Source of the DNA: Nostoc sp. PA-18-2419
GTDB taxonomy: Bacteria > Cyanobacteriota > Cyanobacteriia > Cyanobacteriales > Nostocaceae
Length of the DNA: 64,000 nucleotides
NCBI RefSeq assembly: GCF_005869855.1
Contig: NZ_SZNH01000003.1
Span: forward strand, 186,001 to 250,000
Reading direction: 5' to 3'
This document shows positions 1 through 64,000 of this stretch, piece by piece. The position numbers were made by a program, and so were the translations under genes. The notes below the pieces were generated by a model. It had not been told where the DNA came from, searched no databases, and saw only the letters and a program-made list of their open reading frames with translations. How positions within the stretch are numbered: the stretch's first letter is position 1; each line of letters opens with the position of its first letter.

Positions 1-454
1 TTTTAAGACTAAATAATAATTCGTAGAGGCAGGGAATATAGGAGAATTAAAAATCATGTTATGTATGGTGTGTTGAGTCGATTAACAAACTTCTATTTAC
101 TTCTCTAGAAGACACTCTTGCTAGCTCGTTAAACAGAAAAAGTACGAGTAATCGGCTCTTTAGCAATTGTCTATTCAGAATTGGGAATTAAAACAGGTTT
201 TATATTTGACTACCGAACCAACCGTTATATACTTCACTTATACAAATTCAATTAATGATTGCAATATATCTTTGGTTTAAGACGCAATTCATCGCATCTC
301 TACAACTAATCTATTTCTCACATTCTTTTTTCAAATTGGTATTATTTTGAAACCCACTGTATCTTATTGATATTAACTTAAGTCTTAGTAATTATAAGTC
401 AAGGCTATACGAACTAAGTCCGCCTAGCGGACTTAGCGAAAATTTAGACATTAT
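1..454. other. Intergenic, no gene seen
   Basis: AT-rich stretch at the window edge. No reading frame longer than a few dozen codons looks coding on either strand. The only structure noticed is the hairpin at 414-436 listed separately. Confidence 0.6.
414..436 (-). terminator. Hairpin downstream of SRPBCC gene
   Basis: A perfect 10-bp stem (ctaagtccgc / gcggacttag) with a 3-nt loop lies just past the stop of the minus-strand SRPBCC gene. It is placed where a terminator would be, but no clear T-run follows on the minus strand, so it could also be a dispersed palindromic repeat. Confidence 0.45.
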
Positions 455-1048
455 CTAAATTTTTGATTGATTCTTACACATAACTTGTCGCATTTTACGC
501 ATATTCGCTGGTAATTCAAAGTTCATTGCTTGTTGAATGAAAAACGATGGAATCGGGATATTAGGCGTAGCTTGTACAGTATAAGCGAGTAAAGTGCCAT
601 TACCGCAATCTTTAAGTTCTAAATGAGCGTTAAAATCCTCAAAAGTCCCTTTTTCCATGCGAAATTGGATTTGTTGCCCTAGCACCTCTACAACATTAAG
701 ATAAATTTCTACTTGAGCCGTGAAAAACAGAAAGGCTTTTTGTGCTGCTTGATACAGTCGCTTGACTTCACCTCGATGTATTACTTCACTCTTGGTGATA
801 TCAGGAAAATACTGCACCCAGCTAGGGTAATCGGTTAATTGCTGCCAAACTTGTGATCGCACCATTGGTACATACATCCAAGCGGTGACAGCGCCACCAC
901 ACGCCTTGTGTGATCGCGTTTCTACTAAAATTTCACCTTGTACCAGCAACCTTTGCTTGTCTTGACTCCAAGCCATATTTGAACCTGCAATAATTGAGTT
1001 TAATATATCAGACGCAGACATAATGATTTCGTTTACTCCTCTACTCAT
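455..1048 (-). CDS. SRPBCC (START-like) family protein
   Basis: The 197-residue protein resembles the polyketide cyclase/dehydrase or START-like SRPBCC fold, which forms a hydrophobic ligand cavity. Visible signs are the segment VWQQLTDYPSWVQYFPDI, typical of the helix after the first strand of these proteins, then alternating strands and a long C-terminal helix beginning near FFIQQAMNFELPANM. Cyanobacteria carry several such proteins of unknown ligand. There is no signal peptide. The start at 1048 has a purine-rich sequence directly before it; a second ATG at 1021 (MSASDILNS) is equally plausible. The gene is monocistronic, with a hairpin after its stop. The fold is reasonably sure; substrate and role are unknown. 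Confidence 0.75.
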   Translation of the reverse strand: MSRGVNEIIMSASDILNSIIAGSNMAWSQDKQRLLVQGEILVETRSHKACGGAVTAWMYVPMVRSQVWQQLTDYPSWVQYFPDITKSEVIHRGEVKRLYQAAQKAFLFFTAQVEIYLNVVEVLGQQIQFRMEKGTFEDFNAHLELKDCGNGTLLAYTVQATPNIPIPSFFIQQAMNFELPANMRKMRQVMCKNQSKI

Positions 1049-1613
1049 CCACCTAACAACCTTAGAACTACAAGCTATGAAAACTTAACACTTATCAGTT
1101 TTGTTCCTTGGGTAAAAATTCTCTACAAAAGTTGGGGGTAAGCATTAGTACCAGGTTTTAATCTCCCACCATAGGCCTCTTTAAGTATTCGCTGTTTACC
1201 GTTCACTGATTTAATTGAGATCCAACCCACTAAATTTTAGTTCCAGTTTAGTATTTGCTCTTTCCGGAAATAATAATTTCTTGATAATTATTTCAGTCAG
1301 TTTACTCGAAAAACTGTGTTGACGATCGCACTTAACACAATCAACACCTAAGTAAATGTTGCTAAAAGCAATACTCATAAATAAAAATGAAGTTTTTAAC
1401 AGCTAAAATGGCACAAACACGAGATGATATCAAGCACCACGAATAATTCTAGAAGTTTACTCGGTAGACACTTCGTCCACTTTTGGGGACTTTTAGTGGT
1501 TAACGTCTGTTAATCTCTGCGTGTTATTTCTGATGAAACGACAATTTCATCGTATCTTCATACCTGAATGTCAATACTAAATGTAATGTCTGTTGAGTTG
1601 AGAGGAAAACTAA
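1049..1613. other. Intergenic, no gene seen
   Basis: This 565-nt spacer separates two divergent genes, so promoters for both should lie here. No ORF, RNA gene or strong hairpin was recognised. Confidence 0.5.
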
Positions 1614-1808
1614 GTGAGTCAATCTTCTTTAAATCGTAGATTAATCCAAATTGTCGGTATCCTTCTGGGGATGAGTGTAGCTGTTTGGGTACTCAGAGGC
1701 TTTGGTATTCTTACTTTTATTCCAGGTGGAATTATTTGGCTACTACTACTCGGGGCGCTCGCGATCGGGATCATCAGTTATGCTCAAAGAACTTGGTGGC
1801 GTTTTTAA
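1614..1808 (+). CDS. Small two-helix membrane protein
   Basis: A 64-residue protein starting at GTG, preceded by GAGAGGAAAACTAA, which gives a good ribosome-binding site. Two hydrophobic segments (about residues 11-29 and 33-55) are separated by a short FGILTFIPGG turn, and the basic tail ends in QRTWWRF. It looks like an inner- or thylakoid-membrane hairpin protein. No family name was recognised. Composition and ribosome-binding site make a real gene likely. It stands alone upstream of scpA by 189 nt on the same strand, so co-transcription is possible but not shown. Confidence 0.6.
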   Translation: MSQSSLNRRLIQIVGILLGMSVAVWVLRGFGILTFIPGGIIWLLLLGALAIGIISYAQRTWWRF

Positions 1809-1997
1809 TTATTGGGCATTAGGAGAGACGCGATTAACCCTTGTCTGTACAAGAGTTTAGAGCAAAGCCACAGACTTTTGGGTTGCTCGAGTTAAGAATA
1901 ATTTTTCCTCTGGCTTTTTGCTCTGTCATTTCCTCTACTTCCCACTTCCTCTGTTATCTTTAGGTTTTTCGACTCTAAATTAACTTAGTACCTGCTG

Positions 1998-2828
1998 ATG
2001 GAAGCTTCTGAGCTGTTAGAAACAATTACACTCCTAATTCATCAAGCCCAGCAAGGGGAAATAGACCCTTGGGATGTGCAAGTGATTGAGGTGATTGACC
2101 GTTACTTAGAACTAATGGCACCACAGACAATAAAAAAAGGCTATGAAGCAGACTTATCTCAATCTGGACAAGCCTTTTTATCAGCGTCAATGCTGGTATT
2201 ATTCAAAGCCAATACCTTAATGCAATTGTCAACAATAAAAAATGAAGAGGATGATGTAGTAGATGATGCTTTACTGACAGATGAAGACGGTATATTACAT
2301 CAGAGTCATCGTTTACCATTAGAACGACAATTGCGTCGTCGTCCAGCGGCAATGCCACCGCCGAAACGCCGGGTAACTCTGCAAGAGTTAATCGAGCAAT
2401 TACAGATTATGGCCAACCAGCTCAAACTCGTAGAGAAAACCAGTAAACCTATCCGTCCCAAGCGTCAGCCTAGCATCCAAAGTATGCGGGAGGCTCTAGA
2501 ACTGGCTCACCAGGAAAATTTAACACAAGTGGCTGGAGAACTTGAGCAGGTAATGAAATTATCCACTAAAGAGCTATATTTAGAAGAAAATTGCTTAAGT
2601 TTAGAACAACTTGTACAGTTGTGGATTCAAACTAGACAATCATCTCAAAACGGGTCTGGACACCAGTCTAAACACTCTCACCTAGTTAGCGTTTTCTGGG
2701 CGCTATTACTACTCTCAGCTCAATCCAAAGTAGAGCTATTTCAAGAGGAATTTTATGATGAGATTAAAGTTCGCTTACTTACAGATTCGGCTAATACCCG
2801 TAAACCTTTAGAGCAATCAATGAACTAA
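1998..2828 (+). CDS. scpA: Segregation and condensation protein A
   Basis: ScpA is the kleisin that bridges the SMC ATPase heads and works with ScpB in chromosome condensation and segregation. The N-terminal helical part (LLIHQAQQGEIDPWDVQVIEV, shortened here) is the characteristic kleisin SMC-neck-binding region, with the IDPWD motif near residue 22-26. The C-terminal residues about 205-265 form the winged-helix end (FWALLLLSAQSKVELFQEE). The middle is acidic and low in conservation, as in other cyanobacterial ScpA proteins. Length, 276 residues, is normal. No scpB or smc lies in the window; in many cyanobacteria these genes are dispersed. Start at ATG 1998 fits the family N terminus. Confidence 0.92.
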   Translation: MEASELLETITLLIHQAQQGEIDPWDVQVIEVIDRYLELMAPQTIKKGYEADLSQSGQAFLSASMLVLFKANTLMQLSTIKNEEDDVVDDALLTDEDGILHQSHRLPLERQLRRRPAAMPPPKRRVTLQELIEQLQIMANQLKLVEKTSKPIRPKRQPSIQSMREALELAHQENLTQVAGELEQVMKLSTKELYLEENCLSLEQLVQLWIQTRQSSQNGSGHQSKHSHLVSVFWALLLLSAQSKVELFQEEFYDEIKVRLLTDSANTRKPLEQSMN

Positions 2829-3258
2829 GGAAGCTAAAACTGGCTCCATAAATCAATGTCACTTACTATAGCTGTAGTCACATTATTTAGGACATAATGA
2901 CAAGCGTGAATGTTAGGAACAGTAATAGTTTTACCTCCAGCAAGAACTGCCTCCTGCTATAAATTCGCTAGATTTAGCTCCCCAACTGTTGAATAATCAA
3001 GGATCTGGGCAACAACATTTGTTCGAGTAAATATTATTTATCTATACAGATAATTAACAGATTTTTGCTTCAGCCCTAAAATCCGAGTAAATTGAAAAGA
3101 TAAGCGATCGCTTGTCATCTAAGTGTGCCTATGGTTGCAATAACCACTAGATTACTGTTATCCCTATTTGGAGGGATAACTTACAGCAGAAATAAAAACT
3201 GATGATTAAGTATCACCCAATGAAAGTAAACTGGCTTGTGGTTGAGGAATAAACTTTT
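2829..3258. other. Spacer with a dispersed repeat
   Basis: The spacer between scpA and the pyrophosphorylase gene holds one copy of a dispersed repeat (2866-2960) and a HIP1-like site near 3112. No ORF was recognised. Confidence 0.5.
2866..2960 (+). repeat. Dispersed intergenic repeat, copy 1
   Basis: The segment beginning ctatagctgtagtcaca and running through gcgtgaatgttaggaac to gcctcctgctata matches 27635-27719 over most of its length in the same orientation. A short part, cctccagcaagaactgcctc, occurs again at 12091-12110. All three copies are intergenic. It may be a relic of a small mobile element; no inverted ends were identified. Confidence 0.65.
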
Positions 3259-4428
3259 ATGAAAGCGATGATTCTCGCTGCTGGTAAGGGTACTCGTGTG
3301 CGCCCGATTACCTACACTATGCCCAAACCGATGATGCCCATCCTGCAAAAGCCAGTGATGGAGTTTTTGTTGGAACTGTTACGCCAACATGGATTTGACC
3401 AAATTCTGGTTAATGTTAGTCATTTGGCTGAGGAAATAGAAAACTATTTTCGTGATGGTCAGCGGTTTGGCGTACAAATTGCCTATTCTTTTGAAGGGAA
3501 AATAGATGACGACGGTAAACTGGTAGGCGAAGCCATCGGTTCAGCTGGAGGAATGCGGCGCATTCAAGACTTTTCACCGTTTTTTGACGATACTTTTATC
3601 GTGTTGTGCGGTGATGCTTTGATTGACCTAGATTTAACTGCGGCAGTTAAATGGCATAGAGCTAAAGGGTCGATCGCTACTATTATCACAAAATCTGTCC
3701 CCAAGGAAGAAGTTTCTAGTTACGGTGTGGTTGTTACTGACGAAGAAGGTCGTGTCAAAGCTTTTCAAGAAAAACCTTCAACTGAAGAAGCCCTCAGCAC
3801 CAACATCAATACAGGTATTTATATCTTTGAACCAGAAGTATTTAACTATATTCCCTCTGGTGTTGAGTATGACATTGGTAGCCAATTGTTCCCTAAATTA
3901 GTGGAAATCAAAGCTCCCTTTCATGCCATCTCTATGGATTTTGAATGGGTAGATATTGGTAAAGTACCAGACTATTGGCGGGCAATTCGCGGTGTACTGC
4001 TAGGTGAAATCAAAAATGTGCAAATTCCTGGTCATGAAGTTGCTCCTGGAATCTACACCGGTTTAAATGTTGCTGTCGATTGGGACAAAGTGGATATTAC
4101 AGGCCCAGTTTACATTGGTGGGATGACAAGAATAGAAGATGGAGCTAAAATTGTCGGGCCAGCGATGATTGGCCCCAATTGTTGGATATGTAGTGGTGCA
4201 ACAGTAGAAAACAGCGTGATTTTTGAATGGTCGCGCCTTGGGCCAGGAGTCCGCTTAGTAGATAAGTTAGTGTTTGGACGTTATTGCGTTGATAAAACTG
4301 GCGCTGCAATCGATGTTCAAGCCGCAGCTTTAGACTGGCTGATTACTGATGCCCGTCAGACATTACCATCTCATACCCCTTTAGAGCGACAAGCAATAGA
4401 GGAGTTACTGGGGACAAGCACAAATTAG
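3259..4428 (+). CDS. NDP-sugar pyrophosphorylase (nucleotidyltransferase)
   Basis: The protein transfers a nucleotidyl group to a sugar 1-phosphate, giving an activated sugar for polysaccharide or glycolipid synthesis. Residues 1-240 form the nucleotidyltransferase domain: LAAGKGTRVRP is the NTP-binding loop, MPKPMMPI carries the catalytic lysine, CGDALIDLDL holds a metal-binding aspartate, FQEKP and WVDIGKVPDYW complete the sugar site. Residues about 255-350 are a left-handed beta-helix (hexapeptide-like repeats such as GPAMIGPNCWICSGATV). The layout resembles GDP-mannose or glucose-1-phosphate thymidylyl/uridylyl enzymes; the exact nucleotide and sugar cannot be read from sequence. It is convergent with speA and shares an inverted-repeat spacer with it. 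Confidence 0.85.
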   Translation: MKAMILAAGKGTRVRPITYTMPKPMMPILQKPVMEFLLELLRQHGFDQILVNVSHLAEEIENYFRDGQRFGVQIAYSFEGKIDDDGKLVGEAIGSAGGMRRIQDFSPFFDDTFIVLCGDALIDLDLTAAVKWHRAKGSIATIITKSVPKEEVSSYGVVVTDEEGRVKAFQEKPSTEEALSTNINTGIYIFEPEVFNYIPSGVEYDIGSQLFPKLVEIKAPFHAISMDFEWVDIGKVPDYWRAIRGVLLGEIKNVQIPGHEVAPGIYTGLNVAVDWDKVDITGPVYIGGMTRIEDGAKIVGPAMIGPNCWICSGATVENSVIFEWSRLGPGVRLVDKLVFGRYCVDKTGAAIDVQAAALDWLITDARQTLPSHTPLERQAIEELLGTSTN

Positions 4429-4554
4429 GGACTGGGGAATGGGGCATTGGGCAAACAAGGAGTGTGGGAGGTGTGAGAAGATAGGGAAGAAATCTTTTCC
4501 CCCACGCTCCCTACACTGCCTCATCCCCCTCATATCCTTATTTCCCAGTCCCTA
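4426..4554. terminator. Inverted-repeat spacer between convergent genes
   Basis: The spacer begins tagggactgggga and ends cccagtccctaac, so its outer 11 nt form a perfect inverted pair around low-complexity purine-rich and pyrimidine-rich arms. It sits between two converging stop codons and could terminate both transcripts. The same kind of sequence fills several spacers in this window. Confidence 0.55.
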
Positions 4555-6567
4555 ACTATTTAAATAAGTATATCTTCTGAGACTTTGTTCGTAGGTTTGT
4601 AAGAGTCGCTGAGACTCTGCTAGAGTAATCCGCTTTTCCTCTAAAGCTTGTTCACAGCGTTGGCGAATGTTTTCCACCATATCTTCGGAGTCATACTGGA
4701 CGTAGCTGACTACTTCGCTCATGGTGTCGCCTTTAACTACATGTTCTATTTGGTAGCCTTTGGGCGTCAATTGGATGTGAACGGCATTGGTATCGCCGAA
4801 TAAATTGTGCAAATTACCCATGATTTCCTGGTAAGCTCCATTGAGGAACATGCCCAAATAATAGGGTTCTCCTGCTGTGTATGGGTGGAGTTCTAAAACC
4901 GATTTGACATCGCGCAGGTCAATAAAGCGATCAATCTTACCATCACTGTCGCAGGTAAGGTCTGCTAAAATTCCCCGCCGCGTTGGTTCTTCATCCAAGC
5001 GGTGGATTGGCATGATCGGAAATAGCTGGTCGATCGCCCAGCAATCTGGTGCTGATTGAAACACTGACATATTGACGTAATAGATGGAAGCCATAATTTT
5101 CTCTAAGTCTTCCAACTCGTCTGGTACGTATTCTTGCTGCCTGGTAATGTTTAAAATCTTTTGACAACAAGCCCAGTAGAGCCGTTCGGCTTTTGCTCGT
5201 TCTCTAAGACGTAAAATTCCCAAGTTAAACCGACTGATGGCTTCTTCTTTGAATTGTGCTGCATCATGGTATAGCTCTTGGTAATTTTCTTTGTTGATCG
5301 ATTGGTAGCTTTCCCAAAGGTAATTAATAATTGGGGATTCTCCCTCTTGTGGTGATTCTGGTGGATTGAGAGGGACATCACTGGTACTGAGAACGTCGAA
5401 AATTAAGACTGACTGATGGGAAGCGATCGCTCGTCCACTTTCACTAATCAATGTTGGTACGGAAACTTGCCGTTCAGCACAAGTATCTTTTAACTCTGCC
5501 ACAATATCGTTGGCATAGTTTTGCATGTTGTAATTTTTCGATGCGTAGAAGTTGGTTTGGGAACCGTCGTAATCTACACCCAAGCCACCACCGACATCAA
5601 GGTATTTCATATCTGCCCCCAACATTGCCAATTCAACATAGATGCGACTGGCTTCTTGAATGGCATCTTTAATCACATTAATAGCAGAGATCTGTGAGCC
5701 AATATGGAAGTGCATCAACTGCAAAGAATCCAGCAGGTTAGCTTCCCGTAATTTGTCAACTGCCTCGATTACCTCAGGCATAGTTAAACCAAATTTAGCG
5801 CGATCCCCGCTGGAGGTTCCCCAACGTCCCATACCTTGGGTACTGAGTTTTGCCCGAACGCCCAAAATCGGCTTAATACTTAACTGGCGGTTGGCTGCAA
5901 TTACCAAATCCACCTCTTCAATCTGTTCTAAGACAATGATTGGTGTTTGCCCTAGTCTTTGGGCTAACATTGCAGTTTCAATGTATTCCTGGTCTTTGTA
6001 GCCATTGCAAACTAATAATGCTCCCGGCGTATCCAAGATAGCTAGAGCAATCATTAATTCTGGCTTGGAACCAGCTTCTAAACCAAATTGATGCGGCTTG
6101 CCGAATTTAACTAAATCCTCAATCAAATGCCGCTCTTGGTTGCATTTGACAGGAAACACGCCACGATAAACACCAGGGTAGTTGTAACGAGCGATCGCTT
6201 TAGCGAAACAAGCATTCAACCGCTCAATCCGGTCTTCTAAAATATCAGAAAAGCGAATTAGCATGGGTAGTCCCAAGTTGCGCTGCTTCAAGGCGTTGAC
6301 TAATTCAAATAAATCTAGAGAACCCCCGCGATCGCCTTTAGGCGCAACGGTGACATGACCAGCAGCGTTAATCGAAAAATAAGGTTGTCCCCAACCTTCA
6401 ATGCGATACAAGGCTTCGCTATCCTCAATTTTCCAGGAGTGAGGTAAATCTCCTGTGGTAGTACTAGGTGGTAATAAGTTTTTTTGCTTATGATTTTTCA
6501 CTTCAGATTTATGTGCATTGGACGGTAGTACCACCTCGTCAGATGTAGCAGTTGACTCAACACCCAT
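4552..6567 (-). CDS. speA: Biosynthetic arginine decarboxylase
   Basis: SpeA converts arginine to agmatine, the first step of polyamine synthesis in cyanobacteria, with pyridoxal phosphate. The PLP-binding lysine is in YRGVFPVKCNQERH near residue 138, the glycine-rich phosphate-binding loop is in DVGGGLGVDYDG, and HFHIGSQ is the conserved PLP-stacking region. The C-terminal part (CDSDGKIDRFIDLRD, then EPYYLGMFLNGAYQEIMGNLHNLFGD) carries the other active-site residues supplied across the dimer. The 671-residue length is usual. The first 50 residues are a polar, poorly conserved extension. The gene is convergent with the pyrophosphorylase gene and divergent from ndk, with 254 nt between the two starts. 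Confidence 0.96.
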   Translation of the reverse strand: MGVESTATSDEVVLPSNAHKSEVKNHKQKNLLPPSTTTGDLPHSWKIEDSEALYRIEGWGQPYFSINAAGHVTVAPKGDRGGSLDLFELVNALKQRNLGLPMLIRFSDILEDRIERLNACFAKAIARYNYPGVYRGVFPVKCNQERHLIEDLVKFGKPHQFGLEAGSKPELMIALAILDTPGALLVCNGYKDQEYIETAMLAQRLGQTPIIVLEQIEEVDLVIAANRQLSIKPILGVRAKLSTQGMGRWGTSSGDRAKFGLTMPEVIEAVDKLREANLLDSLQLMHFHIGSQISAINVIKDAIQEASRIYVELAMLGADMKYLDVGGGLGVDYDGSQTNFYASKNYNMQNYANDIVAELKDTCAERQVSVPTLISESGRAIASHQSVLIFDVLSTSDVPLNPPESPQEGESPIINYLWESYQSINKENYQELYHDAAQFKEEAISRFNLGILRLRERAKAERLYWACCQKILNITRQQEYVPDELEDLEKIMASIYYVNMSVFQSAPDCWAIDQLFPIMPIHRLDEEPTRRGILADLTCDSDGKIDRFIDLRDVKSVLELHPYTAGEPYYLGMFLNGAYQEIMGNLHNLFGDTNAVHIQLTPKGYQIEHVVKGDTMSEVVSYVQYDSEDMVENIRQRCEQALEEKRITLAESQRLLQTYEQSLRRYTYLNS

Positions 6568-6821
6568 TTCTTCCTAACCTCTGTGTTTCACCCACAAGTT
6601 AACAATTTAGCGCATTCATCTAGCAACAGATATGCACCCAAGGTTAATTTCTGAGATAAACTCTGATTGGTCAAGAGTCATGTCTTATTTAGTCATTAGT
6701 GCAAAACCCTAGGACAAAGGACGAAGGACAAACAGTGAAGTCACCAGCGCCAAAAGCCTGCGCTCATAACTTCAAAGACAATTGACCAAATAAAAACTTT
6801 ACTAAGTTTTGGGAGATAGCT

Positions 6822-7271
6822 TTGGAACGCACATTTTTAGCAATTAAACCTGATGGTGTACAGCGCAAATTAGTAGGTGAAATTGTTCGTCGCTTTGAAA
6901 CTAAGGGTTTTACCTTAGTTGGTTTGAAGTTTCTGAAAGTCAGTCGGGAATTAGCTGAACAACACTATGATGTCCACCGAGAACGTCCATTTTTTGGTGG
7001 CTTAGTGGAATTTATTACTTCTGCGCCTGTAGTGGCGATGGTATGGGAAGGAGATGGTGTCGTTGCGGGTGCAAGAAAAATCATTGGTGCGACAAACCCC
7101 TTATCAGCCGAACCAGGAACAATTCGCGGCGATTTTGGCATAAATATTGGTCGCAACCTGATCCACGGTTCCGATGCTCAAGAAACCGCCCAACGAGAAA
7201 TAGCTTTGTGGTTTAAGGATGAAGAATTAGTTAATTGGCAACCGCATTTAACACCCTGGTTGCACGAGTAG
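6822..7271 (+). CDS. ndk: Nucleoside diphosphate kinase
   Basis: Ndk moves the gamma phosphate from ATP to other nucleoside diphosphates through a phosphohistidine. The N terminus [20 protein letters not shown] is typical, and NLIHGSDA contains the catalytic histidine near residue 116 with its following Gly-Ser-Asp. At 149 residues it is full length. The start codon is TTG, chosen because the reading frame begins exactly at the family N terminus and is preceded by GGGAGATAGC, a reasonable ribosome-binding site. It stands alone between speA (divergent) and terC (convergent). Confidence 0.96.
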
Positions 7272-7413
7272 CAAAGTAGGGAATGAGGAGATAGGTAGAT
7301 AAGGGAGTAGAGACTACGAGAAGATAACGAAGTTCTTTATAATTAATCTTCTCTTCTTTATTCGCTTCATCACCGTTATTTCCTCATCTCCCCATCCCCC
7401 GATCCCCTCTTCT

Positions 7414-7554
7414 TAGCGACTTCCAAGAAATAAATTATTCAATTTCACCCCTATCAAAACGACTTTCTCTCCCCCTGCTCCCTACCCCTTGCCCTAAAAG
7501 CGTTCGCGTAGCGTCCCGCAGGGATGGGATATTTTTTTATTTGGAAGTTCCTTA
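7414..7554 (-). repeat. MITE-like element, copy A
   Basis: A ~140-bp segment bounded by gcgacttcca (7416-7425) and tggaagttcc (7542-7551), imperfect inverted ends. Read on the minus strand it matches 22740-22882 along its whole length, including the core gcgtagcgtcccgcaggga. The outer end at 7552-7554 coincides with the stop codon of the terC-family gene. No coding capacity. The paired inverted ends and two intergenic copies suggest a miniature inverted-repeat element. Confidence 0.75.
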
Positions 7555-8274
7555 TTTGGGTACTTCAGTCTTTTCTGGTTCTACTTGGGGTAATTCGGTC
7601 TCAACACGCTTAGAAAATCCCCAGCCTAAAATTAGGAAGATGGCTGTAATCATTACCCATTCTGGTGGGACTAAACTATCGTTAACTACTTTTAAGAACA
7701 GTCGCAAGCCTACTAAAGCAACAGTTATATAGCCTGCATCTGCTAGATTTTCATATTCGTCTAGCCAACGGATAAACAATCCTGCCATGAATCGCAGCGT
7801 AATAATACCAATTGTTGCACCTGTCAGCACTAACCACCTTTCTTGAGAAACAGCGATCGCAGTTGTTACGCTATCCAATGAAAATGCTAAATCTGTAAAT
7901 GCAATCACGGGTATAGCTTGCCACAAAGAGTTAAAACGCGGCCCGTGATGGCGATCGTCGCTGGCTTCTTGTGAGCTAAAGTGTTGGAATACTAACCATA
8001 GCAGGTAAGCAGCGCCCAATAATTCAAATTGCCAGAATTTTTGTACCCAAGTGGCGGTAAGAATAAGGCTGATTCGCAGTACATAAGCAACAACTAAACC
8101 AAAGTTTAAAGCTTTACGCTCAAGTTCTTTGTCTTCTAACCCTTGGGCGATAGCAGCCAGGGCGATGGCATTGTCAGCAGATAACACCGCCTCTAAAAAC
8201 ACTAAGATCAGCAGGACTATCGGGGCTTCGACGCTCAAATGAAAGTGGAGGTAATCAAAAATTTGGTCTAGCAT
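7552..8274 (-). CDS. TerC/Alx-family integral membrane protein
   Basis: TerC-family proteins are membrane proteins linked to manganese or calcium export and, in phototrophs, to thylakoid membrane protein insertion. About seven hydrophobic segments are visible. Two internally related motifs carry the conserved acidic residues: EAVLSADNAIALAA near residue 28-41 and DLAFSLDSVTTAIA near 132-145. Length is 240 residues. The TAA stop lies at the very edge of a MITE-like repeat, so the last residues (EKTEVPK) could have been altered by that insertion. No manganese riboswitch pattern was seen upstream. The family is sure; the transported ion is not. Confidence 0.9.
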   Translation of the reverse strand: MLDQIFDYLHFHLSVEAPIVLLILVFLEAVLSADNAIALAAIAQGLEDKELERKALNFGLVVAYVLRISLILTATWVQKFWQFELLGAAYLLWLVFQHFSSQEASDDRHHGPRFNSLWQAIPVIAFTDLAFSLDSVTTAIAVSQERWLVLTGATIGIITLRFMAGLFIRWLDEYENLADAGYITVALVGLRLFLKVVNDSLVPPEWVMITAIFLILGWGFSKRVETELPQVEPEKTEVPK

Positions 8275-8459
8275 TCCAAGTTTCTCAAGCAGAAAAATTA
8301 AAATTTGACAGTAACAGAGATTTTCTTATTTCAAGAGCGCAATAAATTGCCACTTTAAATCCAGCTTAACGTGGTTATGGTGCATTTTGAAGGAGGTTGA
8401 ATGTGTACGCTGGTTGTGGAGGTGGGGTAATTTTCGTATAAGTCAATACATCAAAAGTC
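8275..8459. other. Spacer upstream of the terC-family gene
   Basis: This stretch holds the likely promoter and leader of the minus-strand terC-family gene. No riboswitch-like fold or ORF was recognised. The following 8460-8576 is treated as a possible former 3' end of the EH-signature gene. Confidence 0.4.
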
Positions 8460-8576
8460 TTAACATTTAGCTGAGTGTGATCGCAATGGACTGCTGTTAC
8501 AGTAGGCTCTAGCTTCTCGTTCTAGACGTTCAATTTCTCTTTTCCACAACTCAAGCCTGTGTTCTCGGTCTTGTAA
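8460..8576 (-). pseudogene. In-frame coding-like tail after the EH-signature stop
   Basis: Directly after the TAA stop of the EH-signature gene the same frame stays open for 38 codons before TAA at 8460-8462. Its translation begins LQDREHRLELWKREIERL and continues as a charged helix. The high content of Glu, Arg and Leu is unlike random spacer. This suggests that the stop at 8577-8579 is a nonsense mutation cutting off a C-terminal helix, although chance cannot be excluded. Confidence 0.45.
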
Positions 8577-9389
8577 TTAATATATTGTAGGGTTTCTGGA
8601 AGGCTGGGTATTTAGATTAGGCAAAATTCCATTATTTGCAAGCCAGATGCGGGAAAATATCTGCCAAAGAAATTCATGATCGTGCTTATCGGCATCCAGA
8701 CAACGAATCTGCTTGACTGAAAGAGTGGATTCACCAAAAAGGATTTGCTCATTTCTGGAGTTTTTCGGAAATAGACGCGTCTCACTACCTCTTCCACGAA
8801 AGAATTCGACTACAAACCACTCACCAAAATCGAATATACAAACCTCTGTCGGGTCGCTACCATCATCCTCTAACAGATCAACATCACCTTGGATTTGATA
8901 CCCAATGGTAATTTGTAATGTTTTAGGTAACAAGATGCGAAGCCTTTCAAAGCGGTTACTATAATCAGTCCAAAAATCTCTACGTCTACATAGTCGATTT
9001 GACTCGAAGTCTTGCAAATCAAGCTTGTTCAATATGATATTTACTAACTTTTGGAAATCAGTATAATTGATAGCTCCAATCCACTCTCGAAGTCTTTGTC
9101 TTGCTGGATCTGAAAGTTTATACCAATTTTCACCATTTCTATAATTATTTTGCAACCAATCAATCATTAATGAATGATTGGTTGCTATATTATTGGAAAC
9201 ATTAATGAGTAAATGATTAACAGTCTTGATTTGTTGATTATCTGACATTTCATCCAGACAAACTAACAGCCATTTTACCTGCTGGTGATTTGGAGAGCGA
9301 ATTGTAGTGAAATCCGGAGTTATGTCTTCTATAAATTGGCTAAACAATGGAATATAAGCAGGTAAAATGTCTCGGATATTGTTTAGCAA
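8577..9389 (-). CDS. EH-signature (ZorC-like) domain protein, possibly truncated
   Basis: A 270-residue cytoplasmic protein. The C-terminal half resembles the EH_Signature domain found in ZorC of the Zorya anti-phage system: DFWTDYSNRFERLRILLP, then a FGEWFVVEFFRGRGSETRLFP strand pair shortened here, and a closing DHEFLWQIFSRIWLANNGILP. The first ~130 residues are helical and unassigned. ZorC proteins are roughly twice this length. The only usable start is TTG at 9389; the frame stays open upstream to 9446 with no ATG, and a coding-like tail follows the stop. No zorA, zorB or zorD lies nearby. It may be an orphan or a decaying defence gene. The family match is by eye and only moderately certain. 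Confidence 0.5.
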   Translation of the reverse strand: MLNNIRDILPAYIPLFSQFIEDITPDFTTIRSPNHQQVKWLLVCLDEMSDNQQIKTVNHLLINVSNNIATNHSLMIDWLQNNYRNGENWYKLSDPARQRLREWIGAINYTDFQKLVNIILNKLDLQDFESNRLCRRRDFWTDYSNRFERLRILLPKTLQITIGYQIQGDVDLLEDDGSDPTEVCIFDFGEWFVVEFFRGRGSETRLFPKNSRNEQILFGESTLSVKQIRCLDADKHDHEFLWQIFSRIWLANNGILPNLNTQPSRNPTIY

Positions 9390-9974
9390 TCCAGTTCGAT
9401 TAATCTGAGCTTTAATAGGTTTATTGTTCCCAAATATGAAAAGTCAGTTAACTTTTTTACTGAACTTATGCTGATAAAATAAATTTATAATAAAAACTCT
9501 TTTCTAAGCATTGACAAATTCTCTATACTACCGTGTGTATTTAAAACTTACGCACCGAAGCCTAAAACTTAGATTTCCCCAAGCAAGCCTTACAAAAAAG
9601 GTTGGAAGATATGAGTGGGTAAATCTTGAAGTTTAAGGAGGATAAGACCTGAAACTAAGGCTATTCGTTTATTTGACCATCAGCTAATAGATTTTTTATA
9701 ACACCCAGACATAATCAGCCTTATTTCTGAGTTACTTGAGTTTTGATATAAGTTAATTCCGAGTGTTGGGATCTCCCCAAGTAGAGGGAGTACTCCCGAC
9801 AGGCGTTTTCCCTATGAACAACTGCTATCAACCCCTTCGGAGAATTAAAAATTAAAACTGTAAGGGAAAAGGGTAAAGGTTGAATTCAAACTTTTCTCAC
9901 TTACGCTTTTCCCCATTAATCAAATCGTATTGCCCCCTGCTACACTCCCCATGACCTATACCCAATGCCCTAAT
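9390..9974. other. Intergenic, no intact gene
   Basis: 585 nt between two minus-strand genes. The first 54 nt are open in the EH-signature frame. Near 9859-9915 imperfect complementary segments (gtaagggaaaag and cttttctcacttac) could form a hairpin that might terminate the transglutaminase transcript. Nothing else was recognised. Confidence 0.45.
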
Positions 9975-11645
9975 TCAAAAAGGTGGCAATTCTTTAAGAA
10001 TTGTAAATCGAATATGATTAATCGCCAGATCTCCAATGGGAATATCTTCTTTAGTTAACCGCGCACCTTGACTGGTCAAAGTTTCAAAGGAGATACCCTT
10101 ACCAATTTCAATGTGATACCAGCACAAGCCCATAAAAAAGCGTGTAGGATATGGCCCACCGTGACCCACATCATCAGGATTCGATTCCATTGGCAACCAG
10201 CCAAAATTCGGTACGTAGAACTCTAGCCAAACATGATTAAAGTCAGGCTGTAATGGTACACCTTGGTGTTCGGCATTGGGAGGACATTTATACCTACCAA
10301 CTGTGCGACAAGGAATACCATTCAAGCGGCATAGAGCGAGTAAAACACCAACATACTCACCACAGGAACCAACACCGCGTTCTAAAACTATATCAGGTGG
10401 ATCTATGTAGGGTTTAATACCATAAGATAACTCATCATAAACATAATTACGGATATTGTACATTTTCCGTAGCACATTGGTTTCAGAACCAATTGCTTCT
10501 CTGGCAGCACGGCGGACAATGGTAGTATCCATTGCTAAGTCGTCATCGTCCACTAGATAGCGGGTTTGCAATTCTGGTGAAAGTTCAGGTATATTTTCCA
10601 CATCTTTGGGTGTGATGCGATACTTAATTCCCCTAACTTCTAGAAGTGCTTTCCAGCCAAATACATGACGTTCTCCTGGGGTGAGAGCATCAAATTTAAA
10701 TACTGCTACACGTTGCCCATCTACCACTTCTTCGGTGAAGGGTATACCAATGGGTTCAACATGTTTTACTTTTTGACGCTCGGTTTGAGATGGTAAAGCA
10801 ATGCGCCATTCTACGTTTGGTAAATAAACTTCATCTAAGGGAGCTATTTCTTCAGCATAGGACATTTCGATGAGATAGCCATTAGAGAGGGCGTAGCGCT
10901 TATCTGGCTCGTAATGATAATACAGGGGATGAATAAAAGTGCGATCGCGGTAGGTTAGCTCATGATTTGGGTCAGCATTTGGGTTATCGCGGATATAAGG
11001 CTCCTCAGAGGCGTAGGCGACATACAGACTTTGTTTTCCTGTATCGCCATCAAGATGGATTGCTATACCCGTAGGCGATTCAAACGGAGTCAGAACACTG
11101 AATTGAAGTTCTCCAGTTGCCCTGTCCATTGCGTAAACTGTTTGTTCTGTGCGATCACAAATCCACAATATTTCCTCACTAACTGCCAAATTTTCTACTC
11201 CTACTCCAGGGGCAGAAAATCTGGTAATTTCTTTTCGGGTTTCCCGGTCAAAAATCAGAATATAGCCTAACCTTTGACAGCTAATGTAGACTGTTGTTTC
11301 CCAAACAGCGACCCCATCGGCAGCATAAGGCAATGTTACGAAATGTTCCAGACCCAAGGCATTCAGCTTGCACAAATAAACACTGCGATCGCGACTCACC
11401 CACAGAGTATCTTCCCAAATCGCTAAACCAGTGACATCGCAAAATTCCTTAACTTGATGGGGATTGAGAATTTTGCTGTTGTCAGAGGTGGGATCGATTT
11501 CCAGTAGATGCCCTTTTAGACTGTCAATGGCAATCAGTCTATCTTTAATGAAAGCAATACCGCAGAGGGTAGCAGCAGTAAGCGGTCGAATTATCTTTTG
11601 CCCAAACATCTGGCTAGCAGTCAAAGTGGGGAGTACAAAACTCAT
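9975..11645 (-). CDS. Transglutaminase-like protein with N-terminal propeller
   Basis: Residues about 1-230 are repeats of the kind CGIAFIKDRLIAID and DGVAVWETTVYISC, suggesting an NHL/YncE-like beta-propeller. The C-terminal part is a transglutaminase-like cysteine protease fold: GVGSCGEYVGVLLALCRLNGIP carries the catalytic cysteine (about residue 426; only part quoted is essential: SCGEY), FNHVWLEF the histidine (about 471) and MESNPDD the third residue. All three positions are present, so activity is likely, probably on peptide or isopeptide bonds. No signal peptide is visible. The fusion of propeller and transglutaminase is known in cyanobacteria, but its substrate is not. The gene is alone, minus strand. 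Confidence 0.82.
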   Translation of the reverse strand: MSFVLPTLTASQMFGQKIIRPLTAATLCGIAFIKDRLIAIDSLKGHLLEIDPTSDNSKILNPHQVKEFCDVTGLAIWEDTLWVSRDRSVYLCKLNALGLEHFVTLPYAADGVAVWETTVYISCQRLGYILIFDRETRKEITRFSAPGVGVENLAVSEEILWICDRTEQTVYAMDRATGELQFSVLTPFESPTGIAIHLDGDTGKQSLYVAYASEEPYIRDNPNADPNHELTYRDRTFIHPLYYHYEPDKRYALSNGYLIEMSYAEEIAPLDEVYLPNVEWRIALPSQTERQKVKHVEPIGIPFTEEVVDGQRVAVFKFDALTPGERHVFGWKALLEVRGIKYRITPKDVENIPELSPELQTRYLVDDDDLAMDTTIVRRAAREAIGSETNVLRKMYNIRNYVYDELSYGIKPYIDPPDIVLERGVGSCGEYVGVLLALCRLNGIPCRTVGRYKCPPNAEHQGVPLQPDFNHVWLEFYVPNFGWLPMESNPDDVGHGGPYPTRFFMGLCWYHIEIGKGISFETLTSQGARLTKEDIPIGDLAINHIRFTILKELPPF

Positions 11646-12286
11646 ATTAAATATTTATTAAATGGTTCAGCACGTTTAAGCAGTTCCCAATTCGTCTGGA
11701 AAAGTTTGCTACAAACGGCAACCCGGCTGGCAACTTGACCTAATTCCAAATCAAGAAATGCGATGATGCCATGCATCCTGGCTAATAACTGGATGCAAGT
11801 TTAAGCAACAGCAGCCTAAAAATAATTGTGGCATATCTTCTGTAACCTAACTTCAGATTTCTATTACTCACTATTATTCAGTACAATGTGTTACCAAAAA
11901 CTCTTTCATAAGAAATAACACATATATGTTAATAGAAGAGAAATTTGCAATCCAATACATGGGGTTAAGTGTTGAGTGTTAACCCTTAACCGTCAACAGT
12001 CAAGCTGAAATTACAGCGTATTGCAGGTTTATGAGGTACAAAACTGAGAATTCAAAACTCTAATTATTCTTTATCCCTTCAGCATAGCTGCCTCCAGCAA
12101 GAACTGCCTCAAAACCTGTGACTTTGTACTTCGTGTAAACGAAAACTGCTGTATATCCTTTTTCCGGAATGGAATGAGTTAAAAAAGTTGAGTATTAGCT
12201 TAATGTAACTTTAGGAGATGGTTTTCCAGTTATCACTAAATTATGATTATGATCGAATTTTGTAACCATTTCCTGTGACTTACACG
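11646..12286. other. Divergent promoter region with repeat fragment
   Basis: 641 nt between the divergent transglutaminase and Ca-ATPase genes. It holds a short repeat fragment at 12091-12110 shared with 2937-2956 and a small hairpin (tgcatcc/ggatgca) near 11776-11801. No gene was recognised. Confidence 0.45.
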
Positions 12287-15145
12287 ATGTCTGCTAATTC
12301 TCTGCCTGAAGATGCCGCTGTTTGGCATAGTTTAGATGTTGATAAAGCGCTAGACCTGCTTGATAGTAACGCAGACAGTGGCTTAACATCCGAAGATATT
12401 CAACAAAGGTTGCAGAAATACGGCCCCAACGAACTCAAAGAAAATGCTGGTCGTAGTGCTTGGCAAATTCTGCTCGATCAGTTCAGCAACATTATGTTGT
12501 TGATGCTGATTGGTGTAGCTCTAATTTCTGGGTTTTTAGACCTATGGGCTTGGCGAACGGGCAGTTTGAAGCCAGGTGAAGTGCCATTCAAAGATACCAT
12601 CGCTATTTTAGCAATTGTTATCCTCAATGGCATACTCGGCTACGTCCAAGAAAGCCGTGCCGAAAAAGCCCTAGCAGCCTTAAAAAAACTCACTTCTCCT
12701 TTAGTGCGAGTCATGCGCGACGCTAGGCTGGTGGAAGTAGCAGCTAAGGAACTAGTCCCAGGAGATATGATGCTGCTGGAAGCTGGGATGCAGATAGCCG
12801 CAGATGGACGGTTGATCGAACAGTCGAATTTACAAGTGCGAGAATCGGCACTGACTGGAGAAGCTGAAGCTGCCAACAAACAAGCAACACTAAATTTACC
12901 AGCAGAAACAGATTTAGGCGATCGCATCAATTTGGTATTCCAAGGAACCGAAGTTGTCCAAGGACGCGGGAAGGTTCTGGTAACCAATACTGGCATGACA
13001 ACAGAATTAGGCAAAATTGCTGCCATGTTGCAGTCGGTGGAAAGCGAACCTACGCCTTTACAACAGCGAATGACTCAACTAGGCAATGTCTTAGTTTCGG
13101 GTTCTTTAATTCTGGTAGCGATCGTTGTTATCGGTGGTGTCATCCAGGCTAAAGGTTTTAGCAATATCAAAGAACTTTTGGAAGTTTCCTTAAGTATGGC
13201 GGTTGCTGTGGTTCCAGAAGGTTTACCTGCGGTAATTACTGTTACCTTGGCACTGGGAACTCAGCGAATGGTGCGCCAGAATGCCTTGATTCGCAAACTG
13301 CCAGCAGTAGAAACATTAGGTTCTGTAACCACCATCTGTTCTGATAAAACCGGCACGCTGACTCAAAATAAAATGGTGGTGCAATCGCTTTTTACCAATG
13401 ACAAAACTTTTCGTGTCACTGGAGAAGGTTATGCCCCCACCGGAGATTTTCTCTTAAATGGTGAAAAAGTTTTCCTAGAAGAGTCGCCAGAAATCTCCGC
13501 TTTGTCAGTCGCCTGTGCCGTTTGTAACGATTCGGTACTGCAAAAAGAAAAAGGTGAATGGGCGATTTTAGGAGATCCCACAGAAGGGGCATTAATTACC
13601 CTGGCAGGTAAAGCAGGAATCGAAAAAGATCAGTGGAATAGTAAGTTATCCCGCGTTGGGGAGTTTCCCTTCTCCTCGGAACGTAAGCGGATGAGCGTGA
13701 TTTCTCAAGTGCAGTCAGTCGCCACAGGTGAAACGTCTTTGAATGCCGTTGACCCAGCGATCGCTAATTTTTTACAATCTGAACCTTACTTAATGTTTAC
13801 CAAAGGTTCGCCAGAATTAATTTTAGGACGTTCCACTCAGATTTATTTGGGTGATCGCTCAACGGGGTTAACCGAAGAACAACGTCAGAAAATTTTAAGA
13901 GAAAATGACCAGATGGCGAGTAAAGGTCTGCGGGTGCTAGGTTTTGCCTATAAACCCCTCTCTGAAATTCCACCAGAAGGGTCAGACGAGACATCCGAAC
14001 AAAATTTGGTCTGGCTGGGATTAGTCGGAATGCTGGATGCACCACGCCCAGAAGTCAGGACGGCTGTGCAAGAGTGTCGGGAAGCAGGAATTCGCCCAGT
14101 CATGATTACTGGTGACCACCAGTTAACAGCACGAGCGATCGCCACTGATTTGGGAATTGCCCAAGAAAATGACCGACTGCTCACAGGTCAAGAATTGCAG
14201 CGGATGAGCGACCAGGAACTAGAGCAAAACGTTGATTTGGTGAGTATCTATGCTAGGGTTGCCCCAGAACATAAACTGCGAATTGTCCAAGCACTGCAAC
14301 GTCGGGGTAGATTTGTCGCGATGACAGGTGATGGCGTCAACGATGCCCCAGCCCTCAAGCAAGCTGATATCGGCATTGCAATGGGTATTACTGGCACCGA
14401 TGTGAGTAAAGAAGCTAGTGACATGGTGTTACTTGATGACAACTTCGCCACCATCGTCAGCGCCACCAAAGAAGGTAGAGTTGTTTATACCAATATTCGC
14501 CGCTTTATTAAATACATTCTGGGTAGTAATATTGGGGAAGTTTTGACTATTGCAGCTGCGCCCTTAATCGGTTTGGGAGGCGTTCCGCTTACTCCTTTGC
14601 AAATTCTTTGGATGAATTTGGTAACAGACGGTTTACCAGCTTTAGCATTAGCTGTAGAACCTCCGGAACCGGATGTAATGCAACGTCCGCCTTTTAGTCC
14701 CCGCGAAAGTATTTTTGCTAGGGGATTGGGTTCTTATATGATTCGCATTGGCATCATCTTTGCGATTATTACCATTGCCTTGATGTGGTGGGCTTATCAA
14801 CATACCCATGCCCGTGGCTATCAGGGAAATCCTGATGCTTGGAAAACGATGGTATTTACTACCTTGTGTATCGCCCAAATGGGTCACGCGATCGCTATTC
14901 GCTCCAACAACCAACTGACCATCGAAATCAATCCATTTTCTAATATATTTGTACTAGCTGCTGTTGTTGTGACCACAATTTTACAGTTGCTACTAGTTTA
15001 CGTCGAACCTCTGCGAGAGTTCTTTGGTACTCACTACCTGACTATGCAAGAATTGGGAGTTTGTATTGGCTTCAGTGCCTTAATGTTTGTCTGGATTGAA
15101 TTAGAGAAGATATTCTTACGCGTTGTGGGTAAGAAAGCCGTTTGA
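12287..15145 (+). CDS. P2A-type calcium-transporting ATPase
   Basis: A SERCA-like P-type ATPase that pumps Ca2+ out of the cytoplasm. The phosphorylated aspartate is in [11 protein letters not shown] near residue 352; [10 protein letters not shown] is the actuator loop and [12 protein letters not shown] the hinge. Ca2+-site residues of the SERCA type are visible: PEGLPA in M4, the Asn and Glu of GSNIGEV in M5, and the Asn, Thr and Asp of MNLVTDG in M6. There are about ten membrane segments. It resembles cyanobacterial PacL. ATG at 12287 (MSANSLPED) was preferred over GTG at 12275 because it begins the usual short N terminus before the cation_ATPase_N domain. The gene precedes recF by 187 nt; functional linkage is unlikely. 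Confidence 0.93.
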
Positions 15146-15332
15146 ATTAGGGAATCAGGGATCAGTCAGATGAGGAGATGTGGTTCGACTTCTCTAGGAG
15201 ACGCTACGCCCAGCCTTGCTTAAGAGCAGGGGTACGCTCACCAACCGGGGGATGAGGAAGAATAATAATTATTTACTTGCTTTTTCATCTCCCCCCACTG
15301 CCTCATCTTTCCCTAATCCCCACTTTCTTACT
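15146..15332. repeat. Low-complexity intergenic repeat before recF
   Basis: The spacer contains a GC-rich segment (ggagacgctacgcccagcc) of the palindromic kind common in cyanobacterial spacers and then a pyrimidine-rich run. It is read through in frame with recF by chance. Confidence 0.45.
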
Positions 15333-16454
15333 ATGTACCTAAAAACATTACACCTCCGGCAATTTCGCAATTATCAAGAACAAAAGGTTGAGTTTACTGC
15401 TGCCAAAACAATTTTGGTAGGTAATAACGCTCAAGGAAAGTCGAATTTGTTAGAGGCGGTGGAGTTGTTGGCAACATTGCGATCGCACCGGATGGCACGC
15501 GATCGCGATTTAGTTCAAGAAGGGGAAGATATAGCCCAGATTAATGCTACTCTTGAGCGACAAACAGGTATAAGTGATTTAACTTTAACCCTCCGCCGCA
15601 ATGGTCGTCGTAGCGTTGCTCTTAATGGTGAGTCTATACGTCGTCAAATAGATTTTCTTGGCGTTCTCAATGCAGTCCAATTTTCTAGCCTGGATTTAGA
15701 ACTCGTGCGCGGAGGCCCTGAAGGTCGCCGCAACTGGTTAGATACACTCTTAATTCAACTCGAACCTGTTTATGCTCACATTTTGCAGCAGTATAACCAT
15801 GTATTACGCCAGCGCAATGCCTTTTTAAAAAAAACTCAAGACTCAGCCTTGGGCGTTAACTCTTCAGAACTGGCTATATGGGATGCACAGTTAGCTACCA
15901 CAGGTACACGGGTAATTAGACGCCGCGATCGCGCCATCCAGCGATTAGCTTCCATCGCTACTGCTTGGCACACTAGCATCAGCGGTAGTACAGAAATTCT
16001 GCAAATTAAGTACCTGCCTAATATTCCTTTAGAAGATAACCAACCAGAACAAGTCCAGCAAGCTTTTTTAGCAAAAATTCAACAGCGAACTATAGCCGAA
16101 CTGCACCAAGGTACTACCCTTGTGGGTCCCCATCGCGATGAAGTTGAATTAACCATTAACCAGACACCTGCTCGTCAATACGGTTCTCAAGGCCAACAAC
16201 GAACGCTAGTTTTAGCCTTAAAATTAGCAGAATTACAATTAATTGAAGAAGTCGTTAAAGAGCCACCATTGCTATTACTTGATGATGTTCTGGCTGAACT
16301 AGATTTATCTCGCCAAAATCAATTGCTTGATGCTATTCAAGACCGCTTTCAAACCCTGATTACTACTACTCATTTGGGTTCTTTTGATTCCCAATGGCTA
16401 AAATCTTCACAAATTGTTTTTGTAAAATCAGGAGAAATAATGCAAGATTTTTAA
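15333..16454 (+). CDS. recF: DNA replication and repair protein RecF
   Basis: RecF is an SMC-like ATPase that binds gapped DNA and helps load RecA through RecO/R. Walker A is GNNAQGKSN near residue 30, the ABC-type signature is YGSQGQQRTLV, and Walker B is LLLLDDVLAELD. MYLKTLHLRQFRNY is the expected N terminus, so the ATG at 15333 is the start. The frame is open 39 codons further upstream, but that part is translated low-complexity spacer (pyrimidine-rich ctccccccactgcctcatc) and should not be counted. The resulting 373 residues match the family length. Confidence 0.95.
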   Translation: MYLKTLHLRQFRNYQEQKVEFTAAKTILVGNNAQGKSNLLEAVELLATLRSHRMARDRDLVQEGEDIAQINATLERQTGISDLTLTLRRNGRRSVALNGESIRRQIDFLGVLNAVQFSSLDLELVRGGPEGRRNWLDTLLIQLEPVYAHILQQYNHVLRQRNAFLKKTQDSALGVNSSELAIWDAQLATTGTRVIRRRDRAIQRLASIATAWHTSISGSTEILQIKYLPNIPLEDNQPEQVQQAFLAKIQQRTIAELHQGTTLVGPHRDEVELTINQTPARQYGSQGQQRTLVLALKLAELQLIEEVVKEPPLLLLDDVLAELDLSRQNQLLDAIQDRFQTLITTTHLGSFDSQWLKSSQIVFVKSGEIMQDF

Positions 16455-16907
16455 TAATTATGTTTGAGAACTTATATTTAAAATTCTTGTATTGAATAAA
16501 GATAGTTTTATCCCAGGAATTATATACTAACTAAAACTTTTTTTAATGAAAATTCTGGGTTATTAAATACTTTGAATATAGCGAAAGTTTCTCTATAAGA
16601 AAAATTTTTTAATTCTCTTATAGAAGAAAAATTGACAAAAACTCAAAATACTTATAAAAATACAGTAATTCAAATAACTTATATCATACCCGGTTGAATA
16701 CTTATGATATTTGTGAGGGTCGGTAATGAGTAATGGGTAATCGGTAATGGGGAAGAAAAACATAACTGTTCACTTATTGGCAATTACCTTTTACCCAACT
16801 GCGAAAAAGACTAACTCCTTTGTAAGTAATTAGCCAAGCTTGATATTACCTGACATTTTTATGTCATAAAATTTTGGTTTATTGGGTTGCAATGTGAAGG
16901 AGTAAAA
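16455..16907. other. AT-rich spacer with short tandem repeats
   Basis: No gene was recognised. At 16726-16760 the near-repeat ggtaatgagtaatgggtaa suggests a short tandem repeat, followed by its approximate complement near 16780-16800. Confidence 0.45.
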
Positions 16908-18023
16908 TTGTTAGAAAAATCCTCAATACCTTTACCAGAAACTAATGGACAAGTTTCACAGGGTACAAGTGACTATAAAAAATTTTATATATCATCCTTA
17001 GATGGGATCAGGACTATTGCTTTCCTATTAGTTTTTTTAAACCATGCAAAAGTAGTAAACGTGATTCCTGGAGGATTCGGTGTAACAATATTTTTCTTTC
17101 TCAGTGGCTACTTAATCACAACTCTGATTAGAAGAGAGTATGACCGCCATCAAACTCTTGATTTTAAGCTGTTTTATATCAGACGAGTACTACGTATTTG
17201 GCCTTCATTTTATTTAGTCTTATTTGTCGGAACTGCTTTAACTGCCTTAGGCTTCCTCAGGGGTAAAATTTATTTATTAGGCTTTTTATCTCAAGCTCTA
17301 CACTTTGGTAACTACTACAGTATCTTGACTGATAGTATAGGAATAGCTCCTGGTAGTGGGGTATATTGGTCTCTTGCTGTCGAAGAACACTTTTATCTTT
17401 TTTTCCCACTGCTTTATGTAGCTCTGCGTAAACTGCGTATCAATCCAGGCAAACAACTGCTGACTATTTTAGGATTATGTTTGGCTGTTTTAGTTTGGCG
17501 GTACATTCTAGTTTTCGATTTTGGAGTACCTTCATCACGTGTACTTTATGCAACAGATACTCGGGTAGATAGTATTCTATTTGGTTGTGCATTAGCAGTT
17601 TATAACAATCCAATGCTAGATGCTCAAAAGTACTCTAACAAACTCTGGAAGTATTTCTTTTTTCCCGCAGGAATAATCTTGATTCTTTTTTCATTACTTT
17701 ATCGTTCATCAGATTTTCAAGAAACTTTTCGTTATACGATACAAGGAATTGGCTTATACCCAGTCTTTTTTACTGCTATTCGCTTTTCAAATTGGGGATT
17801 ATTTCCAATAATAAATTTAAATTGGGTGCGTTTTATTGGACTACTTTCTTACTCTCTGTATCTTGTTCATTACATTGTGCTTTTCGGTGTATGGATGTAT
17901 CTACCCAAATTGCATAGAGTTACCCAAGCAGGAATTGCTTTATTAATTTCTTTAGGATTAGCCTATACAATTTATCAGTTAATAGAGTCTCCAATTGGAA
18001 AGTTACGTAAAAAGCTATCGTAG
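16908..18023 (+). CDS. Acyltransferase 3 family membrane protein
   Basis: A member of the OafA/YrhL-type acyltransferase-3 family, which moves acyl groups onto sugars of surface polysaccharide or lipid. The catalytic histidine is in FLLVFLNHAK near residue 45, and FFFLSGYLI follows as the second conserved motif, then RRVLRIWPSFY. About ten membrane helices fill the rest. The TTG at 16908 is chosen because AAGGAG lies 5 nt upstream; the frame is open from TTG 16887. The gene is monocistronic. The acyl donor and acceptor cannot be predicted. Confidence 0.85.
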   Translation: MLEKSSIPLPETNGQVSQGTSDYKKFYISSLDGIRTIAFLLVFLNHAKVVNVIPGGFGVTIFFFLSGYLITTLIRREYDRHQTLDFKLFYIRRVLRIWPSFYLVLFVGTALTALGFLRGKIYLLGFLSQALHFGNYYSILTDSIGIAPGSGVYWSLAVEEHFYLFFPLLYVALRKLRINPGKQLLTILGLCLAVLVWRYILVFDFGVPSSRVLYATDTRVDSILFGCALAVYNNPMLDAQKYSNKLWKYFFFPAGIILILFSLLYRSSDFQETFRYTIQGIGLYPVFFTAIRFSNWGLFPIINLNWVRFIGLLSYSLYLVHYIVLFGVWMYLPKLHRVTQAGIALLISLGLAYTIYQLIESPIGKLRKKLS

Positions 18024-18531
18024 ATATAAGTTCACAAAAAAGCAAAGCACTTTTTATTGACATGTATTAATATAAAATTTTTTATGCTCAGATCAAAAAT
18101 ATTTTAAAATGATTGGTTTTAGTTAAATGTATTACTGATGCAGTTGATTTTTTAACTGTTAACCAAGATGATGTTTGCGATATTGAATAGTGGTTAGTGA
18201 AAGTTGGTGTTTATTTTGTCTTATACAGGTCTTGGAAATCTGTAAGCTAAACCACATCTAGTTTGCATATCTAAAATTTATGTAACTCTTGTGGAGTGAG
18301 CATCTTGCCCGCTCTAATTATGCAAGTTAAATGTGGAACAGCTTATTAACCGCAGACTATGCTTGAAAAAATTTTATACAAACGACACATATCATTCTTT
18401 TATTATTGATCGCCTGCTTTTGAGTTGATGGAGATAAATAAATATAAGATGTTCTGTCATCGCTCGGGATGACAGAACATCTTATATTTAATCATGGCTA
18501 TCTACTTAGTTTAAACTTCAGTTACTAATTA
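18024..18531. other. Spacer between convergent genes
   Basis: No ORF was recognised. The stretch holds the perfect long hairpin at 18439-18490 described separately. Confidence 0.5.
18439..18490. repeat. Perfect 22-bp hairpin
   Basis: Arms at 18439-18460 and 18469-18490 are exact reverse complements over 22 bp, joined by the 8-nt loop cgctcggg. The stem is longer and more perfect than an ordinary terminator. It lies between the converging acyltransferase and MgtC-family genes, so it could terminate both, encode a structured RNA, or be a young palindromic repeat. Confidence 0.8.
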
Positions 18532-18993
18532 CTAATCACGTTTTTCTAACCTTTTAAAAACCTTGAGAACTAAAAAAGTCAGAACACTACCAATTAATCC
18601 TAACTGCCATAAACCACAACCAGCAGCAATTCCTAAACCAGCCGAAACCCAAATAGCCGCTGCTGATGTCAGTCCATGAATTTCAAGTTGTTGCTGTGAT
18701 GGCTGGGAAGATTGACGCACAATTTCTCCAGCACCCAGAAATCCTACACCAGTTGCAATTCCTTGAATCACACGGCTGAGTACATCAGAACTAGTTTGTA
18801 ACTCACCTGTTTGCAGAGGTATGATGATAAACAAGGCTGAACCCAAACTCACCAGCATATGAGTTCTTAAACCAGCTGGTTTGTGCCTAATTTGGCGTTC
18901 CCAGCCAATAATTCCGCCAATCATCAATGCGATACATAGCCGGAAGCTAACATTTAACCAATCATTAGTTGCAAGATAGTAAGTGTTTGCCAA
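18532..18993 (-). CDS. MgtC/SapB family membrane protein
   Basis: A 153-residue inner-membrane protein of the MgtC/SapB family. The family signature is clear: GGIIGWERQIRHKPAGLRTHMLV (core GWERQ and GLRTHM) near residue 26-48, followed by LGSALFII and GVGFLGAGEI. Four to five membrane helices are present and the soluble C-terminal domain of pathogenic MgtC is missing, as in most environmental members. Related proteins affect magnesium stress and F-type ATP synthase. No magnesium-sensing leader was recognised upstream. The gene is single. Confidence 0.9.
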   Translation of the reverse strand: MANTYYLATNDWLNVSFRLCIALMIGGIIGWERQIRHKPAGLRTHMLVSLGSALFIIIPLQTGELQTSSDVLSRVIQGIATGVGFLGAGEIVRQSSQPSQQQLEIHGLTSAAAIWVSAGLGIAAGCGLWQLGLIGSVLTFLVLKVFKRLEKRD

Positions 18994-19226
18994 AGTTAAT
19001 TCTGGTATGGATAATTATATTTACAAAGTTAATTGGTAATATAGCTTTTAATAAGAATGCAGAATTATTAATAAAATTAGGTGTAAATCCAAGCATTACC
19101 TGATTGTAGACCTCTGTGAAGATTTTTTCTAATAAGATATTATTTTGGTCAATAAATATAGGTTTGCATTCTTAAATAAGGAAGGGCTGTGGTGATAACA
19201 TACATAACTGACAACTAACAAATTGA

Positions 19227-21593
19227 GTGGAAAAACTCTACTGGCTAGACGAAATTAAACTACAAGACCGTACCAAAGTAGGTGACAAAGCTTTTAACTT
19301 GAGCAGAATTATCCAACATGGCTATCCGGTGGTGCCTGGTTTTGTCGTTTCAGCAGAAGTTTGGCGACAATTTCTCGAAAATCTCAACAGTTCAGAGTCA
19401 TTAGTTGCTGACTTACCTTATTCCTCATTACACCTAGATGTAACTAATTGGCGTCAACTTCAGCAAGTAGCTGGGCGTTTGCGCCAAGAAATTCTCACTG
19501 CGACTGTGCCACAGCAGTGGGTAAGTACAATTTTTACAGCAGCAAGAGAATGGCAAACTAGCTGTTTGATATTTCGACCAAGTTTAATAGTATCAAATGC
19601 TACGTCAACTCCGAGAAATATTTCTGGTTTACTAGAGTCAGTATTTTGCCACTGCCAAGAGGAAGCGATCGCCACAGCATTAAAGCGTACCTGGAGTCAA
19701 ATATTTCGCGCTAGAAGTTTACTGTATTGGCAGCATACAGGTATTAACCTGCAACAAATTAATCTTGCAGTTTTAGTGCAACCTGTGGAAAATGCGATCG
19801 CCAGTGGCTTATTAAAAGCCAATTCCTCTGGATGGGAAATCGAAGCTACTTGGGGATTAGGAATAGCGATCGCTCATGGTGAAGTATTGCCAGATGTCTA
19901 CTATATTCAAAGCGAAACTGGAGCAATCCTAGAGCAAGAGCTCGGCAATAAAATGCTGGCTTATGATGTTGATGATGCTTCCCCTAGAATTTCCCAACCT
20001 TTGGCAGACTCAGTGCTAACACTAGAGAAAACTTGTCTGATCACTTACGTACTTGAGGAAGCCCAACAAAAACAGTACGCTTTACGACAAGAATACTTAC
20101 AGCAAATAATCGATCTGGGAACTCTATTGGTGAGCGAACTAGGTCAAACGTTTACCATAAAATGGACTATTGCTAGCCAAAGTACATCTGGCAAGCTCTA
20201 TTTAACACAAGTTAGTACTCCCCAATCTGTAATTCCCCGCGCACACTTCATCAGGGGACTCCCAGCGGCAAGAGGACGTACTGTGGCAAATGCCTTAGTA
20301 AGGATTAATTCCCAGGAAAAACCTGAAGAACTCCCAAAAGGAGTAATTTTGGTAGTACCAACAATTACACCGGACTGGTTGCCATTATTACAAAATTTAG
20401 CTGGTATTATCACTGAAAAAGGTGGATTAACTAGCCACGCTGCAATCCTTGCCAGAGAATTAGGTATAGCAGCAGTAGTGAATGCAACATCAGCTACAAG
20501 CATAATCCAGACTGGGGAACGACTGTTACTTGATGGCGACAGAGGAGAAGTTTATCGGATTAAAGGAGAAACTAGAGATGGAGAGATGGGGAGATGGAAA
20601 GATGGGGAGATCAGCGAAACTACTTCCACCACCCCACCACCCCACCACCCCACCACGCCATCACCCCATCTACCTATGATTGCTACTAAACTGCTGGTTA
20701 ATTTGAGTCAGTCGAGCTTGATAGAACAAGTAAAAAACTTGCCTGTGGATGGATTAGGATTGTTGCGCTCAGAATTGATGGCACTAAATATATTAGATGG
20801 ACAGCATCCTAAGAGTTGGATTTTAGGCGGGCGTCAAGCAGAATTGTTAGAGCGTTGGTCTGAGCAGATTATGCAGTTTGCTCAGGCTTTTGCACCAAGA
20901 CCAGTTTTTTATCGTTCTTTAGATTGGCGATCGCACGAGTTACCGTCATTGAGTGATAGTTTACAATCTTCTCCACAATCAATGTTAGGTGAACGCGGCA
21001 CCTTTAGCTATCTACAAAATCCGACTGTGTTTGAGTTGGAACTGAAAGCTTTAGCAAATGTACAGCAATCAGGCTACAGTAATATCCGCCTGCTATTACC
21101 TTTTGTTCGCACAGTGGAAGAATTTGTCTTTTGCCGTCGCAAAGTTGAACAAGCTTTTTTAATGCAGGTAGCAGAATTTGAATTGTGGATGATGGCAGAA
21201 GTGCCAAGCGTACTATTTCTATTACCAGAATACGTCAAAGCAGGTGTAGCGGGAGTTTCTATTGGTACAAATGACCTAACCCAGTTATTGCTAGGAGTAG
21301 ATCGCGAACAAGGACAGCTAGCAAAAGTATTTAACGAACGTCATCCCGCAGTTATGAGTGCGATCGCTCAACTCATTCAGATGTCTAAAAATGCTGGCAT
21401 ACCTTGTTCAATCTGCGGTCAAGCACCAGCCCTGTATCCGGAAATTATTGATCGGTTAGTGGAATGGGGTATAACTTCGATTTCCGTAGAACCTGAAGCA
21501 ATCGAGCGAACGTATCAAGCGATCAACCGCGCTGAACAACGCCTCATCTTAGCAGCAGCACAACGTGAATTAAAAAAGAAAGATTTTAATTGA
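19227..21593 (+). CDS. PEP synthase-like phosphotransferase
   Basis: The architecture is that of phosphoenolpyruvate synthase: an N-terminal ATP-grasp-like domain (KVGDKAFNLSRII), a swivelling phosphohistidine domain with GGLTSHAAILARE (His near residue 404), and a C-terminal PEP/pyruvate barrel with GTNDLTQLLLGVDR and the catalytic-type cysteine in SICGQAP near residue 730. The ATP-grasp motif that usually reads RSS-A-ED is degenerate here (FRPSLIVSN), so ATP use is doubtful. Residues about 448-485 are an inserted low-complexity linker encoded by intergenic-type repeat DNA. Start is GTG 19227. The 788-residue length is near that of PpsA. It may be a paralogue with altered chemistry. Confidence 0.75.
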   Translation: MEKLYWLDEIKLQDRTKVGDKAFNLSRIIQHGYPVVPGFVVSAEVWRQFLENLNSSESLVADLPYSSLHLDVTNWRQLQQVAGRLRQEILTATVPQQWVSTIFTAAREWQTSCLIFRPSLIVSNATSTPRNISGLLESVFCHCQEEAIATALKRTWSQIFRARSLLYWQHTGINLQQINLAVLVQPVENAIASGLLKANSSGWEIEATWGLGIAIAHGEVLPDVYYIQSETGAILEQELGNKMLAYDVDDASPRISQPLADSVLTLEKTCLITYVLEEAQQKQYALRQEYLQQIIDLGTLLVSELGQTFTIKWTIASQSTSGKLYLTQVSTPQSVIPRAHFIRGLPAARGRTVANALVRINSQEKPEELPKGVILVVPTITPDWLPLLQNLAGIITEKGGLTSHAAILARELGIAAVVNATSATSIIQTGERLLLDGDRGEVYRIKGETRDGEMGRWKDGEISETTSTTPPPHHPTTPSPHLPMIATKLLVNLSQSSLIEQVKNLPVDGLGLLRSELMALNILDGQHPKSWILGGRQAELLERWSEQIMQFAQAFAPRPVFYRSLDWRSHELPSLSDSLQSSPQSMLGERGTFSYLQNPTVFELELKALANVQQSGYSNIRLLLPFVRTVEEFVFCRRKVEQAFLMQVAEFELWMMAEVPSVLFLLPEYVKAGVAGVSIGTNDLTQLLLGVDREQGQLAKVFNERHPAVMSAIAQLIQMSKNAGIPCSICGQAPALYPEIIDRLVEWGITSISVEPEAIERTYQAINRAEQRLILAAAQRELKKKDFN
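20574..20676 (+). repeat. In-frame low-complexity repeat in PEP-synthase-like gene
   Basis: A purine arm (gatggggagatgg repeated) is followed by a pyrimidine arm (caccccaccacc repeated, ending catctacc), partly complementary. The sequence is typical of spacers in this window, yet it keeps the reading frame and encodes a Gly/Glu/Arg then Thr/Pro/His linker between the phosphohistidine and barrel domains. Confidence 0.7.
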
Positions 21594-21790
21594 AAATACT
21601 CAAAAGTATCAAGATAATTTTTTATTTATATGTATACCAACTTTTATATTGGCAATAATGTTTTTTGATGAACATGTTCTAGTGAGATTATTTGGTAAAC
21701 CTCTGAGCTTAATAAGTAGTTAAAAGGAAATATTAAATATTCCAGCGATCGCACCCAATCAAAATCGCAAATACTTAGTCAGGAGTAGTG
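21594..21790. other. Spacer, nothing recognised
   Basis: AT-rich region after the PEP-synthase-like gene. The bases up to the decayed kinase fragment hold no ORF or clear hairpin. Confidence 0.4.
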
Positions 21791-22075
21791 CATACCATTA
21801 TCCAAACATTTGGCATCTCTATTAACTTGGCAGATATCACCCTCTCTCGCTTAGGGGGTGGGTTAGTGCGCTGGCAACTTGAGCCAATATTCCTTCAAGA
21901 ATAACTCGATTTAGCCCTCAGCAGACTCAAATTACGTCAAAAATTATTTAAAATTGTCGTATAATTGCCCCGTAACTTACCGTCTATCCAGGTAGATGGA
22001 GAAGAACTGATTGAGGTTTTGACAAAATTAGTTGATAATGCCTGTAAATTTGGCGACAATCAGGGTATCAGCTAA
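21789..22075 (+). pseudogene. Decayed histidine kinase fragment
   Basis: One frame reads GISINLADITLSRLGGG then RWQLEPIFLQE, stop (21902), LDLALSRLKLRQKLFKIV, stop (21962), and finally VLTKLVDNACKF near 22010-22050, ending at TAA 22073. The last part is the N-box of a histidine-kinase ATPase domain. Two in-frame stops and the lack of the dimerisation, G1 and G2 boxes show it is a remnant. The upstream part is too degraded to place. Confidence 0.6.
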
Positions 22076-22242
22076 GCCCCCCACTGATTCTAATCACAAA
22101 AAACACATAGTTTGCTTCTCAGACCCAGGCGAGTATTATTAATTACGAATTACATAGACTTTTGTATTCATTACCCCCTACTCAGTTATTATCTTTAACT
22201 CATAATATTGAATACTAGCTTCTCGGTTTTATTGTTGTTGGG

Positions 22243-22725
22243 GTGTTAATGTCTATTTCACACAAATATACTGTTCTTGCTCCTATTAGCCTGAGTATTG
22301 CTTTGTTCATTACTAGTTGCAGTGAAAATAAAGTTTCTCAATGCCAGCGACTGATTCGACTTGTCAATGAAGGAACGTCACAGATTGATCAAAATAAAGC
22401 AACACAAGTGATCACCAGCATCCAACTGTCTAAAGATTTGGAATTTATTACTAAATCGATTAAGGAACTGAATTTAACAGACTTAAAGTTGAAAGAATAT
22501 CAAAGCAGTTTTGTCAAGATTTTCCACAATCTCAGTCAAGCGATCGCCAAGTCAGGTAAAGCACTTAATGCAACTAAAACAGCCCAAGACTCGGCGGCTG
22601 GCAGGGAGACAGTTCAAAAAGCGAGAACCGAAATTGACTCAGCTTTGACAGAAGCTGAAACCATTGGTAAGCAGTCAGATACCTTAGTCAATGAAATGAA
22701 TAAGTATTGTAGCCAGCCTGAATAA
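22243..22725 (+). CDS. Putative lipoprotein, helical
   Basis: A 160-residue protein with a signal peptide and lipobox (LFITSC, cysteine near residue 26), so it is probably a lipoprotein anchored to the inner or outer membrane. The mature part is mostly alpha-helical with many Lys, Glu and Thr, and ends with a cysteine in NKYCSQPE that could pair with the Cys in VSQCQRL. No family was recognised. GTG 22243 opens the frame, but ATG 22249 gives a standard signal peptide and is equally likely. A terminator-like hairpin and a MITE-like element lie downstream. Confidence 0.65.
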   Translation: MLMSISHKYTVLAPISLSIALFITSCSENKVSQCQRLIRLVNEGTSQIDQNKATQVITSIQLSKDLEFITKSIKELNLTDLKLKEYQSSFVKIFHNLSQAIAKSGKALNATKTAQDSAAGRETVQKARTEIDSALTEAETIGKQSDTLVNEMNKYCSQPE

Positions 22726-22739
22726 TTCTATCTGGGGCA

Positions 22740-22882
22740 TTAGGGACTTCCATTAAAAAAATATTCCATCCCTGCGGGACGCTACGCGAACGCCTTGAGG
22801 GCAGGGGAGCAGTGAGCAGAGGGAGAGAAAGTCGTTTTGATGGGCATGAAATTGGATAATTTATTTTCTGGAAGTTCCTTAA
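22740..22882 (+). repeat. MITE-like element, copy B
   Basis: Bounded by ttagggacttcca and tggaagttccttaa, inverted ends differing at one base. The internal sequence is the reverse complement of 7414-7554 with scattered mismatches. It lies directly after the lipoprotein stop. TTA/TAA at the two outer edges may mark the target site. Confidence 0.75.
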
Positions 22883-22894
22883 GCCAATAGCATC

Positions 22895-22976
22895 GGTAGG
22901 GGCAGGATATTGGGGGTAGGGGAAATGATGCAAGTTTTACCAATACCTGCAACCCCACACCCTGTCCCTTTTTTCA
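22895..22976 (+). terminator. Terminator-like hairpin
   Basis: A G-rich arm (taggggcagg) is followed about 60 nt later by its complement (ccctgtccc) and six T residues. It could stop transcription from the lipoprotein gene before the porin promoter. The loop is long, so this is tentative. Confidence 0.4.
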
Positions 22977-23145
22977 GATGACGTGAAAAGTCAGGCTGTC
23001 CACTTCTCAATCATTCGCTAACACGCTAATCGCCTGGGAACTAAAGTAACTTTTATCACTCCTTTTTCAAAATATTCCTGATTCACACTAACTTCATCTG
23101 TCAAAAGAAATGTTAGTGCAAGTCAAATGAAATACCAGAAGTGAT

Positions 23146-25092
23146 ATGAATCTACTGATAGCAAGTGTGCTAGCAACAGCACCAATATCTGCACTTAATG
23201 TACCAGAACAGGCTGTAAATGAGTCAGATAACTTGGTACAGCAATCAACACAGAAAAATTTATCTCAAGTAATCCCGCGTACGGAAATTATACCGCCTGA
23301 ATTTGTACAACCAGATATAATCACCTCAACAGCAATTAAAAATAAATACCAAAATATACTGAAAAAAACTCGAAAAAAAATTCAATTTATAAGTTCTTCT
23401 AATTTCCTGAAATCAAAAAATACCCAACTTCTAACAGAGAAAGTTGATAAAAATTCTCCCCATCCCCGCCCCCGCATCCCCCCATCTCCCCTAATCCCTA
23501 CTGAGCTTCGCCCCGCTTTGCTAACGTGGGGGCCCCGAGTTCCCCATCTCCCCCTCTCCCAATCTTCTGATTCCCCAGACTCAGACAACCCAATGTCTCA
23601 AGTTACCTCAGTATCTCAGCTTGAGGATGTGCAACCCTCTGACTGGGCTTTTAGTGCTTTGCAGTCTTTGGTAAAACGCTATGGCTGCATTGAAGAATAT
23701 GCTGATGGTACTTATTTGGGGAATCGTACTATTAGCCGTTATGAATTTGTGGCTGGTTTAAATGCTTGCTTAAAGAAAATTAACCAAGCGATCGCTAACA
23801 ATAAACTCAAGACTGTTAATAATCAAGATTTAATCCTGCTGCAAAGGTTGCAAGGTGAATTCAAAGCAGAGTTGCAACAATTACAGCAGCGTGTCGAGGT
23901 TGTGGAAAACCGGACAAGTGAATTACAAAACAATCAGTTTTCTACAACTACCAGATTGTTTGGTCAAGCTGTTTTCAGCATTCAAGGAACTAATAGCACC
24001 GATGTGGATTTATTTCCTAGAGATGGAGTACCTGAACGCCAAGGAAAAACAAATCTGAGTTTCACAAGTAGCGCTCAACTAACCTTAGGAACTTCATTTA
24101 CCGGGCGAGATTTACTCTTAACAGGATTGTCTGCTGGTAATTTGGGTTCTACGGCCTCGTTGGTATATACCAATATGGGGCGGTTGGGGTTCGAGTCCAA
24201 TACAGACAACAATCTAGTTATTAGTGATTTATCTTATCGATTTCTGGTCTCGAATAAGTTGGGAATCGTCATTGGTACGGCGGGAGTCAACCCCATCAAC
24301 ACCTTTCGCGGTATTAGCCCATTAGAAGGTTCTAGCGACGGTGCAATTTCTCTATTTGGTCAGCGTAACCCGATTTTAGGCATTGGTAACGGTACTGGTG
24401 GTATAGGTTTTGACTGGCAGATTAGCGATCGCATTAGTTTGCAAGGCGTTTACAGTGCAGAAATTCCCAGTTTTCCTAGCAATAGTAAACAAGGCGGATT
24501 ATTTGGCGGTAGATTTACTGCTGGAACTCAGTTAAGTTTTGCACCTACCAATGACATTGATATCGGTGTGCATTATCTTTATTCCCACTCTCCAGATAGC
24601 TTACTAGGAACTGGTATCGGGGATGCTCAATTGATTTCACCTTTTGCACCGACTACAGCTTTCGATACCCAAGCAATTGGTGCTACCGTTGCTTGGCGAA
24701 TTAACCCTAACTTGCAGTTGGGTGGTTGGGGTGGGTTCACTTGCTCTAAACCATTCCATCTTTCTGGAAGTGTGGAAACTACTAACTGGATGGTGTTCGC
24801 AGCTTTTCCCAATTTGTTCAGTCGTGGAAATTTAGGGGGATTTCTTGTAGGACAACCGCCAAAAATTACTTCTAGTACTTTACCTGAGGGATTTAATTTT
24901 CCCAAGTTTTCCGATGGAGGGACAGCAGGCGGACGCAGTGATACATCAATTCATGTAGAACTTTTTTATCGCGCCCAACTGAGTGACAATATTGCCCTGA
25001 CTCCAGGCTTATTCGTCATTTTCAATCCTGATCACAATGCTGCTAACGATGCTTTAGTCGTTGGAACATTAAGAGCAACTTTCCGGTTTTAA
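23146..25092 (+). CDS. SLH-domain OprB-type porin
   Basis: A cyanobacterial outer-membrane porin of the iron-uptake/OprB type. A short signal peptide (LLIASVLATAPISA) starts the protein. Residues about 155-225 are an SLH domain (DVQPSDWAFSALQSLVKRYG core, with ISRYEFVAGLNACL) that binds peptidoglycan-linked polymer, followed by a coiled coil (LQQLQQRVEVVENRT) and a ~380-residue beta-barrel ending in RATFRF with the C-terminal phenylalanine required for outer-membrane insertion. Residues about 103-147 are a proline-rich linker encoded by intergenic-type repeat DNA. Such porins pass inorganic ions or small solutes. A 13-bp hairpin follows the stop. Confidence 0.88.
   Translation: MNLLIASVLATAPISALNVPEQAVNESDNLVQQSTQKNLSQVIPRTEIIPPEFVQPDIITSTAIKNKYQNILKKTRKKIQFISSSNFLKSKNTQLLTEKVDKNSPHPRPRIPPSPLIPTELRPALLTWGPRVPHLPLSQSSDSPDSDNPMSQVTSVSQLEDVQPSDWAFSALQSLVKRYGCIEEYADGTYLGNRTISRYEFVAGLNACLKKINQAIANNKLKTVNNQDLILLQRLQGEFKAELQQLQQRVEVVENRTSELQNNQFSTTTRLFGQAVFSIQGTNSTDVDLFPRDGVPERQGKTNLSFTSSAQLTLGTSFTGRDLLLTGLSAGNLGSTASLVYTNMGRLGFESNTDNNLVISDLSYRFLVSNKLGIVIGTAGVNPINTFRGISPLEGSSDGAISLFGQRNPILGIGNGTGGIGFDWQISDRISLQGVYSAEIPSFPSNSKQGGLFGGRFTAGTQLSFAPTNDIDIGVHYLYSHSPDSLLGTGIGDAQLISPFAPTTAFDTQAIGATVAWRINPNLQLGGWGGFTCSKPFHLSGSVETTNWMVFAAFPNLFSRGNLGGFLVGQPPKITSSTLPEGFNFPKFSDGGTAGGRSDTSIHVELFYRAQLSDNIALTPGLFVIFNPDHNAANDALVVGTLRATFRF
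23455..23585 (+). repeat. In-frame low-complexity repeat in porin gene
   Basis: The pyrimidine-rich run (ccccatccccgcccccgc, then catctccccctctcccaatc) around an inner GC palindrome (gtgggggccccga) looks like the spacers near 4.4, 29.5 and 40.5 kb. It holds the porin frame and encodes a Pro/Arg/Ser linker between the signal region and SLH domain. Confidence 0.65.
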
Positions 25093-25126
25093 ATTTATAC
25101 TGTTGTAGATGTATTTAAATATGCTT

Positions 25127-25155
25127 TTTAACTACTGAAAAATTCAGTAGTTAAA
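25127..25155 (+). terminator. Hairpin after porin gene
   Basis: A 13-bp AT-rich perfect stem (ttaactactgaa pairing with ttcagtagttaa) with a 3-nt loop lies 35 nt after the porin stop. There is no strong T-run, so termination is inferred only from position. Confidence 0.5.
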
Positions 25156-25231
25156 TACCTCCATTCCTTAATGAAAGTAAGGAAAAACCTATGCGTATAT
25201 TTTTCCAGGTGATTAAAGGAGCAAATTTTTT

Positions 25232-26479
25232 ATGAGATTACATCCATCAACTCACACTACCTCCAGAAGTTTTGACGACACTCAAAAATTCGTCTTGGAA
25301 AGTTCTGATTGGCAAAAGCCGCGACTGAGACTTTCCGCAAAATCTCAAAATTCAAAATTTTATCAGTTGTTAGCAGCAGTTGTTAGCAGCAGTAGTTTAG
25401 CCGCAGTCATCATTGGTTTGGGTGGAACAAGTGCTTTGGCTCAAATCACAATTCAAAGTACAGGGACATTATCAGGTACTATTCAACTTCCGAGCACTAA
25501 TCCCAATTTCAATCAAAGCATTACTCGTGTTGATACGGATGACACAGGGACTTACTCGCGGAACTTAGGTACTAAAAACAATCCTAATTACCTTCCTATA
25601 TACAAGTCAGACTATGTGCAAGTACAAACACGTAATGATGGTAGTTTGCACTATTTTGTTGACTTTAAAGGCATTCCAATTGTCTCCTTCAACGGCGTTC
25701 TCACCTCACCCCTTCTCTTTGACGGAGAGTTGACAGCTTATAAATACCAGGGAAAATTAGCAGGAACTACATTTCAAGGAGTAGTTCAGGATGAATTTAA
25801 TCTAACAAAAGCCTTATACACTGGTACTGTTACTGACCCAAATACTGGAAGCCAGTATCAGGGAACTTTTGAAGTCACTGGATATGGAGTCAGATATAGC
25901 GCGCGCAATGGTGGTGCAACCCCTACAGTCTTCGATTTCAAATCCGATCTCCCAGGTTCGCCAAAGGTGACATCTCTGGAAATGACTAACTCTCCCCTGG
26001 CAAGACTGACAATTAAAGTACCAGCAAATGCGACTCTGGTCACTCCCACACCAGTAGTTGATGGTGGTAGTACACTGACTCCTACACCTATAGTTAATGG
26101 TGGTGGTAACATACCGACTCCCGCACCCGTAGTTAGTGGTGGTAGCACGATAAACGTTGCACCAATCGTTGATAGTGGTGACACCATAAATGTTGCACCA
26201 ATCGTTGATAGTGGTGACACCATAAATGTTGCACCAATCGTTGATGGCGGTAGTGCAATAACTTCGCCGACGACTACAACCCAGACATCTAGGTCTACTC
26301 CACCACTATCTCCTACATCTAATATGGAATTCAGTAGTGACAATTCTCCAGTCAATCAAATACTTGTCAACCCTGCAACCCTTGTTGAAGTTGCTTGTTC
26401 AAAGGATTTTGTCAAAAGCTGTACAAAACCTTCTTCAGCCGAAGTGGTAGGGCCTCGCAGTCGAGTGCTAGTGCGTTAG
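25232..26479 (+). CDS. Secreted protein with 12-residue repeats
   Basis: A 415-residue exported protein of unknown function. A long N-terminal region leads to a hydrophobic segment (LLAAVVSSSSLAAVIIGLGG) and a likely cleavage site at SALAQ near residue 71. The mature part begins with a beta-rich domain (ITIQSTGTLSGTIQLP) that looks like a conserved cyanobacterial unit, then a Thr/Pro/Gly-rich section with about seven imperfect 12-residue repeats (such as INVAPIVDSGDT). The last repeats are nearly identical at DNA level. The tail has two cysteines. ATG 25232 follows AAAGGAGC, a good ribosome-binding site. Its position after the porin suggests an envelope role, but that is inference. Confidence 0.65.
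   Translation: MRLHPSTHTTSRSFDDTQKFVLESSDWQKPRLRLSAKSQNSKFYQLLAAVVSSSSLAAVIIGLGGTSALAQITIQSTGTLSGTIQLPSTNPNFNQSITRVDTDDTGTYSRNLGTKNNPNYLPIYKSDYVQVQTRNDGSLHYFVDFKGIPIVSFNGVLTSPLLFDGELTAYKYQGKLAGTTFQGVVQDEFNLTKALYTGTVTDPNTGSQYQGTFEVTGYGVRYSARNGGATPTVFDFKSDLPGSPKVTSLEMTNSPLARLTIKVPANATLVTPTPVVDGGSTLTPTPIVNGGGNIPTPAPVVSGGSTINVAPIVDSGDTINVAPIVDSGDTINVAPIVDGGSAITSPTTTTQTSRSTPPLSPTSNMEFSSDNSPVNQILVNPATLVEVACSKDFVKSCTKPSSAEVVGPRSRVLVR
26042..26260 (+). repeat. 36-bp coding tandem repeats
   Basis: Repeats of 36 bp (unit beginning gttgcaccaatcgttgatag) run through this part of the secreted-protein gene. The three copies at about 26150-26250 are almost exact; earlier copies have diverged. This points to recent expansion and likely length variation between strains. 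Confidence 0.75.
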
Positions 26480-26926
26480 ATATTTAATAACAAAAACCTT
26501 TTCTCTTTTTCTATTCTCAAAACTTTTAGGTACTTCTGGAACTCTTGCAAGGCAGAATAAAATCTATATAATAGCCAGGATGGGGTAATATTTCAATTCA
26601 AAAAGTCCACCAGAAACTATTTTGTAGTGTTTTACTGGTCAGACTTCCTTTCTCTGGTAGATTTTACCCTAATGATTTTCTGGCTATACTAGTGGCTTAA
26701 GCTGATTGATTGATAAATTTGATTGTTCAAGATGAAAAATACAAAAATCTAGATTTGGGACATTTATCAATGTGTATTTTCTTTTCACTGAGAAAATACC
26801 TTGTCTGGCATTAGAAAAAATAAATTTTCTTGAGAACTACGTAAATTTTATCAGTCAATCACTCAGGTTAACATTAATACTACAAGATAGATTTAGTTCA
26901 ATTAAACGTCTTCTAAGTTAGCACCT
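26480..26926. other. Spacer with long imperfect hairpin
   Basis: No ORF was recognised. The stretch contains the nested inverted repeats at 26571-26697, listed separately, and an AT-rich promoter region before the DUF1361 gene. Confidence 0.5.
26571..26697. repeat. ~127-nt imperfect hairpin element
   Basis: Outer arms atagccag and ctggctat, middle arms ggggta and taccct, and inner arms aagtccaccag and ctggtcagactt pair in nested order. The whole could fold as one long interrupted hairpin. It may be a small non-autonomous element or a structured RNA; no T-run follows. Confidence 0.5.
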
Positions 26927-27589
26927 ATGAAAGAAGAATTGATAGCCAGAGTTCTACAGGTCTTACGAATTAATATGAGTTGGATGACTTGGAATTTATT
27001 TCTGGCTTTTATACCTTTAGCTTTAAGTGTTTGGCTATTTCGCATTAAGCGTGGTGGTACTTGGCTGTGGTGGCTGGGATTCTTAGTATTCTATGCATTC
27101 TTACCCAATGCACCGTATTTGTTGACTGATGTGATTCACTTAATAGATGATATTCGCACGATTCAATCGGTATGGATTATTACTTTGGTACTAATTCCTG
27201 TGTATTTGTTAGTAATTTTTGCTGGATTTGAAGCTTACGTAATATCATTAATTAATTGGGGCTACTACTTAAATCGTATTGGTAAGAGTCAATGGATTTG
27301 GCGCTTTGAGTTGATTACCCATGCTCTTTGCGCTGTCGGTGTTTACTGGGGAAGATTTTTGCGTTTTAACAGCTGGGATTTTATTACTCAACCCGATGCC
27401 GTACTTACCAAAGGTGTTGAGGAAATTCTTGGAAAACAGCCATTAGTAATTATCGTTATCACTTTTTTGATACTTATTGGACTGTATTGGATTATGAAAC
27501 GAGTAACTTTGGGTTTTGTTGGGCAATCAAAAAATTCATATGCTCTTAAAACAGAGCAATCTAATCCTAATACTCCAAATGCTCGATGA
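26927..27589 (+). CDS. DUF1361 membrane protein
   Basis: A 220-residue membrane protein with about six hydrophobic helices. FLPNAPYLLTDVIHL near residue 63-77 is the hallmark of DUF1361, and RFLRFNSWD follows near residue 145. The function of the family is unknown; it is common in cyanobacteria and Firmicutes. ATG at 26927 is taken as the start; the next in-frame ATG (MSWMTWN) would remove 16 residues. It is monocistronic, and a dispersed repeat lies after its stop. Confidence 0.8.
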   Translation: MKEELIARVLQVLRINMSWMTWNLFLAFIPLALSVWLFRIKRGGTWLWWLGFLVFYAFLPNAPYLLTDVIHLIDDIRTIQSVWIITLVLIPVYLLVIFAGFEAYVISLINWGYYLNRIGKSQWIWRFELITHALCAVGVYWGRFLRFNSWDFITQPDAVLTKGVEEILGKQPLVIIVITFLILIGLYWIMKRVTLGFVGQSKNSYALKTEQSNPNTPNAR

Positions 27590-27634
27590 TTAAAAGCTTT
27601 TAATCAAAATTTTGACTTCGATGATTTTAATAAA

Positions 27635-27719
27635 AATAGCCATAGTCATACCCTTTAGGACATTTTGAAAACGTGAATGTTAGGAATGGTAATAGTTTTA
27701 CCTCCTGCCTTCTGCTATA
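27635..27719 (+). repeat. Dispersed intergenic repeat, copy 2
   Basis: The segment aatagccatagtcata through acgtgaatgttaggaatgg to cttctgctatac matches 2866-2960 with small gaps, in the same orientation, after another plus-strand gene. No inverted ends were recognised. Confidence 0.65.
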
Positions 27720-27874
27720 CCTCCATTACTCATTTGACAACTCAAACTTCCAACTTAGACAATTCTTCAGCCGCTTCATGTAGTACAACTACAGCACATA
27801 TATTATTCATGGCAGCTTCCACAGAAGTCTTAATATAAAGCCTCAACTTTGTCAGACAGGACAAATGGGCGAAT

Positions 27875-29404
27875 TTAACGTAGACAACGAATTGCTTCTA
27901 ATAAACCTCTAGCTTTATTGAGCGTCTCTTCATATTCTTTTTCTGGTTCAGAATCAGCTACCAAACCTGCACCAGCTTGTACGCTGACTGTGTTATTATG
28001 CACTACCATTGTGCGAATTGCTATAGCACTATTTAATTGTCCTTCAAAATCATAATATCCGTAAACACCAGAATAAACACCCCGCCGACTAGGCTCTAAC
28101 TCATGGATAATTTCCATTGCCCTAATCTTGGGTGCGCCGCTGACTGTACCCGCTGGAAAACAGGCTTTGAGCAAATCCCATGCTGTTTTATCAAGTGCTA
28201 ATTTACCCACAACATTGCTGACAATGTGCATGACGTGGGAGTAGCGTTCAACTACCATTAATTCATCGACTTTGACGCTACCACTTTGGCAAACACGCCC
28301 TAAATCGTTTCGTCCTAAATCAACAAGCATCACATGTTCGGCAATTTCTTTAGGATCTTGGAGTAAATCCTCAGCAAGAGCTGTATCTTCTTGGGTGGTT
28401 TTACCCCGTGGACGTGTCCCTGCGATTGGACGTAGAGTGGCGATCGCTCCACCATTTGGATCGGTTTCGGCTTTCACCATCACTTCTGGACTGGAACCGA
28501 TGATTTGCCAATCTTGGAAGTGAAAATAAGCCATGTAAGGCGAAGGATTTACCTGACGTAGAGAACGGTAAAGAGCAAAGGGATCGCCTGTGTATGTTGT
28601 TGATAATCGCTGGGAAATAACTACTTGGAAGATATCACCAGCTTTGATATATTCTTTTGCCTTTTGGACACTGGCACAAAAATCGGGACGAGTAAAGTTA
28701 CTCTGATACTCCTCTGCTCCCTTGCTCCCCTGCTCTTCTGCTCCTCTGCTTGTTGGTGGCTTCCATTCCAGCCTAGTTTTTTGCGGTGATAGGGGAAGAG
28801 ATAGCTTTTCGAGCATTTGGGTAACGCGATCGCCTGCTTGTTGATATGCTGCTTTGAAATCAACTTTTGGGTCGCGTAAATCAGCATAGGCGACCGCCCA
28901 AATTTTTCGCTTCACCTGGTCAAAAATCAACAAGTGGTCTACCTGCATCCACAATCCATCAGGGATATTACGCTTATCTGGTGGATGAATTGGTACCCGT
29001 GGCTCAATCCAGCGAATTAATTCATAGCCCCAAAACCCAAATAAGCCGCCAATTCCTGGCGGCAACTGTGGTAATTTTACTGGGTGATAAGGTGCCAGAC
29101 ATTGAGCTAAAGCTGTAAAAGGGTCCCCTGCAAAAACTACCTGTGAGCCATCACGGTTGATTTGAGTCGTGCGATCACCCCTTGCTTCCAAAACCCACAC
29201 CGGATCGCAACCCACTAAACTATAGCGCCCGAGTTTTTCTCCACCTTCTATGGATTCCAACAAAAAACTATAGGGCTGACCTGCACAGACTTTATACCAA
29301 GCAGATACTGGCGTATCTAAGTCTGCTACCCATTCCTGATATACCGGAACGAAATTGCCTTGTGCAGCTAGCACAGAAAATTCAGAAAAATCGGGTAATA
29401 CCAT
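27875..29404 (-). CDS. trpE: Anthranilate synthase component I
   Basis: TrpE makes anthranilate from chorismate, using ammonia from the TrpG glutaminase, as the first step of tryptophan synthesis. The N-terminal domain contains SFLLESIEGGEKLGRYSLVG, the region of tryptophan feedback binding (LLES). The chorismate-binding domain has LRPIAGTRPRGKT, LVDLGRNDLGRV, YSHVMHIVSNV and GAPKIRAMEII. Length is 509 residues. About residues 218-232 (SRGAEEQGSKGAEEY) are encoded by DNA like the neighbouring intergenic repeat and fill the linker between the two domains. No trpG or other trp gene is adjacent. It is downstream of psaD by 168 nt of low-complexity spacer. Confidence 0.94.
   Translation of the reverse strand: MVLPDFSEFSVLAAQGNFVPVYQEWVADLDTPVSAWYKVCAGQPYSFLLESIEGGEKLGRYSLVGCDPVWVLEARGDRTTQINRDGSQVVFAGDPFTALAQCLAPYHPVKLPQLPPGIGGLFGFWGYELIRWIEPRVPIHPPDKRNIPDGLWMQVDHLLIFDQVKRKIWAVAYADLRDPKVDFKAAYQQAGDRVTQMLEKLSLPLSPQKTRLEWKPPTSRGAEEQGSKGAEEYQSNFTRPDFCASVQKAKEYIKAGDIFQVVISQRLSTTYTGDPFALYRSLRQVNPSPYMAYFHFQDWQIIGSSPEVMVKAETDPNGGAIATLRPIAGTRPRGKTTQEDTALAEDLLQDPKEIAEHVMLVDLGRNDLGRVCQSGSVKVDELMVVERYSHVMHIVSNVVGKLALDKTAWDLLKACFPAGTVSGAPKIRAMEIIHELEPSRRGVYSGVYGYYDFEGQLNSAIAIRTMVVHNNTVSVQAGAGLVADSEPEKEYEETLNKARGLLEAIRCLR
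28708..28751 (-). repeat. In-frame low-complexity repeat in trpE
   Basis: The plus strand reads ctcctctgctcccttgctcc and continues ctgctcttctgctcctctgc, closely like the spacer at 29500-29535 (ctcccctctgctccccgc). It is read in frame on the minus strand as a Gly/Ala/Glu-rich linker between the N-terminal and chorismate-binding domains. Confidence 0.65.
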
Positions 29405-29572
29405 AAATAGCTAGGGGATTGGGGATTGGGGGCTAGGGATTGGAGACTGGGCAAGGAAAGGAGGCAGAGGGGAAGGGGCAGGGTAGACGGGAGAAGCTCC
29501 TCCCCTCTGCTCCCCGCTCTCTGCTCCCTGCTTCTTCATAATCTCTAGTCCCCAATACCCAGTAATTAATCC
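29405..29572. repeat. Low-complexity hairpin spacer between trpE and psaD
   Basis: A G-rich run (ggggattggggattggggg) is followed by a C-rich run (ctcccctctgctccccgc) with partial complementarity. It may terminate psaD transcription on the minus strand. Confidence 0.5.
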
Positions 29573-29992
29573 TTATGCATCGTAAGTAGTTTTACCACTG
29601 AACTTGAGTTGTGCTGGACTGGGGTTTTGCCCGATGCTACGTGGCACAAAACGCACTTTCTCACGACCTTCATTTACTTTTTCAGGGAAGACACCATCAG
29701 CTGGGTGAATATAAATAGTTTCTCCGTTGGGATAAATTCGGTAAACTTTGTAGTCTGCAATCTTGAATTTCCGGAGCTGACCACCGAAAGCGATGCATTG
29801 TTCTTTGCGGGCGAAGTACAAGAGGTTTTCGCCTTTGAGCATAGTGGCGGCACCACCTGTAGGCAATTCAAATACTTGCTCTTTCGGGCTAGTCCAAGTG
29901 ATAGCGTACTTTTCTTCGACTTCTGCTTTAGAAAGCAAGCCACCAGTGTTGCCACCATATCGGGGGGTTTGTCCAGAGAGTGTTTCTGCCAT
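29573..29992 (-). CDS. psaD: Photosystem I reaction centre subunit II
   Basis: PsaD sits on the stromal (cytoplasmic) face of photosystem I and forms the docking site for ferredoxin together with PsaC and PsaE. The protein from [20 protein letters not shown] to the end is 139 residues, the standard length. Conserved segments are [20 protein letters not shown] and the basic [17 protein letters not shown] and [15 protein letters not shown] parts. The ATG at 29992 is the true start; the open frame reaching 30043 adds non-homologous residues. The gene is single and near a sensor kinase by position only. Confidence 0.97.
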
Positions 29993-30127
29993 AAGTGTTC
30001 TCTCAACGTTTTTAGGGCATCCTAACACCGTAACTAGGATCATATTGCGATCGCGTTATAGACTGTAACAGTTTTTAGTCATTTATGATTTGTCATTTAT
30101 TAACCTATTAACCAGTCAACAGTGAAC

Positions 30128-30205
30128 AGTGAGCCAGCGCAGTCTTGAGTGTCTCCCCCATGAGCGACTGGCGTTAGCGACACAGGAGCGTCACCCCGGA
30201 GGGAT
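30128..30205 (+). repeat. Dispersed GC-rich repeat, copy 1
   Basis: The sequence gtgagccagcgcagtcttga continuing to ccccggagggatcaactg has a related copy at 49989-50050. This class of palindromic GC-rich repeat is common in spacers of filamentous cyanobacteria. It lies between psaD and the sensor kinase gene. Confidence 0.5.
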
Positions 30206-30225
30206 CAACTGTCATCTCCCTATCC

Positions 30226-32235
30226 CTATTTACTTTTGACTTTCGTCCGCTTTTCCTCCTGGGTACTTTGAACAATTGGGATGGTGAAGTGAAACTGACT
30301 ACCCTGGTCTTTGCCGGCTGACTTAGCCCAAATTTGCCCACCCCAGCCATTGACAATTTGACGACAAATTGCTAGTCCCAGTCCAGTACCACTAGTAGTG
30401 CGTCGCAGCGCTCCTTCTTCTTGATAGAAGCGGTCAAAGACGACTTCTAAGCGATTTGGTTCTATGCCACGTCCTGTGTCAGCCACAGTGACCTCGACCA
30501 TTTGATGGCTGTTGCAAATCGCTTTAATGCTGATTTCTCCTTGAGATGGCGTAAATTTACAAGCGTTGTCTATGAGTTTTGCTATTACTTCTACCAGCCA
30601 ATCACCATCTGCTCTAACTAAAGGTAGGTTTTGGGGAATTTGAGTCTCGATTTGGGGCGGCTTTTCCGTTGAGGAACGGGTGCGAATGCGGCTGAGTGCT
30701 AAATCTACACACTCTTGTAAAGTCAGGGATTCTGGATGCCATTCCACACGACCGCTTTCCAAATTGGAAAGTGTGAGGAAATCTTGCACCAGTTTCCGCA
30801 TCCGTTCTGAGTCAGCAAGAGCAGTGTTGAGCATCACCTGTTGCAATTCTAAAGGCATATCTGGCTCGCTAGCCAGACTTTCTAAGCACACTTGAATCGT
30901 AGACAGGGGGGTACGCAGTTCGTGTCCAGTGATGGCTATCAGGTTGCTGCGGGTGCGGTCTAGGGCTTCTAATTGCTGATTGAGTTCTTCTAGGTTGGCA
31001 TAAGCTTCGGCTTGGATGAGAGCTGCTCCTACTTGGGTGGCGATCGCTTTGACTAAATCCAATTCTCCAGGTTGGCACTCGTGGGGTGGCATTCGACAGT
31101 AGTGTAACTCGACAATGCCCAATAATCGCCCTTGATAAAATACTGGTTCCATCAACCAAGAACGAATCGCAAATTTTTTGGCAATCAAGGAAAGTCCCGC
31201 CGAATTAGTAACGCGAGGGTCAGTTTGTGTATCGCTTACATAAATACCTTCGCCTTGTTGCACGATCTCCCGAAATAGGGAATTTTTTTCTAACTCCCAG
31301 GTTTGTCCACAAATAGATAAAACACCAGCAGTTAAAGATTCATGTTCAATGGTCGCTTGGCTATCTGTGGCTTGAGCGCGGTAAATTAGACACCTACATG
31401 CATTTAAATGTTGTCCTAATTCTTGCGCTGCTACTTGAAGAACTTCGTGAGGATCGAGCGATCGCCGAATGGCAGTACTAATGCTGTTGACTAATCGTTC
31501 TTTGCGTGCTTGGGCAGTAATTGAGCGGTAGGCTTTGTGTAATTTGTACTGACTAGCTTGCAAGTAAGTTACTAAGCGCTGCACAAACGGATCTGTGTCA
31601 ATGTCACATGCATATTCGTTGATTGTATCGGTTCCAAAGTAGGTTCTCGTTTGCCCAATGCCAAACCTCTGACGTGCTTGCTCAATTTTGCTTGCCAGTT
31701 CTGGTCTGTAGACCAAAATTCTCTCTAACAGCAATTCGGCAGCTTTGAGGCTAACTCCCCTTTCTGATGTCCAAATTCCCTCAAATCTTCGCGCTGTATC
31801 CATATCCATACTGGGGCTTTGCTCTGGTTGTTGCTTGTTTTTAGCAATAGAACCAAGGTTTTCCCGGCAAACCAAACAAGTTGCATAACTGTCAGCAATC
31901 ACAACCAAATGCCACTCTTGACTTAAGCCATCCTCTGGTTCAAAAGCTACCTTTTCATAGTGTTCGGAACTGTTAGCAAAATCAGTTTCTGGAGCCGACA
32001 ATACGTATATTTGATTACTTCGCAAGGCAAGTCGCTGGTAGCGATGAGCTTCTTGGCGATAGAATCGCTCTCGCTGAAAACTGGCAATTACAAGGGGTTG
32101 AGCTAAAGTCACAGCCAAAACTTGATCTTCCATCGCGTGGGAGAGCGCTGTTAGTGAAGCCTTAAAATATAGCTGGGGCCGCAAGTAGGGTAGGGACTTT
32201 AGCAGATCACTCAGCACAGAAGTCGAAATGCTCAT
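30226..32235 (-). CDS. DICT-GAF sensor histidine kinase
   Basis: A soluble sensor kinase of 669 residues. Residues about 1-130 look like the DICT domain (SHAMEDQVLAVTLAQPLVIASF region), a cyanobacterial light- or diguanylate-cyclase-linked sensor module. A GAF domain follows (about residues 260-410). The HisKA phosphoacceptor is in ITGHELRTPLST (His near 437). The ATPase domain has the N box LIDNACKFTP, DTGRGIEPNR and [12 protein letters not shown]. All kinase boxes are intact. No response regulator gene is adjacent, so its partner is unknown. No membrane helix is visible. It is divergent from the debranching-enzyme gene. Confidence 0.87.
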   Translation of the reverse strand: MSISTSVLSDLLKSLPYLRPQLYFKASLTALSHAMEDQVLAVTLAQPLVIASFQRERFYRQEAHRYQRLALRSNQIYVLSAPETDFANSSEHYEKVAFEPEDGLSQEWHLVVIADSYATCLVCRENLGSIAKNKQQPEQSPSMDMDTARRFEGIWTSERGVSLKAAELLLERILVYRPELASKIEQARQRFGIGQTRTYFGTDTINEYACDIDTDPFVQRLVTYLQASQYKLHKAYRSITAQARKERLVNSISTAIRRSLDPHEVLQVAAQELGQHLNACRCLIYRAQATDSQATIEHESLTAGVLSICGQTWELEKNSLFREIVQQGEGIYVSDTQTDPRVTNSAGLSLIAKKFAIRSWLMEPVFYQGRLLGIVELHYCRMPPHECQPGELDLVKAIATQVGAALIQAEAYANLEELNQQLEALDRTRSNLIAITGHELRTPLSTIQVCLESLASEPDMPLELQQVMLNTALADSERMRKLVQDFLTLSNLESGRVEWHPESLTLQECVDLALSRIRTRSSTEKPPQIETQIPQNLPLVRADGDWLVEVIAKLIDNACKFTPSQGEISIKAICNSHQMVEVTVADTGRGIEPNRLEVVFDRFYQEEGALRRTTSGTGLGLAICRQIVNGWGGQIWAKSAGKDQGSQFHFTIPIVQSTQEEKRTKVKSK

Positions 32236-32897
32236 GAATTATCGTTAAACGCTCAATCTCAACAAGATCCACGTCACAGCTGCATTGTACAAATTCCAAT
32301 GGACTCTCAAGTTAAATAGATAGTTTCAATATGTAAACAACGCTAAATAAGCACTTTTTGCTTGAGTAAACGCAACACTTTGTTACCAATTAGCGAAAGT
32401 GGGTGCAGGTTTATTTACAAAATGTAACTGGTCGCGGAGCGCTCTGTTACTGGGGACTGGTTTTCTAGAACATACTTCTGATTCTTAATCCCCAATCGCT
32501 AATCGTGATTTTTTAAATACTAGACCACTAAGCTCAATATATATTCTCGACCAGCTTTACTATCGAAGCCTTGAGATTGTTGCTAGGGTGCGATGCCCCA
32601 AAGTTCCTCACGTAGGTGATTGATACAATCATACTGTTAATCAAAGTATACAGTTGAATAGGTGGAGCGATCGCTACCAAAGCAACAAAACTGACAATTG
32701 ACAACTGTTAATAATGCCTCAGAACAGATTTTTAAAATCACAGGTAGCTGTGCTGGAATACTTTTGTGAAGTATGGCTAAACCCAAGATTCTCCAGGAAA
32801 ACCAACTTTCCTCTTTAAGGATATATTGCACCTAATCGATAACAGCTAGAAATAATATGATCGCAAACAGATAGACCTGTAGACGGAACTTTGGCTA
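32236..32897. other. Divergent promoter region
   Basis: 662 nt between the divergent sensor-kinase and glucosidase genes. A short self-complementary stretch lies near 32433 (tcgcggagcgctctgttactg). No convincing gene was recognised; short frames here lack homology-like features and ribosome-binding sites. Confidence 0.45.
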
Positions 32898-35186
32898 ATG
32901 ACACCAGATGCGTTCATGACCCCAGAAAAAATTTTAGTGGATGGAAAAACCTTTATTGCTGCTGAACAATTACCTATTCCGGAGTGGCCTTGTGTTGTGA
33001 GTGAAAGACCACAGCCGACACTGACGATTAAAGATGATGATTTATTTTTCGTTACAGATACCATAGGCAACATTTCTGGCTGTTCCCTCAATGATGGGAA
33101 CCTGAGCATGGGACTGTTTTGTTGTGATACGCGATTTCTCAATCGCTTGGAGCTGCAAATTGAAGGGCGGTCGCCTGTACTCTTAAGTAGTACTGCCCAA
33201 AAAGGCTTTTCAGTCTCAGTTTTGTGTACCAACCCGAAAATCGACGAACGCTTGAAAGCAGAAACTGTAGGAATTCGTCGGGAAATGGTACTCAATGGCG
33301 CGCTATTTGAAGAAATAGAGATTTCTAACTACAGCACAACCACCGTCAGTTTTGAACTCAGCATCAGCTTTGATGCCGATTTTGTTGATTTATTTGAAGT
33401 TCGAGGTTATGACAGAGAAAAACGGGGTAGGCTATTACGCTTAATGGAACCAACAGCCGAAGAAGGAACATTTTCTTTTGGTAATGGGGTTTCGCCTGTA
33501 GCCAAAGCAGACACCTCTAGGGAAGAATCTTTAACACTCGCCTATCAAGGTGTAGATGGCTCAGTGATGGAATCGCGCCTTCTATTCCAACATCACCAAC
33601 CAGACTATTTCAAGGGTTATACTGCGGTCTGGCAACTAGACTTGGCTTCTCACGAAACCCAAAAGCTCGGTTACCGAGTGAACATGTTGACCAACAACAA
33701 GTCTACTTCAACTGTCAGCGCCCCTGCTACCTTAGGACAAGCGAAAGATGCTGAGTGGATGGAAGAACAACGTTGGGTACAACAAATTACACGGATTAGC
33801 TCAGATAAGAGTATCTTCAATCGAGTAATTGAGCGAGCTGAGCAAGATATGTATTTGTTGCGTCAGTCCTTTGGTAAGCACAAAACTGTTTCCGCCGGAG
33901 TACCGTGGTTTTCTACATTGTTTGGGCGAGATTCGCTGATTACAGCTTCCCAAACTTTGATGTTAAACTCGCAAATTGCTAAAGAAACCCTGATATTACT
34001 CGCGACATACCAAGGTCAAATTGACGATGAATGGTGTGAAGAAGAACCGGGTAAGATTTTACATGAGTTACGTTTGGGGGAAATGGCTCGCTGTCAAGAA
34101 ATTCCCCATACACCTTACTACGGTACAGTTGACGCTACTCCTTTGTGGTTGATGCTATATGCGGAATATTATGCTTGGACTCACGACCAAGAACTTCTAG
34201 AGCAACTTTGGCCCAATGCTCTAGCAGCAATGGAGTGGATTGATCGCAATACCAAACAAACCAGCTACCTCAGCTACTACCGTAGATCTAAACGCGGTCT
34301 TGTTAACCAAGGTTGGAAAGATTCTGGTGATTGTATTGTTGACTACAAGGGAGAATTAGCCAACGGTCCAATTGCCTTGTGTGAAGTCCAAGCTTACGTC
34401 TATGCTGCAAAAATGCGCTTAGCAGAAATAGCTAGAATGAAGAAGCGGCTTGATTTAGCAGACCGTTGGCAAGAAGAGGCGAGAAATCTCAAGGTGCGTT
34501 TTAATCAAGATTTTTGGATGGAAGACCAGGATTTCTGCGCTTTGGCTTTGGATGGAGATGGTAAGCGAGTAGATAGTATTACCTCAAATCCCGGTCATTG
34601 TCTGAATTTGGGTATCTTTACACACGAAAAAGCCTACAGTGTAGCAGAACGGTTACGGGGACCAGATATGTTTAACGGTTGGGGCATTCGTACCTTGAGT
34701 AGCTTGTCACCTGCTTATAATCCAATGGGCTATCACATAGGTTCAGTTTGGCCTCATGATAACGCTTTGATTGCAATGGGATTGCGATCGCTCGGTCTTA
34801 TTGACCAAGCACTGGAAATTTTCCAAGGTTTATTGGACATGACTAGTCAGCAATCCTACCAACGTCCTCCAGAACTTTTCTGTGGGTACGAACGTAACGG
34901 TGATAATGCCCCCGTGCAGTATCCAGTCGCCTGTACTCCCCAGGCTTGGGCTACTGGGAGTATCTTCCAATTACTGCAAATGATGGTCAACTTGGTGCCT
35001 GATGCTCAAAATAACTGTTTGCGAATCATCGACCCAGCTTTACCAGAATCAATTAATCGCCTGTGCTTACATAATTTACAAGTTGGTACTACCATCCTCG
35101 ATTTAGAATTCGAGCGTTCTGGTAGTACGACTGCTTGTCGCGTTGCCAAAAAACGCGGGAATCTGCGGGTAGTTATCGAAGCATAG
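32898..35186 (+). CDS. Amylo-alpha-1,6-glucosidase (glycogen debranching type)
   Basis: A cytoplasmic glycoside hydrolase-like protein. Residues about 40-290 are the glycogen-debranching N-terminal (bis) domain (MGLFCCDTRFLNRLEL), and residues about 300-750 an alpha/alpha-toroid catalytic domain with FGRDSLITASQ, TPYYGTVDATPLWL, GWKDSGDCI (acidic residue near 475) and GSVWPHDNALIA. These are typical of amylo-alpha-1,6-glucosidases that act on glycogen or related glucans. Length is 762 residues. The first ATG (32898) is used; a second at 32916 is possible. The substrate is inferred from family only. A hairpin-rich spacer follows. Confidence 0.85.
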   Translation: MTPDAFMTPEKILVDGKTFIAAEQLPIPEWPCVVSERPQPTLTIKDDDLFFVTDTIGNISGCSLNDGNLSMGLFCCDTRFLNRLELQIEGRSPVLLSSTAQKGFSVSVLCTNPKIDERLKAETVGIRREMVLNGALFEEIEISNYSTTTVSFELSISFDADFVDLFEVRGYDREKRGRLLRLMEPTAEEGTFSFGNGVSPVAKADTSREESLTLAYQGVDGSVMESRLLFQHHQPDYFKGYTAVWQLDLASHETQKLGYRVNMLTNNKSTSTVSAPATLGQAKDAEWMEEQRWVQQITRISSDKSIFNRVIERAEQDMYLLRQSFGKHKTVSAGVPWFSTLFGRDSLITASQTLMLNSQIAKETLILLATYQGQIDDEWCEEEPGKILHELRLGEMARCQEIPHTPYYGTVDATPLWLMLYAEYYAWTHDQELLEQLWPNALAAMEWIDRNTKQTSYLSYYRRSKRGLVNQGWKDSGDCIVDYKGELANGPIALCEVQAYVYAAKMRLAEIARMKKRLDLADRWQEEARNLKVRFNQDFWMEDQDFCALALDGDGKRVDSITSNPGHCLNLGIFTHEKAYSVAERLRGPDMFNGWGIRTLSSLSPAYNPMGYHIGSVWPHDNALIAMGLRSLGLIDQALEIFQGLLDMTSQQSYQRPPELFCGYERNGDNAPVQYPVACTPQAWATGSIFQLLQMMVNLVPDAQNNCLRIIDPALPESINRLCLHNLQVGTTILDLEFERSGSTTACRVAKKRGNLRVVIEA

Positions 35187-35190
35187 CAAG

Positions 35191-35236
35191 GGAGTAGGGA
35201 GTGGTGAATTTCTACTCCCTACTCACCACTTCCTTT
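35191..35236 (+). terminator. Terminator-like inverted repeat after glucosidase gene
   Basis: Arms gggagtag and ctactccc and the neighbouring agggagtggtg/caccac segments can pair, followed by ttccttttt. It lies 5 nt after the stop codon. Confidence 0.5.
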
Positions 35237-35352
35237 TTCAACTTATTAACGAAATTCAACTAAATTTAGAACAACACAAGACAGTATTATGCAGTTTACC
35301 TTACAGGTGAATCTTACCTTATTGAAATACTGGGTGTAACCAGAACATTAAA

Positions 35353-35637
35353 CTACCGCTCAGTAGCTTCGCTAAGTGCTTCACGAATGATGTCATCACT
35401 GACACCATGCCGTTTTAGGCTGGCAATCAATGTAGAAACAGTATCACTCTCAAGTCGCTCAAGATCGGCTCTCAGTCCTTGTCCGATGTAAGCACGAATT
35501 AATGGCTGATAACCAGAAAACCCTAATAATGGTGCTACTTGCTTCAAATCCTCAATCACATCTTCAGGAATGCGAATTGTGATTGTCGTCATTGGACGAT
35601 TTTTATCGAGTCGCTTTTTTAAAACTTCAGCTTTCAT
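35353..35637 (-). CDS. brnA: BrnA-like ribbon-helix-helix antitoxin
   Basis: The antitoxin partner of the upstream BrnT-like toxin. It should bind and neutralise the toxin and repress the operon through a ribbon-helix-helix DNA-binding fold; the strand TTITIRIPEDVIEDLKQ near residues 17-33 is that motif. Length from ATG 35637 is 94 residues. That ATG is preferred over the GTG at 35646 because AAGGAA lies 10 nt upstream. The gene overlaps the toxin 3' end by 11 nt, so translation is probably coupled. Confidence 0.8.
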   Translation of the reverse strand: MKAEVLKKRLDKNRPMTTITIRIPEDVIEDLKQVAPLLGFSGYQPLIRAYIGQGLRADLERLESDTVSTLIASLKRHGVSDDIIREALSEATER

Positions 35638-35923
35638 AGTATTCACATTCCTTACTCGTCGCTTTCTGAGCCGAGACGATCCGAATCATGTCTTTTTCAC
35701 GTTCAATGTAGACAACGTATAGAAGATTACATCGTCTATATAAGCCAATCACAGCATCCCGTTCCTCATCGTTACGGCTAGCATTAACCACAACTAGAAA
35801 CGGATCGAAGAAAGCTTCTGTGGCTTGCTCAAACGTTATACCATCATGGTTGCTGGGATTAATGCGGGCTTTGTCTTCGTTCCAAACAAAGGTTACACCA
35901 CTCAGCACGAAATACACATCCAT
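35627..35923 (-). CDS. brnT: BrnT-like ribonuclease toxin
   Basis: BrnT toxins are RelE-fold ribonucleases that stop translation until bound by BrnA. The N terminus FVWNEDKARINPSNHDGITFEQA fits the family pattern (F-W-D-K-N-H-G core), followed by AFFDPFLV and RIVSAQKATSKECEYYES. The family normally has Arg in the ARKA part of the last motif; here it is Gln, so activity may be changed. Length is 98 residues. The toxin precedes the antitoxin on the minus strand, as in known brnTA operons. The pair is a stand-alone module between housekeeping genes. Confidence 0.82.
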   Translation of the reverse strand: MDVYFVLSGVTFVWNEDKARINPSNHDGITFEQATEAFFDPFLVVVNASRNDEERDAVIGLYRRCNLLYVVYIEREKDMIRIVSAQKATSKECEYYES

Positions 35924-36101
35924 GCTTGATAGTCTAAGGAAGATGTATTTACGTTGTCAATACACTTTATTATAAAAACTTACAATTACAATTCAAGGCT
36001 GAATTTTGATGAGTGCCAAAACCTTGCAATGCTCATCTGTTTTTTGTCTTTCTGAATGTGATAAATAATGCTATCAGAAGTATGGGGAAGCGATCGCCAA
36101 T

Positions 36102-36148
36102 AAAAAACCTTGGTGGTTACTTTGCACTATCGCACTCCTCCAAGGTTT
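36102..36148 (-). terminator. Terminator of the DUF2605-DUF2973 unit
   Basis: Read on the minus strand, AAACCTTGG and CCAAGGTTT form a perfect 9-bp stem followed by TTTT. It is 37 nt past the DUF2973 stop codon, the expected place for a Rho-independent terminator. Confidence 0.65.
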
Positions 36149-36184
36149 GTCCTAATCTTTAACTTTTAATTCCTAACTTTATTT

Positions 36185-36514
36185 CTATGCTTCTTCGGAA
36201 TTTTCACTTTTATGCCCTGGAGATGCTTCGTAAAGTGCATCTAAATGCTGGCGAGCATCTTCAACATTAATCGAACGCATTACTAATAATGGCTCTTTAA
36301 TTAAATTACCTGCGTTATCTAATAACTCTGGATGTGGTACAAACTGTTTTCTCGATGCGTAATAACCAAAACTACCTTGACTACCCATTGGCGAAGAATT
36401 CGCTGGGTAAGTTCGCTCCCGATCAAAACTGAACATAATCAGGTTACGAATCAAATTACCAACAGCTATAAATGCAAGGATTGTAAAAGCAAAGATGTAA
36501 AGCAGGTGTAACAT
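36185..36514 (-). CDS. DUF2973 family membrane protein
   Basis: A 109-residue protein with one N-terminal membrane helix (LLYIFAFTILAFIAVGNLI) and a soluble tail, matching the cyanobacterial DUF2973 family. The ATG at 36514 is the start because GGAGG lies 8 nt upstream (CTGGAGGAAAATCCAATG); the frame is open further to 36637 but the added basic residues do not look like the family. It lies 304 nt downstream of a DUF2605 gene on the same strand, a pairing seen repeatedly in cyanobacteria by family knowledge. The function is unknown. Confidence 0.82.
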   Translation of the reverse strand: MLHLLYIFAFTILAFIAVGNLIRNLIMFSFDRERTYPANSSPMGSQGSFGYYASRKQFVPHPELLDNAGNLIKEPLLVMRSINVEDARQHLDALYEASPGHKSENSEEA

Positions 36515-36818
36515 TGGATTTTCCTCCAGGGCAGCAATTTTTAAAAGTTTATTTTGTAACGTTTTGGTTCGCCGACGCTGCGGCTCACGTTTAAGCTCAC
36601 AGTTAGGACGATTATTTAACGCACTTTTCATGCGCATGTATTGAAATGGAGCGATCTGTCAACCGTTATTCCACTTACGGTAACATAGGATACATTATTT
36701 TGTTAATGGAAACAAACTTAAGATAGTGTTAAGAATTTTGTACTATTTAGTTAACGATTGAATATCTCATCTTCCAATTGTTAAGCTGTGTGCGGTATCT
36801 AACTTTAACTGATGGTAT

Positions 36819-37136
36819 TTACGCTTCAGGTGCTTGATGAAAGCGCATTCCTACATTCCAACATTCTGTGACTAATTGATGCCAAGGCATCAAAGTTGCC
36901 ATATCAATCCCAACTTGTCCATCAGTAGCGTTAAACAGCATTTTTGCAGTATTTAGTTCTTCTTGCGCTTGCTTAACCCGCGACAGCAAGTCAGATTGCT
37001 CTTGGTTGCTCATAAATGAGAGTTGGTTGGTTTCGAGTAAATCGCGCGAGCGCGTAAACCAAAACTGAAAATCGTCTAGCAATGGTTCCAAAACCCTTTT
37101 AAGCAACTGAGTCCCTGGTAAATCTGAGTCTGGCAT
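36819..37136 (-). CDS. DUF2605 family protein
   Basis: A 105-residue soluble helical protein of the cyanobacterial DUF2605 family. Recognisable segments are LLKRVLEPLLDDFQFWFTRS near the N terminus, LSRVKQAQEELNTAKMLFNA in the middle and MATLMPWHQLVTECWNVGMR near the end. No signal peptide or membrane helix. The ATG at 37136 is well placed. It is followed on the same strand by DUF2973, and the two may act together; nothing in the sequence shows their role. Confidence 0.8.
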   Translation of the reverse strand: MPDSDLPGTQLLKRVLEPLLDDFQFWFTRSRDLLETNQLSFMSNQEQSDLLSRVKQAQEELNTAKMLFNATDGQVGIDMATLMPWHQLVTECWNVGMRFHQAPEA

Positions 37137-37439
37137 AAATCAGAGGAATATTTCCAACTTTCTTAGCTAATATTAACGTTATTTACGATTCTTAACAATT
37201 GTCTTATTTCTCTCACACACAATCAATTGAAAATTTTCGGATTTTTGTAGCAAAAATTACATTTTCAATTATATATTTTTGCTAAGGCGTTTGTACACTT
37301 CCTTTAGAAAGGTGTCTATAGATATAGATGAAGATTAGGGGAGGTAGCAGGTAGAAATAAACAATGCCTAATGCCAATGCCGTTATATTTGAATAAGCCT
37401 ACAAATTCACATCAATCGTCTTTTGTAATCACTTCGTCA

Positions 37440-39293
37440 ATGGTTCAGCAGCCAATGTCGCTAAAATTATCATCAAATTCTTCACAAGAGTTAGAAAAAC
37501 CTGAAAAAATTTATTTACCGCGTACCAGCGAATCAGAGAAATTAAAAAAGATTCGTCATACTGCTTCCCATGTGATGGCAATGGCAGTACAAAAGCTGTT
37601 TCCCAAGGCGCAAGTTACAATTGGCCCTTGGATTGAAAACGGATTTTATTATGACTTCGATAATCCAGAACCATTTAGCGAAAACGATCTTAAAGCCATC
37701 AAAAAAGAGATGGTAAAGATTATCAATCGTAAATTGCCAGTTATTGAGGAAGAAGTCAGTCGCGAAGAAGCCGAACGCCGGATTGAGCAAATTAACGAAC
37801 CTTACAAGCTAGAAATTCTAGCAGACATCAAAGAGGAACCTATCACAATTTACCATTTAGGGAATGAATGGTGGGATTTATGTGCGGGACCTCATCTGGA
37901 AAATACTAGTGAATTAAACCCCAAAGCTATTGAATTAGAAAGTGTTGCTGGTGCTTATTGGCGTGGGGATGAAACCAAAGCCCAACTCCAACGCATCTAC
38001 GCCACCGCTTGGGAAAGTCCAGAACAACTTGCTGAGTATAAGCGACGCAAAGAAGAAGCGTTGCGGCGAGATCATAAAAAACTCGGTAAAGAACTGGGAT
38101 TATTTGTATTCTCTGATTTAGTGGGACCTGGTTTACCTTTGTGGACTCCTAAAGGTACTCTGTTGCGAAGTATTTTAGAAGACTTCCTCAAACAGGAACA
38201 ATTAAAACGAGGTTATTTGCCTGTAGTAACGCCTCACATAGCCAGAGTTGATTTATTTAAAACCTCTGGACACTGGCAAAAATATAAAGAAGATATGTTT
38301 CCTTTGATGGCGGAGAATGCAGAAGCAGCCGCAAACGAAGTGGGCTTCGTGATGAAGCCGATGAATTGCCCTTTCCACATCCAAATATATAAGAGTGAGT
38401 TGCGTTCCTACCGAGAACTACCGATGCGCTTGGCAGAATTCGGTACTGTTTATCGCTACGAACAATCTGGGGAATTGGGAGGTTTAACGCGGGTACGCGG
38501 TTTTACTGTAGATGATTCTCACTTGTTCGTCACCCCAGAACAGCTAGATAGCGAATTCCTCAGCGTGGTAGATTTGATTTTGTCGGTATTCAATAAACTA
38601 CAACTGAAAAATTTTAAAGCTAGACTTAGTTTCCGCGATCCAACTAGTGATAAGTACATCGGTGACAGTGAAGTTTGGGACAAAGCCGAAAGTGCGATTC
38701 GCCGTGCAGTTGAAACCTTGGGAATGCAACACTTTGAAGGAATCGGAGAAGCAGCATTTTACGGCCCTAAACTCGATTTTATCTTTAGTGATGCTTTAGA
38801 ACGGGAGTGGCAATTAGGAACCGTACAAGTAGATTATATTTTGCCAGAACGTTTTGATTTAGAGTACGTTGCTGAAGATGGTTCTCGCAAACGTCCGGTA
38901 ATGATTCACCGTGCGCCTTTTGGTTCCCTAGAAAGGCTGATTGGTATTTTGATTGAAGAGTATGCGGGTGATTTTCCTTTATGGTTGGCACCAGTGCAAG
39001 CGAGATTACTGCCAGTAGGTGAAGCACAATTAGATTTTACTCAACAAGTTGCAACAAAGATGCGAGCATTAGGTATCCGTGCAGAGGTGGATACTAGTGG
39101 CGATCGCTTGGGTAAACTGATTCGCAACGCAGAGAAAGATAAAATACCAGTGATGGCAGTTGTGGGAGCTAAGGAAGTGGAAACTAACACCTTGAGTATC
39201 CGTACCCGTGCCTCTGGGGAATTGGGAGCTATTTCTGTAGATGAAGTGTTGGATAAAATGAAAGTGGCGATCGCTGACTTCGATAATTTCTAA
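37440..39293 (+). CDS. thrS: Threonyl-tRNA synthetase
   Basis: ThrRS charges tRNA-Thr. It begins directly with the editing domain: HTASHVMAM is the HxxxH motif and LCAGPHLENT the CxxxH motif, so proofreading of Ser-tRNA should work. The N-terminal TGS domain of E. coli ThrRS is absent. The class II catalytic core has MNCPFHIQ (zinc Cys), DDSHLF and MIHRAPFGSLERL (zinc His residues), and the anticodon-binding domain ends the protein. The ATG at 37440 is preferred; the frame opens at 37371 inside a cctaatgccaatgcc spacer repeat and the extra residues are not family-like. An ATG at 37455 is also possible. A hairpin terminator follows. Confidence 0.94.
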   Translation: MVQQPMSLKLSSNSSQELEKPEKIYLPRTSESEKLKKIRHTASHVMAMAVQKLFPKAQVTIGPWIENGFYYDFDNPEPFSENDLKAIKKEMVKIINRKLPVIEEEVSREEAERRIEQINEPYKLEILADIKEEPITIYHLGNEWWDLCAGPHLENTSELNPKAIELESVAGAYWRGDETKAQLQRIYATAWESPEQLAEYKRRKEEALRRDHKKLGKELGLFVFSDLVGPGLPLWTPKGTLLRSILEDFLKQEQLKRGYLPVVTPHIARVDLFKTSGHWQKYKEDMFPLMAENAEAAANEVGFVMKPMNCPFHIQIYKSELRSYRELPMRLAEFGTVYRYEQSGELGGLTRVRGFTVDDSHLFVTPEQLDSEFLSVVDLILSVFNKLQLKNFKARLSFRDPTSDKYIGDSEVWDKAESAIRRAVETLGMQHFEGIGEAAFYGPKLDFIFSDALEREWQLGTVQVDYILPERFDLEYVAEDGSRKRPVMIHRAPFGSLERLIGILIEEYAGDFPLWLAPVQARLLPVGEAQLDFTQQVATKMRALGIRAEVDTSGDRLGKLIRNAEKDKIPVMAVVGAKEVETNTLSIRTRASGELGAISVDEVLDKMKVAIADFDNF

Positions 39294-39372
39294 TACAAAG
39301 TAGGGTGGGCAATACTTATCTTAGAAAATTATATATACAGCGGTTTGCAATCAACTAAAGTACAAACAATTC

Positions 39373-39404
39373 GTAGGGTAGTACAGCTAACTGTGCTACC
39401 CTAC
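39373..39404 (+). terminator. Hairpin after thrS
   Basis: Arms gtagggtagtacag and ctgtgctaccctac pair over 14 positions with one G-U, around a 4-nt ctaa loop. It lies 80 nt after the thrS stop. No long T-run follows, but position fits termination. Confidence 0.55.
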
Positions 39405-39477
39405 TCAATTAAAAACCAGATGAGCAAATTAACCTTTTGCGTGGGATGCTGGTTGATTGATTAGGGAGTATTTGCAG

Positions 39478-40389
39478 ATGTCTGTTGTTTGTGATGTCAC
39501 TGTTACTGTTCCCGCTACAACTGCTAATTTAGGGCCTGGTTTTGATTGCATCGGTGCAGCTTTAAAGCTGTACAATCAGTTCAAGTTCACTCGTGTGGAA
39601 GAGGGTGGGTTAACGATCGCTGTCACAGGTGAAGAAGCTCAACGAGTACAAACCGATCAAAGCAATCTCCTTTACCAAGCGTTTATTAAGTTCTATCAAC
39701 ATATAGAGCAGACACCACCACCAGTGAAAATAGAAATTCAACTAGGTGTACCGTTAGCTAGGGGTTTGGGTAGTTCAGCCACCGCAATTGTTGGTGGGTT
39801 GGTGGCGGCGAATCAACTTGAGGGTGCGCCGCTGAGTCAGTCGCAGGTAATGGAATTGGCTATCGCTATGGAAGGACATCCTGATAATGTAGTTCCAGCT
39901 TTGTTGGGCGGATGTCGTCTGGCTGCTTCTGGTGGTGCAGGTTGGGAAATTTGTGATGTTCCTTGGCATCAAGATATCATTCCAGTTGTAGCTATTCCTA
40001 ATTTTGAACTTTCCACTTCCGAAGCACGGCGCGTTCTGCCAACGGAAGTCAGCCGTGCAGATGCTATTTTTAATACTGCACACTTGGGTTTATTATTGCG
40101 CGGCTTGGAAACTGGGAAAGCAGAATGGTTAAAAACAGCTTTGCAAGATAAATTGCATCAACCATATCGTAAAACTTTAATTCCTTGTTACGATGCCGTG
40201 AATCTAGCGGCTGTAACAGCCGGTGCTTATGGCATGGTGATTAGTGGTGCAGGACCGACACTGTTGGCTTTGACAGATGAGTTACACTCACAAGCTGTAG
40301 AAGCAGCAATGTCCAACACTTGGGAACAAGAAGGAATTACAGCCAAAGTGCGATCGCTTTCTCTAGATATCCAAGGCACAAAAAGTTAG
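39478..40389 (+). CDS. thrB: Homoserine kinase
   Basis: ThrB phosphorylates homoserine, the step before threonine synthase. It is a GHMP kinase: the N terminus has VPATTANLGPGFDCIGAAL, the ATP loop is PLARGLGSSATAIVGG near residue 90-105, and VISGAGPT closes the third motif. From ATG 39478 it has 303 residues, the usual length; GGGAG lies 10 nt upstream. The TTG at 39457 would add seven non-conserved residues. It follows thrS by 184 nt with a hairpin between them, so the two threonine-related genes may be only neighbours. Confidence 0.95.
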   Translation: MSVVCDVTVTVPATTANLGPGFDCIGAALKLYNQFKFTRVEEGGLTIAVTGEEAQRVQTDQSNLLYQAFIKFYQHIEQTPPPVKIEIQLGVPLARGLGSSATAIVGGLVAANQLEGAPLSQSQVMELAIAMEGHPDNVVPALLGGCRLAASGGAGWEICDVPWHQDIIPVVAIPNFELSTSEARRVLPTEVSRADAIFNTAHLGLLLRGLETGKAEWLKTALQDKLHQPYRKTLIPCYDAVNLAAVTAGAYGMVISGAGPTLLALTDELHSQAVEAAMSNTWEQEGITAKVRSLSLDIQGTKS

Positions 40390-40420
40390 AAGATTAGTAA
40401 ATTGGGTAAACAGGGAGTGT

Positions 40421-40555
40421 TGACTGATGACTGATGACTGATGACTGTTGGCTGTTGAGTTAGCAGTTAAAAGTTATTCTCCCCACCTCCCCTTATCCCA
40501 GAGGGGGCCCCACCTTCCCCATCTCCCCTTATCCCCAGAGGGGGCCCCACCTTCC
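40421..40555. repeat. Heptamer tandem repeat and 32-bp direct repeat
   Basis: At 40421-40450 the unit tgatgac is repeated about four times. At 40489-40520 and 40523-40555 two near-identical copies of ccttatcccagagggggccc plus accttcccc follow. Both types are classic intergenic low-complexity repeats of filamentous cyanobacteria. Confidence 0.7.
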
Positions 40556-40581
40556 CTACCTCCCCACTCCCCACTCCCCTT

Positions 40582-41088
40582 ATGGATCAAATTCAAGTTG
40601 AAATAGCTGCGCTTAAGTCTCAAATTCAGGTTCTCCAACAAGAACGCGCTGCACTCACTATTAATAATATTATTGACGAGAATGATTCACCTCTGGCAAT
40701 TGTTGAGGCTTACCGTAGCCAAGCTAGAGAAAATCCCCAATTATCTGCTGAACTCAAAGGCATAGATGATGCAGTTGCAGCACTGGAATTGCAACTACAG
40801 CAAAAACAAGGCCAATTAGCCCGTTGGGAAATTGAATCAAAACAACTTACCCAACAGCAGCAGCTAGAAGAAGCCAAAAAAGTAGCTCAGGTTCATGCTC
40901 AACGCATTAATCAACTTGCAGCAGAACTAGCTACAGAAATTCGGCTACTCAAAGCGTGCGCCGATCAACTTAGTCCGATTTATTGGCAAGTTTATTACAA
41001 ACCTTTCATTACTGGGTTCAAGACAATCTCTGTTCCTTACGTCCGCTCTGATGGTGAAGTCTGGACAATTGTCAACCGAATTGTCTGA
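40582..41088 (+). CDS. Coiled-coil protein, function unknown
   Basis: A 168-residue soluble protein. Residues 1-25 and about 60-120 are heptad-rich helices (QIQVEIAALKSQIQVLQQE, then ALELQLQQKQGQLARWEIE) that should form coiled coils. The last ~45 residues are different, with aromatic residues (LSPIYWQVYYKPFITG) and no heptads. No family was recognised, though the C-terminal unit looks conserved in cyanobacteria. ATG 40582 follows directly on repeat DNA without a clear ribosome-binding site. A good terminator follows the gene. Confidence 0.6.
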   Translation: MDQIQVEIAALKSQIQVLQQERAALTINNIIDENDSPLAIVEAYRSQARENPQLSAELKGIDDAVAALELQLQQKQGQLARWEIESKQLTQQQQLEEAKKVAQVHAQRINQLAAELATEIRLLKACADQLSPIYWQVYYKPFITGFKTISVPYVRSDGEVWTIVNRIV

Positions 41089-41136
41089 AATCTGAGCAAA
41101 CACTCATCATCCCAAAATTAGACTAAACCCTAACTT

Positions 41137-41164
41137 AAGACGGTGGCATTAGCCGCCGTTTTCT
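41137..41164 (+). terminator. Rho-independent terminator
   Basis: Stem aagacggtggc / gccgccgttttct with G-U pairs and a 4-nt atta loop, followed by T-rich DNA. It is 49 nt after the coiled-coil gene stop. Confidence 0.65.
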
Positions 41165-41336
41165 GTTGACGTAGCAAAAATTTACATTTAGAATTGTCTA
41201 GAGTAGCTATAGATAAGTATTTATTACTATCTAAAACGAAAATTTAATCTTTTTGAGGGCAATCGCGTTTACAAAAGTACAAACTCCTTAATATAATGTA
41301 ATTAAAATTGAAAGCTTAAATTAATTGTCAGAAGTG

Positions 41337-42950
41337 ATGAATGCTATAGAATTTCCTTGGCTAACAGCCATAATTGCCTTGCCATTGGTGGCTGCCTTAG
41401 CTATCCCATTAATCCCAGATAAAGAGGGAAAAACCGTCCGTTGGTATGCTTTAGGAATTGCTTTTGCAGATTTTGCATTGATGATTTATACCTTTTGGTA
41501 TAAATACGACTTTCAAAGTTCAACACTCCAACTGATAGAAAACTACCCTTGGGTACCGCAGTTGAGTTTACATTGGGCTGTGGGGGTTGATGGTTTATCA
41601 ATGCCCCTGGTACTTCTGACAGGCTTAATAAATACCCTCGCAATCTTCGCGGCTTGGAAAGTTACCAACAAGCCGCGATTATTTTATGGTTTGATGCTAG
41701 CGATGTACAGCGCCCAGCTTGGGGTGTTTGTTGCTCAAGATTTGCTGTTGTTCTTCCTAATGTGGGAAATCGAATTAGTGCCGGTTTACCTGCTAATTTC
41801 CATTTGGGGAGGACAAAACCGCCGTTATGCAGCTACTAAGTTCATTCTTTACACTGCTGCTGCCTCGATATTTATCTTGGTAGCGGGCTTTGCAATGGCA
41901 TTCTCAGGAGATACCGTCAGTTTCGATACGGCGACTCTGGGAATGAAAGAATATCCTAAAACTTTAGAACTATTAGTTTACGCAGGTTTCTTGATTGCCT
42001 TCGGTGTAAAACTGCCGATTTTCCCTTTACACACTTGGCTACCTGATGCTCATGGTGAAGCATCAGCACCCGGTTCGATGATTTTAGCTGGTGTGTTATT
42101 GAAAATGGGTGGTTATGCTCTTATCCGCTTCAACGTTGAAATGCTGCCTGATGCCCATGTTTACTTTGCTCCAGTGCTAGCGATTTTGGGTGTGGTGAAC
42201 ATTGTCTATGGTGCTTGCTGTGCCTTTGCCCAAACTAATCTTAAACGTCGCTTGGCTTACTCTTCAATTGCCCACATGGGGTTTGTGCTGATTGGAATTG
42301 CCTCTTATACAGAAATTGGTATCAGCGGTGCAGTACTACAAATGGTTTCCCACGGTTTGATTGCTGCTAGCTTGTTCTTCTTATCTGGTGTCACTTACGA
42401 TCGCACCCACACCTTAATGATGGACAAAATGGGCGGAATGGCGAAGGTAATGCCCAAAACTTTTGCTCTGTTTACCGTTGGTTCAATGGCTTCTCTCGCC
42501 TTACCAGGAATGAGTGGTTTTGTAGGTGAGTTGATGGTATTTCTGGGTATAGCTACCAGTGATGTTTACAGTTCTAGCTTCAAAGTTGTAGTAGTGCTGC
42601 TATCAGCAGTTGGCGTGATTTTGACACCGATTTACTTACTGTCAATGTTGCGTCAAGTCTTCTACGGTAAGCAAAATCAAGAGTTGCACTTGGATGCTGT
42701 AATATCTGATGTCAAACCTCGGGAAATATTTATTACTGCTTCTCTGCTGCTACCAATCATTGGTATTGGCTTCTATCCTAAGTTGGCAACGCAGACTTAT
42801 GATGTGAAGGCAGTCGAATTAGCTACCCATGCTCGCCAAGTTCTACCAGTTGTTGCTCATCAGCAACCATCAAGTCTGTACTCGCATATTTTTACAGCAC
42901 CAACCTTGGCTAGTTCTGAAGTTGAAAGTTTAATTAATATTTCAAAGTAA
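41337..42950 (+). CDS. ndhD: NAD(P)H-quinone oxidoreductase subunit 4
   Basis: NdhD is a proton-pumping, antiporter-like membrane subunit of cyanobacterial NDH-1, used in respiration and cyclic electron flow. About fourteen helices are visible, and the family signature [18 protein letters not shown] carries the conserved glutamate; [18 protein letters not shown] carries the lysine and histidine of the proton path. From ATG 41337 there are 537 residues, which is normal. The TTG at 41325 would add four residues and is less likely. There are several ndhD paralogues in cyanobacteria (D1/D2 respiratory, D3/D4 CO2 uptake); lack of a neighbouring ndhF leaves the type open, though D1/D2 is likely. 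Confidence 0.92.
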
Positions 42951-43003
42951 AATATACATCCTACGAAGGGTGCTGGAATTAAATTCTAATATGAGGGGAA
43001 TAA

Positions 43004-43027
43004 AGGGGTGGTTTCATAGCCACCCCT
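43004..43027. terminator. Bidirectional terminator between ndhD and hybrid kinase
   Basis: Arms aggggtgg and ccacccct form an 8-bp stem with a 7-to-8-nt loop. On the minus strand it is followed by TTTATT. It lies between converging stops and could serve both genes. Confidence 0.6.
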
Positions 43028-43049
43028 AAAATTTGTTCATAGAGAATTG

Positions 43050-46000
43050 CTATGAGATAACTGGAAGCTCAATGATAAATTCCGATCCTTCACCAAGAAT
43101 AGAATTACAAATCAATCGCCCACCGTGAGTTTCCTCAATAATTTGACGAGCGATCGCTAATCCTAATCCTGTTCCTTTTCCAACCTCTTTAGTTGTAAAC
43201 AGGTGGTCGAAAATTCGTACTCTGATTTCCTCTGGGATTCCTGGCCCGTTATCTTTGATGCGAATTATTACTGCACTTTCGTCACTAGATACTTCGGTAA
43301 AAATCAATATTTGTTGATAATTTTTGAGGATTTTAGCAAAAGAAAGCGTTTCAGTGTAGGAATCTAAGGCATCAATTGCATTCGCCAGAATGTTCATAAA
43401 TACTTGATTTAGTTGTCCTAAAAAACACTTAACAGGTAGTAATTTACCGTACTCTGTGATGACTTCAATTGCTGGGCGTTTTTCATTAGCTTTCAGGCGA
43501 TACTTCAAAATCAACAGCGTACTTTCAATCCCTTCATGAAGATTACAAGCAACTTTTTCAGATGTATCGGCTCTAGAAAAAGTGCGGAGACTAGTGCTAA
43601 TGTCTTGAATTCGTTCGCAAGCGACTTTCATTGAGCCTATTAGCTTAGGTAAATCCTCACTCAGAAATTCTAAGTCAACATCTTGTCCATGTTCAATGAC
43701 TGGTGGGGCTGCGGTGGGATGATATTGTTGGTAGCATTGGATATGGGCAAGTAAATCTTGGATATACTCTTCGGCATTGCTGAGACTGCCCTTGAGAAAT
43801 CCAACAGGATTATTAATTTCATGAGCCACACCTGCAACCAAGTTTCCTAAAGTTGCCATTTTTTCATTTTGCACGATTTGTAATTGGGCTTGCTTAAGTT
43901 CTTGTAGCGTCGCCTCCAACTCGTGGGATTTCTCAAGGATTACGGCTTCTGTTTGTTTGCGCTCGCTTATATCTCGCACAATTGCTAATGTATGAGGCTT
44001 ACCGTTGTACATACACTTGGTAGCTTTAACCTCAAAGTCAAACAAAGTTCCATCTCTACGCAAACAAACACCTTGACAAAAGAATTGCCGATCTGATTTG
44101 AGAACTTCCAGATGATCTGCAAACAGATGCAGCGAGTCTGGGTGAATTAAATCGCCTGGAGTCAGACTGAGAAACTCTTCGTAGGAAGCACAGCCATGCA
44201 TCTGCCATAATGTTGTGTTTGCTGCGACAATCGCGCCAGTTTCAAAATCACAAATAGATAGTCCATCACTGACAGCTTCAAAGATGTTGCGATACTGTTC
44301 TTCTTTTTGAGCAATCAATCTAGATTTTTCCTGTTCGCTGGCATAGAGATGAGCATTTGTTAAGGAAATCGCTGCTTGGTTACAAAGTAAATTTAATACT
44401 TGCAGGCGATCGCTGGTAAATGCGCCAATTGTCAACCGATTTTCTAAATACAATAATCCAATTAATTGGTCTTGATGTAATATTGGTTTACACAATACAC
44501 TTTTTGGTTGTTCCTGTATTAAATATTCGTCGAAACTAAAGTCGTTGGCGGCTGTTGCATCATCTAGCACAACAGTTTTTAAACTGTGTTTGACATAGTT
44601 TACCAATGCGAGCGGAATGCTGTCACTGCTTGACAATGGTAGAGATACAAGCTTAACTCCTTCATTAATAGTGGCTACGGCTTCAACTATTAAATTATTC
44701 TGTTTAAGTACAAGTAAAGCAGCTTTTTTTGCTCCTGCATTTTCAATCACTAATTGCAATAAGGTAGTGAACAATTGCTCTAATTTAATTTCACTGGATA
44801 GACTTTGTAAAGCTTTAAAAATAGTGATAAAATCTAGTGTCTCTGAAATACTATTCTTAGAAAGATTTGTTTGGATGGTTTGATGTTTGAATAAAGATTT
44901 ATCAAGATTTGAGCTTTGTTCAACACGATAATGTTGCGTTTGTAAGATTGGGGCAAGAAGTTGGGGGTAGCGTTTTTCTAGGTCGTTGGTTTTGGCTTCA
45001 GCACCCCAACGAGCATAGCAGTAATAGGCTTCTTGCATATAAGCTTGGGCAATTTTTTCTTTGCCCCAATCTAAGTAGAACTTAGCTGCTAACTCATTGC
45101 TCAAGCCTTCTTCTTGGATGTATTCATTTTCTTTGGCAAGAGAAATAGCGCGATCATACAGTTCCATTGCTGCCATTTTTTCCCCTAGAACCCGATGGCG
45201 TTCTGCCTCCACCAAATCATATTTATGCTGGAAATTCATTGGGGCAAATTTAGCTTTAAACTGCAATTTTTCCTGGTTATCATTAACCTTCAAAAGTAAT
45301 TGCTTTTGTTGAGAAGACTCAGTTTTGGGATAGACTGCAAGCCTGGATAAAGAATCGTAGTAGTAAAAAATTGGTACAGATAGCATTCCAGCAGCACCGC
45401 TGAGATATTGCTCTCCTTGATTTGCATTTTCAACTGCTGCAATAAAATTCTCAAACAGATAACTGAGTGTTAACTTACTAAGGAAAAGTATATGGAGTGT
45501 TAATTGGTCGTTTTGTTCAATTAGTGCTGACAAGAGTTGTTCTTCTTCACAATATTTCCCAATGATAAATTCTGGATGCTCACTATATTTAGTTAAATTT
45601 TGAATATTTTGACAGAGAATAATAGACCAATTTAATAAGCGCTGATTTTTAGCAAAATGTGACTCGTACTTTTTAATATCTGCTAGCAAGATTTCTAAAA
45701 CTTCTGTGCCACTTAAATATATATAAAATAACTGGAAAATTATTGATGCAAGTACGTGAAAAAAATCACCCGTCTCTAATCCAATAGTATAGGATTCCTG
45801 TAATAATCTAATTGAATCACGAACGTGTTGTTTATTAAATTGATTTAATGCAGCCACCTTAAACATAGTCATGCTTTGCACTGATTTTGCTTCAAATCTG
45901 TCCACAAGCATTAAAGCTAGTTTACCAAATTCGTAACCTAGCTCTAGTTGATTACAAGTATTAAGTACAATTCCAAAATCTGCATACCCTGGTGCAGAGA

Positions 46001-48878
46001 GTAGCGCATTGCCATATTTCAGGGATAAATTCACCTGTTGGCAGGCAATAACTGGTAATAGATATGAGGAAGTTTGGTGGATAGCCGGAGCAATGCTAGC
46101 CATAATCCGTAATGCAAGCAAAGCTTTGGTATCATCCATCAATGGCAAATCTACTAAGCTGTTAATATTTCTGCCTGCTAAGGTGGACAACGTGTTGATT
46201 ACATATTGTTGAATATCTGGAGGTGTTACTGATTCAGGTAATATTACCCCAAGTTGAGCGAGAAGTTCGCATCCAGTTGCGATCGCTTGCAATGGTTGAC
46301 CTTGAACTTGATAAGCATGGAGTTTGACTTCATAAACTTTTACTTTATCAAGAAAAGTGGTTGTTAGTTGGAGTACAACCTCAATCAAAGATTCCATCTG
46401 CTGAAATTCATTGTTGAGAAAAGCTGCTTCTGCGGCTTCTTCATATAAATTGAGAGTCAATTTGTAAGCAACTTCCCAACTATTAATTGCCAAAAGTTGA
46501 ATTCCAGAATTTAAGTAATGAATTGCTGTAGCATAAGCGGTAGCTTCTTTCGCTTTTCGACCAGCATTCAGATTTAATTGAGCTAATTGTTGGCGTTCAT
46601 TTGGCTCAGTGATTAGTGCTGTTCCCCAATTCAACTGACTGACAATCTTAAAAATTTGCTCCTCTTGCTGAAGCTGTGGCGTATTTTCTAAGAGCAATCG
46701 ACCAATTTGCAGATGGGTAAACTGTTTCTGCTCATCTGGAATCAGCGAATAGGCTGCTTGCTGCACGCGATCATGTAAAAATTTATAAGTAACTGTCATT
46801 TGTTCTTGGTCATTGACTGTTTGTTTATTAGCCTCTCCAAATGACAAACAATTATTAACAAATAATTCCTGTTGATAAAACTTATAAACTTCACTAGTCG
46901 GTAAAATTAAACCTTCCTCTAAGGCTTTCCACAAAGATGCTGCTGTGTCGGCTGCTGATTTCTGAGAAATAATTGCTAATGTGAGCAAATCAAAAGAGTT
47001 ACCAATAGACGCAGCTAATTTCAGCACATTCTGTGTTGCTGCTGGCAATTTCTGTAACTGTAGTCCTACGAACTTTACCACATCGTCAGTTAGAGCCAGC
47101 GCTTTAACAGCAGCGATATCACATTGCCAATGCCGTTGGTCAAAATTAAAAGTAATCAGTTTGTCTTCATACAATGCTTTAAGAAATTGAGTTACAAAAA
47201 ATGGATTTCCCTGAGTTTTTAGAGAAATAAGTTCTGTTAATGGTTGGGCAATTTTACCCGAACAATTGAGAGTATCGCCCACTAAAAGATTTAAGCTAGC
47301 TTGAGAAAGGGGAGCTAAAGTGATGTTGTGAATCTTAGCATTGGTCTTATAAATATCTGCTAAAGTCAACATCAAGGGATGCGTAGTAGAGACTTCATGA
47401 TCGCGATAAGCTCCAATTAAGAGTAAATATCCACTCTCTGACTGCATCAACAACTGAATTAATTTAAATGATGCCGAATCAGCCCACTGCAAGTCATCAA
47501 GGAAAATTACTAATGGATGTTCTTTTGTGGTGAATATTTGAATGAAGTTTTGGAAGAGTAAATTAAAGCGATTCTGGGCTGCACTTGGTGTTACTTTTGT
47601 TGCACGTGGTTGTTTGCCAATAATTTTTTCTAGTTCTGGAATTACCTCGAGAATCACTTGCCCATTTTCGCCTAATGCTTGTAAAATTTTATTTTTCCAA
47701 GTTGACAATTGAGCATCACTTTCAGTCAGCAATTGCCGCATCAAATCTCGAAACGCTTGTACAAAGGCAGAAAAAGGAATATTGCGATTAAATTGATCGA
47801 ATTTACCTTTAATAAAATAGGCTCGTTGGCGAACAATAGGTTTATAAATTTCATTGACTACAGCTGTTTTACCAATCCCAGAAAAACCAGCTATCAGCAT
47901 TAGTTCCGTCTGATTATTAGTAATGCGGTCAAAGGCTTTTAGCAGAGTTTCAATTTCACCCTCACGACCATAGAGTTTCTCTGGTATGATAAAGCGATCG
48001 TACACATCGCGTTGTGCTATCCTAAAATCTTTAATTTCACCAGTTTCTTCCAATTGAGCCAAACAATTCTCTAAATCAAACTTTAGCCCTAAAGCACTTT
48101 GATAGCGGTCTTCGGCATTTTTCGCTATCAATTTCATCACAATGTCTGATAGAACTTGCGGAATCTCTTCACTTTTAATTTCTTTTGGGTGTTTAGCAAT
48201 ATGACAATGTACTAATTCCAGCGGTTCTTTTGATTCAAATGGTAATTGCCCAGTTAATAATTCATAAAAAGTTACACCTAAAGAGTAAAAATCAGTCCGG
48301 TAGTCAATCCCGCGATTCATCCGTCCGGTTTGCTCAGGGGAAATATAAGCAAGTGTTCCTTCTAATACATTGGGACTGATTAATGTTTGAGTTTCTCGTG
48401 GTAATAAAGATGCAATACTAAAGTCAATTAATTTAACTTGTTTACTTTCTGGATTAATTAAAATATTCGCAGGTTTGATGTCTTTGTGAATAATGCGATG
48501 ATGATAAAGTATATCCAATATATTGCACAAAGAAATAGCTACTGATAAAAAATTATTTAGAGATAGTAATATTCCTTGTTTAAGAATCCATTTTGCTAGA
48601 GAAATTCCCCCAAATTCCATTACTAATGCATAACCATTCTGATATGGTTCTAGACTGTAAGTTTGGATAATTTCTGGTACGTTGAGATTTTTAGAAATAG
48701 TGTATTGGTTGCGAAACGACAAGAGTTCACTAAAACTAGGATAAGGATTCTTCAGCAGCTTAATTGCTACGGATTTGCGATCGCTATCTCGAATCGCACG
48801 ATAAACCAAGGTTCTCGAACCGTTATAAAGTTCTTCACTAATTTGATACCCTGGAATATTGATCTGGGTAATTGCCAT
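43050..48878 (-). CDS. Serine/threonine kinase - AAA - GAF - PAS - histidine kinase hybrid
   Basis: A 1942-residue soluble signalling protein of the two-headed kinase class known from heterocystous cyanobacteria. Residues about 10-260 are a Hanks kinase with [12 protein letters not shown] (about 130); DFS replaces DFG at the metal position, as is common in this class. Residues about 300-500 are an AAA-type ATPase with Walker A GFSGIGKT and Walker [10 protein letters not shown]. Helical TPR-like repeats run to about 1280, then GAF (about 1345-1500), PAS (about 1525-1645) and histidine kinase with GVAHEINNP (His about 1685), DNGPGIP and [15 protein letters not shown] 48878 is preferred to 48902. 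No response regulator is adjacent. Confidence 0.9.
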
Positions 48879-50120
48879 ATTGTTAAATTCTAACCTTGAC
48901 AATTTATTATTCCCAAATGACTAAGATTCTCGTCTTTTCTTCTTAAATCAGCAAATAGCAAACAGTTATCAGATTTATGGTGTGCTGTTACGATGCATCA
49001 ACGCTTACCACCAACTTTTTGGGAACACTTTCAGCCAAGGCACAAAATTGATAACTATTAACAAACTTATTATGTACTTTCACGGAAAAGTAAATTTAGT
49101 TTGGAGATTGCTATCTATACTTTTTTGTGGAATAAAATCTCGGTAATTACAGAGAAAAATTACACAAACTCATCTCTAAGAAATATAAGACTATTTTATG
49201 TATAGTAATTAAAAAAGCTGGATATTTATGAATCTAGTAATTTTACTGAAGCCACTGATTGTTTTTACTTCATAAATTTAATTATTGATTCCCTTACCAT
49301 AGTTTTCTGGTTGATTGATATTCAACTGAACTGGTAATAAATAATTAATGGAGAATTCTCTGACAATCGGATATGGGTGCTATTTGCTCAAGAAAGCTGA
49401 CCGTCTTTCTTCATCAATAATGCTGTCATTCTCTAGATAAAAGAATTTATAAAAAATAATTCACAAATTTAAAGTTTTTTATTACTAATTTTGAATTAGG
49501 GTATTTACTTAGGAAAGCATTTGTGATACTTTCATGTTGACTAAGATAATTTTAAAAACACCAAACTAAACTCAGTAAACACACTTAAATGTACTGATTG
49601 GATGACGAGTATCAATTTTGCATAACTGCAATAAATCTTAAATATAACTTTGTATAAATTATGTAAAATTAACCAACTAACAAACTGTGCTTAATTTATT
49701 AAAACTATCGTTAGAATTCTCCCATTCAGAACAGCTAAATCGCTGAATTGATGAAACTTCAAGACTCCACCTTGATACTTTGCAGACAATTGAGCAGTCA
49801 TACCAATCTTGATTTTGCAGCTATTCTGACTTCGAATTTGAAGAATTATTACAAACTATCTTTGTATTGAATAATCTAACAGCAGTAACCATGTGAGCTA
49901 AATATAGGTTTGTAATTAGTAAATTTGTTATCTGTGGTATGACGTATTTATACACACCCAATCCCCAGTCGGAAAGTTAGGAGTTAGAAGTGAGCCAGCT
50001 TAGTCTTAAAGGTTTTCTTGATGAGGGAATGGCAAACCCCGAAGGAGTTAAGAACTGTATTAATTCTTCATCGCTAACTCGTAACTTGACAACTCACTTT
50101 TACCTTGTAACTTATTTGAC
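48879..50120. other. Long divergent spacer, no gene recognised
   Basis: About 1.24 kb, very AT-rich, between the hybrid kinase gene and the ABC exporter gene, so promoters for both lie here. A copy of a GC-rich dispersed repeat is at 49989-50050. A possible 30-codon frame at 49349 has no ribosome-binding site. No double-glycine leader peptide was recognised, although this is a place where an exporter substrate could be encoded. Confidence 0.5.
49989..50050 (+). repeat. Dispersed GC-rich repeat, copy 2
   Basis: The segment gtgagccagcttagtcttaa to caaaccccgaaggagtt is related to 30128-30205, though diverged and shorter inside. Confidence 0.45.
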
Positions 50121-53100
50121 ATGACTTATATAAAGAACACTTTTCTGGAATTTCTCACTAACCTAGAAGGGTTTGATCGCTTACCGGACGAAGCGATCGC
50201 CAACGTATCCGAACAACTACAAGCTTGGCGCTATCGCTTGGGTCAAAAACTAATCGGTAAAGAAAATCTGCCGCAACAAATATCGATCGTTTATGAGGGA
50301 CAAGTGCGGTTGTTGGGATACGAACCCCAAACGCAGATCCCAACCACCTTGAAATTACTGCAACCAGGGGAAATCATCGGTGAAATTGGTTTATTACGCG
50401 ATATTCCTTGTGAAACAGCGATCGCCTCCACTGAAGTAATATGTTTAACCTTGAATGCAGCAGTATATTTTCAGCTTTTAGATACCTACCCAGCTTTTGC
50501 ACAAGCTCGGAAAAACCGCAGTAATTTAGTCGAAGTTTTTGACATTCTCGGTTCCTATTGGCAAAAGCAAGCGATCGCGACATTAAATCTCAAAGAATTG
50601 ACACAAATAGCTTTACCAGAAGCGACAATTCACTATTTGCCTCCAGGGAAAAATTCATTCGAGCAACTCGATAGCAAACGCGTTTGGTTTGTCAGTGGTG
50701 GGGGTACAGTAACAAATTTTTCTGTTGGCGAGCGGCTAGAAGCAGAGGATGATCGCGACAAGATCGAAGTTATCGGTGGAAGTCCTGTACGGTTGGTGGG
50801 TCTAAATCCCTCTAATTTAATCTTGCAAGATAGTCATCAAATACAACTTGCAGTCAGTCAGAGCCAATCGCATAGTCAAGACGAAATAGATATTCCCTAC
50901 GCATCGGATGAGATAGTTGTACCACAAACAACCAGTCAGACCTCAAATAGTTCGGCAAAACGGATAAAATACCCATTTTTTGGCGGTAAAGGAGAATTAA
51001 ATACAGCCTTCGCCTGCTTCCAAATGCTCACGAAACACTTAGAAATACCGTTTCGTCGAGAAGTAATTCGCCGCATTTTAAACGAGCAAATCAAACGCCA
51101 GGGTACTATCTCGTTTCCAGCTATTGCCTACCTAGCAGAGTTGATTGGACTTAAAGTACAACTTGTAGAGCTACCTGTGGCGTCAGTAACGCGCATTCCG
51201 ACACCAGCGTTGATTCGCTATGCTGATAATTTTGCCGTTTTATATGCAGCCGATGCGAATACTATGGTTGTGGGTGTACCATCCGAAGGAATTGTTCGCT
51301 GCAAACCCGCTCAATTTGTTGAACAATTAGATATCGACCCTACTAACTTTCCGCCGCAAGTTAGGGTATTACTGCTAACACCCACTAAAGAAACACCCCA
51401 AGAACGTTTTGGTTTGCGGTGGTTTCTTCCTTATTTGTCACGCTATCGCCGAGTACTGATCGAAGTATTTATTGCTTCCTTTTTCGTACAGTTAGCAGCA
51501 TTGGCGAATCCCTTAGTTGTGCAGTTAATTATCGACAAAGTTATTACCCAAAATAGTATTGGTACTCTACATATTTTGGGTGTTTTACTATTAGTAGTTG
51601 GGCTATTTGAAGCAGTATTAACTACCTTACGAACCTATTTATTTGTCGATACCACAAATCGCATCGATATGGGTCTAGGTTCGCAAATTATCGACCACTT
51701 ACTACGTCTACCACTGCGCTACTTTGAACGCCGACCGGTGGGCGAACTTTCTACTCGGATTAACGAATTAGAGAACATCCGTCAATTCCTCACTGGTACT
51801 GCTTTAACAGTGGGGTTGGATGCTTTATTTTCCTTGGTTTATATCGGTGTGATGCTGATTTATAGCTGGCAACTCACCTTGGTCGGTTTAAGCACAATTC
51901 CGGTGTTTGTGATTATTACTTTAATAGCATCTCCCACGATTAGCAGACAATTACGCTCTAAAGCTGAACGTAATGCCGAAACTCAATCTTATTTAGTGGA
52001 GGTAATGTCAGGAATTCAAACAGTAAAAGCGCAAAATATCGAATTGCGATCGCGCTTTTCCTGGCAAGAGCGTTATGCTCGTTTTGTCGCTGCTGGTTTT
52101 AAAACAGTTGTCACTTCTACTCTCGCCAACTCTACCAGTAACTTTCTCAACAAACTCAGCAGCTTACTAGTTTTATGGGTAGGAGCTTATTTAGTACTCG
52201 AACAACAATTAACCTTAGGTGAATTAATCGCCTTTAGAATTATCTCTGGTTACGTGACCAGTCCAGTATTGCGCTTAGCTCAACTTTGGCAAAGCTTCCA
52301 AGAAACTGCCTTGTCCATAGAACGTTTGAGCGATATTGTCGATACGCCAGAAGAAGCAGAAACAGACCGTTACAATATACCCTTACCAACGATTACCGGA
52401 GCAGTCAAATACGAGAATGTTTCCTTTCGATTTGGTACCAGTGGCCCTCTCCAACTTTCTAACGTCAACCTCGAATTTCCTCCTGGAAAATTTATCGGAA
52501 TTGTTGGACAAAGTGGTTCTGGCAAAAGTACGATGATGAAATTATTGCTGAGGCTTTATGAAACCGAGTCGGGCAGAATTTTGATTGATGGTTATGATAT
52601 TGCCAAAGTAGAACTTTATTCACTGCGACGACAAATTGGTGTAGTCCCTCAAGAAACATTGTTATTTGATGGAAGCGTTCAAGAAAATATTGCTCTGACA
52701 AATCCCGATGCCACAACCGAAGAAATTATCCAAGCGGCTCAGGTAGCCTGCGCTCACGAATTTATCATGAACTTGCCCAACGGTTATAACACACGGGTAG
52801 GAGAACGAGGTTCTGCACTTTCTGGTGGACAACGCCAAAGAATTGCGATCGCCCGTTCGGTGTTACAACGACCAAAATTACTCGTTTTAGATGAAGCAAC
52901 CAGCGCATTAGATTATCCTACAGAGCGCCAAATATGTCTCAACTTAGCTAGGTCATTCCAGGGAAATACAGTATTTTTTATTACCCACAGATTGAACACT
53001 GTTAGTAATGCAGACATCATCGTTGTGATGGATAACAGCAGAGTTATAGAACAAGGTAGCCATCAAGAATTAATGGCTGCTAAAGGTCATTATTACTACT

Positions 53101-53129
53101 TATATCACCAGCAAGAAGTGAACTTATGA
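50121..53129 (+). CDS. CNBD - C39-like ABC exporter
   Basis: A type I secretion-type ABC exporter of 1002 residues. Residues about 1-130 form a cyclic-nucleotide-binding-like domain (LQPGEIIGEIGLLRDIPCETA). Residues about 280-425 look like a C39 peptidase domain, but the Cys of the catalytic CG motif is Asn (GELNTAFACF) and the later His appears as Asn (DNFAVLYAAD), so it is probably a non-cleaving C39-like docking domain as in HlyB. The transmembrane domain covers about 430-725, then the ATPase with Walker A GQSGSGKST (about 794), LSGGQRQRIA (about 902) and FITHRLNTV. It is followed by an HlyD gene. HetC has a related layout, but no hetP is nearby. Confidence 0.87.
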   Translation: MTYIKNTFLEFLTNLEGFDRLPDEAIANVSEQLQAWRYRLGQKLIGKENLPQQISIVYEGQVRLLGYEPQTQIPTTLKLLQPGEIIGEIGLLRDIPCETAIASTEVICLTLNAAVYFQLLDTYPAFAQARKNRSNLVEVFDILGSYWQKQAIATLNLKELTQIALPEATIHYLPPGKNSFEQLDSKRVWFVSGGGTVTNFSVGERLEAEDDRDKIEVIGGSPVRLVGLNPSNLILQDSHQIQLAVSQSQSHSQDEIDIPYASDEIVVPQTTSQTSNSSAKRIKYPFFGGKGELNTAFACFQMLTKHLEIPFRREVIRRILNEQIKRQGTISFPAIAYLAELIGLKVQLVELPVASVTRIPTPALIRYADNFAVLYAADANTMVVGVPSEGIVRCKPAQFVEQLDIDPTNFPPQVRVLLLTPTKETPQERFGLRWFLPYLSRYRRVLIEVFIASFFVQLAALANPLVVQLIIDKVITQNSIGTLHILGVLLLVVGLFEAVLTTLRTYLFVDTTNRIDMGLGSQIIDHLLRLPLRYFERRPVGELSTRINELENIRQFLTGTALTVGLDALFSLVYIGVMLIYSWQLTLVGLSTIPVFVIITLIASPTISRQLRSKAERNAETQSYLVEVMSGIQTVKAQNIELRSRFSWQERYARFVAAGFKTVVTSTLANSTSNFLNKLSSLLVLWVGAYLVLEQQLTLGELIAFRIISGYVTSPVLRLAQLWQSFQETALSIERLSDIVDTPEEAETDRYNIPLPTITGAVKYENVSFRFGTSGPLQLSNVNLEFPPGKFIGIVGQSGSGKSTMMKLLLRLYETESGRILIDGYDIAKVELYSLRRQIGVVPQETLLFDGSVQENIALTNPDATTEEIIQAAQVACAHEFIMNLPNGYNTRVGERGSALSGGQRQRIAIARSVLQRPKLLVLDEATSALDYPTERQICLNLARSFQGNTVFFITHRLNTVSNADIIVVMDNSRVIEQGSHQELMAAKGHYYYLYHQQEVNL

Positions 53130-53191
53130 GCAGGAATCAGAATTCCCAATCGACTATATTTCACTGCACTAACAGAATTCAGCAATAACTA

Positions 53192-53230
53192 TAGGGTGGA
53201 CACTAGCTATCGATGTTGGTGTCCACCCTA
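53192..53230. terminator. Perfect 12-bp hairpin between exporter and HlyD genes
   Basis: Arms tagggtggacac and gtgtccaccctac pair exactly over 12 bp with a 15-nt loop, 62 nt after the exporter stop and 45 nt before HlyD. It may reduce readthrough so that the adaptor is made in a different amount, or it may be a dispersed repeat. Confidence 0.5.
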
Positions 53231-53274
53231 CAAAAATTTCATTTTCAATCCCAAATCCCACATCCCAAATCAAT

Positions 53275-54843
53275 ATGACTCAACTTAATGGAAATCACAC
53301 CAACGGGAATCATAAGAACGGAGCAAAACAAGATTCACGAGTAGTTACAAAACAACAGAAAACTGCTCCAGAATCTTTAATTAACTCAAATCCTCAAGAG
53401 TTTGAGCAGTCGGTTATTTTGCGCCAATCTCCAGTTTGGTCGCGTACAATCATGGTGACCTTAATAGCCTTAGCTTGTTTTGGAGTTGCTTGGGCTTATT
53501 TTGCCAAAATTGAGCAAGTAGTACCAGCAACAGGACAATTAAAACCGGAAGGAACAGTTAAAGAAGTCCAGGCTCCTGTCAGTGGAGTAGTCAAAGCAGT
53601 TTATGTCAAAGATGGGCAAGAAGTCAAGCAAGGAGATTTGCTACTGACTTTTGATTCCATCGCCTCTGTTGCTGAATTAAATTCTTTGAATAAAATTCGT
53701 ACTGCATTAACTAAAGAAAACCAAATTTATCGGCAATTAATGGGAGCAAGTAATGGTACTACATCGGAATTATTATTTTTGCGTAGTAAGTTAGCACCAG
53801 AAACTGCTTTTTTATTAAAAAATCGATCAGCTTTAGTATCAGAAAATGATTTATTGCGGTCTCAATTAAGAAAATCTGGTCAAGATTATGCACTAGGAAT
53901 TGATGAACAGCAACGTTTACAAGTTGCCAAGCAAGAATTAGATTCTCGTTCTTCAGCAGCACGGTTAGAAGTAGAAAAAACTAAGAAACAACTTACTCAA
54001 ACCGAAGTGAAAATGGAAGACAGTAAATCAAGTTTAGCTATTCAACAGAGAATTTTAGATAAACTGAAAATCCTCTCAGAAGAAGGTGGCATTTCTCAGC
54101 TTCAGTATCTTAACCAACAACAAGAAGTACAAAACCGCACAGCGGAAGTAGCGCAATTAGGCGAAGAAGTGAAACGTCTCCAGTTGGATATTGAAAAAGG
54201 ACAGCAAGAGGTAAGCAATACAGTAGCTATCACTGATAAAGACGTTTTGGATAAAATAGCTGATAATAAAAAACGTATTGCTGAAATAGATAGCCAATTC
54301 ATGAAAGTTGTATTGGAGAATGAGCAGCGTTTAGCAGATATCAATAGTAAAATCTCTCAATCACAGCTAAATGTTAAATATCAAGAGCTCCGCGCCCCGG
54401 TAGCCGGAACAGTTTTCGATTTACAAGCCAAAAATCCTGGATTTGTAGCAAATCCAACTACAAAAATGCTGCAAATTGTCCCGAATGAAAATTATATCGG
54501 TGAAGTTTTCATCACAAACAAAGATATCGGTTTTGTGCGAAAAGGTATGAAAGCAGATGTCAGAATTGACTCTTTTCCTTACAGCGAGTTTGGCGATATT
54601 AAAGGAGAAGTAATGGGAATAGGATCGGACGCATTACCCCCAGATCAAACACATCAATTTTATCGGTTCCCGGCAAAAATCCATTTGGATCGACAATCGT
54701 TAGTTATTAAGAGTAAAAACGTGACTTTACAGTCAGGGATGTCTATCAGTGCCAATATAAAAGTGCGGGAAGAACGAACTGTGTTGAGTCTGTTTACTGA
54801 GTTATTTACTAAGCAAGTTGATACTCTCAAAGAGGTTCGTTAA
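53275..54843 (+). CDS. HlyD-family membrane fusion protein
   Basis: The periplasmic adaptor that joins an inner-membrane ABC exporter to a TolC-type channel. An N-terminal cytoplasmic tail of about 60 polar residues leads to one membrane helix (TIMVTLIALACFGVAWAYF), then a biotinyl-lipoyl-like half (VQAPVSGVVKAVYVKDGQEVKQGD), a long coiled coil (about 140-350), the second half (YQELRAPVAGTVFDL) and a beta-barrel domain. ATG 53275 is used; low-complexity NGNHTNGNHKNG follows. Adjacency to the exporter makes the two a transport pair; no outer-membrane channel gene is here, so a shared TolC is likely. Confidence 0.92.
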   Translation: MTQLNGNHTNGNHKNGAKQDSRVVTKQQKTAPESLINSNPQEFEQSVILRQSPVWSRTIMVTLIALACFGVAWAYFAKIEQVVPATGQLKPEGTVKEVQAPVSGVVKAVYVKDGQEVKQGDLLLTFDSIASVAELNSLNKIRTALTKENQIYRQLMGASNGTTSELLFLRSKLAPETAFLLKNRSALVSENDLLRSQLRKSGQDYALGIDEQQRLQVAKQELDSRSSAARLEVEKTKKQLTQTEVKMEDSKSSLAIQQRILDKLKILSEEGGISQLQYLNQQQEVQNRTAEVAQLGEEVKRLQLDIEKGQQEVSNTVAITDKDVLDKIADNKKRIAEIDSQFMKVVLENEQRLADINSKISQSQLNVKYQELRAPVAGTVFDLQAKNPGFVANPTTKMLQIVPNENYIGEVFITNKDIGFVRKGMKADVRIDSFPYSEFGDIKGEVMGIGSDALPPDQTHQFYRFPAKIHLDRQSLVIKSKNVTLQSGMSISANIKVREERTVLSLFTELFTKQVDTLKEVR

Positions 54844-55020
54844 CTTGTGAAGTTGTAAAAGCAATTGCAAATTTATTAATGCTGAGATTGAATGGTACAT
54901 CAACCTTTGGCGTAACACACCCTATTGATTAATGCATATCAAATTATAGGTAAGGGCGTACAATAGTACGCCTATAAAGCTGTTGCTATAAACCTTAAAG
55001 AACTCAAGATTTTACTACAA

Positions 55021-56004
55021 TCATTTCACTTGAAACATCAAATACGTTCCTCCTAAACCTTCTAAAATGGTGCGTGTATTCGCAATCATCATTTTTTGAT
55101 AGGTATCTGCTTCGCTTCCAGGTTCTCCAAGTCCCTCGGAATACAGTTCCCTGTCAGAAATTTTCACATTAGCTTGTGTGGCTACAGATTGAATCAAATT
55201 AGGATTAATTGCTACCTCAGAAAAAATGGTTGGTACTTTAGTCTGTTTAATATTTTTAGCTAAATTATTCACTCGTGCAGCTGTCAGTTTTTCTGTACTA
55301 CTAATACCTTCCATTCCCCCTGCTAATGAGATACCGTATGCTTTAGCATAATAACTGAGGGCATCAGAGGTAGTAACCAACTTGCGTTGTTTAGTAGGAA
55401 TACTCGCAACTCTTGATTTAATCCAGCTATCTAGTTGAGTGAGTTCATTTGTGATTTTTTTGGTATTGCTGGTATAAACTTCTGCATCACTAGATGCTAA
55501 CTTTCTCAAGTTACTATTAATTACTTTTACCATCTCTATCGCATTCTTAGTATTGTGCCAAACATGAGGATCGGTTAATATCCTATCCCCTTTCTGAAAT
55601 TTTTGCGGCTTAGATACTGCAACTTGCCCGACAGCTATTTTTGGTGCAGAATTTTTAGTCGCTTTGATTAATTTGATTAAATTTGGTTCAAAATTGTAAC
55701 CAGTATAGAAAATCAGATTGGCTTGCTCTATAGCTTTACGATCTTCTGGTTTTGGTTTATAAATTTTGGGATTGGTAGTTGGGGAAATCAAACAAGTGAG
55801 GTTAACTCTATTCCCGGCAACTTGTTTAGTTAAGTCACAGAGTACGCTTGTAGTTGCTACAACTCGGGGAAGATTCTCATTTACCTCGGTACTAGTCTGA
55901 GTAAATGTAGTTTTTATAGCTTGATTTTGACACCCAACAAATCCAATCATTAATGCAATAAGTATACCTCGGAATAAAGTTTTTTTGTGTGATTTTTTTG
56001 ACAT
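55021..56004 (-). CDS. Cluster A-I metal-binding lipoprotein, atypical ligands
   Basis: A ZnuA/MntC-like substrate-binding lipoprotein of an ABC metal importer, 327 residues. Lipobox MIGFVGC (Cys 25). Family motifs are VVATTSVLCDLTKQVAG, DPHVWHNTKNAIEMV, and STEKLTAARVNNLA. The usual first metal His before Y-P-P-D is Lys 80 (NPKIYKPKPED), the central His is kept (His 147), the third position is Asp (TTSDALSYYAK) and the last Asp appears as Glu 290 (LYSEGLG). Metal choice may therefore differ or binding may be weak. No permease or ATPase gene is adjacent. A GATAATC half-site lies 30 nt upstream of the start. Confidence 0.82.
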   Translation of the reverse strand: MSKKSHKKTLFRGILIALMIGFVGCQNQAIKTTFTQTSTEVNENLPRVVATTSVLCDLTKQVAGNRVNLTCLISPTTNPKIYKPKPEDRKAIEQANLIFYTGYNFEPNLIKLIKATKNSAPKIAVGQVAVSKPQKFQKGDRILTDPHVWHNTKNAIEMVKVINSNLRKLASSDAEVYTSNTKKITNELTQLDSWIKSRVASIPTKQRKLVTTSDALSYYAKAYGISLAGGMEGISSTEKLTAARVNNLAKNIKQTKVPTIFSEVAINPNLIQSVATQANVKISDRELYSEGLGEPGSEADTYQKMMIANTRTILEGLGGTYLMFQVK

Positions 56005-56784
56005 CCTTATCTCCTAGTGGATGCATAAAAAAAGATAATCAATATTCTTGAACAAGTCAGGATTGATGAATTCAAAATTTAGAATTCAACAAACAAAGTT
56101 TTTGTAGATAAAATGTAGCTTCACGCAACGGGTTGCAAAACTGCTAAAGGTAAAAGCACCAAGATACGAGGCGATGCTAGGGTGTCTTTGATAGAAGCAT
56201 CAAGCAACTATACCATCGTGCCGATCTGCCGTCAAAGTGGCAAATTGATTAAGGAAAGGAACATAGGATAATGGGGCGAGCAATCGTAGGGGTTGATGGA
56301 AGCAAACCAAGTCGTGAATCTAAGGCAATTGTAGCTGTGGTTTCGCCAGGTGTGGATATGTATTTGTTACAAAATTGGGGAATTAGTGATTTTTAACCAT
56401 TAGCTGATTGCTCTTATTTCTGAAAAAAAGCTATATTTAGGAAAAGCTGGTGATCGCTTATATCAACCCCATCATTAAAAGTAATTGCTGATACTAAAGT
56501 AGCAGATGTGATCGCTGGAATTAGCACTATACCATACTGATTTGACACAGTTGCTTAGAAGGCGATCGCAAACAAATCAATTTCAATTGTTCGGCACGAC
56601 ATTATTTAGATGAATAAATAAAAGTCCAATAAATCAATTTTAGATTTTGAATTTAATAAAACCCAAAATAGCCAAGGTTTTAAAGCCATCCAGTTGGACT
56701 CAAACTCATTGTGACTTTTGGCTCACGAGTTAGTGAATTATTTAGCAAAAAATTTCTCGAAGCTGACATCGACTAAGATTAACA
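56005..56784. other. Spacer with decayed coding traces
   Basis: 780 nt upstream of a membrane protein gene. It holds a candidate metalloregulator site (56034-56047) and a possible short frame at 56271-56396 (41 codons, beginning MGRAIVGVDGSKPS) with AAGGAAAGGA upstream. Further coding-like pieces in other frames (LIALISEKKLYLGKAGD) follow, each ended by stops. This looks like a decayed gene, but no family was recognised. Confidence 0.4.
56034..56047. promoter_or_regulatory. Possible Fur/Zur-like site
   Basis: The sequence gataatcaatattc is an imperfect inverted repeat with a good GATAATC half-site. It is 30 nt upstream of the metal-binding lipoprotein start on the minus strand, where a Zur or Fur repressor would act. 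Only one half matches well, so this is a weak prediction. Confidence 0.3.
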
Positions 56785-57120
56785 ATGGTAATTATAGTTG
56801 TCATCATTAACACCTTGATTTCGTTGCTCCTACTCTATGTCGCTTGGCAGGTATGGCAACTTAAGCAGCAATTAGCATCTATAGCAGATAGGTTAACCGC
56901 CTATGAAAGTTCTACCCATGCAACACTCTATAAAGCACCTGAAAATATTTATTTAAGTCAGCAGAACATTTATAACTTACGGCAGAGAAACCAAGTATTA
57001 CAGATACAAATTCAACAAGTGCAACAAATTATCAGTCTGATTTTGCTAGGGCGGCAAATCTGGCAGCGTTATTTTCAGAGGCTAGAGTTAACACCAGCCA
57101 AAACAGCACTCACAAAATAA
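56785..57120 (+). CDS. Single-helix membrane protein, unknown
   Basis: A 111-residue protein with one N-terminal membrane helix (IIVVIINTLISLLLLYVAW) followed by a cytoplasmic coiled-coil-like part (LKQQLASIADRL; QVLQIQIQQVQQII). It is the first of three same-strand genes whose products all look like helical, membrane-anchored proteins. No family name was recognised. ATG 56785 is a clear start. The gap to the next gene is 327 nt, so an internal promoter for the next two is likely. Confidence 0.65.
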   Translation: MVIIVVIINTLISLLLLYVAWQVWQLKQQLASIADRLTAYESSTHATLYKAPENIYLSQQNIYNLRQRNQVLQIQIQQVQQIISLILLGRQIWQRYFQRLELTPAKTALTK

Positions 57121-57447
57121 GTTAATTAACAAAAGATAACAATTGAAGAACTCTTTAATTAGAAATCAGAATTATGAGTGCCCAATTCTGACACCTTTGC
57201 AGAGCTTTCCTTGCTTTGCTGTGAATTCTTAGAATAAAAGCAACATGTGTGGCTGAAATTTTGTCAGGATAGTAACTACTACACTGTGATCAAAGCTTGC
57301 CTACCTGAAACAAGCGGCTTAAGCTCCTTTCCTGGTGAGTTGATTATGGTAGCTGGATTTGGGTTCTGCTGCATATAGATAAAATTGTTTAAGTCTTGCA
57401 AGGGGGGAAAACCCACCTAAAATGGGTCTAAGGAGAGAAACAACAAG
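57121..57447. other. Spacer before YtxH gene
   Basis: 327 nt without an ORF. Just before the YtxH start a small stem (acccacctaaaatgggt) precedes the ribosome-binding site AAGGAG, which might modulate translation. Nothing else was recognised. Confidence 0.4.
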
Positions 57448-57795
57448 ATGTCTAATAACCGTTCTGGAATATTTGTTGGCGGTTTGATGCTGGGAGCGAC
57501 AATCGGCGCCTTAGCCGGATTGCTAGTTGCTCCACGCACAGGGCGCGAAACGCGTAAAATTTTGCAAAAATCTGCCAATGCTATCCCAGAATTGGCAGAA
57601 GATATATCAACAAGCGTGCAAATCCAGGCAGATCGTTTTTCTGCTAGCGCACTGCGAAACTTAGATGAAACTTTAGATAGATTACGGGAAGCGATCGCCG
57701 CAGGTGTAGATGCTAGTCAGCAAGAAAGCCAAGTCTTGAAGCGGCAATCTGTTGAGGACTCAGATTCTCTTCCCCACCAATTAGAACGCTTATAA
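57448..57795 (+). CDS. YtxH domain protein
   Basis: A 115-residue protein of the YtxH (gas-vesicle/general-stress-like) class: an N-terminal glycine-rich membrane helix FVGGLMLGATIGALAGLLVAP is followed by RTGRETRK and a long amphipathic helix. YtxH proteins are linked to general stress in Bacillus, but the cyanobacterial role is unknown. A strong AAGGAG site precedes ATG 57448. The next gene starts 12 nt after the stop, so the two form an operon. Confidence 0.8.
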   Translation: MSNNRSGIFVGGLMLGATIGALAGLLVAPRTGRETRKILQKSANAIPELAEDISTSVQIQADRFSASALRNLDETLDRLREAIAAGVDASQQESQVLKRQSVEDSDSLPHQLERL

Positions 57796-57806
57796 ATAAC
57801 GTAACT

Positions 57807-58346
57807 GTGATTGAACCCCTGTTTTGGTTGGGACTTTCCTTACTCTTAGTCGCTACAAGCTTGACTGCGGTTTTAGTGGCGGCTATACCGGCTTTGCAGG
57901 AGTTAGCACGCGCTGCTCGCAGTGCAGAAAAGCTATTTGACACACTCTCGCGAGAGTTACCGCCTACTCTAGATGCTATCCGCGTCACTGGTTTAGAAAT
58001 TACTGACTTAAGCGACGATGTCAGTCAAGGTGTCAAAAGTGCTAGTCAAGTCGTCAAACAAGTTGACCAAAGCCTTGATACTGCAAGAAAACAGGCTCAA
58101 AATCTGCAAGTAGGTACACGTAGCGTCTTAGTTGGCGTCAAAGCAGCTTGGAAAAACCTCACGCGCCAAAAACCAACCAGGCGAATCAGCGATCGCCTCA
58201 CTGACAATGAAAAACCAGCACTCACGTTGCGAGAACGAGAAGTGTTCAGACAACAAAATCACCGGATCAAAGCAGAAGCCTACCGCATCAATGACGCTTA
58301 TAACGAGACTGCTAATTGGGAAACAGATTTTGATGATGAAGATTGA
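57807..58346 (+). CDS. DUF948-like helical membrane protein
   Basis: A 179-residue protein with an N-terminal membrane helix (PLFWLGLSLLLVATSLTAVL), a long helical middle with regular small residues (LPPTLDAIRVTGLEITDLSD, then QVVKQVDQSLDTARKQAQN) as in DUF948 proteins, and a charged tail ending NWETDFDDED. Start is GTG 57807, 12 nt after the YtxH stop. Adjacent YtxH and DUF948-like genes also occur together in Gram-positive stress operons, so a shared envelope or stress role is likely but not proven. Confidence 0.72.
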   Translation: MIEPLFWLGLSLLLVATSLTAVLVAAIPALQELARAARSAEKLFDTLSRELPPTLDAIRVTGLEITDLSDDVSQGVKSASQVVKQVDQSLDTARKQAQNLQVGTRSVLVGVKAAWKNLTRQKPTRRISDRLTDNEKPALTLREREVFRQQNHRIKAEAYRINDAYNETANWETDFDDED

Positions 58347-58877
58347 ATTAGGGATTGGGGACTAATACTGCAAGGCGTAATTCGTAATGACGCTCGTTCC
58401 GACGCTCCTCCGTCGCTAACGCTTCGCTATCGCTACCGCTTCGAAGACAGTAATTCGTAATACGTAATTCGTAATACTTGCCAAAGGCGAGAAGCAAGCT
58501 ACGTAATGACGCTTGTTGCGCTAAAGCGTCTCTCCTTGGGAGAAGACACGGCTTAGCTGCGAAGGCAGTAATTCGTAATTACCTGTTGGCAAGGGTTTCA
58601 GACATTTAAAATGTTTGGTTTATTTCGGCTGTGCTGTACTAGGGACTAGGAAATAGCATTAAAAACACTATCTTCTAATCCCCAGTACCCAGTATCCAAT
58701 ATCCAATACCCAATCCCTAGTCCCCAATCCCAAATACCCAGTCCCCAATACCAAAAACGCTTTGCTTTGATCCCTAAGATTAGAGTAAAGTAAACAAGTG
58801 TAAAGAAGTATGATTTTCCGGTACTCTTTTAAAACAACTTGTTCACTTTTACCTTTGATATTTCTATAAAAAAGTTC
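58347..58877. repeat. Repeat-rich spacer (STRR/LTRR type)
   Basis: The spacer has GC-rich inverted segments (gacgctcgttccgacgctcc; ctaacgcttcgctatcgc), repeated gtaattcgtaat units at 58369-58580, and near-tandem ccaatatccaatacccaatc units at 58680-58755. No ORF was recognised. These are short tandem repeat types typical of filamentous cyanobacteria. Confidence 0.65.
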
Positions 58878-59684
58878 ATGCAGTCTTGTTTTTGGCGACG
58901 AATCCTGGTATCTATTGCAGTATTTTTCCTGGCTGGGTCAATTTGGGTAATGCATTCTCCCCCAGCACTGGCTTATGACAATCCTGACTTACTTCCAAAG
59001 ACCTTTACGCCAGTTGTAGACTTAGCTAAATCGCTCCCTGTACTGCAAGAAGAAAAGCTAGTCAAAGATTTAGAGCAGTTTGAAGCCGATACAGGTTGGA
59101 AATTACGAGTATTGACTCAGTATGACCGTACTCCGGGTCGGGCAGTGATAAATTATTGGGGTTTAGATGACAAAAGTATTCTCTTAGTTGCTGACTCTCG
59201 CGGCGGTAACATCCTCAGCTTTAGTGTCGGCGATGCTGTTTATCAACTTTTACCTCGGACTTTCTGGATAGAACTACAAACGAGGTTTGGTAATTTGTAC
59301 TTTGTACGCGAACAAGGTGAAGACCAAGCTATTCTGCAAGCCTTGGAATCTGTTAAAGGCTGTTTACTCAAGGGTGGTTGCAATGTTGTCCCTGGATTGC
59401 CACGAGAGCAGTGGATTCTCACTTTGATTACTTCAGTTATTGGTGGGATAATTTGTGGATTTGCAGCTCAACCCCGTGAAAAAGGACAAGTGTTTGCTTG
59501 GCAATGGGCTTTAATTTTCTCTCCTTTGTGGGGAATCTTATTTATTGCCTTTGGCATAGGGCCAGTAGTGACACGTACAAGCGATTGGTTACCTCTAGTT
59601 CGCAACATTTCTGGGTTTCTCATCGGCGGCTTAGTTGCTTACCTCTCTCCTGTTTTCAGTCAGCCTTCTTCTAGTAATGAGTAA
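58878..59684 (+). CDS. TPM-domain (Psb32-like) protein
   Basis: A 268-residue exported membrane protein. A signal peptide or anchor (ILVSIAVFFLAGSIWVMH) leads to a TPM domain starting near YDNPDLLPKTFTPVVDLAKSL, with KDLEQFEADTGWKLRVLT as the family core. Two or three helices near the C terminus anchor it (LITSVIGGIICGFAA; LWGILFIAFGIGPVV). In chloroplasts and cyanobacteria TPM/Psb32-type proteins associate with photosystem repair in the thylakoid lumen, so a similar role is plausible. ATG 58878 is used rather than TTG 58839, which would add a non-signal extension. Monocistronic. Confidence 0.82.
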   Translation: MQSCFWRRILVSIAVFFLAGSIWVMHSPPALAYDNPDLLPKTFTPVVDLAKSLPVLQEEKLVKDLEQFEADTGWKLRVLTQYDRTPGRAVINYWGLDDKSILLVADSRGGNILSFSVGDAVYQLLPRTFWIELQTRFGNLYFVREQGEDQAILQALESVKGCLLKGGCNVVPGLPREQWILTLITSVIGGIICGFAAQPREKGQVFAWQWALIFSPLWGILFIAFGIGPVVTRTSDWLPLVRNISGFLIGGLVAYLSPVFSQPSSSNE

Positions 59685-59796
59685 AGAGTGCCCAGTTATG
59701 AGCGCTGAAGTCAGAATCCACCAATTCACCAATTCTGACTCCTAACTCTCTGAAACTGGTAAGCTGAAAGCTAAATATTTGAGAAGCTCAACAAAA

Positions 59797-60426
59797 ATGG
59801 AATGGCACGTAAGTGATGCTCAAAGTTTAGCAATCATTGATAGTGAAATTGGCGATCATGTCTTTTCACCCGCAGAGTATGAGATTGTACGTCGGGTAAT
59901 CTATGCCACGGCTGACTTTGAGTATAAGTCTTTGATTCGCTTTTCTGAACGTGCCTTGCAAGCTGGAGCAGCAGCATTAGCTGCACGTACCGCAATTGTA
60001 GTAGATGTACTGATGGTACAAGTAGGTATTGCTTACGACATTCAAAATACTTTCGCTAATCCACTCTATTGCAGCATGGAAGCTTTGACACGCCCGCAAA
60101 AAGAAAAAACGCGGGCTGCATGGGGAATAGAAACCCTAGCAAAGCGTTATCCAGAGGGTATCTTTGTGGTCGGTCAAGCGCAAACAGCATTAACAGTACT
60201 AGTAGATTTAATTGAAGCTGAGGAAATTAGACCTGCTTTAATAATTGCGACTCCAGTGGGATTCGTAAATGTCGATCACGCCAAAGGGCGTTTACAAGAC
60301 TCTCTAGTTCCTCACATTACAATAGACAATCGCAAAGGTAATGCAGTTGTTGCAGCTGCGATCGTTGATGGATTGATTGATTTGGCTTGGCAAGCCTATG
60401 GGCAAAACGGAAATAGGGAAAGCTAG
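59797..60426 (+). CDS. cobH: Precorrin-8X methylmutase
   Basis: CobH/CbiC moves a methyl group from C11 to C12 in precorrin-8X, giving hydrogenobyrinate in the cobalamin (corrin) pathway. Conserved segments are PAEYEIVRRVIYATADFEY, GAAALAARTAIVVDVLMV, CSMEALTRP and ATPVGFVNVDHAKGRL. In characterised CobH the residue after I in the RxIHA motif is a His that acts in catalysis; here it reads IYA, which may be normal in cyanobacteria but should be checked. From ATG 59797 the protein has 209 residues, the usual length. No other cob gene or B12 riboswitch was seen in the window. Confidence 0.9.
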   Translation: MEWHVSDAQSLAIIDSEIGDHVFSPAEYEIVRRVIYATADFEYKSLIRFSERALQAGAAALAARTAIVVDVLMVQVGIAYDIQNTFANPLYCSMEALTRPQKEKTRAAWGIETLAKRYPEGIFVVGQAQTALTVLVDLIEAEEIRPALIIATPVGFVNVDHAKGRLQDSLVPHITIDNRKGNAVVAAAIVDGLIDLAWQAYGQNGNRES

Positions 60427-60526
60427 GAAAGTAGGCTCTGTGTTATTTTGTATCCAAAAGAGTATTCAAAATTAGTGAATATCCTGATATTTTAATTGAA
60501 TAGTGCGGACCAAGGAGCGTAGTATT

Positions 60527-61939
60527 GTGGTAATTGAGAGTTTCAGTTTAAGCACATATATTGCAATCCCGGTAGTTCTAGGTCTTTTGCTTCAGGGAGA
60601 TAACATAAAAGTACCTGTAGTTAAAAATGTTAGTCAGGAATCTATTGTTGAAGAAACAGTAGCGCCCACTCCCCAGTTAATTAGTAGTAAAACAACTGGA
60701 AAAACATACTATGTTAGTGGTACTGGGAACGACAAAAATAAAGGACTTTCTTCTTCATCACCTTTTAGGACTATTCAAAAGGCAGCAAATCTTACCAAAC
60801 CTGGAGACACCGTACTTATTATGAACGGAGTCTACACAAATGCAAATCCCAAAGGAGAGGTAGTATCAATTACTCGTTCTGGAACTGCAAATGGATGGAT
60901 TAAGTTTAAAGCATATCCTGGGCATTTACCAAAACTTCGGCACAATGGATGGCATGGAGTTCTGATTCACAATGGAGCTTCATATATTGAAGTAAACGGG
61001 CTTGAAGTTATAGGAAATAATGCCAGTGTAACTCTTGATTATGCCATGAGTCAAAAGAGTAACAAATTAAACCCACTAACAAATGGAGGCTGCATTAGCA
61101 TCGATGGAAGAAAACAAGGTCATCCTCATCATATACGTATTGTCAACAACAAGGCACATAACTGTGGTGGAGGAGGTATTTCGGCAATTGAATCTGACTA
61201 TGTGACAGTAGACAATAACGTAGTATTTGATAATGCCTGGTACGGGGTCTATGCTGGCAGCGGAATTTCAATGCTGCGTAATTGGAACTTTGATAACTAC
61301 CAGGGATATAAGATGTTTGTAACCAATAACAAGGTTTATAACAATAGACAATATATTCCTTGGATTAAGACCGGAACTATCACAGACGGTAATGGTATTA
61401 TTATCGATAGTTTAAATAAGCCTGAAAAATCAAAATACGTTCCATATAAAGGACGTACTTTAGTTAAAAATAATCTAACATTTCATAACGGTGGTTCGGG
61501 CATTCATTCATTTTATAGTACTCGTATTGATATTATTAATAATACAGCTTTTCTAAATAATCAGACTCCAGAACTGAAACTAGGACAAATATTTACTCAG
61601 ATGTCATCTGATGTCAAAATTTTCAATAATATTCTCTATGCTTTTCCTGGCAAAAGTGTTAACAGTAATAGTAAAAGCAAAAACGTTGTTTTTGATTATA
61701 ATATATATCTCAATACTTCCTCTGTAAATGTTAAGGGACCTCACGATATTGTTGCAGATGCAGAGTTTATCAGGGCACATCCTACTTTGAAAAAAATAGA
61801 TGGTGATTGGAAATCACAATTATCTAAACAAAGTCGATTTGCACCGACTTCTATCAAGCTTGATTCAGCAAGTGTTGTTTGCGAACCAGTGACTTATAGT
61901 TTCAAAGGCAAACTTATCAAGGTGGGATGTTCGCGCTAA
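60527..61939 (+). CDS. Right-handed parallel beta-helix protein (DUF1565)
   Basis: An exported beta-helix protein. A hydrophobic N-terminal segment (STYIAIPVVLGLLLQGD) looks like a signal peptide. Residues about 60-110 (TYYVSGTGNDKNKGLSSSSP, then PFRTIQKAANLTKPGD) are the DUF1565 entry to the helix, followed by regular NNKVYNN- and NNTAFLNN-type turns to about residue 380. Such folds bind or cleave polysaccharides, but no catalytic set of a known lyase family was recognised. GTG 60527 is preferred because AAGGAG is 9 nt upstream; the frame opens at GTG 60503. The tail has two cysteines. Confidence 0.75.
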   Translation: MVIESFSLSTYIAIPVVLGLLLQGDNIKVPVVKNVSQESIVEETVAPTPQLISSKTTGKTYYVSGTGNDKNKGLSSSSPFRTIQKAANLTKPGDTVLIMNGVYTNANPKGEVVSITRSGTANGWIKFKAYPGHLPKLRHNGWHGVLIHNGASYIEVNGLEVIGNNASVTLDYAMSQKSNKLNPLTNGGCISIDGRKQGHPHHIRIVNNKAHNCGGGGISAIESDYVTVDNNVVFDNAWYGVYAGSGISMLRNWNFDNYQGYKMFVTNNKVYNNRQYIPWIKTGTITDGNGIIIDSLNKPEKSKYVPYKGRTLVKNNLTFHNGGSGIHSFYSTRIDIINNTAFLNNQTPELKLGQIFTQMSSDVKIFNNILYAFPGKSVNSNSKSKNVVFDYNIYLNTSSVNVKGPHDIVADAEFIRAHPTLKKIDGDWKSQLSKQSRFAPTSIKLDSASVVCEPVTYSFKGKLIKVGCSR

Positions 61940-61954
61940 GGATGGCAAAAAATA

Positions 61955-62110
61955 TCACATTATTAATCGCCGATTTCCATACCATTGACTCAAATCATCC
62001 TCAATTGCCTCAAGAATAGGGATCGCCTCAGTTATTGATTTTGCATCCACAGTTAGCAGTGCAAACGCTTCCTCAACCCGTCCTTGATAGTCCTGCGGGC
62101 AGATAGCAAA
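61955..62110 (-). pseudogene. C-terminal gene remnant, unknown
   Basis: Fifty-one minus-strand codons read FAICPQDYQGRVEEAFALL and on to EAIPILEAIEDDLSQWYGN before a TGA. The acidic, helical, low-stop sequence looks coding, but there is no start codon and the frame is closed by TAG just upstream. It is probably the end of a lost gene; its family is not recognised. Confidence 0.4.
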
Positions 62111-62295
62111 CTAGAAACAATATGGTTAATGAATGGGGACAATTCTTTGTTCATAGAACAATTGTTGGATTTTCATCGCTGGTCATTTTAGATTAAAAGT
62201 ATCGCTACTGAAACCTCACAATGTTGTAGCAGGAAGAGTGTAGATTAATCATATTCTTTTAGGAATTATAGACTTATATCCCCAAAGGAAACACC

Positions 62296-62323
62296 GCACC
62301 AAATCTCTAACTTGGTGCAGTTT
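62296..62323. terminator. Terminator-like hairpin
   Basis: Arms gcaccaa and ttggtgc (7 bp) with a 9-nt loop, followed on the plus strand by agttttt and on the minus strand by ggtgtttccttt. It lies 50 nt past the stop of the minus-strand membrane-protein gene. Confidence 0.55.
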
Positions 62324-62374
62324 TTCACAGTTTATTTAGCAATTAATCAGACTCTAACGATTGAGAATTTTGAA

Positions 62375-63064
62375 TTACTCCTCTACTCTACGCTGACGGC
62401 GACGCGGCCTTCTTTCCTGTCGATCTTCACGCAGACGACGGCCAACTTCGTTAAAGAAATCGCGCCGCAGGTAAGGATAATCGCTGACCCACAACTCCCG
62501 ACTGGGAATGTATATATCGCTGAATTCTTCGATGCTGCTTAAATCTGGGCGATTTGACATTACTACCATTTCTGCAATTTGACCGCGAGCGATCGCTTTA
62601 TGGGTAGGACGTAGTGGTGCGTCAAATTCAATACTAAATCCTGTGTCATCACCCACTTCTAAATTAATCCGTTTTTCTCGGTTTTCTACAATTACCAATT
62701 CACCTTTGTTATTGACGGTTTCTTGTTTGCCAGTTAACTGATCTGTAATCCACCAATCTAGGACTCGACCACGGAAAAAGCCGCTATATTTATAACGTCG
62801 GCATTGTATATTCCGCATACTTGCTTGAAACACGGGATACCACAGCCAAAAAAAAGCGCTAATTACTCCCAGCACAAATATTATTGGACCAAACTCCAGT
62901 CTGAAAAAGGCTTTGACAAGCAGAATTACGACTAAGGCAACTACAGAAATTAACAGCCGTTGCAAAAAATTTGCAAATTTTCCCCAGTAGTGCTTGTACT
63001 GAATACCAGTAGCAATTAAGGGGATAATTTGTTCAAATTTCTGGCGAGTCAATGGTACTAACAT
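62375..63064 (-). CDS. Conserved cyanobacterial membrane protein
   Basis: A 229-residue protein from ATG 63064 (MLVPLTRQKFEQIIPLIATG). Two hydrophobic helices near residues 40-80 (LLISVVALVVILLVKAFF; IIFVLGVISAFFWLWYPVF) are followed by a soluble beta-rich domain (YKYSGFFRGRVLDWWITDQ) and a very basic C-terminal tail rich in Arg. The frame opens at 63181 but those residues overlap dapB and are not family-like. It follows dapB by 32 nt on the same strand and may be co-transcribed with it. I do not recognise a proven function. Confidence 0.75.
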   Translation of the reverse strand: MLVPLTRQKFEQIIPLIATGIQYKHYWGKFANFLQRLLISVVALVVILLVKAFFRLEFGPIIFVLGVISAFFWLWYPVFQASMRNIQCRRYKYSGFFRGRVLDWWITDQLTGKQETVNNKGELVIVENREKRINLEVGDDTGFSIEFDAPLRPTHKAIARGQIAEMVVMSNRPDLSSIEEFSDIYIPSRELWVSDYPYLRRDFFNEVGRRLREDRQERRPRRRQRRVEE

Positions 63065-63096
63065 GAGTGCTGAGTACTGAGTGATAAGTAGTAAGT

Positions 63097-63933
63097 TTAA
63101 AGTATTTTTTCTAATCCATATATTAACGACTTTAGCGTTAATACTTTGCGAATGGCTAATAGCACTCCTGACATATAACAAGCGCGATCGCTCGTATCAT
63201 GTCGTAAAGTATAAATTTGTCCCGGTGCGCCAAAAATAACTTCCTGATGAGCTACCAATCCCGGTAAGCGCACGCTATGAATTCTAATGCCTTCCTCTGC
63301 CTGGCTTCCCCTAGCTCCTGCTAATTTTTCAGTTTCTTGGACTAAGGCAGAGTTAAAAGTTTTACCTAGTTCTCCTAATAACTGCGCCGTTTGAATTGCA
63401 GTACCACTGGGTGCATCAGCTTTTTGGTTGTGATGCAGTTCAATAATTTCTACGTGGTCAAAATATTGAGAAGCAGTGATTGCAGCTTGTTGTAACAGTA
63501 CCATGCCAATGGAAAAGTTAGGAATAATTAGACAACCAGTACTAGCTTTCTCGGCAAAGTCTGCCAGGTCATGAATTTGTTCTCGACTTAATCCAGTCGT
63601 GCCGACTACAGGACGAATACCGTAGGCGATCGCACTACGAATATTGTCATAAACTGAATCGGGATGGGTAAAGTCTACCATCACCCCTGGCGGCCCTTGT
63701 CTCTCCCCAGCCACATAACCCAACATCGGTTCTAATTGATTGGTAATCGGCACTTCCAAGGGTTCGCTTAAACCCGCTAGTTCTCCAGCATCTTTATCTT
63801 GATGCTGCGGGCTGCTATCAATTGCACCCACTAAGTTTAAATCGGGTGCTTCCGCTACGGCCTTAACTACTTCACGACCCATTTTACCAGCAGCGCCGTT
63901 GACGATAACCGGGATAGAAGCTTGATTCATCAT
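63097..63933 (-). CDS. dapB: 4-hydroxy-tetrahydrodipicolinate reductase
   Basis: DapB reduces hydroxy-tetrahydrodipicolinate with NAD(P)H in the lysine and diaminopimelate pathway, which also feeds peptidoglycan synthesis. The Rossmann motif is [16 protein letters not shown] near the N terminus, VVGTTGLS and [14 protein letters not shown] follow, and [15 protein letters not shown] carries the catalytic His-His and Lys. Length is 278 residues, as expected. Two adjacent ATGs (63933 and 63930) could start it. The membrane-protein gene downstream is separated by only 32 nt. Confidence 0.96.
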
Positions 63934-64000
63934 ATGTCGAGAAATACTTTTTGAGTTAACAAGGGCATTGTAAAGACTTTTGCGATGTAAAAATACCAGT

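What the first reader, a model, noticed from the sequence alone, without database searches (positions are those of the whole stretch)
8460..9446. Orphan ZorC-like (EH-signature) gene with an in-frame stop and open ends
The 270-residue protein has an EH-signature-like C-terminal half but no ZorA, ZorB or ZorD neighbours. The same frame continues 38 coding-like codons past its TAA, and also runs open 54 nt upstream with no ATG (only TTG at 9389). Either it is a decaying piece of a Zorya-like defence locus or an independent short EH-signature family used alone in cyanobacteria.
Basis: partly seen in the sequence, partly recalled or inferred. Interest (0 to 1): 0.6.

Follow-up and report, generated by a model that had tools for sequence, protein, structure and literature searches.

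The report
Deletion-made stump of a Zorya gene
The gene is the broken-off rear part of a likely anti-virus gene (zorC), left behind when about 3.6 kb were deleted; intact relatives in other cyanobacteria sit in a Zorya-like gene set that lacks the usual helicase gene beside it and carries a small, uncharacterised fourth protein instead.

Summary
The 270-codon frame (8577-9389, minus) matches PADLOC's ZorC1 model over its C-terminal part (E=2e-116) and Pfam EH_Signature (E=1.5e-25). It is not a short family: 22 of 28 relatives have open frames of 462-490 codons. The nearest relative found (Nostoc S4, flanking genes ~95% identical) has an intact operon between the same flanks: a ~115-aa protein ("F3") - ZorA - ZorB - ZorC. 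The window carries a ~3.58-kb deletion, junction at 9403/9404, joining the operon's leader to zorC near codon 160. The TTG "start" is an internal Leu codon; the codons after the TAA include zorC's own C-terminus. The stump shows no excess of amino-acid changes, so truncation is probably recent. Other lineages show other remnants. Solo use is not supported: two genomes with a lone full-length zorC keep zorAB on another contig. The parent system is the interesting part: in cyanobacteria ZorABC occurs with no ZorD recognised beside it but with F3, encoded first or last; 19 of 20 F3-bearing genomes among 292 also carry ZorC1. Two F3 proteins tested reached no Pfam, PADLOC or NCBIfam threshold. I read the window as a decayed copy of a ZorD-less Zorya variant. 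Defence activity and F3's role are inferred.

The parts
8580..9403 (-). 3' part of a zorC gene (parent codons about 160-434 of 469), including the conserved EH-signature region
   Evidence: PADLOC PDLC00618 E=2.1e-116; Pfam EH_Signature E=1.5e-25; the stretch 9403-8495, which runs past the TAA, is 88.9% identical in nucleotides to L017 9987-10895
8577..8579 (-). TAA stop inside the former zorC reading frame; the eight relatives printed have a sense codon there
8460..8576 (-). Continuation of the frame (38 codons and the next stop): former C-terminus of ZorC (about 27 residues alignable with relatives), then a tail most like L018 and L034
   Evidence: translation; homologous C-termini; tblastn of L017 ZorC runs through to window 8496
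9403..9404 (-). Deletion junction (1-base overlap): about 3.58 kb present in L017 (6405-9987) is missing: F3, zorA, zorB and the first ~159 codons of zorC
   Evidence: blastn of the window against L017; L018 gives a breakpoint within two bases of it
9404..9524 (-). Former leader of the operon (upstream of F3), 94% identical to L017 6283-6404; ends about 15 nt before the F3 ORF start of L017
7552..8274 (-). Flanking TerC-like gene (label recalled, not profiled), also found near the zorC match in 13 of 28 relatives' loci
   Evidence: (family F4)
9975..11645 (-). Upstream flanking gene (transglutaminase-like, label recalled), upstream of the intact operon in L017 too (95.5% nt); found in none of the other 27 loci

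Best explanation
The ORF is a pseudogene stump. An operon leader-F3-zorA-zorB-zorC stood between the transglutaminase-like gene and the terC-like gene, as it still does in the nearest relative found. One deletion with about 1 bp of shared sequence at its ends removed F3, zorA, zorB and the first ~159 codons of zorC, and joined the leader to the rest of zorC. A premature TAA cuts the last ~27 alignable residues; which came first is unknown. (Shown by comparison.) Inferred: the stump is probably untranslated or inert, because it has lost the region just before F3's start, its own start, about half of the predicted helical part of ZorC, and its ZorA/ZorB partners. Inferred for the intact system: ZorAB is a peptidoglycan-anchored, ion-driven sensor in the inner membrane that recruits ZorC when a phage enters; with no ZorD recognised next door, F3 or a helicase or nuclease encoded elsewhere supplies what ZorD does in type I Zorya.
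For: ZorC profiles. Open frames of 462-490 codons in 22 of 28 relatives. Syntenic intact operon in L017 with five flanking genes at 94.7-96.7% nt identity, and breakpoints against L017 and L018 within two bases of each other. ZorA1 and ZorB1 identity of the operon partners in L016, and ZorA1 in L018. F3 and a close ZorA are not elsewhere in the genome. Fold of full-length ZorC: the solved ZorC 8r68 is the top VIA row, Z 10.9, rmsd 10.9 over 336 residues, next row Z 6.4. Other remnants: L021, L026, L098, L099 (zorC pieces), L102/G008 (ZorB 1-85 followed by ZorC 416-472), L110/G027 (ZorA pieces only).
Against: The stump's branch shows no excess of amino-acid changes: 17 synonymous / 20 nonsynonymous, against 20/20 for L017 and 175/197 for 13 comparison branches that include L017 (Fisher p=1.0); and it departs from the purely neutral expectation (p 0.0005-0.012 for kappa 1-4). 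A recent loss explains this, but so would remaining constraint. zorC is also more diverged from L017 (dS 0.27-0.30) than the flanking genes (0.10-0.22), so its history may include recombination. The predicted ZorC model did not show 8r68 among Foldseek's 50 printed rows.
Confidence: 0.94

Rival explanations
1. The stump is a retained minimal protein: the leader drives a short ZorC made of the second part of the helical region plus the EH-signature domain, working alone or with unrelated partners.
For: The frame is open over ~270 codons with no frameshift; no excess of nonsynonymous change; the leader is kept; other lineages also keep C-terminal zorC pieces (L021, L026, L099).
Against: No recognisable ribosome-binding site before the TTG by eye; the TAA removes a predicted C-terminal helix with several nearly invariant residues; 22 of 28 relatives are full length. 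The survey started from the C-terminal part, so C-terminal remnants are over-sampled; the reverse case (ZorA pieces without zorC, G027) and a middle piece (L098) also occur.
Confidence: 0.05
2. An independent short EH-signature family used alone in cyanobacteria.
For: G091 and G252 carry a full-length zorC with no zorA/B recognised beside it.
Against: Those genes are full length, not short, and both genomes have zorA and zorB together on another contig. In the genus, 22 of 24 genomes with a ZorC match have a strong ZorA1 match; the exceptions are the window genome and the remnant G008.
Confidence: 0.01

Closest known systems
Zorya type I (ZorABCD)
   Same: ZorA, ZorB and ZorC of the intact relative L016 match PADLOC ZorA1, ZorB1, ZorC1; gene order A-B-C; the predicted ZorC fold is nearest to solved ZorC 8r68; ZorB keeps an Asp-containing motif near its N-terminus in 21 of 24 ORFs.
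   Different: No ZorD was recognised beside the operon in the loci examined; a conserved ~115-aa extra protein instead, encoded first or last. In the window itself only part of zorC remains.
Zorya types II (ZorABE) and III (ZorABFG)
   Same: Share ZorA and ZorB.
   Different: As described in passages of PMC11890865 and PMC8565338, their further components are ZorE (probable HNH endonuclease) or ZorF/ZorG (DUF3348/DUF2894), not ZorC; F3 matched no PADLOC model at E<=0.01.

Membership tests
ZorC / EH_Signature (window ORF) | Profile match to EH_Signature / ZorC above threshold | tested here: met
   PF15611 90.8 bits against a cut-off of 27.5; PDLC00618 387.6 bits
ZorC / EH_Signature (window ORF) | Full length (~470-500 aa) | tested here: not met
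   Covers profile 185-448 of 495; 22 of 28 relatives have open frames of 462-490 codons
Zorya type I (window) | zorA and zorB present | tested here: not met
   No match of L017 ZorA or ZorB in the window; the ZorA1 model finds only a different operon at E=1.1e-12 in G000. ZorB was not sought genome-wide
Zorya type I (intact relatives) | ZorA (MotA-like) present | tested here: met
   PDLC00597 E=2.5e-266 in L016 and 7.3e-273 in L018; ORF family in 24 of 28 loci
Zorya type I (intact relatives) | ZorB (MotB/OmpA-like) with membrane-helix Asp | tested here: met
   PDLC00609 E=2.6e-72 in L016; motif with Asp in 21 of 24 ORFs, not matched in L003, L004 and L024. That this is the ion-pathway Asp is inferred from its position
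Zorya type I (intact relatives) | ZorC fold | tested here: met
   8r68 top row, Z 10.9, rmsd 10.9 over 336 residues, next Z 6.4; helical repeats can inflate Z, and Foldseek did not list it in its 50 printed rows
Zorya type I (intact relatives) | ZorD helicase next to zorABC | tested here: not met
   None recognised in the ORF neighbourhoods of 28 + 18 loci (only some large neighbours were profiled; several loci are cut by contig ends). One of several ZorD1 models, run on 12 genomes of the genus, gives only partial matches, none closer than about 75 kb to zorC on the same contig, and rings in 8 of 14 control genomes
Zorya type I (intact relatives) | Anti-phage activity | not testable with these tools
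   Needs an infection assay

The most novel reading that the evidence does not exclude
Cyanobacteria carry a distinct Zorya variant, ZorABC plus the ~115-aa protein F3, in which F3 takes ZorD's place as partner or adaptor of ZorC; its copies are repeatedly lost or broken, and the window is one such loss. Its ZorA tail varies in length by whole ~80-residue modules (one to three copies in most strains looked at).
Probability: 0.6. Interest if true: 0.65.

Novelty: new variant of a known kind. Interest (0 to 1): 0.45.

Why it matters
The stump itself is an ordinary relic. Its value is the parent system. For Zorya I from Serratia marcescens, deletion of each component abolished the protection (PMC11890865, passage), so ZorABC without ZorD should not work unless something replaces it. 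A conserved companion that travels with ZorABC, at either end of the operon, is a concrete candidate and would allow a direct test of what ZorD contributes. I found no description of a ZorD-less Zorya or of such a protein in the listings of six searches or in the passages seen of three papers; no paper was read whole, most subscription papers are not held, and the 2025 Nature paper on Zorya (recalled) was not seen.

Tried and rejected
Sequencing or assembly artefact: the junction lies inside a 423-kb contig, its two parent sequences share about 1 base there, and F3 and a close ZorA are not elsewhere in the assembly; raw reads were not available.

ZorD hidden in the neighbourhood: the 949-aa helicase after zorC in L012 and on the HK-01 plasmid scores best as DpdE, then DrmD. 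Seven other large neighbours match Pfam domains of aconitase, Clp/AAA ATPase, M1 peptidase, Na/H exchanger, S15 peptidase, 6-phosphogluconate dehydrogenase and EF hands. ORFs of 700 aa or more in L002-L029 were judged from their first 50 residues only, apart from those profiled. The remaining neighbours were not profiled.

Fold of F3: confident model (pLDDT 91.6), but no PDB match with E<=0.001; the best VIA row is a two-helix stretch of a CBS-CP12 protein, Z 7.8 over 49 residues, which I do not read as a relationship. Sequence search of ZorC against PDB chains gave nothing credible: best E 0.48 for one sequence, 0.032 for the profile. F3 in phage records: no match; in plasmids: one record. 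PHROGs was not searched.

Whether the divergence of zorC from L017 reflects recombination or faster change was not resolved. A first family guess, PDLC00626, turned out to be another ZorC1 model; it matched none of 53 genomes and none of the controls.

Full report
Observation. The minus-strand frame at 8577-9389 is as described: 270 codons from a TTG, a TAA, 38 further open codons, and 18 open codons upstream without ATG. It is a true ZorC fragment: PADLOC ZorC1 model PDLC00618, E=2.1e-116, profile positions 185-448 of 495; Pfam EH_Signature PF15611, E=1.5e-25, 90.8 bits against a cut-off of 27.5. The genome holds one copy.

What the relatives look like. A scan of genome contigs with the stump gave 28 loci. 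In 22 of them the stop-to-stop frame is 462-490 codons; the others are L003 (370), L010 (406), L018 (269), L021 (200), L026 (174) and L029 (126, at a contig edge). The stump aligns with the latter part of the full protein. Its TTG is an internal Leu codon. The 38 codons after the TAA contain the ordinary ZorC C-terminus, with a tail like that of L018 and L034.

How the stump arose. Five flanking genes (TerC-like, ndk, speA, transglutaminase-like, P-type ATPase; labels recalled) are 94.7-96.7% identical in nucleotides to L017, Nostoc sp. S4. There the operon between them is intact: ORFs of 115 codons (F3), 696 (zorA), 217 (zorB) and 480 (zorC). Window 9404-9524 matches the leader just before F3 (94%). 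From 9403 on it matches zorC from about codon 160 (88.9%). The shared base gives a deletion of about 3583 bp relative to L017 with 1 bp overlap. L018 gives a breakpoint within two bases of it. The stretch just before the F3 start is gone, and by eye nothing resembling a ribosome-binding site precedes the TTG.

Is it decaying? Polarised against other sequences of the survey, the window branch carries 17 synonymous and 20 nonsynonymous changes, L017 20 and 20 (8 sites ambiguous). Thirteen comparison branches, L017 among them, total 175 and 197. So there is no excess of amino-acid change (Fisher p=1.0), and a wholly neutral branch is disfavoured (p 0.0005-0.012). Most of the branch therefore evolved under constraint; a recent truncation is the simplest reading, and residual function is not excluded. 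Apart from the TAA there is no frameshift or stop. zorC is more diverged from L017 (dS 0.27-0.30) than the flanks (0.10-0.22), which may reflect recombination.

Other remnants. In the genus, 24 of 53 genomes have a ZorC match. Of these, 22 also have a strong ZorA1 match; the exceptions are the window genome and G008. G027 has ZorA pieces without ZorC. G008 keeps the end of ZorA, ZorB 1-85 and ZorC 416-472 in a row. L021, L026, L098 and L099 keep pieces of zorC, and G205 keeps part of F3. L018 and L100 have zorC split into two frames. Because the first scan used the C-terminal part, C-terminal remnants are over-sampled. Two genomes (G091, G252) have a full-length zorC with no zorA/B recognised beside it, but both have zorA and zorB together on another contig.

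The parent system. In the 28 loci the conserved ORF families are F3 (22 loci), ZorA (24), ZorB (24) and ZorC (28); 21 loci show all four, and some of the others are cut by contig ends. The L016 proteins match ZorA1 (E=2.5e-266), ZorB1 (2.6e-72) and ZorC1 (5.9e-175). In 292 genomes of the phylum, ZorC1 is found in 27, two of them weak. I first fetched 18 of the 25 clear ones: F3 adjoins ZorABC in 13, first in 9 and last in 4 (L095, L096, L097, L100); three more pieces fetched later show F3 last in L108 and first in L111 and L112. F3 itself is found in 20 of the 292 genomes, 19 of which have ZorC1; with 25 clear ZorC1 genomes this has p about 1e-23 without correction for relatedness. Clear ZorC1 carriers without an F3 match are G172, G091, G252, G094, G284 and the window genome. 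Two F3 representatives (L016, L020) gave no PADLOC model at E<=0.01, no Pfam model above its cut-off (best HTH_1, 13.7 bits against 26.6) and no NCBIfam model at E<=0.1. The F3 model is confident (pLDDT 91.6; three helices, three strands, two helices) but has no credible PDB match.

ZorD. No ZorD was recognised beside the operon. In 12 genomes of the window's genus one ZorD1 model finds only partial stretches (at most about 190 of 817 positions), none closer than about 75 kb to zorC on the same contig; the same model rings in 8 of 14 control genomes, so I take these for general helicase cores. Other ZorD models were not run, so a diverged ZorD, or one acting in trans, is not excluded.

ZorC by fold. 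The full-length L017 model (pLDDT 78) has the solved ZorC 8r68 as its first VIA-align row (Z 10.9, 336 residues, 12% identity, rmsd 10.9); the next row is Z 6.4. Plain Foldseek did not show it in its 50 printed rows. The stump keeps residues from about 160 to 434, that is, the later helices and the EH-signature region, without the last helix.

Likely mechanism. From PMC11890865 (passages seen): ZorA and ZorB form a MotAB-like 5:2 complex; the ZorB Asp is crucial for defence; detection is said to depend on peptidoglycan binding by ZorB; the complex is proposed to recruit nuclease components such as ZorCD; and each component of the Serratia type I system is needed. The cyanobacterial proteins fit the ZorAB-ZorC part. 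The nuclease/helicase step has no obvious gene; F3 or a trans-acting helicase is my inference. On the mobilizable Nostoc HK-01 plasmid the cassette sits beside genes scoring as DpdE/DrmD and DrmMI/type IIG, which fits a defence island.

Verdict. The finding is a dead or dying zorC stump; that part is ordinary. The system it came from fails one defining feature of type I Zorya (a neighbouring ZorD), so I do not file it as type I, but as a Zorya variant. Nothing here shows that it defends against phage.

Noticed in passing
L002-L028, zorA genes (e.g. L004 6345-8852, L016 6684-8852): The tail of ZorA contains an ~80-residue module present once (e.g. L002, L012, L017, L018), twice (e.g. L009, L011, L013-L016, L025, L027) or three times (L004, L005), so tail length varies between related strains by whole modules; L022 gave no match to the module.
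   Followed up: partly
L101 5755-12593 (G000:C18, same genome, outside the window): A different operon: 379-aa protein, 1088-aa protein with Pfam Tubulin_2 (E=1e-108), 549-aa MotA/ZorA-like and 215-aa ZorB-like protein. Similarly weak ~550-590-aa ZorA-like matches occur in other genomes of the genus.
   Followed up: partly
L016 9-6092: Upstream of the cassette in Nostoc carneum lie a 582-aa protein without a Pfam match (GTPase-like by eye), a 986-aa protein weakly like SrfB (E=1.3e-5, below the cut-off) and a 364-aa protein without a match.
   Followed up: no
L018 9521-9999 (Nostoc sp. NMS9): zorC at the same chromosomal site is split into two frames by extra sequence, with about 30 codons present on both sides: an independent disruption.
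   Followed up: no
window 9525-9702: About 160 bp upstream of the old leader are absent from the near relative L017.
   Followed up: no
L082 (plasmid AP018320.1, Nostoc sp. HK-01): The F3-ZorABC cassette sits on a mobilizable plasmid beside a DISARM/Dpd-like gene set.
   Followed up: partly
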